A DNA stretch of 37,132 bases from Calditrichota bacterium (GTDB lineage: Bacteria > Calditrichota > Calditrichia > RBG-13-44-9 > J075): the NCBI GenBank assembly GCA_020434205.1, contig JAGRBF010000104.1:34423-71554 (forward strand). The letters run 5' to 3'. Positions 1 to 37,132 of the stretch are shown piece by piece. A program made the translations under genes and the position numbers. Position 1 is the first letter of the stretch, and every line of letters starts with the position of its first letter. Below the pieces are notes generated by a model. It was given only the letters and a program-made list of their open reading frames with translations, made no database searches and was not told where the DNA came from.

Positions 1-158
1 GACCCCGTCCTAACCATTACCCGGTAAAACCACGCCCCCTATCCGACAGCACAGCTTATCGGGTTGATTCTCCGGGCGGGCGGATTTATTATTCACAGAA
101 AGCCCTGGTTCCGATTATCAGGACCCATCAAACCGAAACTTTTTATAGCGAGAAGCAA

Positions 159-590
159 ATGAAACGTTTTTTGACTTACTTCGGTGTGATCATCGTATTT
201 GCCGGGGTTTCCGTCATGTTCTTTGAATTGCTGCGCAGTGGCTGGCGGGCCTTTGGAGAAAGCGGCTTTCCCGGCCTTTTGTGGGATGGGGTGGTTCTCC
301 ACAAAATCGGCGAATTGATGATCATCATTCCCCTGGGATGGATTGCCGCCGGTTCCGTTCCCCTCTCTCAATCCTTCCTGGAACGCCTTCAAAAATATGC
401 CTTGTGGATGGCGCCGTTGGGCGGCCTGCTTAATCTGGCCGCGTGGTTCAAGCTAAATGAACTGGTTCCCTGGCATGTCTGGTGCCTGATCCTGCTCGGC
501 ATGGGTCTGATAACCCCGATATTCACTCACTTTGTCATTTTAATGGCCGGCAAAAAGAAAGCGGAATTAAGCCGTTCCCTTTCTACCTGA
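159..590 (+). CDS. Small polytopic membrane protein, unknown function
   Basis: A 143-residue hydrophobic protein with about four likely membrane segments, near residues 6-26, 50-68, 78-97 and 106-130, ending in a short basic tail. I do not recognise a family. The start follows a weak purine-rich GAGAAG a few bases upstream; the 158 bases before it show no gene. The next gene starts 46 bases downstream on the same strand and encodes a secreted DUF4097 protein, so both may be co-transcribed and act at the envelope. The call as a real gene rests on length, hydrophobic periodicity and orientation. Confidence 0.65.
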   Translation: MKRFLTYFGVIIVFAGVSVMFFELLRSGWRAFGESGFPGLLWDGVVLHKIGELMIIIPLGWIAAGSVPLSQSFLERLQKYALWMAPLGGLLNLAAWFKLNELVPWHVWCLILLGMGLITPIFTHFVILMAGKKKAELSRSLST

Positions 591-636
591 CCCGACGGCA
601 ATTTTTCGCCAACACATACCCAAGAGGAGCAACAAT

Positions 637-1650
637 ATGGTTCCCCGAAATTTTACATCAACCCCGTGGCTGGTCCTTTTGTTGACAGCCTTGCTGGTGC
701 TTCCCGCCCTCTCGCAGGATGAAGAACTGCAAGAGGTGATCGACAAAACCTTCGAGGTGCGGGCCGGTGGGAAACTTTACATAGACAGCGACCGCGGCAG
801 TATCGAGGTGCGCAGCAGAAACACCGATCAACTCAGCGTAAGAGTGGTACGCCGTCCCCAGGCCTGGAGCGAAGAAGATGAGCTGGAAATGCTGCGCAAC
901 TTCCGCATCAAATTTGAGCAAAGCGGCAATACTGTCAGCATCACCGGCACCAATCTTCAAAGACGTTCCGGCAACTGGTGGAACAATAAAAAGATGAAGG
1001 TCGAATTTGAGGTCACCGTTCCCGAGGAATTTAACCTGGATCTCAGGACGGCCGGTGGTTCCATCGAGGTGGGCGATATCCGGGGCGATGTGGAAATAAC
1101 CACCGCCGGCGGCAGTTTACGATTGGGCCATATCAGTGGCAAAACCTATGCTAAAACGGCCGGCGGATCCATTTCTCTGGCCGGCGGGGACGGAGATGCC
1201 ATGCTGAAAACGGCCGGCGGGTCCATCAACGTCGGGAAAGTAAAGGGCAACGTCGACGCCAATACCGCGGGTGGATCCATCACCATTGACGGGGCAGGCG
1301 GAAACGTCGATGCTCATACCTCCGGCGGATCCATCAAGGTTATGGAAGTATTGGGGGACATCAACGCCAAAACGTCCGGCGGATCGGTCCTGGCTTATAT
1401 TTACGGGCAACCCCGGGGTAACTGCAGCCTGGGCACCTCCGGCGGATCGGTAACGGTTTATCTGGGCGAAAATGTGGGAGTGGATTTAAATGCCCGCGCC
1501 AACGGCAACGGTCGCATTAAATCCGACTTTGCGGTAAAAGGAGAGATTCGCAAATCCCGCATCAGCGGGCAGATTAACGGTGGAGGACCCATCCTCAACC
1601 TGCATACCTCCAGCGGGACGATCAACATTCTTAAGGCCGAACGCGGCTAA
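637..1650 (+). CDS. Secreted DUF4097 beta-repeat protein
   Basis: A 337-residue protein with an N-terminal signal peptide (hydrophobic core around residues 10-24, likely cleavage just before the QDEE stretch). The body is DUF4097-like, a putative adhesin fold that usually forms a right-handed beta-helix. The sequence shows at least eight regular copies of a T-[AS]-G-G-S-[ILV] motif between about residues 134 and 275, spaced roughly 15-22 residues apart, plus a degenerate last copy near the C-terminus. Start is set by AGAGGAG eight bases upstream. It is probably in a unit with the upstream membrane protein and is closed by a strong terminator. The family's molecular role is not established; extracytoplasmic location is inferred from the signal peptide. 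Confidence 0.85.
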   Translation: MVPRNFTSTPWLVLLLTALLVLPALSQDEELQEVIDKTFEVRAGGKLYIDSDRGSIEVRSRNTDQLSVRVVRRPQAWSEEDELEMLRNFRIKFEQSGNTVSITGTNLQRRSGNWWNNKKMKVEFEVTVPEEFNLDLRTAGGSIEVGDIRGDVEITTAGGSLRLGHISGKTYAKTAGGSISLAGGDGDAMLKTAGGSINVGKVKGNVDANTAGGSITIDGAGGNVDAHTSGGSIKVMEVLGDINAKTSGGSVLAYIYGQPRGNCSLGTSGGSVTVYLGENVGVDLNARANGNGRIKSDFAVKGEIRKSRISGQINGGGPILNLHTSSGTINILKAERG

Positions 1651-1662
1651 TCTACCGGATCA

Positions 1663-1693
1663 CGGCCTTACCACCTCAGGGTAAGGCCGTTTT
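1663..1693 (+). terminator. Rho-independent terminator after the DUF4097 gene
   Basis: A perfect 10-bp GC-rich stem (CGGCCTTACC at 1663-1672 with GGTAAGGCCG at 1680-1689), a 7-base loop and four T. It begins 13 bases after the DUF4097 stop codon. The 5' arm and loop contain the last codons and stop of the convergent DUF481 gene. The minus-strand reading has no following T-run, so it should act for the plus strand. Confidence 0.85.
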
Positions 1694-2468
1694 GCAGCTC
1701 CAGATCGTATTTTTTGATACCGGCCGGCGGTTGGTTGTCGAAGCGGTAATTCAAATTGACGTTAAACGCCACCCCCTTCCAGATACTAACGTTCATTCCC
1801 CCCTCAAATAAAACCCGCTGATCGGCAAAATCCTCGACGGCCAACTGCCAGTAGCCGATACCGCTGAAGGAGAGGCGTTCATCCAGCTTGAAGGTCCAGG
1901 AGAGGTAATTGGTAGAGCGCAGCAGGCCGGTATCTTCCCCGGTGGAATTTATCTGCTCATTCTCCCACATCAGGCCGCTGCCGATATATACCTGCCAGGC
2001 GGCGGGAGTTACCGCCCCGTTTTTTTCAAACCCATTCAGGCGAAACCGCAATCCCCCGCCTCCCAGCAGCCGGCGGCGTAAATCGACAAAATCATCAAAA
2101 GCCACCTGAACGAAAATTTCCGGCATAATCCTCTGCCCCTGGCGGAAGGTGTTTCGCTGGTGCAAAAAGGCCTTCTTTTGGAAATCCTTTCCATTTTGGC
2201 GCCCCTGGGCGTATTTGGCAATCACAAAGCCGTGATAATGCTCCCTCAGCAGATCGGTTCGCCAACTGCCGTCGATTTTCACAAAGCGGGTATTGCCATC
2301 CTGAATGGTTAGCAAGGTTCCCAGACGGTTATACCAACCGGGATCCCGGTTCTCGTTTCGAAGACCTTCGATATTAACCTGTCCCGCAAGCGTGCTGCTC
2401 CACAGAATTCCCATCACAGTCCAAAGCGCGATTTTCAAATACCCATACTGACGATTCATCAAAAACAT
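1668..2468 (-). CDS. DUF481-family outer-membrane protein
   Basis: About 266 residues with an N-terminal signal peptide ending near an STLAGQ stretch, followed by amphipathic beta-strand sequence and a C-terminus ending in an aromatic residue (LRW), as in outer-membrane barrels. The pattern (R-N-T-F near a PEIFVQ strand, then RRRLLGGGGLRFRL) fits DUF481, the salt-induced outer-membrane protein family. I chose the ATG at 2468, three bases after AAGGAG; the in-frame ATG at 2459 is an alternative with a longer spacing. The open frame extends to 2501 but lacks a ribosome site there. It converges on the DUF4097 gene. Its promoter must lie in the DnaA-box segment or adjacent AT-rich DNA. Confidence 0.75.
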   Translation of the reverse strand: MFLMNRQYGYLKIALWTVMGILWSSTLAGQVNIEGLRNENRDPGWYNRLGTLLTIQDGNTRFVKIDGSWRTDLLREHYHGFVIAKYAQGRQNGKDFQKKAFLHQRNTFRQGQRIMPEIFVQVAFDDFVDLRRRLLGGGGLRFRLNGFEKNGAVTPAAWQVYIGSGLMWENEQINSTGEDTGLLRSTNYLSWTFKLDERLSFSGIGYWQLAVEDFADQRVLFEGGMNVSIWKGVAFNVNLNYRFDNQPPAGIKKYDLELQNGLTLRW

Positions 2469-2504
2469 GATCTCCTTATCCAGCGAGTGCCCTGCGGGCA
2501 TCGC

Positions 2505-2779
2505 TCTTGCTAATAATAAGTCTTTTAAAAAAAGGTATATTAAAAACTTGTTGTCGTAGTTGTTATACCGTGGGAACTGTTGAAAACCCTGCTCAGGCCT
2601 TGAAAACGGGGGTTTCTATTGTTTATAACGTGTTAGATTTCCGAATAAAAGTTGTGGATAACCTGTGGAAAAGTGCCGGAAAAAGTGATTGGCGGTCTGG
2701 TTTTCCACAACTTTTCCACAATTTTCACACGTTGTCCGCAGGTTTTCCACAACTTTTCCACAATGGTTGTGGAAAAGTT
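2505..2779. other. Candidate replication origin: DnaA-box cluster plus AT-rich segment
   Basis: This gene-free segment holds one consensus DnaA box (TTATCCACA, read on the minus strand, 2653-2661) and six TTTTCCACA boxes: minus strand at 2664-2672 and 2768-2776, plus strand at 2701-2709, 2712-2720, 2743-2751 and 2754-2762. Two degenerate nonamers (2722-2730 and 2732-2740) fill the gap, so six box positions run at 10-11-bp steps from 2701 to 2762. The left pair (2653, 2664) is also 11 bp apart. An AT-rich stretch at about 2505-2550 could be the unwinding element. TTTTCCACA is a known functional DnaA-box variant in cyanobacteria. No dnaA, dnaN or parAB is adjacent. A DnaA-titrating locus is the main alternative. 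Confidence 0.65.
2751..2779. repeat. 13-bp perfect inverted repeat built from two DnaA boxes
   Basis: AACTTTTCCACAA (2751-2763) and its exact complement (2767-2779) are separated by TGG. The right arm overlaps the trmH stop codon. No T-run follows on the minus strand, so a terminator role is unlikely; paired divergent DnaA boxes fit better. Confidence 0.8.
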
Positions 2780-3359
2780 AACGCTCCAGCCAGTCGTTCA
2801 GCCAATCCTCGCGAATGTCCGGCGTCAGGCGGGGATTGGGATAACACCCCTTCAGAATTCGCTGGCGGCCGATTTCGTAAAGGATTACCGCCGCGGCCAC
2901 CGAAACGTTGAGGCTCTGGATCATCCCGAACATGGGGATGTAGACGTTCTGGTCCGCGATCTCCAGCGCCAGCGGGGAAACGCCACGGTGTTCGTTGCCC
3001 AGAATAATGGCGGATGGCCGGGTCCAATCCACATCGTAAATGGAAACCGCCTCTTCGGAAAGGTGGGTGGTGTAGATCTTCAGCCCCTTGTTCTTCAGGG
3101 CGTTTTTGAGGCTGTCCGGATCGCAGTGTTGGTGGATGTCTATCCACTTTTTGGCCGAAGAAGAAGATTTGTTGCCGATTTTGGGAAATTTTTCGATATG
3201 GTAAAAGAGGTGCACCTCCGGAATTCCCACCGCATCGCAACTCCGAAAAATGGCGCTGACGTTATGGCGATCGTGGATGTTTTCGCAAACCAGGGTCAGA
3301 TCTGTTTGGCGATTGGCCAGAACTTCTTCCATCCGCGCTTTTCGTCTTTCGGTAACCAT
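2778..3359 (-). CDS. trmH: tRNA (guanosine-2'-O-)-methyltransferase, SpoU/TrmH type
   Basis: A 193-residue SPOUT-class enzyme expected to methylate the ribose of G18 in the D-loop of tRNAs using S-adenosylmethionine. All three SpoU motifs are present: NVSAIFRSCDAVG (from residue 33, with the catalytic-type Arg39), ILGNEHRGVS (119-128) and the knot segment IPMFGMIQSLNVSVA (141-155). The C-terminal extension of about 25 residues is typical of TrmH rather than of the shorter TrmL. Start ATG at 3359 follows an excellent AGGAGG site six bases upstream. The gene ends inside the DnaA-box inverted repeat and is divergent from the zinc-ribbon gene. Confidence 0.92.
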   Translation of the reverse strand: MVTERRKARMEEVLANRQTDLTLVCENIHDRHNVSAIFRSCDAVGIPEVHLFYHIEKFPKIGNKSSSSAKKWIDIHQHCDPDSLKNALKNKGLKIYTTHLSEEAVSIYDVDWTRPSAIILGNEHRGVSPLALEIADQNVYIPMFGMIQSLNVSVAAAVILYEIGRQRILKGCYPNPRLTPDIREDWLNDWLER

Positions 3360-3650
3360 TTATTCCTCCTGAAGGGGCTTGCTGCCGGGAGCCCATAACA
3401 TAAGCACCGCGTCCTTTTCATCAAACCCCCAATCCCATTTCCGGCTCGGACAGTGGGCCAGCAGGTGCACCGGCCCAAAGGTTGGAAATTTTTAATCTTG
3501 TTGGAAAACAAGGATTTAAACGCAATTGGGCGGTTATGTAACAAATGAAAATTAAAAATCCCGCGAATTTTGGGCTGTTTTGTATTACATTAAAACCCTT
3601 GGCAAAATTTAGAATGTTCAACACTTAACCAAGAAGTAAGGAGAGAGCTT
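3360..3650. other. Divergent intergenic region, no gene seen
   Basis: 291 bases between trmH and the zinc-ribbon gene. The trmH ribosome site lies at its left edge. The right half (from about 3480) is AT-rich and must carry the plus-strand promoter; TTGTAT about 17 bases before CAAAAT near 3578-3606 is a possible but weak match. Short hairpins (TGGGCC/GGCCCA at 3454-3477; CTTGTT/AACAAG near 3497) are present. No tRNA-like fold was found. Confidence 0.4.
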
Positions 3651-4316
3651 TTGGCAAGCTTGATCGAAGAAAAGAACAATGACGATCTCGAAGTGGAAGA
3701 AGTAGACGTCGACGAAACGGATGAAGAAAGCGAAATAGACCAGGAATCCGATCAGGAAGAAGAGGAAGACGGGGCGAAAGCGAAGGTCAAAAGCGAAACC
3801 ACTCCCCTTCCCAAAAAAGAATCGATTCATATTTGTCCGTCCTGCCAACAGGCTTACCTCAAAAAAAATTGGGTTGCCGATCCCCTTGTGGAATACTACA
3901 CCATTCGCCGGGAGTGGGCTTACTGCAAAAAATGCCTGAAAACCTATCCTGGTTATTTTGTGGGCTGTATTCAGATTCTGGACCGGGACCTCAAGGATCG
4001 CAAAAAAGATCTGGCGCGCATTCTTAAAAATGTGGAATACCAGCTCCAACCTCGCCTTGAATTTGAAAAAGTGCTTCAGGAAGTCGAAAAAGAAGAAATT
4101 TATCTCATCTTCGCCAATACCACCCGACTGGCCATGGAAATTATCAAGGCAATCCGAGAGGAGTGGGGTGGGCAAACCCAATATGAATGGATCGATAAAA
4201 ATCGTTTCCTGAGGGTTACCTGGATCGCCAAACGAGAAGATCGCAACTACTTTACCCCGCGCCAAAAAGCCATTCGCGAGCGCGGTATCGGGCGTTTTTC
4301 CTTCGAATTCAAGTGA
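3651..4316 (+). CDS. BCAM0308-like / NMD3-related zinc-ribbon protein with acidic N-terminus
   Basis: A 221-residue cytosolic protein. Residues 5-40 are almost entirely acidic, followed by a lysine-rich linker and a treble-clef-like zinc site: C62-x2-C65 and C92-x2-C95. The C-terminal half (LIFANTTRLAMEIIKAIREEWGG, split here by residues 152-174, then a Y-x-W-x8-LRVTW end) matches the layout of the BCAM0308 family, whose zinc domain resembles archaeal/eukaryotic NMD3. Molecular function is unknown; an RNA or ribosome link is only an analogy. TTG is the start, chosen because AAGGAG lies eight bases upstream and no ATG is available before the conserved part. It stands alone between trmH and the polysaccharide locus. 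Confidence 0.75.
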   Translation: MASLIEEKNNDDLEVEEVDVDETDEESEIDQESDQEEEEDGAKAKVKSETTPLPKKESIHICPSCQQAYLKKNWVADPLVEYYTIRREWAYCKKCLKTYPGYFVGCIQILDRDLKDRKKDLARILKNVEYQLQPRLEFEKVLQEVEKEEIYLIFANTTRLAMEIIKAIREEWGGQTQYEWIDKNRFLRVTWIAKREDRNYFTPRQKAIRERGIGRFSFEFK

Positions 4317-4478
4317 AAATGAACCTACCAGGGTTCACAAGGTTTAGACGTTTTTCAATTTGTGACCGCTTGACCGTTACCCCGGTATGTTTTTAGACCG
4401 GGGCGGGTTGACGAACAGAACATAATTGACGCTCTACTGGCGCCCTGGCGGTAAAAAGGTTTTTGACGGCCCGTTTAT

Positions 4479-5240
4479 ATGAAAACCCCTTCTTTCCCCA
4501 CTCTTACCCAAATGATGTCCATCCGGGATCGCAGAGGGTGCGGTTTTATCCTGCTGATCGATCCGGACGATATTCCCTTTCCCGAAATTGAGGACCGGGT
4601 CCGCCGGGCAATTTCCCTGGGGGTAGACATCATTTTTGTCGGGGGAAGCCTCCTGATGAGCCATAATATGGACGAGGTAACCCGGACCATAAAAAAAGCG
4701 GCCGGGGAGGCTCCGGTAATCGTTTTTCCCGGCGGCCCCCAGCAAATCTCCGGATTTGCCGACGCCATTTTGTTTATTTCCCTCATCTCCGGCCGTAATC
4801 CGGAAAACCTGATCGGCCATCAGGTGATGGCCGCTCCCATTATCCATCAGTTGGGCCTGGAGGCAATTTCCTGCGGCTATATGCTGATCGAGTCCGGCAA
4901 CCTGACCAGCGTGGGATTCCGAAGCGCCTCTCTGCCCATTCCCCGCAGTAAACCCAAAATTGCTCTGGCCCATGCCCTGGCCGCCCAATATCTCGGCATG
5001 AGCTCCATTTATCTGGAAGCGGGAAGCGGGGCAGAGTTGACCGTGCCCGATGAGATGGTTGCCTTATGCGCTCAATTTTTGGATATTCCCATAATTGTGG
5101 GTGGCGGTCTGCGAACGCCTGAGGAAGCCGGTCGCAAAGCCCGGGCCGGCGCCGATTTTGTCGTGATCGGCAATTTTTTTGAAGCGGACGGCGCGTATGA
5201 GCGGATACGGGACTTTGCCGAAGCCATTCACAGGCCGTAA
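4479..5240 (+). CDS. Geranylgeranylglyceryl phosphate synthase / PcrB family
   Basis: A 253-residue TIM-barrel prenyltransferase that joins a polyprenyl diphosphate to sn-glycerol-1-phosphate, the first committed step of archaeal-type ether lipids; PcrB homologues use heptaprenyl diphosphate. Diagnostic parts are IDPDD (Mg-binding Asp at about 28-31), YLEAGSGA (178-185, glycerol-phosphate contact), VGGGLRTPEEA (207-217) and GNFFE (231-235). It resembles the long bacterial group II GGGP synthases of Bacteroidetes and relatives, not the shorter Bacillus PcrB; prenyl chain length cannot be read from sequence alone. No clear ribosome site precedes the ATG. gmhA follows after 25 bases, so it probably heads the polysaccharide transcript. 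Confidence 0.85.
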   Translation: MKTPSFPTLTQMMSIRDRRGCGFILLIDPDDIPFPEIEDRVRRAISLGVDIIFVGGSLLMSHNMDEVTRTIKKAAGEAPVIVFPGGPQQISGFADAILFISLISGRNPENLIGHQVMAAPIIHQLGLEAISCGYMLIESGNLTSVGFRSASLPIPRSKPKIALAHALAAQYLGMSSIYLEAGSGAELTVPDEMVALCAQFLDIPIIVGGGLRTPEEAGRKARAGADFVVIGNFFEADGAYERIRDFAEAIHRP

Positions 5241-5244
5241 ACGC

Positions 5245-5268
5245 CAACCATGTAACCATGTAACCATG
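5245..5268 (+). repeat. 8-nt tandem repeat carrying the gmhA start codon
   Basis: Three units of YAACCATG (5245-5252, 5253-5260, 5261-5268). The last unit supplies the gmhA ATG; the two earlier ATG triplets are each followed immediately by TAA and are in other frames. No Shine-Dalgarno sequence is visible before the repeat. Confidence 0.85.
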
Positions 5269-5871
5269 ACGACTTCCCTCAACAGACAAAACCAGATCGA
5301 AAGCCACCTTCGGGACAGTATTGCCGTCAAAGAAAAAATGCTGGCCGCTCTGGTTCCTCAAATAGAAGCGGTTGCGGATTTGCTGACCCACTGCCTGAGC
5401 AACGGCGGAAAAGTGCTCTTCTGCGGAAACGGGGGCAGTGCCGCGGACGCCCAGCACCTGGCCACCGAGCTGGTGGTCCGCCTGCGCAGCAGTTTCGAAA
5501 GACCTGCCCTGGCCGCCCTGGCTCTCACCGTGGATACCTCGGTCTTAACCGCTGCCGGAAATGATTACGGCTTCGACCGCATTTTTTCCCGCCAGGTAGC
5601 CGCCCTGGGGCGTCCCGGAGATATCCTGATCGGGATCAGCACCAGCGGTAATTCCCCCAACATTATCGAAGCGGTCCGCGAGGCCGGTAACGGACAGCTC
5701 AAAACCATCGGCTTCCTGGGCGGAAAGGGAGGCAAACTCGCCGCCATGACCGATTATTCTCTGATTATCCCCTCGGAAAAAACCATGCGGATCCAGGAGG
5801 GCCACATTCTGGCCGGCCACATTATCTGCGAACTGGTTGAAGAACACCTTTTCCCCAAATCCGCTACCTGA
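5266..5871 (+). CDS. gmhA: Sedoheptulose-7-phosphate isomerase (phosphoheptose isomerase)
   Basis: A 201-residue SIS-domain isomerase converting sedoheptulose 7-phosphate to D-glycero-D-manno-heptose 7-phosphate, the entry to nucleotide-heptose used in LPS cores or heptose-containing glycans. The zinc-site residues of the E. coli enzyme align as H64, E68, Q177 and H185. The phosphate loops are CGNGGSAADAQH (53-64) and STSGNSPN (125-132). The open frame begins at 5179, but that would overlap the previous gene; ATG 5266 gives the normal family length. No hldE, gmhB or other heptose gene is in the window, so the rest of the pathway must be elsewhere. It lies 25 bases after the GGGP synthase and 18 before the flippase. 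Confidence 0.9.
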   Translation: MTTSLNRQNQIESHLRDSIAVKEKMLAALVPQIEAVADLLTHCLSNGGKVLFCGNGGSAADAQHLATELVVRLRSSFERPALAALALTVDTSVLTAAGNDYGFDRIFSRQVAALGRPGDILIGISTSGNSPNIIEAVREAGNGQLKTIGFLGGKGGKLAAMTDYSLIIPSEKTMRIQEGHILAGHIICELVEEHLFPKSAT

Positions 5872-5889
5872 TCCGGCCGGAATCTGCTT

Positions 5890-7323
5890 ATGAGCAGCGC
5901 ACAAAAAGTCCTGCAAAACAGCCTGATTCTATCTGCCGGCCATATCATCGCCAAAATTTTCAACCTGGTTATTGTGGTCCTGTTGACCCGGCGCTTTGGC
6001 AGCGAGGGCTTCGGCCAATACAGTTTTGTAATGGCTTTTGTAATGATTTTTATGTTTGCCAATCACCTGGGCATCAATACCTACCTCGTTCAGCAAATCG
6101 CCGCGGGAAAGGAGCAGGCCCGGGCACTTTTCCAGACCGGCACCACCATCGTGGCTTTCCTTTCCGTCTTTACCCTGTTACTGATCAACCTGCTGGCCCG
6201 CCAGGTTCATTATGAGGCCGAATTGGTCACCCTGATTTCCATTTTCAGCCTGTATCTTTATTTTGATGCCTGGAGCCGCTATTTAATTTCCTACTTTCGC
6301 GCCTTCGAAAAAATGCAGTATGAAGCTTACTTGTATATCCTGGAACGGTTCGGCCTGCTGGTGATGACCTGCCTAGTTTTTTATTCCCAGGGGTCCCTGC
6401 GGCAATTGGGGATCCTGTTTACCCTGGTGGTGGCGGTTAAAGCCCTGGTGGCCTTCTATTGGCTTCACAAATATTTCATCCCCAGACCCTGGCGTTTTCG
6501 CATCGGTGGATCCGCTGCCATCCTGAAAGCGGCCTGGCCTTTTACCCTGATTCTGGTATTTGCCTCCCTTACCATGCGGATTGACGCCCTGATGTTGGAG
6601 GCCATGGATTCCGTGGTGGCGGTGGGCATTTACGCAGCTGCCAGACGCCTGGTGGAAAGCCTCAGTTTTTTTCCGGAAATGCTGGTGGCCGCCCTTTTCC
6701 CGGCCATGGCCGCCCTTTTCCAGGAAAACCGCGAAAAATTTGCCCTGAATATGGGAGAAGCACTGCGACTGATGCTAATGCTTGCCATTCCGGTCATGAT
6801 TGTTCTGTGGGGAATCTCCCCGGCTGTTATAGACCTGCTATACAACGAGGAGTTTTCCGGCGCGGTGGTTCCTATGCAGTGGCTGGGTGTATGGTGGGGC
6901 GTCCTGGGCGTTCGATACATTTTTTATGTTGCGCTGAATGCCGCGGGAAAAGAAAAAAGTCTTGCCGTTTTCAGTGCGGTGGTTTTGGGGATAAACGTTT
7001 TGTTGAATTGGATATTGATTCCCTCCCACGGGCCGAAGGGAGCGGCATTGGCGACGGTTGTCTCGGAAATATTGATGGTAATACTCAATATCGCTTTCCT
7101 CCGCTCTTTTATATGCTTTGGACAAAAAAAGGCTATGCTGGCGGTGATGGTCGGAGGAATTCTGGGGGCGGCGACAATATACCTCCTGGGTGGGATTTCC
7201 TGGTGGGGACAAACCCTGGCAGCTCTTGCCGTTTTCACTGCCGTTTTTTTGGCGTTGGGAGGATTGCTCCCCAGAGACTTATCCCGAATGGCAAGTTTGT
7301 ACAGAAGGCTAATCCGCAGATGA
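5890..7323 (+). CDS. Polysaccharide flippase, Wzx/RfbX-like (MATE/MOP superfamily)
   Basis: A 477-residue integral membrane protein with about 12-14 hydrophobic segments. It is expected to move undecaprenyl-linked oligosaccharide across the inner membrane. The N-terminus has the typical amphipathic lead and first helix followed by LTRRFGSEGFGQYSF, and the conserved mid-region (DALMLEAMDSVVAVGIYAAARRLVE) is recognisable in two pieces around residues 235-260. The stop overlaps the next start in an ATGA arrangement, indicating translational coupling with the GT4 enzyme downstream. A second, dissimilar flippase lies 2.3 kb downstream. Confidence 0.88.
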   Translation: MSSAQKVLQNSLILSAGHIIAKIFNLVIVVLLTRRFGSEGFGQYSFVMAFVMIFMFANHLGINTYLVQQIAAGKEQARALFQTGTTIVAFLSVFTLLLINLLARQVHYEAELVTLISIFSLYLYFDAWSRYLISYFRAFEKMQYEAYLYILERFGLLVMTCLVFYSQGSLRQLGILFTLVVAVKALVAFYWLHKYFIPRPWRFRIGGSAAILKAAWPFTLILVFASLTMRIDALMLEAMDSVVAVGIYAAARRLVESLSFFPEMLVAALFPAMAALFQENREKFALNMGEALRLMLMLAIPVMIVLWGISPAVIDLLYNEEFSGAVVPMQWLGVWWGVLGVRYIFYVALNAAGKEKSLAVFSAVVLGINVLLNWILIPSHGPKGAALATVVSEILMVILNIAFLRSFICFGQKKAMLAVMVGGILGAATIYLLGGISWWGQTLAALAVFTAVFLALGGLLPRDLSRMASLYRRLIRR

Positions 7324-8438
7324 ATCCCATGCAAATTGCCATAAATGCCCGTTTTCTAACTCAGAAGATGAGCGGCGTGCAGCGTTATGCTCACGAATTG
7401 CTGCGTGCCATTAATGATTTAGTGGACAATAAGGATCCTGCCGTAGCCGGCCTGAGCTTCCGTTTACTGGCTCCTGCCCATCCCGGGGTGAGCGATCCCG
7501 CTTTTGCAAATCTGCCCTTGCAGACCTTCGGCAGGGGCAGCGGCCATTTTTGGGAGCAACTCTATTTGCCCGGGGCCCTGAAAAGGGGAGAATTGTTGTT
7601 TTGCCCGGGTAACACCGCACCGCTGAGATCCTTGCAGAACCGCCAGGTTGTCGTAACCGTTCACAGCCTTTCCTTTCGCTATTTTCCGGAGGCTTACAGC
7701 CTTCTTTTCCGATTGGTATATCGGGCTCAGATGCCGCTTATCATGCGGCAGGCCCGGGTTATTACCGTATCCGAATCAGAAAAAAAGGCCATTTTGAATT
7801 ACTACCCACGGGCGGGTGGCCACCTTGGGGTGGTGCACAACGGAGGATTTGGAAAGCGCTTTGAAAAGGTTATTGCCCAACCCCCTCCGCCCCGGGATCC
7901 CAATGCGGTGCTGTACGTGGGAGCCATCAACCGGCTCAAAAACCCCCAGAGAATTATCGATGCCATGGCATTGTTGCTGGAAAAGCATCCCTTGCATCTC
8001 ACCATTGCCGGTGGTGGCGGGCAAAGTTTTCGCAAAAACCCTTTCCGGATTCCCGATTCGATGAAGAACAGAGTGACCTTTACCGGCCAAATTGAAGACA
8101 CTCAGGAGTTGATCCGCCTTTACCAAAGCGCCGGGATTATGGTCTTTCCCTCTTTTTATGAGGCTTCTCCTTTACCCCCCATCGAAGCGATGGCCTGTGG
8201 TTGCCCGGTGGTTGCCGGGGATATTCCTGCTCTTCGGGAGCGCTGCGGAGAGGCTGCGGTGTTCTGCCAGCCGGGCGAGGTGTCCTCCATCGCCGGAGCC
8301 CTGGACAAAATTCTTTCCCAGCCGGCGCTGGCCCGGGAATTATCTCAAAAGGGATTGGAACGGGCGGAGCGTTTCACGTGGGAGGCCTGCGCCCGGCAGA
8401 CCCTGGCCATTATTCGCGAAGCAGGAGAAAAAAGATGA
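7320..8438 (+). CDS. Glycosyltransferase family 4
   Basis: A 372-residue GT-B glycosyltransferase, likely retaining. The N-terminal domain has the acceptor-side signature NARFLTQKMSGVQRY, and the C-terminal nucleotide-sugar domain has LYVGAINRLKNP followed by a family 4 EAMACGCPVVAGD loop with the donor-binding Glu at about 289. It has no membrane segment, so it should act on the cytoplasmic face on a lipid-linked glycan. The open frame extends back to 6807 inside the flippase gene, but ATG 7320, overlapping the flippase stop by four bases, gives a normal N-terminus; ATG 7329 is also possible. Its own stop again overlaps the next start (ATGA). Sugar specificity cannot be assigned. Confidence 0.9.
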   Translation: MNPMQIAINARFLTQKMSGVQRYAHELLRAINDLVDNKDPAVAGLSFRLLAPAHPGVSDPAFANLPLQTFGRGSGHFWEQLYLPGALKRGELLFCPGNTAPLRSLQNRQVVVTVHSLSFRYFPEAYSLLFRLVYRAQMPLIMRQARVITVSESEKKAILNYYPRAGGHLGVVHNGGFGKRFEKVIAQPPPPRDPNAVLYVGAINRLKNPQRIIDAMALLLEKHPLHLTIAGGGGQSFRKNPFRIPDSMKNRVTFTGQIEDTQELIRLYQSAGIMVFPSFYEASPLPPIEAMACGCPVVAGDIPALRERCGEAAVFCQPGEVSSIAGALDKILSQPALARELSQKGLERAERFTWEACARQTLAIIREAGEKR

Positions 8439-9625
8439 CCAAAAAAACCGGATTGAACAGGCCGCTCAGATTGGCCATCTCCCAGCGATTTCTCACTGCA
8501 TATCGCGAGGACTTTTTTTATGAAGTCAGCCAGGTGGAGGATCTGGAAGTGATGGTTTTTTTCGGGGACCGGGACGCCCAAAAGCACGCCAAGTTCGCCT
8601 CCACTAAAAAGGAATTGCGCTTTGCCCACCGCCGGCTAAAAACCGTGTCGGCCGTTTTTCCCGGATTTGGCTACCTGAATCAGCTTTTCTTTTCTCCGGG
8701 AATTCTCTCTGCCGTGCGACGTTTTCGCCCGGACGTGATCCTCACCGAGGGCACCTCCAACATCGCCAATAATCTGCTGATCTGCCCTTACGCCTGGTGG
8801 ACCCGCACCCCTTACCTGTGGTGGGACCTCGGCAAAATTCGCGGCCAACATCGCGAAAACCCCATCCGGCGCTTTTTATATCCCCTGATCCGCTTTTGTT
8901 ATCGTCGCGCCGCCGGAATCTTTGCTTATTCCGGTTATGCCCGGGACTTTTTTGTCGAGCAGGGAATACCGCCCCAAAAAATCGTGGTTTCCGGTAATAC
9001 CGTTCGCGTGGAACGTTTTTTCCCGCACCTGGATGCCCACCGCGAGGGCGGAAGGCGGATCCGCAAGGCGCTCGGGTTTGAGGATAAATTGGTTTTCCTG
9101 GCGGTAGGGGGAATGGATGGCGGTAAAGGATTTGACCTGCTGATTGGGGCTTTCGAGGAATTGGCGCGGGAAAACGACCATATCGCACTCATGATGGTCG
9201 GCGACGGGGATGAGCGCCCGTTGCTGGAAGATCTCGCAGACGGACACCCCCGAATTCATTTTGCCGGGGCCCAGTATGAGAAGGTTGGCGATTATTTTGC
9301 CGCCGGAAACGTAATGGTTATGCCCGGTCTGGGAGGGCTGGCCGTTAATGAGGCCATGGCTTTTGGCCTGCCGGTTATCGCCGGACCGGCAGACGGCACC
9401 GAACTGGATCTGGTTATCCCCGGGAAAACCGGTTTCCTGACCGGCCTGGGAGATCTGGAAGGGTTGAAGCACCATATGCGCTGGTGCATGGAAAATCCGG
9501 AGAAAGCGGCATTTCTGGGCCAAAATGCCCAGGATCTCATCCGCGAAAAATACACCCTTGCCCACATGGTTGGACGCCTGCGGGAGGCAATTACCCTGGC
9601 CGCCCCCGGCCAATTTTCCGGTTGA
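8435..9625 (+). CDS. Glycosyltransferase family 4
   Basis: A 396-residue GT-B enzyme. The C-terminal half shows FLAVGGMDGGKGFDLLI (donor-domain start), MMVGDGDERPLLE, then NEAMAFGLPVIAGPADGTE with the conserved Glu at about 306. The N-terminal half is basic and carries YLWWDLGKIRGQHRENPIRR in the acceptor region. The start is the ATG of an ATGA overlap with the preceding glycosyltransferase; the frame is open back to 8201 but that would read through the previous gene. It ends six bases before the second flippase. Donor and acceptor are unknown; context indicates surface glycan assembly. Confidence 0.88.
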   Translation: MTKKTGLNRPLRLAISQRFLTAYREDFFYEVSQVEDLEVMVFFGDRDAQKHAKFASTKKELRFAHRRLKTVSAVFPGFGYLNQLFFSPGILSAVRRFRPDVILTEGTSNIANNLLICPYAWWTRTPYLWWDLGKIRGQHRENPIRRFLYPLIRFCYRRAAGIFAYSGYARDFFVEQGIPPQKIVVSGNTVRVERFFPHLDAHREGGRRIRKALGFEDKLVFLAVGGMDGGKGFDLLIGAFEELARENDHIALMMVGDGDERPLLEDLADGHPRIHFAGAQYEKVGDYFAAGNVMVMPGLGGLAVNEAMAFGLPVIAGPADGTELDLVIPGKTGFLTGLGDLEGLKHHMRWCMENPEKAAFLGQNAQDLIREKYTLAHMVGRLREAITLAAPGQFSG

Positions 9626-9631
9626 AATATC

Positions 9632-10921
9632 ATGACCCCGCCCATTTCCAAAATTATCGGGTTTACCTTTGTGGTCCAGTTGATCATTTTTTCCATGGTG
9701 GTGCTCAACAATGTGCTGCTTACCCATTGGCTGAATCCCCTTCAGTTTGGGGTGATGGCCACTGTCCTTATTCTGACCGACGGACTGAACAAAGGCACCA
9801 ATCTGGGGATGGAATCCGCCATTTTGTTTTTTGTGAGCCGGGGAAAGCCGGCTTTTAAAGATTTCCTGAGTAGCAACTGGATCAATAGCATCGTTATTTA
9901 CGGCGGCAGCCTCCTGGCCGGGGGACTATTATTGGCCGCCGGCCTGAAGGACTGGTTATTCGATACGGCAGAGCAGCAATTTTTACCCGAGCAACTGTTG
10001 CCGGTAATTGCCTGGCTGATCTTTGCGGCAGTGGTTCACGAATACGGCGGCAATATCTGGCTTGGGCAACAGCGTTTCCGGTCCTATAACCTCAATATCC
10101 TGATCCGACCCTTTCTGTATCTGTCCGTCCTGTTGGGGCTTTTTTTTACGGAAAGACTCTCTGTGGTGACCGTTTTATTGGGATATGGGCTGGCCTGGTT
10201 GCTGCCGGGAGCGTGGATCTGGCTGAAAACCCTGCCGCATTTGTCCTGGCGCTGGGGTTGGGATATCACCCGGGAAACCCTGAAATACGGTATTCCGATG
10301 ATGGGCTCCCGATTTCTGGATTTCCTGATCTATCGCCTGGACCTGTTGCTGATCGCCTGGTTCCTGACCCAGCGGGAAGTGGCCTGGTATTATCTGGCGG
10401 TGATGATTGCCGAACGGCTGCTGTATCTGAACAAAGCCACCCAGATCGTTATCGTTCCGGCAGGGGCTCATTCTCAGGGGCAGCAGGAGAAAACCCCCCT
10501 GATAACCCGGGTAAACCTGCTTTTTGTGCTGGGAGGAGCGGTTTTGATGGCCCTCATTTTGCCACCGCTGGTTCCTCACCTCTTTGGTGATGGATACCAG
10601 GGGATGAATCTGCCCCTCCTGCTGTTGCTGCCCGGTATCGCCGCCCTCAGTGTTTCCCGGGTCCTGGCCGCGGATTTCGCCGCCCGGGGATTGCCCGGCT
10701 ACACGGTGCGGATTGCGGCGGCCAATATGGTACTGAGCCTGATCCTGAATCTGATGCTGATTCCCCGCATGGGGGTCGCCGGGGCAGCTATCAGCTCCAC
10801 CCTGGCCTACCTGGCCACCGCCGGACTGAGCCTGGTTTTATACCGGCGCCTCACCGATATCCCATTGGCGGATTTGTTGGTTTGCCGTATCAGCGATTTT
10901 GCCGATATTCAAAAAATATAG
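9632..10921 (+). CDS. Second polysaccharide flippase-like membrane protein
   Basis: A 429-residue protein with about 12 hydrophobic segments, again of the MOP/polysaccharide-biosynthesis type. Recognisable parts are the first two helices with THWLNPLQFGVMATVLILTD, the mid-protein KYGIPMMGSRFLDFLIYRLD and the C-terminal NLMLIPRMGVAGAAISSTLAY, which is a typical Wzx C-domain helix pair. It is shorter than, and clearly diverged from, the flippase at 5890-7323. Spacing to the upstream glycosyltransferase is six bases and no strong ribosome site is present, so coupled translation is likely. It may export a different glycan or partner with the upstream protein. Confidence 0.82.
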   Translation: MTPPISKIIGFTFVVQLIIFSMVVLNNVLLTHWLNPLQFGVMATVLILTDGLNKGTNLGMESAILFFVSRGKPAFKDFLSSNWINSIVIYGGSLLAGGLLLAAGLKDWLFDTAEQQFLPEQLLPVIAWLIFAAVVHEYGGNIWLGQQRFRSYNLNILIRPFLYLSVLLGLFFTERLSVVTVLLGYGLAWLLPGAWIWLKTLPHLSWRWGWDITRETLKYGIPMMGSRFLDFLIYRLDLLLIAWFLTQREVAWYYLAVMIAERLLYLNKATQIVIVPAGAHSQGQQEKTPLITRVNLLFVLGGAVLMALILPPLVPHLFGDGYQGMNLPLLLLLPGIAALSVSRVLAADFAARGLPGYTVRIAAANMVLSLILNLMLIPRMGVAGAAISSTLAYLATAGLSLVLYRRLTDIPLADLLVCRISDFADIQKI

Positions 10922-10956
10922 AGTGTGAGAAAAGCCGTTCGGGCAGAGAATATGAT

Positions 10957-12102
10957 ATGAATGAACTACCGGACTTCAGCCACCTGAAGGTGGCCCTGAT
11001 TCACGATTGGCTAACCACCATGCGCGGCGGCGAGAAGGTGCTGGAGGTTTTTTGTGAACTGTTTCCCTCTGCGGATCTGTTTACCCTACTGCACAACCCG
11101 GGTTCGGTGACCGGTCCCATCGCGGACCGGCGTATATTTACCACTTTTATTGATCGCCTTCCCCTCAAAGCAAAACGCTATCGGCATTACTTGCCCCTTT
11201 TCCCGACCGCCATCGAACGTTTTCAGTTTCAGGGGTACGATCTGATTCTGTCCAGTTCGCACTGCGTGGCCAAAGGGGTGCTTACCCCACCGGGTATTCC
11301 CCATATCGCCTACGTCCACACCCCGATGCGCTACGTCTGGGATATGTACGACCAGTATTTTGGGCGGGATCGGGTCGGAAAGCTGCAAAGAATGATCATT
11401 CCCTTTTTTGCCAACTACCTGCGTATGTGGGATGTGACCAGCGCTGCACGGGTGGATCATTTTATCGCCAATTCCAATTATGTCGCCCAACGCATTCAAA
11501 AATTTTACCGGCGGGACAGCGCCGTCATTTATCCGCCGGTATCGGTGGAACATTTTCCCCTCAGCAAAAAAACGGAAGGGTATTATCTGGTGCTGTCCGC
11601 GCTGGTGCCCTACAAACGTATCGATCTGGCGGTAGAAGCGTTTACCCAGTCCGGCAAGCCGCTGCATATAGTGGGCGACGGACCGGAAGGGGAAAAACTC
11701 AAAGCCCGGGCCGGCGAAAATATTCGTTTTTTCGACTGGCTTTCCGATGCGGATCTGTCCCGGCAACTGGCCGATTGCCGGGCGCTGATTTTTCCCGGCG
11801 AGGAGGATTTTGGGATCGTGCCCGTGGAAGCGCAGAGCTGTGGGAAACCCGTCATCGCCTTTGGAAAAGGCGGGGCTTTGGAAACAGTTTGCGGCTATGA
11901 TGGTAATAATGAAGGGCAGTGCAGCGGCATCTTTTTTGAAGAGCAAAGCCCACCCTCCCTGGCCGGTGCGGTGGAACGTTTCGAGGAGATTCGCTGGGAT
12001 GGCGAATGGATTCACCGCCACGCCGGGCAGTTTTCCCGGGAGCGTTTCCGCCGGGAAATGGCGGACTATATTCAAGCGGTGATAGGGCGCGTTGATAAAT
12101 AG
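10957..12102 (+). CDS. Glycosyltransferase family 4 (mannosyltransferase-like)
   Basis: A 381-residue GT-B enzyme. The N-terminus has the characteristic ALIHDWLTTMRGGEKVLEV signature seen in many GDP-mannose-dependent family 4 enzymes, followed by SSSHCVAKGV and YVHTPMRYVWDMYDQYF. The donor domain shows YYLVLSALVPYKRIDLAVEA and the E-x7-E motif EEDFGIVPVE (E283 and E291). The open frame begins at 10882 within the previous gene; ATG 10957 matches the family's usual beginning. It lies 35 bases after the second flippase and 101 before the initiating transferase. The mannose assignment is by resemblance only. Confidence 0.88.
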   Translation: MNELPDFSHLKVALIHDWLTTMRGGEKVLEVFCELFPSADLFTLLHNPGSVTGPIADRRIFTTFIDRLPLKAKRYRHYLPLFPTAIERFQFQGYDLILSSSHCVAKGVLTPPGIPHIAYVHTPMRYVWDMYDQYFGRDRVGKLQRMIIPFFANYLRMWDVTSAARVDHFIANSNYVAQRIQKFYRRDSAVIYPPVSVEHFPLSKKTEGYYLVLSALVPYKRIDLAVEAFTQSGKPLHIVGDGPEGEKLKARAGENIRFFDWLSDADLSRQLADCRALIFPGEEDFGIVPVEAQSCGKPVIAFGKGGALETVCGYDGNNEGQCSGIFFEEQSPPSLAGAVERFEEIRWDGEWIHRHAGQFSRERFRREMADYIQAVIGRVDK

Positions 12103-12203
12103 AAAATTCATAAATTCAGATGATTGTCAACACGCCCTGACCTTTTAACCTTGTTTCATGGAATCCCCGGATTTCCGTGGCAAAATTTTAACACCCAGAG
12201 CGA

Positions 12204-13637
12204 ATGCAACCGGATCATCACAAAAGCACTTCTCCCAGCTATCAGCGCAACCTGCTGCTGCCTTTTCTGAAAATGCTTACCGACGTGGTAGCGGTGGAAA
12301 TTGCCGTTTTGCTGGCCTATTACCTGCGTTTCTATTCCCCGCTAACCGCCGTCTTTCCGATTACCAAGGGGATTCCGGAATTCCGCACTTATTTTGGGTT
12401 CTCGGTCTTTTTGTCCCTGACCATGGTGACGTTGTTCAATTACTTCCGAGCCTACCGGAGCCGCTACTTCAGCAGTTTCAATCAGGATCTCGCTGCTATT
12501 TTCAAGGCCGGCTTTCTGGGAATTCTGGTGGCGATGAGCGGCGCTTTTCTCTACCGTGATGTTTCTTACTCCCGTCTGGTTTTTGCCCTCATTTTCGTGA
12601 ATATCAATGTGCTGCTGGTGATAACCCGCTACCTTTACCACAAGATCAAAGACCATTTTCTGAGGAAGGGGTTCAATAGCATAGAGGTGTGCCTGGTGGG
12701 AACCCCTCGGAATCTGCCGCGGATTTACGCCGGGTTAAAACGGGAAAAAACCCGCAATTTCCGGGTGGTCGGTTACGTCTGCGATGGCGAGTTGCCGGAG
12801 TTGGGACTTTCCCGGCTGGGGGGGCTGGCGGATCTGGAAGACCTGCTTTCCCGCAACGGCCTGTTTTCGGGGCTGGTTATCGCCCTCGGGCAGGAAGAGC
12901 ATCACCGCATCCTGAACATCATGGCCGCTATCGAGGGAAAAAACCTGGAGCTTTTTTATGTGCCGGATATTCTGGATATCCTGACCTCCCGCTTCGAAAC
13001 CCTGGAGGTTGGGGGCATTCCCTTTTTGCAACTCAAAACCGTTCTTCTGGCCGGTTGGCAGGGGTTTTTGAAGCGCTTCTTTGATGTCGTGGTCTCCGCA
13101 ATCGCACTTTTTCTGTTGCTGCCCCTGCTGGCGGGAGTGGCCCTCCTGGTCCGCTTGAGTTCTCCCGGCCCGGTCTTTTTTCGCCAGAAGCGGGTGGGGC
13201 TGGACGGCATTGAGTTTGAGATGATCAAATTTCGCTCCATGCGCAGCGATGCGGAAGCGCAAAGCGGCCCGGTCTGGTCGGTCCCGGATGACCCGCGCAC
13301 CACCGCCATCGGAAAAATTTTAAGACGAACCAGCCTCGATGAGCTGCCTCAATTATACAATGTGTTAAGAGGGGATATGAGTTTGGTGGGCCCCCGGCCG
13401 GAGCGCCTGCACTTTGTGGAGCAATTCAGCGAATACGTTCCTCACTATCTGGAGCGCCATCGCCTGCGCAGCGGGATGACCGGCTGGGCCCAGGTAAACG
13501 GGATGCGCGGGCAGTCCTCCATCGAGGACCGAACCCAATACGATCTCTATTACATTGAGAACTGGTCGTTGTGGTTTGATCTGAAAATTTTACTGATGAC
13601 TATAATTGAGGTTATTCGCGGCGAAAATGCCCATTAA
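12204..13637 (+). CDS. Undecaprenyl-phosphate sugar phosphotransferase (polyisoprenyl-phosphate hexose-1-P transferase)
   Basis: A 477-residue initiating enzyme of the WbaP/WcaJ type. It transfers a sugar 1-phosphate from a nucleotide sugar to undecaprenyl phosphate, starting glycan assembly. Residues 1-150 contain four to five membrane segments; 155-280 form a soluble CoA_binding_3-like domain; from about 290 comes the bacterial sugar transferase domain with its re-entrant hydrophobic segment, KFRSMRSDAE, the Asp-Glu catalytic pair in SLDELPQ (D379, E380), MSLVGPRPE and GMTGWAQVNG. Length fits full-length exopolysaccharide-type transferases. It closes the plus-strand polysaccharide series. 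Which sugar is used cannot be told. Confidence 0.93.
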   Translation: MQPDHHKSTSPSYQRNLLLPFLKMLTDVVAVEIAVLLAYYLRFYSPLTAVFPITKGIPEFRTYFGFSVFLSLTMVTLFNYFRAYRSRYFSSFNQDLAAIFKAGFLGILVAMSGAFLYRDVSYSRLVFALIFVNINVLLVITRYLYHKIKDHFLRKGFNSIEVCLVGTPRNLPRIYAGLKREKTRNFRVVGYVCDGELPELGLSRLGGLADLEDLLSRNGLFSGLVIALGQEEHHRILNIMAAIEGKNLELFYVPDILDILTSRFETLEVGGIPFLQLKTVLLAGWQGFLKRFFDVVVSAIALFLLLPLLAGVALLVRLSSPGPVFFRQKRVGLDGIEFEMIKFRSMRSDAEAQSGPVWSVPDDPRTTAIGKILRRTSLDELPQLYNVLRGDMSLVGPRPERLHFVEQFSEYVPHYLERHRLRSGMTGWAQVNGMRGQSSIEDRTQYDLYYIENWSLWFDLKILLMTIIEVIRGENAH

Positions 13638-13663
13638 ACCCGGCGACAAAACCTCGCCCAACA

Positions 13664-14887
13664 TCATTGCCCTGACTCTTTGGGGAGCATGTTCACCCCC
13701 CAAACAACCATAGCCCACCAGAAAATATTGTTTTCCAGGTCGGTGTAATAACATTGGAAAAATCCCGCCAGGAGGATTCCGGCTACCGCGGCGACCATCC
13801 CGCGGATAATGGTCCTTTGATAAGCGCTGTTTTGCGGATTGCGGTAGCCTTTGAAAGCGGAAAAAATGAGAAATCCCCACATGCCCAGCCAGGCCAGCAT
13901 GGCGGGAATGCCGCTGTTGGCGGCCAGGTTCAACATATCGTTGTGCGCATGTCCGCCGGCGTCGTAATATCCGGGATGTTTGTAGATTTCGAAAACCCGG
14001 TTAAACTCTCCCGGGCCGATACCCAACCAGGGATTGGCCTTTACCATATTCCAGCCGGTGTGCCAGAGATTGAGGCGGGGGGCATTTTTGGCGGGATCCC
14101 AGATACTGGTGATGCGCTCCATAATCTCCGGCGAGACAAAAGCGGCCACCGTGCCGGCGGCGATCAGGGAGATTAACCCCCATCCAAACCAGCGGCGATC
14201 CAGCATCAGGGTAATCACGGCGATAACCACCACCAGGGCCAGCCAGGTGCTGCGGGAAAAAGTGGCGACAATGCTCAGCAAAACCAGGATTCCGGAAATT
14301 AAATAAGGCAGCTCGGGCTTTTTGTTTTTAAGGGAACCCAGAAAGGCGCTCAGCAAAACGGCGAACCCCATCATCTGGTTTCCGGCATAGGTGAGGTAAA
14401 AGTTGAACCCGCCGGTGGCGCGAAAGTGATTGCCGTAGGCGGCCAGATGTTTTCCCCGAAAATACTCCATTCCCGCAAAAAACTGCACGATTCCATAGAT
14501 CGCCACCAGCCCCAGTGAGACCATAAACACTCGTAAAGCCCGGCGCCATTGTTCTTCGGAAAGCCGTATACCGGCCAATAGAGGAACCGTTAGCATAACC
14601 CAGTCATTCTGGAAAACCGAAATCACCGAACTCATTGGACGTGGGGCAAACAGAGCGGATAACAAACGAAGCGCCCAAAAGGCGGCCATAAAACCGTATA
14701 AGGGGTTAAACCGGAAACGGCCGGTCCGCCACAACTGCCAGGCCGCAGCAAGGGTGGTGGAAACCAGGGTCATTTGCATGATGGAAAGAGACCAGGGGAC
14801 GGTGGCCAGGAAGGCGTAAAAGGAAAATGTTAACCATTGATGCGCAGGTGTGGAAAAGTCTGATTGATCGGGATGGGTATTCATCAC
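13664..14887 (-). CDS. O-antigen ligase / polymerase family protein (Wzy_C)
   Basis: A 407-residue polytopic membrane protein with about 10-12 hydrophobic segments and one large periplasmic loop. The loop has NPWLGIGPGEFNRVFEIY followed by GGHAHNDMLNLAANSG (H313-D317), the hallmark of the Wzy_C superfamily, preceded by the conserved arginine in ATFSRSTWLAL. Such proteins either ligate glycan to lipid A core, or polymerise repeat units, or glycosylate proteins; sequence does not separate these. It is convergent with the initiating transferase, 26 bases apart, and so is transcribed separately, from the AT-rich region at 14888-15197. Start ATG ATG tandem at 14887. Confidence 0.87.
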   Translation of the reverse strand: MMNTHPDQSDFSTPAHQWLTFSFYAFLATVPWSLSIMQMTLVSTTLAAAWQLWRTGRFRFNPLYGFMAAFWALRLLSALFAPRPMSSVISVFQNDWVMLTVPLLAGIRLSEEQWRRALRVFMVSLGLVAIYGIVQFFAGMEYFRGKHLAAYGNHFRATGGFNFYLTYAGNQMMGFAVLLSAFLGSLKNKKPELPYLISGILVLLSIVATFSRSTWLALVVVIAVITLMLDRRWFGWGLISLIAAGTVAAFVSPEIMERITSIWDPAKNAPRLNLWHTGWNMVKANPWLGIGPGEFNRVFEIYKHPGYYDAGGHAHNDMLNLAANSGIPAMLAWLGMWGFLIFSAFKGYRNPQNSAYQRTIIRGMVAAVAGILLAGFFQCYYTDLENNIFWWAMVVWGVNMLPKESGQ

Positions 14888-15197
14888 ATTCTTTGTCCGG
14901 GTAATGTTCGATAATTATGCGTAGCGGCACAGGGAGTTCCGGAGAAAGAGGGCTTTAGGGATAAAGTTTTTTTCCGGGATGCCGATAATGCCATCTCAAG
15001 TTCCCGAAGGTCTTTCCCCCTGTTCAAAAATGCAAATGTTTTTTAGGGTTGGGACAGAATTATCCCATTCGCGGTAAGTGTTATATCCTGGTCAAGTTAA
15101 GCAACCTTAATACTTGTCCATTCCCACCCTGTAAAGGCAAAAAAATTTCAATATATATAACTTTTCAAGCTCAGGAAACCTTTTCTTATTTTTTAAG
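14888..15197. other. AT-rich divergent intergenic region, no gene seen
   Basis: Sits between the Wzy_C gene (minus) and the promoter of the pentapeptide gene (plus). Composition becomes strongly AT-rich from about 15130. No coding frame, RNA fold or repeat could be supported. The promoter of the Wzy_C gene should be here but no convincing hexamer pair was seen on the minus strand. Confidence 0.5.
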
Positions 15198-15226
15198 TTG
15201 AAAAAATTGGATTTTTTTTTTATAAT
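15198..15226 (+). promoter_or_regulatory. Sigma70-type promoter of the pentapeptide-repeat gene
   Basis: TTGAAA (15198-15203), a 17-base T-rich spacer, and a perfect TATAAT (15221-15226). Predicted transcription start is near 15233, giving a leader of about 50 bases before the ATG at 15286. This is the strongest housekeeping promoter match in the window. Confidence 0.8.
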
Positions 15227-15285
15227 TAGGCCTCAGAAGCCTGTAGTTTGGGGAATTATACGCTATCCAACACGAAGGTATTTGT

Positions 15286-16173
15286 ATGTCCTATCACAAA
15301 TGTGCGGTCGACGGCTGCCCTGCAAAACCGATCTCTTTTACTCACTATTGCTGGCAACACGTCCCGGACAAAAAAGCTTTTCTCAAGAAACTAAAGGCCA
15401 GTATCCGCAGTTCGGTTGCGCCGGTTTCTCTGGATAAAATTGTTCTGGAAGATTTTGACATGTCCGGCCTGGATCTGCGAAGTGCTTCGTTTATGCGCGG
15501 CATTTTTATCAACGTGGATTTTTCCAACACCAACCTGACCAATGCCAATTTCAAATCCTGCTTTTTTCAGGGATGTAAGTTCCACCATGCCAAAATGGTG
15601 CAGTCGACCCTGAGCGGGGCCATCATCGTGGATTCCGAGTTTGTGGATGCCGATCTGTCCATGGTGGAAGGCAATCAGCTCAAGATCAAAAACTCGACCT
15701 TTACCAATCTGTATATCAAATCGGCCGATTTGAAAAATACGTTCTGGAAAAATGTCGAGATAAAGGCCTCCCAGGTTACCGACGGTAATTTTATGATGAG
15801 TTACTTCGACAACCTGACCGTCAACGATACCAAGCTGGATAACGCCCTCTGTTCCGGCGGCCAGTTCCACAACTGCAACTTTGTAATGAGCGATCTGATT
15901 CAGATGAACTACATCGGTTGCATTCTTGACGATTCGACCTTTAAAACCAGTCATCTGCGCAATTGTCGTTTTGCCCAGGCCATTATCCGGGATTCGGTTT
16001 TTGAAAACTGCAAGCTGAACAAACCCATTATGCGGGAAACCCAGCTGATCGGCGGCAAGTTCGTGCGCTGCACCATCACCAACCCCTCTCTGCAGCGGGC
16101 GGTGCTGATCCACAACAACCTGAATATCAAAAAGTTGGCCAACGCAGATACCGAAGGCATGGTGGTGATGTAA
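15286..16173 (+). CDS. Pentapeptide-repeat protein with N-terminal CCCH zinc-type motif
   Basis: A 295-residue protein. Residues 1-30 hold C6-x4-C11-x10-C22-x2-H25, a small metal-binding arrangement ending in YCWQH. Residues about 55-280 are pentapeptide repeats (A[D/N]LX-type, for example NTNLTNANF, SADLKN, SDLIQMNYIG), predicted to form a right-handed quadrilateral beta-helix. There is no signal peptide or membrane segment, so it is probably cytosolic. AAGG seven bases before ATG 15286 and the promoter at 15198 set the start. Some pentapeptide proteins mimic DNA and protect gyrase; nothing here proves that. A series of hairpins follows the gene. Confidence 0.88.
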   Translation: MSYHKCAVDGCPAKPISFTHYCWQHVPDKKAFLKKLKASIRSSVAPVSLDKIVLEDFDMSGLDLRSASFMRGIFINVDFSNTNLTNANFKSCFFQGCKFHHAKMVQSTLSGAIIVDSEFVDADLSMVEGNQLKIKNSTFTNLYIKSADLKNTFWKNVEIKASQVTDGNFMMSYFDNLTVNDTKLDNALCSGGQFHNCNFVMSDLIQMNYIGCILDDSTFKTSHLRNCRFAQAIIRDSVFENCKLNKPIMRETQLIGGKFVRCTITNPSLQRAVLIHNNLNIKKLANADTEGMVVM

Positions 16174-16178
16174 GATTT

Positions 16179-16270
16179 ATTCCCCGGGCTAATACGGGGT
16201 AAAAGAAAACTGCCGCCGGTTTAAAACAGGAGTTCCGGTCCTGAAAACCGGCATAAGGAAAAGATTTCCT
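16179..16270 (+). promoter_or_regulatory. Tandem stem-loops before the membrane-protein gene (possible attenuator leader)
   Basis: Three hairpins in 92 bases: CCCCG/CGGGG (16182-16199); a two-part stem GCCGGTTT/AAACCGGC (16215-16252) enclosing CAGGA/TCCTG (16227-16243); and AGGAAA/TTTCCT (16256-16270), which would hide the candidate ribosome site. The 9-mer ATTCCCCGG at 16179-16187 is identical to the 5' arm of the terminator at 16274-16282, so it could pair with the terminator's 3' arm instead. Function is inferred. Confidence 0.5.
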
Positions 16271-17995
16271 ATGATTCCCCGGCGCAATCCGGGGAATTTT
16301 TTTTATATGCTGATTCTAAACCTCCTCAACAAATACTGGCCACTCCTGGCCGCAGCATTTCTGGCAATTCTGCAGGGTTATCACTACGGCATCGGGGACC
16401 TGGCTACCTATGTCCCTTTCGTCTGGCATCATATCGACCCGCAGTATTTCTCCGGCGATTTGCTGACCAGGACCCTGGGCGATCACCCGGTTTATATCTG
16501 GCATTTGGTTGCCTTTCTGGCTCGCCTGATGGACATCCAAACCGTCTTTTTTGTCCTTTTTATTGCCCAGGTTCTTCTGCTGGCCATGGCCTATCGCTAT
16601 TTTTTTCGCACTTTTTTCTCTACCGGGGACCCGGGGTGGATTGTAATGCTCCTGATCCTGGTGACCCCAATTAACGCCGCTGCCATGGGCCGCTACGGCC
16701 TGAATCCTTATCTGTATTTCCATCCCGGGGCATTGGCCCAGGCGGCCCTGCTGTTCGGCTATTGTTTGCTGGACCGGGATCGCTGGTTGGCGGGGAGTGC
16801 GGTCCTGGGGGCCATTTTCCTGTTTCACCCGTTTACTGCCCTGTACGGCGCCCTGCTCCTGGGCTTCCGGATTCTGATCGACTTCCGGCACCAGCCGCTT
16901 TCCCTTCTCCTGATGTCGATGGCCCTGTTCCTGCTGGTTTCCGCTCCCTCCTGGGGTCCTTTTTTGTATCATAAAATCGGCGCAGGGGAAATCGCCTTCG
17001 ATAAGGCCCTTTGGCTGGAACTGGTCCGCGGCCGCATGAAGTTTTCCTTCTTCATCTCCCAATGGATTCCCGACCGTTTTATCCACCTTCTCCTCGCGTC
17101 TGCCGGGATTCTGGCTTATCATCGCCATCCCGCCTTCCGGAGATTGCTCCCCGTTCTGCTAACCGTGGCAACCGCCCTGCTGGTAATGGCCCTGGGGGAT
17201 CTTTTCTCAATAAAATTTATCCTGCAACTGCAGTTAGCCCGCAATTCTTTCCTGCTTTTTCCGGTTATCGCCGGTCTGGTGATTCATCACATCATGCACA
17301 TGCCTCCCGGGCAGTTGCGCAGTTGGCGTGCTCTGTTGCTCTTGGTGCCGCTGATCCTGATGCTGCAAACGCCGGTGGGAGACAAAACGAATCCGGCCCG
17401 ATGGCTCCTGTTAAGCATGGCTTTGCTGGGAACTATCTGGATTGTCTGGCAAGCCATGCCGCATTGGCGACGTTTTTATGTGGGACTCATTTGGGCGCTG
17501 GCCCTGGTGATGTGCGGAACCCTAGTTGTAAACCGCCTGACGGAAACGGGGCGTTTTGTTGATGAAACCGCCACCTCCCCCTGGGAACAGCTTCAGATTT
17601 TTTGTGAACGAGAGCTTCCGGTTGATGCCGTGGTAATGACCCCCATCCACCGGGAAGGGTTCCGCTCCCTCTCCAAGCGCAGTATTTTCGGCAGCTTTAA
17701 GGATGGCGCCCCCCACAATTATTCAAATAAAACCATTTTTGAGTGGTGGGAGCGGATGCAGGCCCTGGGGGTTACCCTGCCTTTTCGCCGCGACCGGTTT
17801 CCGGGGCTTTATCGGGAAAATGCGGAGAAGGTGGCCCGGCAAAACGGTATTCGATATGTGGTATACGAGAGAGGTTCGCAAAGTCCGGATGAGAGCTGGG
17901 AGGGAATACTATACGAAAATGAGGGATTTCGGATCGTCGATCTGGATGCCTTAAACCCCGGGAAAGAAAAAGATGCGGATCAGGTGGACGAGTAG
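16271..17995 (+). CDS. Large polytopic membrane protein, DUF6798-like
   Basis: Up to 574 residues. About ten to twelve membrane segments fill residues 13-440, with a polar first loop (GIGDLATYVPF...FSGDLL) reminiscent of GT-C-type enzymes. A soluble C-terminal domain follows (about 445-574), with AVVMTPIHREGFRSLSKRS and IFEWWERMQ resembling DUF6798; I hold this family name loosely. ATG 16271 has AAGGA 11 bases upstream, but its first codons are written by an intrinsic terminator stem; ATG 16307 directly after the T-run is the alternative and lacks a ribosome site. The 3' end overlaps the convergent pgpA gene by 45 bases. Function unknown. Confidence 0.75.
   Translation: MIPRRNPGNFFYMLILNLLNKYWPLLAAAFLAILQGYHYGIGDLATYVPFVWHHIDPQYFSGDLLTRTLGDHPVYIWHLVAFLARLMDIQTVFFVLFIAQVLLLAMAYRYFFRTFFSTGDPGWIVMLLILVTPINAAAMGRYGLNPYLYFHPGALAQAALLFGYCLLDRDRWLAGSAVLGAIFLFHPFTALYGALLLGFRILIDFRHQPLSLLLMSMALFLLVSAPSWGPFLYHKIGAGEIAFDKALWLELVRGRMKFSFFISQWIPDRFIHLLLASAGILAYHRHPAFRRLLPVLLTVATALLVMALGDLFSIKFILQLQLARNSFLLFPVIAGLVIHHIMHMPPGQLRSWRALLLLVPLILMLQTPVGDKTNPARWLLLSMALLGTIWIVWQAMPHWRRFYVGLIWALALVMCGTLVVNRLTETGRFVDETATSPWEQLQIFCERELPVDAVVMTPIHREGFRSLSKRSIFGSFKDGAPHNYSNKTIFEWWERMQALGVTLPFRRDRFPGLYRENAEKVARQNGIRYVVYERGSQSPDESWEGILYENEGFRIVDLDALNPGKEKDADQVDE
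16274..16304 (+). terminator. Intrinsic terminator overlapping the start of the membrane-protein gene
   Basis: Perfect 9-bp stem ATTCCCCGG (16274-16282) / CCGGGGAAT (16289-16297) with a 6-base loop, running into eight T (16297-16304). It lies 100 bases after the pentapeptide gene stop and 3 bases after the first ATG (16271) of the next gene. Confidence 0.85.
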
Positions 17996-18409
17996 CAGGG
18001 TGTAAATCCCCGCCCCAACATCGTCCATCATAATGCCCCACCCTTCGGGCAGTTTCTGAATGCTGTTGATGGGAAAGGGCTTCCAGATGTCGAACAGGCG
18101 AAAAAGGCCCAGGGCGATCAGAAAAAGCCACAGATGATGGGGCACCAACCACAGCCCCAACCACATGCCCACCATTTCATCCACCACCACCATACCCGGA
18201 TCATGTTTACCCAGGTCGCGCTCGACCATGGTGGCAGACCAGATCCCGATAGCCCCGATAAGCAAGGTAACCCCGATTAATAAAGCCGGATCTTGAGGAA
18301 GCAGGAAGTAGGCGATTAGCCAGGCCAGAATGGTTCCCGCGGTTCCCGGTGCGCCCGGGGTGTAGCCGGAACCCAGTCCGGTGGCAATAAAATAATGAAA
18401 TGCCCGCAT
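17951..18409 (-). CDS. pgpA: Phosphatidylglycerophosphatase A
   Basis: A 152-residue inner-membrane phosphatase that removes phosphate from phosphatidylglycerol phosphate to give phosphatidylglycerol. Family signatures are clear: GLGSGYTPGAPGTAGT near the N-terminus, the metal-site stretch DPGMVVVDEMVGMW and LFRLFDIWKPFPI, with four membrane segments. The frame is open to 18487, but ATG 18409 begins the conserved part and has AAAGGGA six bases upstream. It is the last gene of a minus-strand series after an SRPBCC gene (61-base gap). Its last 45 bases overlap, antisense, the end of the membrane-protein gene. Confidence 0.92.
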   Translation of the reverse strand: MRAFHYFIATGLGSGYTPGAPGTAGTILAWLIAYFLLPQDPALLIGVTLLIGAIGIWSATMVERDLGKHDPGMVVVDEMVGMWLGLWLVPHHLWLFLIALGLFRLFDIWKPFPINSIQKLPEGWGIMMDDVGAGIYTLLLVHLIRIFFFPGV

Positions 18410-18470
18410 GCAAGTATCCCTTTCAACGCAGGAACATACGGTTAGAAGGGCAAAGAAACAAGGGGTGGAA

Positions 18471-18914
18471 TCAGCCTTTACCGGCAAAGTACCGTCTGTA
18501 GATGGGCTTTCGGTAGAGAAAAAGAAGGTAAAAGAAGGGCCACATCAACCAATCCGCAAAGAAGAACGGGGCGCGAAAATTCACTTCATCGATAATCATA
18601 CTGGATTTCCCGTCTTTTACGATGCGGTGCTTGTGGTTCCAGTGTTTCAGAAAAAAGGGCAGGACCAGACCCTCATCAATAAAGAAAAATTCCTCGTCGG
18701 AAGTCTGGTTGGCGCTGATACGGCTGACCCAGGACTGTTTAAACAGGAGAAAATTAAGCTCCAGATGGATCAAATCCCCTTTTTCCATACCGTCATAGCG
18801 GACGATGCTAACCGGGGGAAAGGGGGGATTGACCCTCTTAAACAGATCCCGGGTAAACCCTTCCCGAACGCCTTGCATCGGTAGGTTTACCCGGGTGCGA
18901 ACCGATAATTTCAT
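18471..18914 (-). CDS. SRPBCC-family (START/Bet v1-like) protein
   Basis: A 147-residue protein with the layout of the COG4276-type SRPBCC group: an N-terminal strand (KLSVRTRVNLP), a middle FKRVNPPFPPVSIVRYDGM helix-strand part, and a C-terminal HWNHKHRIV...ADWLMWPFFYLLFLYRKPIYRRYF segment, seen here in pieces. Such folds form a hydrophobic ligand pocket; the ligand is unknown. It begins two bases after the ribA stop, so the two are probably translated from one message. No Shine-Dalgarno is visible, in keeping with coupling. The C-terminal aromatic helix could associate with the membrane. Confidence 0.75.
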   Translation of the reverse strand: MKLSVRTRVNLPMQGVREGFTRDLFKRVNPPFPPVSIVRYDGMEKGDLIHLELNFLLFKQSWVSRISANQTSDEEFFFIDEGLVLPFFLKHWNHKHRIVKDGKSSMIIDEVNFRAPFFFADWLMWPFFYLLFLYRKPIYRRYFAGKG

Positions 18915-18916
18915 AT

Positions 18917-19549
18917 CTACCCGGCAATGGAACTGGGTTGAAAGCTTAGCAAGTGCCCGGACTTGCAGGCTTTGGTGCGCAGGTAGTCTTCGTTGAGATC
19001 GTTCGGGACAATTTGAATGGGCAAACGCTCGACAACTTCGATTCCATGCTGACTCAGACCGGATAATTTCTGGGGATTGTTGGTGAGCAGGCGGACCGAG
19101 TGGATGCCCAATTTCCGTAACATCAGTGCGGCAATATCATAACGCCGCAAATCGTCGGGAAAACCGAGTTTGTGATTGGCCTCGACCGTGTCGTAGCCCT
19201 TTTCCTGCAGGGCATAAGCGCGGATCTTGTTGCCCAGGCCGATTCCCCGCCCTTCCTGACGCATGTACAACACCACCCCGGCCGGTTCTTGCCGGATGTA
19301 GCGCAGGGCGGTTTGGAGCTGCTCCCGGCAATCGCATTTCAGGGACCCCAGCACCTCGCTGGTCAGGCATTCGGAGTGGATGCGCACTGCGACCGGTTGA
19401 TGGACCTCGGGGGTGCCGTGGACAATTGCCAGGTGTTCTTTGTTATCGATGGTGTTGCGAAAAACCAGAACCCGAAAGGTGCCGTATTGGGTGGGAAGGT
19501 TGGTTTCCGCATAAAGGGTAACCCGGGGTGAGGGATATTTGATGGCCAT
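18917..19549 (-). CDS. ribA: GTP cyclohydrolase II
   Basis: A 210-residue stand-alone GTP cyclohydrolase II, which opens GTP to 2,5-diamino-6-ribosylamino-pyrimidinone phosphate, formate and pyrophosphate, the first riboflavin step. Zinc ligands are C61, C72 and C74 in HSECLTSEVLGSLKCDC; the catalytic loop is MRQEGRGIGLGNKIRAYALQ; DTVEANHKLGF follows. It is not fused to a RibB domain, unlike many Bacteroidetes enzymes. ATG 19549 follows AAAGGA. The gene heads ribA-SRPBCC-pgpA. An 18-bp inverted repeat lies upstream; no FMN-riboswitch-like sequence was recognised. Confidence 0.95.
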   Translation of the reverse strand: MAIKYPSPRVTLYAETNLPTQYGTFRVLVFRNTIDNKEHLAIVHGTPEVHQPVAVRIHSECLTSEVLGSLKCDCREQLQTALRYIRQEPAGVVLYMRQEGRGIGLGNKIRAYALQEKGYDTVEANHKLGFPDDLRRYDIAALMLRKLGIHSVRLLTNNPQKLSGLSQHGIEVVERLPIQIVPNDLNEDYLRTKACKSGHLLSFQPSSIAG

Positions 19550-19625
19550 AAGTTTCCTTTCTCAAAGGGGAGTAATCGTTGCTGCTACGCCTCAAAGGTA
19601 ATCCGGTTAAAATTACTTGGATTAA

Positions 19626-19704
19626 AAACGAGCGTTTTGAGCGTTTTTATATTAACCGAAGAAAGTTGAGGTGTCAAGGAAAATATCGCTCAAAACGCTC
19701 GTTT
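19626..19704. repeat. 18-bp perfect inverted repeat with 43-base spacer
   Basis: AAACGAGCGTTTTGAGCG (19626-19643) and its exact complement (19687-19704). The left arm contains two GAGCGTTTT units in tandem and a related GGGCGTTTTGAGG occurs at 19726-19738. On the minus strand the 3' arm is followed by a short T-run (CGTTTTTAAT), so it could end the DUF4846 transcript, although the loop is long. Confidence 0.75.
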
Positions 19705-19741
19705 GCTGAAAAGTGCGGTAAATTGGGCGTTTTGAGGAAAG

Positions 19742-20590
19742 TCAATCGGAAAAGCGATGCAGGTCGGAGGGCCGGAAGGTCCACTCCGGGGTGATGATTT
19801 GCGGGGTATGGTCGATTTCATACCAGGGGGAAAGCTCGGGAGCCACCGGATTTTTGAGAACATGGATATTCTGGGCGGGCATATAGCTTTGCAGCAGTAG
19901 GTAAATCTTGCGGCCGCTTTGCGGGTTAACGGCCATATCGGCCACCAACACCGCGTGCCCGGGAAAACCACCCTGAATAAAAACGTCCCCGGCTTCCATT
20001 TTTTCCAGATCGGCGACCCGGATAAGCTCCCGTTTCAGCGAATAGGTTCCGGCATAGGTGAAAATCGTCTGCAGATATTTACTGAAATTGCCGTAATCCC
20101 GTCCTTTGCGACCGGTATGGACCCAAAAGACCTTGTTGCCACGGATATCCGGGCGTTTTCCCTCCACCCATTCGCCAAAAGAACAGCGGTCTCCGCTGGT
20201 AAAATTGAAGGCTATTTCCCGGGAGGAATCGCCGTACAGAAATTCGGCGCGAAGGCGAATTACCGCATCGGCGCATTGCTGGAGATCGCTCTTCCCAACG
20301 TCGATATTGATTACCGCCGCATGGGCAGATTGATTGCCCTTCAATTGTCCGTTGAACAAACGAACCGGGGTGTCTGAGGGAAGCAACGGCAGGTTGCGCA
20401 GCCAGTTGGCAAAACTCCCGCTGTCCGCTGCTTCTCTCAGAAAACCGGGAGGCGGGGCGAAGCGCATTTGCAGGGTCTCAGAACTGTTTCCCGCCCCGGG
20501 CCAGGAGAACTGCTGGGCGAAAAGCGGAAAAACCAGCAAAATTATTGCCGGCATCAGGACCCTTTGGGATCGTTTGATCATACAAGGCAT
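19742..20590 (-). CDS. DUF4846-domain secreted protein
   Basis: About 282 residues. An N-terminal signal peptide (hydrophobic stretch LMPAIILLVFPLFAQQ) is followed by the DUF4846 domain: RFAPPPGFLREAADSGSFANW in two adjoining parts, WLRNLPLLPSDTPV, VGKSDLQQCADAVIRLRAEF, and a C-terminal GHAVLVADMAVN segment that has the look of a papain/NlpC-like His region. Its biochemical role is not established. Start is uncertain: ATG 20590 or ATG 20581, neither with a good ribosome site; the open frame to 20686 runs into an inverted-repeat element and is less likely. It is transcribed toward ribA, 190 bases away. Confidence 0.8.
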   Translation of the reverse strand: MPCMIKRSQRVLMPAIILLVFPLFAQQFSWPGAGNSSETLQMRFAPPPGFLREAADSGSFANWLRNLPLLPSDTPVRLFNGQLKGNQSAHAAVINIDVGKSDLQQCADAVIRLRAEFLYGDSSREIAFNFTSGDRCSFGEWVEGKRPDIRGNKVFWVHTGRKGRDYGNFSKYLQTIFTYAGTYSLKRELIRVADLEKMEAGDVFIQGGFPGHAVLVADMAVNPQSGRKIYLLLQSYMPAQNIHVLKNPVAPELSPWYEIDHTPQIITPEWTFRPSDLHRFSD

Positions 20591-20670
20591 AGCTTTATAA
20601 CTCAATTTTTGAACGGCATTTGTGCCGGACTGATAACTCATAATTACGAAACCAAACCCATTTTTGTTAT

Positions 20671-20876
20671 TTAACCGCGAAATCACGAAGGCGCGAAAAC
20701 TGAAACCAGACGGATCTGACCCTGCACCGGAAAATCTGCTCGTCGGGCTGTTATACGTGGACCAGCATGGATAGCTGATTTACGTCCGCTCCCCAAAGCA
20801 GGTGTGGGCATGGAATTCTGTGTCCGGCAAAAACTAAACACATTAATTCTTCGCGATTTCGTGATTTCGCGGTTAA
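20671..20876. mobile_element. MITE-like 206-bp element with 19-bp terminal inverted repeats
   Basis: TTAACCGCGAAATCACGAA (20671-20689) is matched exactly by its complement at 20858-20876. The inner sequence has no coding frame of note and no transposase. Both arms continue into degenerate CGAAA-type units (GCGCGAAAAC; CGCGAA). It fills most of the gene-free stretch 20591-21047 between divergent genes. No target-site duplication is evident directly outside the arms. Confidence 0.55.
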
Positions 20877-20955
20877 TGGGCCGGAAATTGCTTCTTGCGC
20901 GTAACGTCAACTGATAATTGCCAATGGGGATAGGCAAGATCAGGAATAGATTTCC

Positions 20956-20983
20956 ATTGGCGTTCCCGCTTGGTATATTATAA
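20956..20983 (+). promoter_or_regulatory. Probable sigma70 promoter of the TPR/transglutaminase gene
   Basis: TTGGCG (20956-20961), 16-base spacer, TATAAA (20978-20983). Predicted start near 20990, a leader of about 58 bases; AAGGA sits five bases before the ATG at 21048. Confidence 0.5.
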
Positions 20984-21047
20984 AACCAACCGGGGACTGA
21001 GTTTGTGATCCACGACTGCACATAAATAACCGAACGTAAGGAATGCC

Positions 21048-24000
21048 ATGCTGAATTTCCGGGCCCTTTTTTTGCTGATCCTTTTTTTGGCGGTTCCCCT
21101 ACTTGCCGACCGTAGCCAGAGCGAACAAATGGTAAATCGGGCCTGGGAGGCCTGGGACCGGGGCGATAAGGGAGAGGTCCTCCCCCTGTTCGAAAAGGCC
21201 ATTGCCGCAGATTCCACCAATACCCGCGCTCTGCTGGGGCTTTCCCTCTGGTATGAGCTCCATGAGCAATACAAACCCGCCTGGGGTTTGTTTCGCCGCT
21301 TTCTACACCAGGAAAAAAATCCCTATCCTTACCTTTTCGCGACCTGGACCACCCCCAAAATGGCGGTTCCGGACAAAAAGGAGATGGGGGTTTTCCCGGT
21401 CTGGATGGATCTGGTCGACCACCCGGACCCGACCGGAACCCTGCAGGCTATGGCCTTTCAGGAATTGGGCGATTTTTACCAGCGCCGGGGTATGCTGGAT
21501 TCTTCCCGATATTACTACGAACAAACCCGTGCTCTGGAAGACTGGACGGTCTGCGGTCCGTTTGACAACATTTCCGCCTCCGGTTTCGAGCGGATCTTTC
21601 CGCCGGAAGGCAAATACGATTTTCAGAAAACCTATCCCGGCCAGAGCGGTGTTCCGGCCAAATGGCATAAAATCAGCGCGATCCGCAGCGACGGCTGGAT
21701 CGATTTCCGGCGCTATTACGCTTATGACAACGCCGTTTATTTCGGCAATACCTTTGTCTATTCTCCCCGGAAACAGCGCGCGGAAATCCGGGTGGGCACC
21801 TCGGGGTCTCTGAAAGTTTTCCTGAATGACGAGTTGATCCTGGAATATTTCGATGAGAACAACAACGATCTCGATACCTATGTGGTAACCGCCGATTTGC
21901 AGAAGGGTTGGAATCGCCTGTTGATCAAGTGCGGCTATTCGGAAATTACCCAATGCAACTTCATGGCCAGAGTTACCGATGGGCAGGGTCAGGCGCTGGA
22001 GGGCATCCGATACAGCAGCGAACCCCAGAAATATTCCGCCAAACCCGGTGCCGAGCCCCGGGTTCGCCCCAATTTCGCCGAGCAGTATTTTGAGGAGCAG
22101 ATTCGCCTTTTTCCCGACCAATTGGAAAACTATGTGCTGCTGGCGCATTGTTATCTGCGCAACGACAAGGCCATCGAGGGGGAGTTGACCCTTCGGGAAG
22201 CCATCCGCCGGGCGCCGGGAAATCCCCTGCTTTATCAGAATATTGTCGAGGCCTACTCCCGCGGGGAAAAGTTCGATGAGATTGCCACCACCATGGAACG
22301 CCTCTACGATATTGATGAGAATTTGCCCTTTGCCATCCGCTTTCAGTACAACCGCCTGATGGAGAGCGAACAATTTGATCGGGGAGAAGAATTGCTCAAT
22401 CGCCTGCGGGAAATTGTTCCGGGAACTGCGGAACTGGCCGCCGAAGAAATCGGGTTCTATTCCGCCAAACGGGATGTGCCCAAAATTATCGAATCCACCG
22501 AAACGGCCTACCGGGAATTTCCGGACAACTGGCAGATTGCCGCCACCCGGGCCATGATCAGCATCCAAACCACCCGGGCTTATGGCGAGGCGGTGGAAAT
22601 CTATCAGAAATACCTGGAAAAAAATTACACCATAAATGCCCTTTCCACGCTGGCGGAAACCTATCTGAAAGCTTCCGCAGTAGACCTGTGGCTGGAAACC
22701 GCCGTCAAAATTCTGGAACTGGATCCCGCTGCCACCGGCTATCGCTATCAAATGGCCAATACCTTTACCTCGCTGCAGCGTTTTGACGAAGCCCGCCAGT
22801 ACATTCAGTCCGCCATCGATATTTGTCCCAACAGCTCCGTATATTGGGCCCAGTTGGGTGCCATCGAAAACGGGGCCAGCCGGCCGGAAGCGGCCATGGT
22901 GGCCTATCGCAACGCCCTGATGTTTAACCCGGCCAATTACGATGCCCGGGAGAAACTGCGCGAATTGGAGGGCAAGAAGTCGATTTTTTCCAATTTCCGC
23001 ACCTTTACTGTAGAGGAGATGATGGCCGCGGCTCCCGGTCGCGAGGCTTATCCCAACGATAATGCCCTCATCCTTTTTAACAACCTCAACCGGGTGGTCT
23101 ACGAAAAAGGGGCCTCGGAAATGACCGAAGAACTGCTGGTAAAGGTGTTTAACGCCAGCGGGATTGATGATTTCAAGGAATACTGGATTCAGCACAACGG
23201 TTTTAACGAGGACCTGACCGTCGAAGAAGCCAAAGTGCTTAAAGCGGACGGGTCGGAAATTGAAGCAGATGTGAACGGCAACCACGTGGTCTTCAAATCC
23301 CTGGAAGAAAATGAATTCATTTATCTGAAGTGGCGCATCAAAAATTATTACAGCGGCAAGCTGTCCAATCATTTCTGGGATCAGTTTTTCTTCAACGGAT
23401 TTTACCCGGTGGCGAGAATCCGCTATTCTCTGCTGGTGCCCCGCGGTTTCACCTTCAATTACAAAACCCAGGCGATGGACCTGCGCCCCGAAAAAAGCAA
23501 TACCGCGGACGGGACCCTCTACGAATGGGATCTTCACGACGAACCGGCGGTGGTGTACGAATACGGCATGCCCATTCTGGAAGACGTCGGCAAGGTGCTC
23601 TACCTGTCCAGCATTGCGGATTGGGGATTTATGGTGGATTGGTATCAGGATCTGGCCCGCAATAAAACCCGCAGTTCCTACGAGATTCGCGAGCAGGTGG
23701 AAAAGCTGTTTGCTGGCCGGGAAAATCTCAGCGAAACCGAAAAAATCAAAACCATCTACAACTTCATCACCGAAAATATCCGCTACAGCAGCGTCTCCTT
23801 CCGGCAATCGGGTTTGATTCCCCAAAAAGCCCGAGACGTCCTGGTAAGCCGGATCGGGGATTGCAAGGATGTCTCCACTCTGGCGATCGCCATGCTCAAG
23901 GAAGTGGGTATAGATGCCCACTATGTTCTGGTGAATACCCGGGACGAGGGGTATAATACCAACACCCTGCCCTCTATCGCCTTTAACCACTGTATCGCCG

Positions 24001-24818
24001 GCGTGGAAACCAAAGGCGGGATTCAGTATCTGGACCTGACCGCCAACAACTTTCCCTTTGGCTCCACCCCACCCATGAACGAAGAAGCGTTTTCTTTGCT
24101 GATCAAACCCGGGGTGAGCAAAACCATGCATCTTTTGCCGGAGTGGTTCAGCAGTCAGAATATCAGCCGGAGCAGCACGGTAACAATCGGGGAGGACAAT
24201 GCCATCGAGGTGGATCTGGCCACGGTTCGTACCGGCACCCTGGCCGCCAGCCTGCGCCAGAGTTTCCGGGATCGGGCCCCGGAGGAACGGAAGCGGACCC
24301 TGATGGAAAGTCTGGCCGGCGACTATCTCAATCTCAAATTATACAGCCTGACCCTGGACAATCTTGAGGCGGTAGACCAGCCGCTGCAATACCACTATCG
24401 CTTCCGGGTGCCGGATTATCTCTCTGCGGTGGAATCGGAAACGGAGGTTTTCAAATTTATGCGGGTACCCTGGACCGACAACCGGGAATCCCTGCAGGCC
24501 CTTTCTTACGAGGAGCGAACCTATCCGTATTACTACTGGCCGGGAGCGGATACCACCCGCGAGGAAATCAGGATCACCTTGCCCCCGGGTCTGGAGCCGG
24601 TTGCCCTGGGTCGGGACGTTTCGCTGAGCACCCCGGTGGCCGATTATCAATTAAATTTCACTTTCAGCAACGGGGTGATTTACGGAAAACGCCTGTTCAT
24701 CAATAAAAAACAGGTGGTGAGTCCGGAAGATTACCGCTCCTTTCGCGAGTTTTATAACCGGGTGGTCCGGGAGGACAGCCGGCAGATTCTGCTGAGACAA
24801 TTGCGGCAAAATCAATAG
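21048..24818 (+). CDS. Secreted TPR - DUF3857 - transglutaminase-like protein
   Basis: A 1256-residue exported protein. Signal peptide at 1-20 (FRALFLLILFLAVPLLAD); TPR-like helices at about 25-120; a beta-sandwich region at about 170-330 (RVGTSGSLKVFLNDELILEY, then a W-N-R-L-L-I-K strand) resembling PA14/galactose-binding folds; further TPRs at about 345-640; DUF3857 at about 660-850; a transglutaminase/protease core with C939 (GDCKD), H981 (FNHC) and D996 (YLDLTAN), so the catalytic triad is intact; then a beta-rich DUF3858-like tail. Proteins of the DUF3857-transglutaminase type are common in Bacteroidetes and relatives; substrate unknown. Most carry no large N-terminal TPR half, making this an enlarged version. 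Confidence 0.9.
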   Translation: MLNFRALFLLILFLAVPLLADRSQSEQMVNRAWEAWDRGDKGEVLPLFEKAIAADSTNTRALLGLSLWYELHEQYKPAWGLFRRFLHQEKNPYPYLFATWTTPKMAVPDKKEMGVFPVWMDLVDHPDPTGTLQAMAFQELGDFYQRRGMLDSSRYYYEQTRALEDWTVCGPFDNISASGFERIFPPEGKYDFQKTYPGQSGVPAKWHKISAIRSDGWIDFRRYYAYDNAVYFGNTFVYSPRKQRAEIRVGTSGSLKVFLNDELILEYFDENNNDLDTYVVTADLQKGWNRLLIKCGYSEITQCNFMARVTDGQGQALEGIRYSSEPQKYSAKPGAEPRVRPNFAEQYFEEQIRLFPDQLENYVLLAHCYLRNDKAIEGELTLREAIRRAPGNPLLYQNIVEAYSRGEKFDEIATTMERLYDIDENLPFAIRFQYNRLMESEQFDRGEELLNRLREIVPGTAELAAEEIGFYSAKRDVPKIIESTETAYREFPDNWQIAATRAMISIQTTRAYGEAVEIYQKYLEKNYTINALSTLAETYLKASAVDLWLETAVKILELDPAATGYRYQMANTFTSLQRFDEARQYIQSAIDICPNSSVYWAQLGAIENGASRPEAAMVAYRNALMFNPANYDAREKLRELEGKKSIFSNFRTFTVEEMMAAAPGREAYPNDNALILFNNLNRVVYEKGASEMTEELLVKVFNASGIDDFKEYWIQHNGFNEDLTVEEAKVLKADGSEIEADVNGNHVVFKSLEENEFIYLKWRIKNYYSGKLSNHFWDQFFFNGFYPVARIRYSLLVPRGFTFNYKTQAMDLRPEKSNTADGTLYEWDLHDEPAVVYEYGMPILEDVGKVLYLSSIADWGFMVDWYQDLARNKTRSSYEIREQVEKLFAGRENLSETEKIKTIYNFITENIRYSSVSFRQSGLIPQKARDVLVSRIGDCKDVSTLAIAMLKEVGIDAHYVLVNTRDEGYNTNTLPSIAFNHCIAGVETKGGIQYLDLTANNFPFGSTPPMNEEAFSLLIKPGVSKTMHLLPEWFSSQNISRSSTVTIGEDNAIEVDLATVRTGTLAASLRQSFRDRAPEERKRTLMESLAGDYLNLKLYSLTLDNLEAVDQPLQYHYRFRVPDYLSAVESETEVFKFMRVPWTDNRESLQALSYEERTYPYYYWPGADTTREEIRITLPPGLEPVALGRDVSLSTPVADYQLNFTFSNGVIYGKRLFINKKQVVSPEDYRSFREFYNRVVREDSRQILLRQLRQNQ

Positions 24819-24897
24819 TTACGCAAACCGCCGGTACCGTAATCATGGGCCTTTCGCGGCCAAAAAAATGTATTTGGGAATCAGAAAAGGATGGGAA

Positions 24898-25365
24898 ATG
24901 ACCAGCAACGACATTCTGCGCCGATTGCGCTATGCCTTTGATTATCACGAAAGCCACCTCAAGGCCATTTACGGACGGGTGGACTATCCGATTGAGGAAG
25001 AAACCATTGCCGCCTGGCTGAAAAATGACGACGATCCGGCCTACCGGGTTTGCCCGGACCGGGACCTGGCCGCTTTTTTAAACGGGTTAATTATCGAGAA
25101 GCGCGGCGCCAAAGAAGGGCCCAAACCGGTGCCGGAGGATAAGCTCAACAACAATATTGTTTTTAAGAAGCTGCGCATCGCCCTCAATTTACAATCCGAA
25201 GAGATCCTGGAGATCCTTGAGGGACAGGGGGTCCGCATCAGCAAACACGAGCTGAGCGCCTTTTTCCGAAACCCGGACCACAAACACTACCGGAGTTGCA
25301 AGGATCAGGTTTTGCGGAATTTTCTGACCGGCATTCACAAAAAATACCGTCCCCAGCAGTCGTAG
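24898..25365 (+). CDS. DUF1456 family protein (YehS-like)
   Basis: A 155-residue cytosolic protein made of two related DUF1456 units: TSNDILRRLRYAFDYHESHL...CPDRDLAAFLNGLI in the first half and NNNIVFKKLRIALNLQSEEI...CKDQVLRNFLTGI in the second. Each unit has the same LRxAL/F helix, a W- or F-containing turn before DP or NPDH, and a closing FLxG helix. E. coli YehS is the reference member; its function is unknown. The frame opens at 24868, but ATG 24898 begins the conserved domain and has AAGGATGGGA just upstream. It follows the transglutaminase gene by 79 bases on the same strand and may share its message. Confidence 0.88.
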   Translation: MTSNDILRRLRYAFDYHESHLKAIYGRVDYPIEEETIAAWLKNDDDPAYRVCPDRDLAAFLNGLIIEKRGAKEGPKPVPEDKLNNNIVFKKLRIALNLQSEEILEILEGQGVRISKHELSAFFRNPDHKHYRSCKDQVLRNFLTGIHKKYRPQQS

Positions 25366-25445
25366 CCTGTTAACACATACTGGTGCCGTTTCCCAAAAGA
25401 GACTTTGGATTTTTGGCGCCGGGGCAATGGGCGTGCTTATCCGGA

Positions 25446-25464
25446 TCCCGGATCAAGTCCGGGA
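25446..25464. repeat. REP-like palindromic hairpin
   Basis: TCCCGGA (25446-25452), TCAAG loop, TCCGGGA (25458-25464), followed by TGACAG. The sequence belongs to a style of short palindrome that recurs in intergenic DNA of many bacteria. It lies between the convergent DUF1456 and DinB genes. Confidence 0.65.
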
Positions 25465-25520
25465 TGACAGAACGAAATACAAGCACAGTTAATCAAGCCG
25501 AGGGGCCTGGCGCCGGAGAT

Positions 25521-26051
25521 CTATAAATACCGTTCCCGAAGAATATTCAGGTGGTGGTATCCGTGTCCTATGGTGATGTACAACAGGGCGCGGACGCTGC
25601 AGTTGGAGCCGCTGGCCACCCCGCTGAGGTCGAACATCGCTTCGCTGAAACCGGCGAACAGATTGTGATTAACCCGCCTCACCTCAGACAGGCTCGCGGA
25701 AAGGCTGTCCAGGGAAAACTGCTCAAAGTTTGCGGCAGCGGTAAAGGCTTTTTCTTCAAAACCGGGAAGGGGGGTTTGGTCACCGCGGCTGAAGCGCAGG
25801 GCCCGGTAGGCAAAAACCCGCTCGGCGTCGGCAACATGACCCACCAACTCGCGGATGCTCCATTTATCTTCCGCGTAACGATAACCGGCTTTTTGTTCGG
25901 GGATTCCCGCCAGGATATCCCGGGTTTGAAGGTCCAGCTGTTTGTAAACCTCAAAAATATTGCCACTCGGGACCGATTCGACATAACCCCGGTAGAAGGG
26001 GGCGTATTCGCTGCTGGCCGGTTTTGCCGGCGAAAAAAGTGGGGTGTTCAT
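25521..26051 (-). CDS. DinB-like four-helix metal-binding protein
   Basis: A 176-residue protein of the DinB/YfiT superfamily. The predicted metal triad is H72 (ELVGHVADAER), H163 and H167 (IGHGYHHLNILRERYL), exactly the spacing of these four-helix bundles. Members include thiol-dependent S-transferases; a specific substrate cannot be given. ATG 26051 follows GGAGG five bases upstream; the longer frame to 26153 has no such site. It is convergent with DUF1456 and divergent from rsmG. Confidence 0.9.
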   Translation of the reverse strand: MNTPLFSPAKPASSEYAPFYRGYVESVPSGNIFEVYKQLDLQTRDILAGIPEQKAGYRYAEDKWSIRELVGHVADAERVFAYRALRFSRGDQTPLPGFEEKAFTAAANFEQFSLDSLSASLSEVRRVNHNLFAGFSEAMFDLSGVASGSNCSVRALLYITIGHGYHHLNILRERYL

Positions 26052-26357
26052 GGGACCTCCGTATGGGTTGATGCGGTATGGTTGTGCTGAATATAGGATG
26101 GGAGCAGGGACAGGGCAATTCAGAAAAATCGGCAGAATATGATTGATAATCATCCGCGGTTGGGTGATAATTACGGGGGCCGGTTTATCACCGGGGCGAT
26201 TAAGAACATCTGAATAACCGACCGACGGTGCGTGCGGAAAGCGATTTCCGGAAAATCAACCCCGAAAACGCGAAAGCACGAAAGCGTTACCTGTTTTGCT
26301 GTGGCGGGTTATCAGTGGATGCGCAACATTAGTGACAAAAAAAAATGCGGGGAATTG
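26052..26357. other. Divergent intergenic region with palindrome and CGAAA-type repeat
   Basis: 306 bases between dinB-like and rsmG. It holds a 15-bp palindrome ATGATT-GAT-AATCAT (26139-26153) and a degenerate repeat of GCGAAA/CACGAAA units at about 26264-26287, related to the arms of the element at 20671. A frame runs from 26232 into rsmG but its codons translate this repeat and are not conserved-looking. No RNA gene seen. Confidence 0.5.
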
Positions 26358-27008
26358 ATGTCCGAAATCGAGTGGACTCACCTGTTTCCGGATTTATCCG
26401 AAGGTCAAATTGATCAGATTAACGCTTATTGCCAACTGCTGAAAGAGTGGAACCAGGGGGTTAACCTGGTTTCCCGCAGCGATGTGGACAAACTGATCGA
26501 ACACCATATCCTGCCCTCCCTGGAGCCGCTGGCCCAGGTGGAGATTCCCCCCGGCGCCTGGGTGCTGGATATCGGCAGCGGCGGCGGGCTTCCCGCCATT
26601 CCGCTGAAGATTGCCCGGCCGGATCTCCAGATACTGATGGTAGATTCGATTCGCAAGAAAGTTCTGTTCCTGAAAAAAGTGATCGTGGAGCTGAACCTTC
26701 AAAACTGTTCGGCGATGGCGGAGCGCGTGGAAATTCTGGCCAATGACCCCGGTTTTCTCAACCGCTTTGACCGCATTACCGCCCGGGCGGTTACCACCAT
26801 CGAAAATTTGCTGGCCTATGGTGCTCCCTTTCTGGCTCCGGAGGGGCGCTACCTGCTCTGGAAGGGGGAGTCCGATCTGGAGGAGCTGGAGATGCTGCAG
26901 AAAAAACAGGGCCTTAAAGCTCAGGTTTATTATGCCCGTCCGGCGGCAATTGCCCGTTCCGGAAAATTGGGCGGATTGTGCTGGCTGGATCTGGCCCCCG
27001 GGAAATAA
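26358..27008 (+). CDS. rsmG: 16S rRNA (guanine-N7)-methyltransferase
   Basis: A 216-residue RsmG (GidB) enzyme, which methylates N7 of G527 in 16S rRNA. It shows the family N-terminus (INAYCQLLKEWNQGVNLVSR), LIEHHILPSL, the SAM-binding loop VLDIGSGGGLPAIPLKIARP at about 69-88, MVDSIRKKVLFLKKV and FDRITARAV. Start ATG 26358 follows GGGGAA; the longer frame is rejected. In many bacteria this gene lies near the replication origin; here it is about 24 kb from the DnaA-box cluster and not next to mnmG or parA. Confidence 0.95.
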   Translation: MSEIEWTHLFPDLSEGQIDQINAYCQLLKEWNQGVNLVSRSDVDKLIEHHILPSLEPLAQVEIPPGAWVLDIGSGGGLPAIPLKIARPDLQILMVDSIRKKVLFLKKVIVELNLQNCSAMAERVEILANDPGFLNRFDRITARAVTTIENLLAYGAPFLAPEGRYLLWKGESDLEELEMLQKKQGLKAQVYYARPAAIARSGKLGGLCWLDLAPGK

Positions 27009-27107
27009 GCGCTCTGCGGGGCCGCGGCGTTCCACTTACTCCCTCCTTATGAAATATTTCTCCCTTTTTTCGAATTAAAATGTCATTTCTCGCTATTCAC
27101 GATTGTT

Positions 27108-27136
27108 TTGGGGATCGAGATAGCATATATTATAAT
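27108..27136 (+). promoter_or_regulatory. Probable promoter of the VOC-acpH pair
   Basis: TTGGGG (27108-27113), 17-base spacer, perfect TATAAT (27131-27136). Predicted start near 27143 leaves about 28 bases before ATG 27171, which argues against translation of the longer frame that opens at 27108. Confidence 0.6.
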
Positions 27137-27170
27137 TGATCTACGTCACACAGAAGGGACTGTCTTGGTC

Positions 27171-27788
27171 ATGAAGATCGTGGAATTGCGACTGGAAACC
27201 CACCTGCTTACGGAACTTCAGGAATTTTACGGTAACGTGTTGGGTTTGGAAGTTGTTCAGAAATCGCGCCGGGGCTTCACGGTAAAAGTCGGGCAATCGC
27301 GCCTCCATTTTACATCTGCGGAAGATGATGAAACCCCTTTCTATCATTTCTCGTTTTTTTTCCCGATCGGGAAGCTCAAAGCCTTTGAAAAATGGCTGTC
27401 CGGGCGGGTGAATCTGATCGAGAAAAACGGCAGCCCCATTTTTGATCTTCCCGGTGGGCAGGGAAAGGCCCTCTATCTGGAAGATCCCGCCGGCAATCTG
27501 GTCGGGTTTATGGCACGGGATGGGGTTCCGGATATTTCCCCCAACGGTTCCTTCGCCCCGAAAGACCTGAACGGCATTGTCCAGATCGGCATTGCGGTGG
27601 ATAATGTTCGCCTGTTTGCGGAGCACCTGATGGGGGAGTTCAATACCAACCTCTGGAAGGGGGATATGAAGAAGATGGCCGTTTTGGGCAGCGAAGACGG
27701 TATGTTTACCGTTGTCCCGGTCGGCCATCCCTGGTTCCCCACCGGTAAACGGGCCGATTATTATCCGACTGTCGTTGATGTCGAGTGA
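27171..27788 (+). CDS. VOC-superfamily (glyoxalase/bleomycin-resistance fold) protein
   Basis: A 205-residue protein. The first half is a standard VOC module (VELRLETHLLTELQEFYGNV, LGLEVVQ, YHFSFFFP, then ALYLEDPAGNLVGFM) with candidate metal ligands in the FYHF strand and the final Glu of YLEDPAGN. The second half (IVQIGIAVDNVRLFAEHLMG) starts a second, incomplete-looking module. The substrate is unknown. ATG 27171 lies 28 bases after the predicted transcription start; a TTG at 27165, better spaced from AAGGGA, is possible. The stop overlaps the acpH GTG start by four bases, so the two are coupled. Confidence 0.85.
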   Translation: MKIVELRLETHLLTELQEFYGNVLGLEVVQKSRRGFTVKVGQSRLHFTSAEDDETPFYHFSFFFPIGKLKAFEKWLSGRVNLIEKNGSPIFDLPGGQGKALYLEDPAGNLVGFMARDGVPDISPNGSFAPKDLNGIVQIGIAVDNVRLFAEHLMGEFNTNLWKGDMKKMAVLGSEDGMFTVVPVGHPWFPTGKRADYYPTVVDVE

Positions 27789-28399
27789 ATTTTCTGGCCC
27801 ATCTCTACCTTTCCGACGGACAGCGCGACTTAATCCTGGGAAATATGATCGCGGATTTTATTTCCCCGCCGATGGAAACAGGTTATGCCAAAGGCGTTAT
27901 CGAGGGCATCCGGCTTCACCGTCAGATCGACGCCTTTACCGATAGCCACCCCGTTTTTCGCCGCAGTAAATCCCGAATTTCATCCCGGTTTCGTTTGCTG
28001 AAGGGCATCATGGTCGATTTGTTCTACGATCATTTTCTGGCCCGCCATTGGAACGCTTATCATCCCCTCGCTCTCGAAGATTTTTGTGAAGAACACTATC
28101 AACTGCTGGAGGCCCATACCGCCCAGCTGCCGGAGCGCCTGGCTTATATTCTTCCCTATATGCGTTCCCAGAACTGGCTGGTTAGCTACCGGGATGTATC
28201 GGGAATTCAGGAGGCTTTTCGGGGGCTTTCCCGGCGGATCAGCCGGAAGAACAATCTGGCGGAAGGGGTTTCCGAATTGCGGGATAACTATCCGGAGCTG
28301 GAGGTCGATTTCCTGCAGTTCTTTCCGGAGCTACAGGCGTTTTGCCGGGAATGGCGGGCGAATGGTGATCAGCGAATAGCGAATAGCCGGGAAAGGTAG
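27785..28399 (+). CDS. acpH: Acyl carrier protein phosphodiesterase
   Basis: A 204-residue AcpH-type HD-like hydrolase that removes 4'-phosphopantetheine from acyl carrier protein. Family marks are NFLAHLYLS at the start (H6), GNMIADF (D24), LHRQIDAFTDSH (H45, D49, D53) and MVDLFYDHFLA (D78, D82, H83). Length is close to the E. coli enzyme. GTG is the start, in a GTGA overlap with the VOC gene stop. It converges on rsmF with 30 bases between the stops. Confidence 0.9.
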   Translation: MNFLAHLYLSDGQRDLILGNMIADFISPPMETGYAKGVIEGIRLHRQIDAFTDSHPVFRRSKSRISSRFRLLKGIMVDLFYDHFLARHWNAYHPLALEDFCEEHYQLLEAHTAQLPERLAYILPYMRSQNWLVSYRDVSGIQEAFRGLSRRISRKNNLAEGVSELRDNYPELEVDFLQFFPELQAFCREWRANGDQRIANSRER

Positions 28400-28400
28400 G

Positions 28401-28435
28401 GGTTAAAGAGGCCAGGCATGGCGTCTCTACTAACC
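28401..28435. repeat. Imperfect palindrome between convergent genes
   Basis: GGTTA (28401-28405) pairs with TAACC (28431-28435); inside, AGAG-GCC and GGC-GT-CTCT pair around AGGCAT. It resembles degenerate copies of the GTAGAGACG...CGTCTCTAC palindromes found between genes in many bacteria. It overlaps the rsmF stop. It might serve as a bidirectional terminator but has no T-tract. Confidence 0.45.
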
Positions 28436-29869
28436 AACGTTTACCAGCTCGAACGGCCATTCCCCTTTGGGAAACTGACTTTTGAATTTGCCCTTGTCCA
28501 GAATACCGTATCCCATCGTCATACCTTTATAGCGAATAATGTGCTGACCCGGATGGGCCAGATCCAGGTCCAGTTCCTCGCGGTTGACGTATTTCTGAAG
28601 GCTCTCCAGATCCGGCAACTCCACCACACTCCTTTTGGCGTAAGGCCCCAGCAGATGGGTGCCTCCGCTGTTGAGCTTTACCACCCGGTCCAGGGTTCTG
28701 GCCATGTTGGTGCCGATTTGCATGGGTCTGCCGTAGATGGGAAACTGTTCGAAATCGCGGGTGCAAAAAGAAATTTTCTCCCCATGGATCAAAAAACGAA
28801 GGCGTTTGAGGGCCTTTTCGGGTATCCCGAAATGTTGCATCAGGTAATCCATGGATTTTTTGACCGGAGAAATGCGGTGGCTCAAAAAGTTATGATGCCG
28901 GGGGGCCATCTGTTTGCTGGGATGGGGCGATTTGTCCAGGCTCTCCAGCTTCCTCAGCCGCGCGACGTAAAATCCCTCGGTAACCCGGTCGAAGGGATAA
29001 AGGCGAATGGTCTTTTCCATGTCCGGGTGAAAGCGTTTGTCCTGAAACCCGGTGAGCCCCGGCCAGGTTTTTAGCCCGGGCAGGTCCACCGCTTCGATTT
29101 CCATGGGAAATTCATCCAGGGCAAACTGGACGATTTCCTCATTTTCCTCCGGGGTGAGGGTGCAGGTGGAATACAGCAAAACGCCCCCCGGGCGCAGGGC
29201 TTTGATGGCGCTGATCATCAGTTTGCGCTGTCCGGATGCCAGTCGTTCGCAATGTTTGGGGGTCCACCAGCCCAGAATTTCGGGGTTTTTGTGAAGGGTG
29301 CCCAATCCGGAGCAGGCCGGGTCCAGCAGAATCTTATCGAACTGCTCGTAATACACGTTGCCGTACTGCTCCCCAAACCACTGGTTGACAATGGTGTTGT
29401 ACATGCTCATGCGTTCGATGTTTTTACTGAGGGCGCGCAGGCGTTTGGCCACAATATCGTTGGCAAGAATGACCCCGGTATTGCCCATCATGGCCCCCAT
29501 TTGGGTGGTTTTGGAGCCGGGCGCGGCGGACATGTCCAGCACCCAATCGTTGGGCTGGGGCTGAAGGGCCAGAGGAGGGATCATGGAAGCCAGATCCTGG
29601 ACGTAGATGTGGCCCAGAAAATGGGAGAGGCTTTTGCCGATGGGGTACGGTTGGAAAGCAACCTGGAAAATATTATCCAGCCCTTCGACGGGATTAAAGC
29701 GAAAGCCCTGCTCTTCGAAAAAGGCCTGCTGCTCCTCCACATTGCCTTTGAGGGGGTTGAAACGAAAGTGATGGGGAAGTTTGTTCCCGATCTGCTCGTA
29801 CATCAACAGCTTTTCCTGCCCGAGCAGTTGATCAAAAAGCTGTTCCAATTCCGGTGATAATTGGGGCAT
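28430..29869 (-). CDS. RsmF-like RNA 5-methylcytosine methyltransferase (NOL1/NOP2/Sun family)
   Basis: A 479-residue SAM-dependent enzyme of the RsmF/YebU type, expected to make m5C in 16S rRNA or tRNA. An N-terminal extension with RFNP elements is followed by motif I DMSAAPGSKTTQ (112-123) and ANDIVAKRL (136-144). The two catalytic cysteines are C186 in DPACSG and C236 in STCTLTPEENE. A PUA-like RsmF C-terminal domain occupies the last 110 residues (LSSGGTH-like LNSGGTHLLGPYAKRSVVEL). Motif IV normally reads DAPCSG or DPPCSG; here A and P are exchanged, with the Cys kept. ATG 29869 has no good ribosome site; 7-nt repeats lie just upstream. Confidence 0.9.
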   Translation of the reverse strand: MPQLSPELEQLFDQLLGQEKLLMYEQIGNKLPHHFRFNPLKGNVEEQQAFFEEQGFRFNPVEGLDNIFQVAFQPYPIGKSLSHFLGHIYVQDLASMIPPLALQPQPNDWVLDMSAAPGSKTTQMGAMMGNTGVILANDIVAKRLRALSKNIERMSMYNTIVNQWFGEQYGNVYYEQFDKILLDPACSGLGTLHKNPEILGWWTPKHCERLASGQRKLMISAIKALRPGGVLLYSTCTLTPEENEEIVQFALDEFPMEIEAVDLPGLKTWPGLTGFQDKRFHPDMEKTIRLYPFDRVTEGFYVARLRKLESLDKSPHPSKQMAPRHHNFLSHRISPVKKSMDYLMQHFGIPEKALKRLRFLIHGEKISFCTRDFEQFPIYGRPMQIGTNMARTLDRVVKLNSGGTHLLGPYAKRSVVELPDLESLQKYVNREELDLDLAHPGQHIIRYKGMTMGYGILDKGKFKSQFPKGEWPFELVNVG

Positions 29870-29883
29870 GGGGGTTGCTAATG

Positions 29884-29925
29884 TTGATTGTTAATTGTTG
29901 ATTGCTAATTGTTGATAATTGATTG
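29884..29925. repeat. Degenerate TTRATTG heptamer array
   Basis: Six consecutive 7-base units: TTGATTG, TTAATTG, TTGATTG, CTAATTG, TTGATAA, TTGATTG. It lies 15 bases upstream of the rsmF start and so could overlap its promoter or leader. Confidence 0.75.
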
Positions 29926-29958
29926 TTACATGGCTACGGGGTTATTTAATTACCCCAA

Positions 29959-30049
29959 CGGCAGACGGCAGACGGCAGACGGCAGACGGCAGACGGCAGA
30001 CGGCAGACGGCAGACGGCAGACGGCAGACGGCAGACGGCAGACGGCAGA
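29959..30049. repeat. CGGCAGA heptamer tandem repeat, 13 perfect copies
   Basis: Thirteen identical CGGCAGA units fill 91 bases between the amidohydrolase stop and rsmF. Since the unit is 7 bases, copy-number change would shift any reading frame; the long plus-strand frame through it is a by-product. Perfect identity suggests recent expansion or active homogenisation. Confidence 0.97.
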
Positions 30050-30059
30050 CAGAAGGCGG

Positions 30060-31757
30060 CTACTTTCCCCGCTCGTATTTAATCTTCCCGCCAATAATAG
30101 TGTATTCGATTCGGGTATCCAACAAACTTTCTTCGGGAATGGTGAGAAGGTCCTGGGAAAAAACGGTGAAATCCGCCAACTTCCCGGGTTCTATGGTGCC
30201 TTTTTGATCTTCCTGGAAGGCGCCGTAAGCGGCATCCCGGGTGTAGGAGCGAAGGGCCTGTTCCCGGGTCATTTTCTGAGCCGGTTCGTAACCCCCCTCC
30301 GGGGTACCGGCCAGGGTTTTGCGGGTAACCAGGGCGTAAAAGCAGGCCACCGGATTGATGGGCTCTACCGGAACATCGGTTCCGTTGATCACCCGGGCCC
30401 CGCTTTGCAGCAGCTTTTGCCAGACGTAAGCACCTTCCTCGATGCGCTTTATTCCCAGACGATCAATTGCCCAGGGCCGGTCCGAGGACATGTGAATCCC
30501 CTGCATGGAGGGAATGATACCCAATTGGGCAAAGCGGGGAATATCCTCAGCAGAAAGATGCTGGGCGTGTTCGACCCGAAAGCGCACATCCGCCCCCTTG
30601 GCGGATTTTTCCGCCATGGCGCTTTGATATTGGTTGAGCACCTCGCGGTTGGCGCGATCGCCAATGGCGTGGGTACAGACCTGGAAACCGTGGTCCAGTG
30701 CTCTTTCGCAGATAGCCAGAACGCTGTCCATGGGTTGCAGGGCAAGGCCGGTATGGCCGGGCATATCGCTGTAGGGTTCTAAGAGCCAGGCCCCCCGGGA
30801 ACCCAGGGCTCCGTCCGCATAAAGTTTTATGGCGCGAACGGTCAAATAGTTGTCGGCAAAATCCAGCAAGGGACCGCTCTCGAACCAGTGCTGGAGCAGC
30901 GCCGGCTGCGAGCCGTCCAGCATGACGTAAAGGCGGGGTCCCAAATCCCCACTGGCAGCGGCCTCCCGGAACAGATCCAGCCCATCCTGCTGCTCACCGG
31001 CATCGTGGAAACTGGTGATGCCGTTTTCCAGGGCATAATCGGATGCCAGCTCCAGGGCCCGGCGGTTGCTGGTTGCGGTGCGTTTGGGAATATGGTCCCG
31101 AATAACGGTCATGGCTTCTTCGTTAAAGATGCCGGTAGGGTTGCCGGCGCCATCCTTGATAATCTCTCCCCCGGCCCCAAACTGCGATTGCCGGGTTACC
31201 CCGGCAATTTCCATAGCCCTGGCGTTGGCGATGGCGGCATGGCCGCTGGCGTGTCGCAGGAACACCGGATGGTCCGGCACGGCGGCACTGAGTTTATCGT
31301 GGGTCTGAAATCCCCCCACCATCTTTTCCGGTTGCGGGCTCCATTTGCTCTGATGCCATCCCCGCCCCAAAATCCACTCTCCCGGGGGAATAGTTTGGGC
31401 CGCCTCCACCACCCGCTCGATCATTTCCTCGTAGTTGCGGGTATCGTTGAGGTCCACCTGCATCCGGGCGTAGCCCATGCTCAGAAAATGGCCGTGGGAT
31501 TCGATTAGTCCGGAGGTCATGGTTTTGCCAGCGAGGTTCAGCAGGCGGGTGTTGGGGGCCTGCCAGTTTTCCAGCTCCGCTTTGGGGCCGGCGAAAGCAA
31601 TTTTGCCGTCTTTAACCACCACCATGTCTACTCGGGGATTATCCGGATTGCCGGTGTGGATGGTCCCGCCGTAAATGATCAGATCGGCTTTGGGCTGCGC
31701 CTGACAGGCCGCGACGATCACCAATAATCCGGCCAAAAGACATTTTAAAGGGAGCAT
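30060..31757 (-). CDS. Amidohydrolase family 3 (YtcJ-like) lipoprotein
   Basis: A 565-residue metal-dependent hydrolase. Residues 1-18 form a lipoprotein signal with lipobox VAAC (Cys18), so it is membrane-anchored outside the cytoplasm. The domain begins with ADLIIYGGTIHTG and has the metal motif H88-G-H90 (LIESHGHF), the YtcJ-type WILGRGWHQSKW, FLRHASGHAAIANARA, LYADGALGSRGAWL, CTHAIGDRANREVL and RVEHAQHL. Family members hydrolyse N-acyl or cyclic amide bonds; the substrate is not evident. AAGGA seven bases before ATG 31757. The EamA transporter gene lies 88 bases upstream on the same strand. Confidence 0.9.
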   Translation of the reverse strand: MLPLKCLLAGLLVIVAACQAQPKADLIIYGGTIHTGNPDNPRVDMVVVKDGKIAFAGPKAELENWQAPNTRLLNLAGKTMTSGLIESHGHFLSMGYARMQVDLNDTRNYEEMIERVVEAAQTIPPGEWILGRGWHQSKWSPQPEKMVGGFQTHDKLSAAVPDHPVFLRHASGHAAIANARAMEIAGVTRQSQFGAGGEIIKDGAGNPTGIFNEEAMTVIRDHIPKRTATSNRRALELASDYALENGITSFHDAGEQQDGLDLFREAAASGDLGPRLYVMLDGSQPALLQHWFESGPLLDFADNYLTVRAIKLYADGALGSRGAWLLEPYSDMPGHTGLALQPMDSVLAICERALDHGFQVCTHAIGDRANREVLNQYQSAMAEKSAKGADVRFRVEHAQHLSAEDIPRFAQLGIIPSMQGIHMSSDRPWAIDRLGIKRIEEGAYVWQKLLQSGARVINGTDVPVEPINPVACFYALVTRKTLAGTPEGGYEPAQKMTREQALRSYTRDAAYGAFQEDQKGTIEPGKLADFTVFSQDLLTIPEESLLDTRIEYTIIGGKIKYERGK

Positions 31758-31822
31758 GGATAATCCTTGGTAAAAGTGGGATGAGGTTTATGCAACGCCA
31801 GGCGGTGCCGGAGGAAAGGGAT

Positions 31823-31840
31823 CGGGCAAAAAATTGCCCG
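31823..31840 (-). terminator. Weak hairpin after the EamA gene
   Basis: CGGGCAA (31823-31829), four-base loop, TTGCCCG (31834-31840), five bases past the EamA stop on the minus strand. No T-run follows the stem, so termination would be partial and read-through to the amidohydrolase possible. Confidence 0.4.
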
Positions 31841-31845
31841 GATGG

Positions 31846-32703
31846 TCAGGTGGTTTTCTTGAAAAGGCGTTCTTTTTCGGTGATGATCATGGCGGCCAGG
31901 ATGATCAACCCGCCGGCCAGAAGTTTTACCAGACTGCCGCTTTCCCCAAAAACAAAAATCGAAACGGCGATCGAGAGCGGAATTTTAAGGTTGTTCATCA
32001 CCGCCAGGAAGCCGGAGGAAACCAGACGGGCCCCGCGATTCCACAGAAAAAATCCCAGCCCGGTGGGCAAAATCCCCAGGTAAAGCAGGGTCCAGATTTG
32101 TTCGGTGGTAAAAATCAGCTCTTTGGCGGCGGTGGTGGCAGCCGCAGCCGCGCCGGTAAAGAGGAAGGCCCCGAGGTAGATAAAGCCGAAAACCGTTTGA
32201 TCGTCCACATCGCTGTTGCGCATCAGCTCGGTATACCAGGTCTGCCCGAAAGCAAAGGCAAAATTGGAAACCTGCATCACCAGAAATCCGGCCAGAACGG
32301 AAAGGCTGGCCCGACTGTCGAAAATGATGATGGCGGCGCCGGCAACCGCCATTGCCGCGGCCAACAGGTTAAGGCCAATAAAACGGCGCCGGAAAAAATC
32401 GGCCAGCAAGGTGACGTAGATCGGGGTAAAAACGGTGAAAAGAGCGACCTCGTAAGCCTTTAGGAATTGAAAAGCATACAGGTAGGCGATATACATAACC
32501 CCGTATTGAACCATACCCAGCAGAATCAACCGGGGGGTCATATCAAAACGAATTTCACCGGGGCGCAGGAAGGGAAGGAAAATCAGAAGGGCCAGGCCCA
32601 TGCGGGTCATGGCGACAAAATTGGGGTCCAGTCCTACCAGCTGATTTTTGATCAGGCCGAAGGAAAAGGCCCAGATAAAGGATACGACAACGAGATACCA
32701 CAT
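31846..32703 (-). CDS. EamA/DMT-family transporter
   Basis: A 285-residue inner-membrane protein with ten predicted helices in two five-helix EamA repeats (first from about 3-130, second from about 140-275). It shows SFIWAFSFGLIKNQL at the start, GMVQYGVMYIAYLYAFQFLKAYEVALF around the first repeat centre (two pieces) and PTGLGFFLWNRGARLVSSGFLA in the second. Members export or import amino acids, carboxylates or amines; the sequence resembles the carboxylate/amino-acid/amine group but the substrate cannot be fixed. Start ATG 32703 lacks a clear ribosome site. A short tail ends in basic residues, as usual for cytoplasmic C-termini. Confidence 0.9.
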   Translation of the reverse strand: MWYLVVVSFIWAFSFGLIKNQLVGLDPNFVAMTRMGLALLIFLPFLRPGEIRFDMTPRLILLGMVQYGVMYIAYLYAFQFLKAYEVALFTVFTPIYVTLLADFFRRRFIGLNLLAAAMAVAGAAIIIFDSRASLSVLAGFLVMQVSNFAFAFGQTWYTELMRNSDVDDQTVFGFIYLGAFLFTGAAAAATTAAKELIFTTEQIWTLLYLGILPTGLGFFLWNRGARLVSSGFLAVMNNLKIPLSIAVSIFVFGESGSLVKLLAGGLIILAAMIITEKERLFKKTT

Positions 32704-33009
32704 AATGCGTTACCGGCTTTCTGATCTTCTCAAACCGTTTTTCGGGCGCGTTTCCCGTTTATTCTGAACGGCAAAACAACGCTTTCCGGTTGGCCTGACT
32801 GAATTTGTGTCCTTAAAAAACGGATTTCCCGCAAAAAATCCAATGAGATTTATTTTAAAAAGTGCTAATGTAAACTTCTCCGAGGGGGTATCCCGTGGCT
32901 CGGAGAAAATCCCTTCCGTACCGCTATCACAAATAATGGTAGTGATTTTTGCAATTTAAGGGTAATGTATTAAAAATGCACCCCCGGCTTTTCTCAAAGA
33001 GACGAATCT
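32704..33009. other. Divergent intergenic region with compound hairpin
   Basis: 306 bases between the EamA gene and the sensor kinase. A 9-bp stem TTCTCCGAG (32876-32884) / CTCGGAGAA (32899-32907) encloses a small GGG-TAT-CCC stem; it has no T-run on either strand. A weaker ATCAC/GTGAT inverted repeat flanks 32930-32945. AT-rich DNA around 32940-32977 probably carries the kinase promoter, but the hexamers are poor. No gene seen. Confidence 0.45.
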
Positions 33010-36000
33010 ATGGCCATATCAATCAAAAAAATTTTTCCGCTACTACTTTTCCTCTCTTTTTTAGGGATAACCCGGATACTGGCGGAGGGGCCGGAGCCCC
33101 TGAAGTTTCGCCGCCATTCCATTGAGGCGGGATTATCTCAGGCGGTTATTTACGATGTGGCGGCCGACCGGAGAGGCATTATCTGGATCGGCACCGGCAA
33201 CGGTTTGAACCAGTACGACGGGTACCAATACAAACTGTTCAAGCAGCAGCCCAACAATCCTTACAGCCTTTCCGACGACCATATTCGGGTGCTGTATGTA
33301 GACCCCTCGGACCGCCTGTGGGTGGGAACTCAGGAAGGCCTGAATTGCCGGGTTTTGGTGCGGGACGATTTGGGGCAACCGGCGCCGCGCTTCATCCGCT
33401 TTAAAGCCACCCCCGGAGACAGCACCGCACTTCAGGATGACAACATCTGGAGCATTATGGAAGATGCCCGGGGATTTTTATGGGTGGGAACGGATAAATC
33501 GCTCTACCGGGCCCGAGTTGCCACTGATGAAAATGGCAACATCCAGGCTCAATTTACCGATTTTGGAAAACGTTTTCCGGAGATTACCAATACCCGGGTT
33601 TCCGATATTGTGGCGGATGGGGACGGTAACCTGTGGATTTCTACGATTGGACAGGGATTGTTTCGCCTCGGCCCGGCGGAAAAGAAACTCACCCGTTTTG
33701 ATCTGCAAGGCAGCATCGCCACCCAGAATTTTATGGACCTGTTCTGGCTGGACGAATCCCACCTGGTTATCGGCACTTACCTGTACGGGGCGGTTGTTTT
33801 TGATATCCGGACCGAAAAAGCCGGGGAAATGCTCCATCCCGCCCTCGCCGGTCACCGGATTTTTTCCATGGTGCGCGATGCGGTAGGGCGGATTTGGTTC
33901 GGCTGCTTTGGCGAGGGAATCAAATGCCTGGATCCGGCTACCGGGGAGATGGTCGGTTACACCAATATCGATGTGGACCGGGAAAGTCTGAGCAATAATT
34001 ATGTTCGCAACCTGTGGGTGGATCAAAGCAATATGCTGTGGGTGGCCACCAACAAAGGCCTCAATCTGGCCGACCTCAAGCCCAACAAATTCCAGCACTA
34101 TGCCAACAATCCCCACCAGGAGACCTCTCTGGCCGACAATGTGGTTCTGTCGGTTACCGAGGGCCAATTGAAGGGCAAAAAGGGGGTATGGGTCGGCACC
34201 AACAGCGGACTGGATTTTCTGGATCGCGAAAAAGGAACCTTCGAGCATTTTAAGGTCGAACACCACACCCGCCGCTCTTCCAGCGGTTTTGTTTTTGCCC
34301 TTCACAATGACGCGCGAGGGCAATTGTGGCTGGGAACCTTCGGCGGCGGATTGTTCCGCTTCGATCCGGATCCCTCCCGGATGCGCCAGTACGTCAGCAA
34401 TCCGGAAGATCCCACCACCCTTTCCGGGCAAATGGTTTACGACATCACCGAGGACAATCAGCACCGCTTGTGGATCGCCACCACCTCCGGTCTGAGCTGC
34501 TTTGATCCGGAAAGCGAAAAATTTATCCGTTTTAATCCGGACCCCGCGGACAGCAACAGTTTGCCCTCCACCAACCTGCTCAACCTCTACCGAGATTTGA
34601 AGGGACGGATTTGGGTGGGAACCACCGATGGCATTTGTTTGATCAATCCGGCCGATATGGCCTACCTGCCGGTCCCCCATGCCCGGGCCATTCGCCAAAC
34701 CCTGGCGGAAAAACGCCCCGAGGTGCTGCTGATGGATCGCGAGGACCATCTGTGGATCGGCACCAATTACGGCTTGCACAGCCTCAACCTGACATCCGGG
34801 GAAATGGCCCATTATTACACCGAGGACGGCCTCAGCGACAACGCCATTTGCGGCCTGGTCGACGACCGGGAGGGCAATATCTGGGTGTCCACTCTCAACG
34901 GACTCACCCGCATCAGCCAGGATGGAAAAGGGCGGCGGGTATTCCGGGCTTACGACGCCCGCGACGGCCTCAACAACAATGAGTTCCTGAGCCTGGCCTG
35001 CTACAAAAGCCCCCGCACCGGGGAGATCTTTTTGGGGGGGATGGAAGGACTCAATATTTTTTCCCCGGAAAACGTCTACGACAACCTGACCCCGCCTCCG
35101 GTGCTGTTAACCGCCTTTCGCAAATACGACCGCCTGGTCTACGAGGATCTGGCCCTGGCCAATCTCGGGCAAATCGAGCTGGGACCCACCGACCGCTTTT
35201 TTTCCTTCGAGTTCTCCGCCCTGGATTACACCGTTCCGGAGAAAAACCACTACGCCTATCAATTGGAAGGGTTTGATGCGGATTGGGTAACGGTGGGAAC
35301 CCGCCGTTTTGCCAGCTATACCAATCTCGATCCCGGGGAATACCTTTTCCGGGTAAAAGCCGCCAATGCGGACGGGATCTGGAATACCGAGGGGACTTCC
35401 ATGAAGCTGATTATCCACCCGCCTTTTTGGGAGCAATGGTGGTTTCAGATGCTGGTTATCGGGGGGATTGCCGCCCTGCTTTTCTCGCTGCACCGCTACC
35501 GCATGGCCCGTTTGCTGGAAATCGAACGCATGCGGGTTCAGATTGCCAGCGATCTGCACGATGACGTGGGCGCCACCCTCACCAAAATTTCCCTCTATTC
35601 CGATGTTTTGCGCAGCGGCCGGGAGCCGGAACAGCAGGCCGGCCTGCTGGAGCGCATCGGCCAGATGAGCCGGGAACTGGTGGTAACCATGAGCGACATT
35701 GTCTGGTCTATCGATGCCCGCAACGATCACATGCAGGATCTGGTGGACCGCATGCAGGATTTTGCCATGAGCGTTCTGACCGCCAAAAACATCGACTATT
35801 TTTTTGATGTCCAGTTGAAGTTGCCCCAGCATTCGCTGCCGATTGAGATCCGCCAGAACACCTATTTGATCTTCAAGGAAGCGATCAACAATGCCGCCCG
35901 CCATTCCGGGGCCAGCCGGGTGGACATCCGCATCAGCCTGGACGCCGGTAAATTGCTGGTTCAGGTGGTTGATAACGGCCGGGGGCTGAATGGGCATGCC

Positions 36001-36120
36001 CGGCGCAGCGGACACGGGTTGGAGAATATGAAAATGAGGGCCCGGCGCATCAAGGGGGAGATCGTCTTCCAAAATGGCAGCGGTTTGGGGGTGGTGTTGA
36101 CCGTCCCAGTTCGCCTTTAG
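33010..36120 (+). CDS. Periplasmic-sensing histidine kinase: Reg_prop propellers, Y_Y_Y, HisKA_3, HATPase
   Basis: A 1036-residue membrane kinase. Signal sequence at 1-25; then 12 or 13 Reg_prop blades with W-[VIL]-[GA]-T motifs (for example IIWIGTGNGL, LWVGTQEGL, IWVGTTDGI, LWIGTNYGL) to about residue 690, consistent with two seven-bladed propellers; a Y_Y_Y domain at about 730-800 (YAYQLEGFDADWVTVG, YTNLDPGEYLFRVKA); one membrane helix at about 812-832; a HisKA_3-type dimerisation helix with the phosphorylatable H850 in SDLHDDVGATLTK; and an ATPase domain with NAARHSGA, DNGRGL and GHGLENM. There is no receiver or AraC domain, unlike the hybrid kinases of Bacteroides. A NarL/LuxR-type partner regulator is expected but not adjacent. 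Ligand unknown; many relatives sense glycans. Confidence 0.93.
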   Translation: MAISIKKIFPLLLFLSFLGITRILAEGPEPLKFRRHSIEAGLSQAVIYDVAADRRGIIWIGTGNGLNQYDGYQYKLFKQQPNNPYSLSDDHIRVLYVDPSDRLWVGTQEGLNCRVLVRDDLGQPAPRFIRFKATPGDSTALQDDNIWSIMEDARGFLWVGTDKSLYRARVATDENGNIQAQFTDFGKRFPEITNTRVSDIVADGDGNLWISTIGQGLFRLGPAEKKLTRFDLQGSIATQNFMDLFWLDESHLVIGTYLYGAVVFDIRTEKAGEMLHPALAGHRIFSMVRDAVGRIWFGCFGEGIKCLDPATGEMVGYTNIDVDRESLSNNYVRNLWVDQSNMLWVATNKGLNLADLKPNKFQHYANNPHQETSLADNVVLSVTEGQLKGKKGVWVGTNSGLDFLDREKGTFEHFKVEHHTRRSSSGFVFALHNDARGQLWLGTFGGGLFRFDPDPSRMRQYVSNPEDPTTLSGQMVYDITEDNQHRLWIATTSGLSCFDPESEKFIRFNPDPADSNSLPSTNLLNLYRDLKGRIWVGTTDGICLINPADMAYLPVPHARAIRQTLAEKRPEVLLMDREDHLWIGTNYGLHSLNLTSGEMAHYYTEDGLSDNAICGLVDDREGNIWVSTLNGLTRISQDGKGRRVFRAYDARDGLNNNEFLSLACYKSPRTGEIFLGGMEGLNIFSPENVYDNLTPPPVLLTAFRKYDRLVYEDLALANLGQIELGPTDRFFSFEFSALDYTVPEKNHYAYQLEGFDADWVTVGTRRFASYTNLDPGEYLFRVKAANADGIWNTEGTSMKLIIHPPFWEQWWFQMLVIGGIAALLFSLHRYRMARLLEIERMRVQIASDLHDDVGATLTKISLYSDVLRSGREPEQQAGLLERIGQMSRELVVTMSDIVWSIDARNDHMQDLVDRMQDFAMSVLTAKNIDYFFDVQLKLPQHSLPIEIRQNTYLIFKEAINNAARHSGASRVDIRISLDAGKLLVQVVDNGRGLNGHARRSGHGLENMKMRARRIKGEIVFQNGSGLGVVLTVPVRL

Positions 36121-36863
36121 GCCTGCGGCAGGCGGAAGCTGATGCGGGTTCCCCCTTCCGCCGGCAGGGAAATGTGGATCTCCTGATCGTGGGCCAGCAA
36201 AATATCGCGGGCCAGGGTGAGCCCCAGGCCGGAGCCGCCCTTTCCGCCCGGACTGCGGCTGCGGTCCCCCTTAAAAAAGGGATCGAAGACCCGCAGGCGA
36301 TCTCCTTCCGGAATTCCCGCGCCATTATCCTGGACCGCGATGCAGATGGCCTGTCCCTCCTGCTCCGCGGACAGCAGGATTTCTCCGCCGACCGGCGCAA
36401 AAATAACCGCGTTCATCAGAAGTTCGGAAATGGCCTGCTCGGTCATGCGTATATCGGCCACTACATCGGGCAGGTTTCCGGGAATGCGGGTGGTCAGGGT
36501 TTGCTGTTTTTCCCGGGTTCGGGGGTGGTGTTTGAGGATGATGTCCTGAAAGAGCTCCCGGATGCTGAAGGGTTCCGGTTCGGGCACCGGCATCAGCCCA
36601 TTGTTGTGGCGATAATTGCTGAACAGGTTCTCCATCAGGTGGTTGAGGGTGTTGAGTTTTTCGAAGGCTTTGTTGAGAAAATGTTGCCGCTCTGCAGAGG
36701 ACAGGGTGGCGTCCTTCATTAATACCGTCTCCAGAAAACCCTGAGCGGCGGTTAAGGGACTGCGCAGGTCATGAGAGAGATTACTGATAAATTCCCGTTG
36801 GCGCAGATAAGCCTGGCGCAGCTGATCTTCGTAGAGGGTGTCTTTTCTCTCCGGGGAGGTCAC
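36117..36863 (-). CDS. Cytosolic histidine kinase (HisKA/HATPase_c) without sensor domain
   Basis: A 248-residue kinase. H31 in FISNLSHDLRSPLTAAQGF is the phosphoacceptor; the ATPase domain shows the N-box ELLMNAVIFAP (with I where K/R/Y often stands), G1 DNGAGIP, F-box FDPFFKGDRSRSPGG and G2 GGSGLGL. There is no membrane segment or input domain, only a coiled lead of about 25 residues, so the signal must come through a partner. Start is GTG 36863, sharing its G with the regulator's TAG stop (TAGTG) and preceded by GAGGA; the longer frame to 36908 would overlap the regulator. Its stop overlaps the stop of the convergent sensor kinase (36117-36120). Confidence 0.87.
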   Translation of the reverse strand: MTSPERKDTLYEDQLRQAYLRQREFISNLSHDLRSPLTAAQGFLETVLMKDATLSSAERQHFLNKAFEKLNTLNHLMENLFSNYRHNNGLMPVPEPEPFSIRELFQDIILKHHPRTREKQQTLTTRIPGNLPDVVADIRMTEQAISELLMNAVIFAPVGGEILLSAEQEGQAICIAVQDNGAGIPEGDRLRVFDPFFKGDRSRSPGGKGGSGLGLTLARDILLAHDQEIHISLPAEGGTRISFRLPQA

Positions 36864-37132
36864 TACATCAATTCCTCTGCTTCGCAAAAACGATACCCTA
36901 CTCCCCACACCGTTTTGATGAACACCGGCTCGGCGGGATTGGGTTCGATTTTGGCGCGCAGGCGGTTGATGTGCGAGTTGACGGTGTGGTCGTAGCCGTC
37001 GAATTGATAGCCCCAGACGATGTCCAGCAATTCCTGGCGGTTGTATGGCCGGCCGGGATGGGCGGCGAAAAGGGCGATGAGGTCAAACTCCTTGGCGGTC
37101 AGATCCACCGCCACCCCTTTCAGGGTAACCTT
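36863..37132 (-). CDS. OmpR/PhoB-type response regulator, C-terminal part (cut by window edge)
   Basis: Only the last 89 codons are in the window; the frame runs off the right end, and the receiver domain should lie beyond. What is present is a complete winged-helix Trans_reg_C domain: LTAKEFDLIALFAAHPGRPY, RQELLDIVWGYQFDGYDHTV (recognition helix lead), NSHINRLRAKIEP and FIKTVWGVGYRF. This is the standard PhoB/OmpR DNA-binding domain. It overlaps the downstream kinase by one base (TAGTG), so the two form a coupled regulator-kinase pair. Confidence 0.9.
   Translation of the reverse strand, partial: KVTLKGVAVDLTAKEFDLIALFAAHPGRPYNRQELLDIVWGYQFDGYDHTVNSHINRLRAKIEPNPAEPVFIKTVWGVGYRFCEAEELM

Follow-up and report, generated by a model that had tools for sequence, protein, structure and literature searches.

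Among the closest described systems are terminators placed ahead of genes. In the parts of Naville and Gautheret (2010; PMC2965389) drawn on here, an attenuator filter retains terminators that have the orientation of the downstream gene, lie less than 300 nt from it and are nearer to it than to the upstream gene; the same parts mention 18 candidates in E. coli lying no more than 15 nt from a start codon, and put forward the notion that a terminator may at the same time conceal the ribosome site. In a literature search that included Calditrichota, none of the matches listed names the phylum. The site analysed here lies in the window, the whole 37,132-nt stretch of a Calditrichota contig whose source assembly comprises 5.6 Mb in 710 contigs, and it passes the filter as described in those parts, being 2 nt from the downstream gene (or overlapping it) versus 99 nt from the upstream gene. 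We favour, with reasonable but limited confidence, the reading that this site is a gene-end intrinsic terminator of a pentapeptide-repeat gene which abuts or overlaps the start of the next co-directional gene, coding for a membrane protein. The original prediction was that of a possible transcription attenuator; its terminator, position and lack of a visible promoter are retained, whereas the anti-terminator pairing assigned to a 9-mer copy is not. The features of the locus are as follows.

15198..15226, + strand: sigma-70-like sequence TTGAAA-17-TATAAT, consensus match 11/12, putative promoter
15286..16173, + strand: pentapeptide-repeat protein gene, 295 aa (PF13599, E 1.2e-26; PF00805, E 3.3e-17)
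16179..16187, + strand: ATTCCCCGG, a copy of the terminator 5' arm, overlapping the 5' arm of hairpin 1
16182..16199, + strand: hairpin 1, 5 bp, with the 3' arm CGGGG at 16195-16199
16215..16252, + strand: hairpin 2, 8 + 5 bp, from predicted folding
16256..16270, + strand: hairpin 3, 6 bp, probability 0.85-0.89 in 12 folds, holding the candidate ribosome site AAGGA
16271..17995, + strand: open reading frame of a membrane-protein gene with a DUF6798 domain (PF20604, E 2.4e-9), start at ATG 16271 or ATG 16307
16273..16304, + strand: intrinsic terminator, 10-pair stem at 16273-16298 with a 6-nt loop, T8 at 16297-16304

The terminator with eight T is present as predicted, a G+C-rich stem being followed directly by the T-run on the transcribed strand, with a hairpin energy of about -16 kcal/mol. 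It lies 99 nt past the stop codon of the pentapeptide-repeat gene (16171-16173) and on the same strand, the position expected of a gene-end terminator, and is the strongest of nine terminator-like sites in 14500-18500, a region for which shuffled sequence yields 5.6 sites on average when strength is disregarded. In a promoter scan of the same region, the sequence at 15198..15226 is the only + strand match, and it probably serves the pentapeptide-repeat gene, located ~60 nt downstream. From 15226 to 16307 no further + strand match to the sigma-70 consensus, the only type scanned for, is detected. T8 ends 2 nt before ATG 16307 and no promoter is visible after the terminator; the membrane-protein gene therefore requires read-through, as the earlier analysis had argued, or an unseen promoter upstream. 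Upstream of these genes is a polysaccharide gene cluster coding for glycosyltransferases, polysaccharide-synthesis membrane proteins, a sugar transferase and an O-antigen ligase. In one related genome (G042), a DUF6798 gene at ~9619 is found within ~10 kb of a 32% relative (L144, 361-1713) of the sugar transferase encoded at 12204-13637 of the window, a neighbourhood hinting that DUF6798 proteins and polysaccharide clusters may be connected.

If the site is a gene-end terminator, transcription would start near 15226 and cross the pentapeptide-repeat gene, and most transcripts would stop in the T-run at 16304, as suggested by the energy of the hairpin and by T8. The membrane-protein gene would then be reached by residual read-through or from a promoter invisible to a consensus scan, and the three upstream hairpins would be ordinary intergenic structure. 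A distinctly unlikely alternative is that transcription of the membrane-protein gene starts from a separate promoter within or before 16174-16270, of a type missed by the scan, in which case the hairpin would fold over the 5' end of the membrane-protein mRNA and mainly lower translation, termination being incidental. A gene behind a strong terminator does need a source of transcript, the scan covers the sigma-70 consensus only, and hairpin 3 hides AAGGA; however, the scan reveals no candidate and a transcript started there would still meet the T8 terminator.

To see how frequent such arrangements are, we surveyed 674,353 bases from 63 stretches of this genome, with 504 called ORFs (~5.5 kb being counted twice, where L132 and the window overlap), using a hairpin score of at least 22. 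Twenty-one hairpins reach this score, 14 of which have a same-strand ORF end at most 99 nt upstream. The distance of 99 nt observed here is the largest of the 14, the others ranging from 11 to 66 nt. Of the 21, 4 are positioned where a called ORF begins, the window site included, although ORFs are called in their longest form and terminator/start overlaps therefore look commoner than they are. One of the other three, on the minus strand of contig C675 (L209, 2978-3021), resembles the window site in that its T7 runs straight into the ATG opening a long frame; it lies 21 nt past the upstream ORF, and the true start of the downstream ORF may be later. A terminator abutting the start of the next gene is uncommon in this genome, but not unique.

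Position is also the point at which a regulated attenuator has to be weighed, in which read-through into the membrane-protein gene would be controlled, most plausibly by translation, a reading which we consider possible but rather unlikely. The site is the farthest of the 14 from its upstream stop and much nearer to the downstream gene, which counts against a plain terminator, and its position relative to both genes, passing the filter as given in the parts of PMC2965389 used here, argues for an attenuator. A plain terminator is favoured by the canonical form and strength of a hairpin lying on the strand in which the upstream gene is transcribed, by its dominance in the predicted folds at the T-run, by the 14 of 21 strong terminators situated close behind a same-strand ORF, by the L209 case and by the lack of an Rfam match described below.

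The upstream stretch contributes to the case on both sides. The three hairpins said to precede the terminator are found in the minimum-energy fold of 16174-16270 (16182-16199, 16215-16252 and 16256-16270), a stretch predicted to be somewhat more structured than its shuffles (z -2.27, with 4 of 200 shuffles equally stable); when folded together with the terminator, z is -4.09 and none of 200 shuffles is equally stable. The proposed sequestration of a ribosome site by one of the hairpins is likewise borne out, as in hairpin 3 AGGAAA pairs with TTTCCT, thereby covering most of AAGGA at 16255-16259. The 9-mer identical to the terminator 5' arm is also where it was reported, ATTCCCCGG being present at 16179-16187 and at 16274-16282. 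With the copy removed, dinucleotide shuffling of the upstream stretch regenerates it in 28 of 20,000 trials; the copy is rare by chance, though it was chosen for counting after the fact. The z of -2.27, the 28 of 20,000 shuffles and the lack of a visible promoter for the downstream gene all weigh against a plain terminator.

When the RNA is folded at equilibrium up to 16304, the terminator takes up 0.77-0.99 of the ensemble for all 12 assumed 5' ends. At a 3' end of 16297, where most of the T-run is yet to be made, it occupies 0.44-0.96, and with 3' ends past the decision point 0.50-0.99 (16330) and 0.60-0.99 (16400), a long-range fold taking most of the remainder in the low-terminator folds at these two ends. 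When the upstream sequence is shuffled, the terminator is as low as observed or lower in 72 of 500 cases, and the modelled effect of the real upstream sequence on terminator folding is thus unremarkable. The copy of ATTCCCCGG at 16179-16187 pairs only with the terminator 3' arm, which is made last, and can therefore compete only once the hairpin itself can already form. The role of anti-terminator proposed for the 9-mer is not supported by this analysis, its partner lying past the decision point and the terminator dominating all folds tested at the T-run.

The only candidate anti-terminator considered is a 5-bp pairing of CGGGG at 16195-16199 with the terminator 5' arm at 16277-16281, which needs hairpin 1 to be blocked. 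With hairpin 1 present, the pairing has a probability of 0.00-0.07 in eight folds out of nine; the ninth gives 0.44. In all three folds starting at 16190, which lack the hairpin 1 5' arm, it reaches 0.70-0.99 before the terminator 3' arm is made, in favour of an attenuator, but it loses once this arm is made, the terminator then reaching 0.96-0.99 with the same 5' end. In an attenuator of this type, a ribosome at the stop codon at 16171-16173 would cover the 5' arm of hairpin 1 and free CGGGG to hold the terminator 5' arm, and initiation at ATG 16271 would place a ribosome on the terminator itself. The folds would allow for a possible kinetic, translation-coupled switch at the terminator. That the site is a translation-coupled attenuator without a leader peptide, such that the membrane protein would be produced solely during translation of the upstream gene, we regard as very unlikely.

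Whether the terminator covers the first codons of the membrane-protein gene, as had been claimed, depends on the start codon. The frame is open from ATG 16271 as well as from ATG 16307, and by eye no in-frame ATG, GTG or TTG occurs after 16307 before TTG 16460. ATG 16271 is at the foot of the terminator stem, the terminator beginning inside this codon. The claim holds for ATG 16271, in which case the hairpin lies within the first 12 codons, and fails for ATG 16307, where the hairpin lies just before the gene. Energies of the anti-Shine-Dalgarno duplex, -4.8 for 16271 versus -5.7 for 16307 with a median of -4.6 in 176 genes, do not decide between the two. As a ribosome-site motif AAGGA is enriched in this genome (21 versus 2.2 in shuffles) whereas GGGGA barely is (4 versus 1.55), so that the choice leans towards ATG 16271. 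The 11-nt spacer from AAGGA to ATG 16271 is longer than usual, one gene in the sample having the motif at that position, and the N-termini of DUF6798 homologues are too distant to settle the matter. The placing of ATG 16271 right at the stem would suit an attenuator, but the doubt over which ATG is used counts against one.

Comparison with known families and with relatives yields no counterpart of the leader. No Rfam family has a match anywhere in the window at gathering score, the best sub-threshold match in 15950-16500 having 19.3 bits versus a gathering score of 49.5, and a known riboswitch, T-box or other Rfam leader was rejected accordingly. A repeated element was also rejected, as a BLAST search of the leader against its own genome at E <= 10 returns 19 matches, namely itself and 18 short ones with E of 1.28 or worse; the palindrome TTCCCCGG-N3-12-CCGGGGAA occurs at one other place, after a gene and with no T-run. 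BLAST of 60 relatives detects no homologous leader. Some match at E <= 0.1 is obtained in 16 of the 60 genomes, the own genome included, and of the 19 matches outside it that were inspected only the one in genome G003 extends past a short run. A pattern scan of a sequence collection gives 65 stretches, only one of which by eye shares the flanks, that one being by length and sequence the same contig as in G003; the leader pattern has no match in viral sequences, and plasmids give no DNA or protein match.

A covariance model built from the window sequence alone, and thus from a single sequence, was searched in 40 genomes and gives 27 matches at E <= 1 in 17 of them, three being in the own genome. 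Outside the own genome the two best matches and a third (L213) were inspected; the two best, at 29.5 and 24.5 bits, owe their match to gene-end terminators, in favour of a plain terminator here, and the model scores 19.0 bits on the reverse strand of the window itself. No homologous leader is found with this structure model in the 40 genomes, a result which, together with the BLAST of 60 relatives, counts to a limited extent against an attenuator, covariation of the pairings being neither supported nor contradicted by it. The DUF6798 domain is present at E <= 0.001 in 7 of 60 genomes, the own genome included. BLAST detects no homologue of the membrane protein in the other 59 of the 60 relatives (E <= 1e-10) or in 39 of 40 genomes of the phylum (E <= 1e-5), and peptide patterns of the protein are not found in genome contigs. 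When 32 ORFs of the window are compared with 13 stretches by tblastn, the membrane-protein ORF is unmatched outside its own locus and no common gene order is apparent. In the sequences compared, the arrangement is seen in a single genome.

The G003 match is the best among the 60 relatives, positions 16205-16253 being 84% identical over 49 nt to G003:C156:14-62 (L010 14-62) with E 4.0e-6, compared with a best E of 0.040 for the reversed leader in the same 60 genomes. The matching frame of G003 ends in the tail of TIGR01367 (pyrE_Therm; E 0.0018) and is the same reading frame as in the window. A conserved RNA motif was rejected for this match, as the frame is that of a pyrE tail. It is most improbable that 16205-16253 is the decayed 3' end of a Thermus-type pyrE and hairpin 2 a leftover with no regulatory role. 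Besides the low E value relative to the reversed control, such a relic would be consistent with the presence of Thermus-type pyrE above the cut-off in five of six other family members, the sixth having the tail at a contig edge, and with the own genome having only a weak pyrE match, of another type. However, pyrE of the family adjoins an MBL-fold hydrolase gene, behind pyrF in three of the stretches read, and the pyrF/MBL-hydrolase locus of the own genome is on another contig and has no pyrE. The window frame has no family match at E <= 10, and the unreversed leader also gives E of 6.9e-4, 1.1e-3 and 2.9e-3 in unrelated places. Compared by eye with G003, the window frame has 10 of 16 residues in common and identical codons at all 10, whereas in one pair of orthologues from these two genomes only 75 of 153 identical residues have the same codon, a difference which favours a chance match of the DNA. 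On these sequence comparisons we lean towards chance for the 49-nt match. Thermus-type pyrE is absent from the own genome (stretches L119 and L168; contigs C644 and C3), in which an orotate phosphoribosyltransferase of another type is on a separate contig from the pyrF/MBL-hydrolase locus.

If the site is a plain terminator, its importance is limited to annotation: equal expression of the pentapeptide-repeat and membrane-protein genes is not to be assumed, and for the latter two start codons have to be considered. Were it regulated, the site would represent a Calditrichota attenuator whose terminator stem has a start codon at its foot. Relative to the 5' terminators and attenuators in the parts of PMC2965389 used here, the window site differs in that the folds and genomes compared show no stable anti-terminator or conserved leader, in having no known signal and in being seen in one genome. 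It differs from gene-end terminators in lying 99 nt past the stop codon and in abutting or overlapping the start of the next gene, and resembles them in its G+C-rich stem, short loop and T-run downstream of a same-strand gene, the gene-end terminators of relatives (L211 and L212) having the same type of hairpin.
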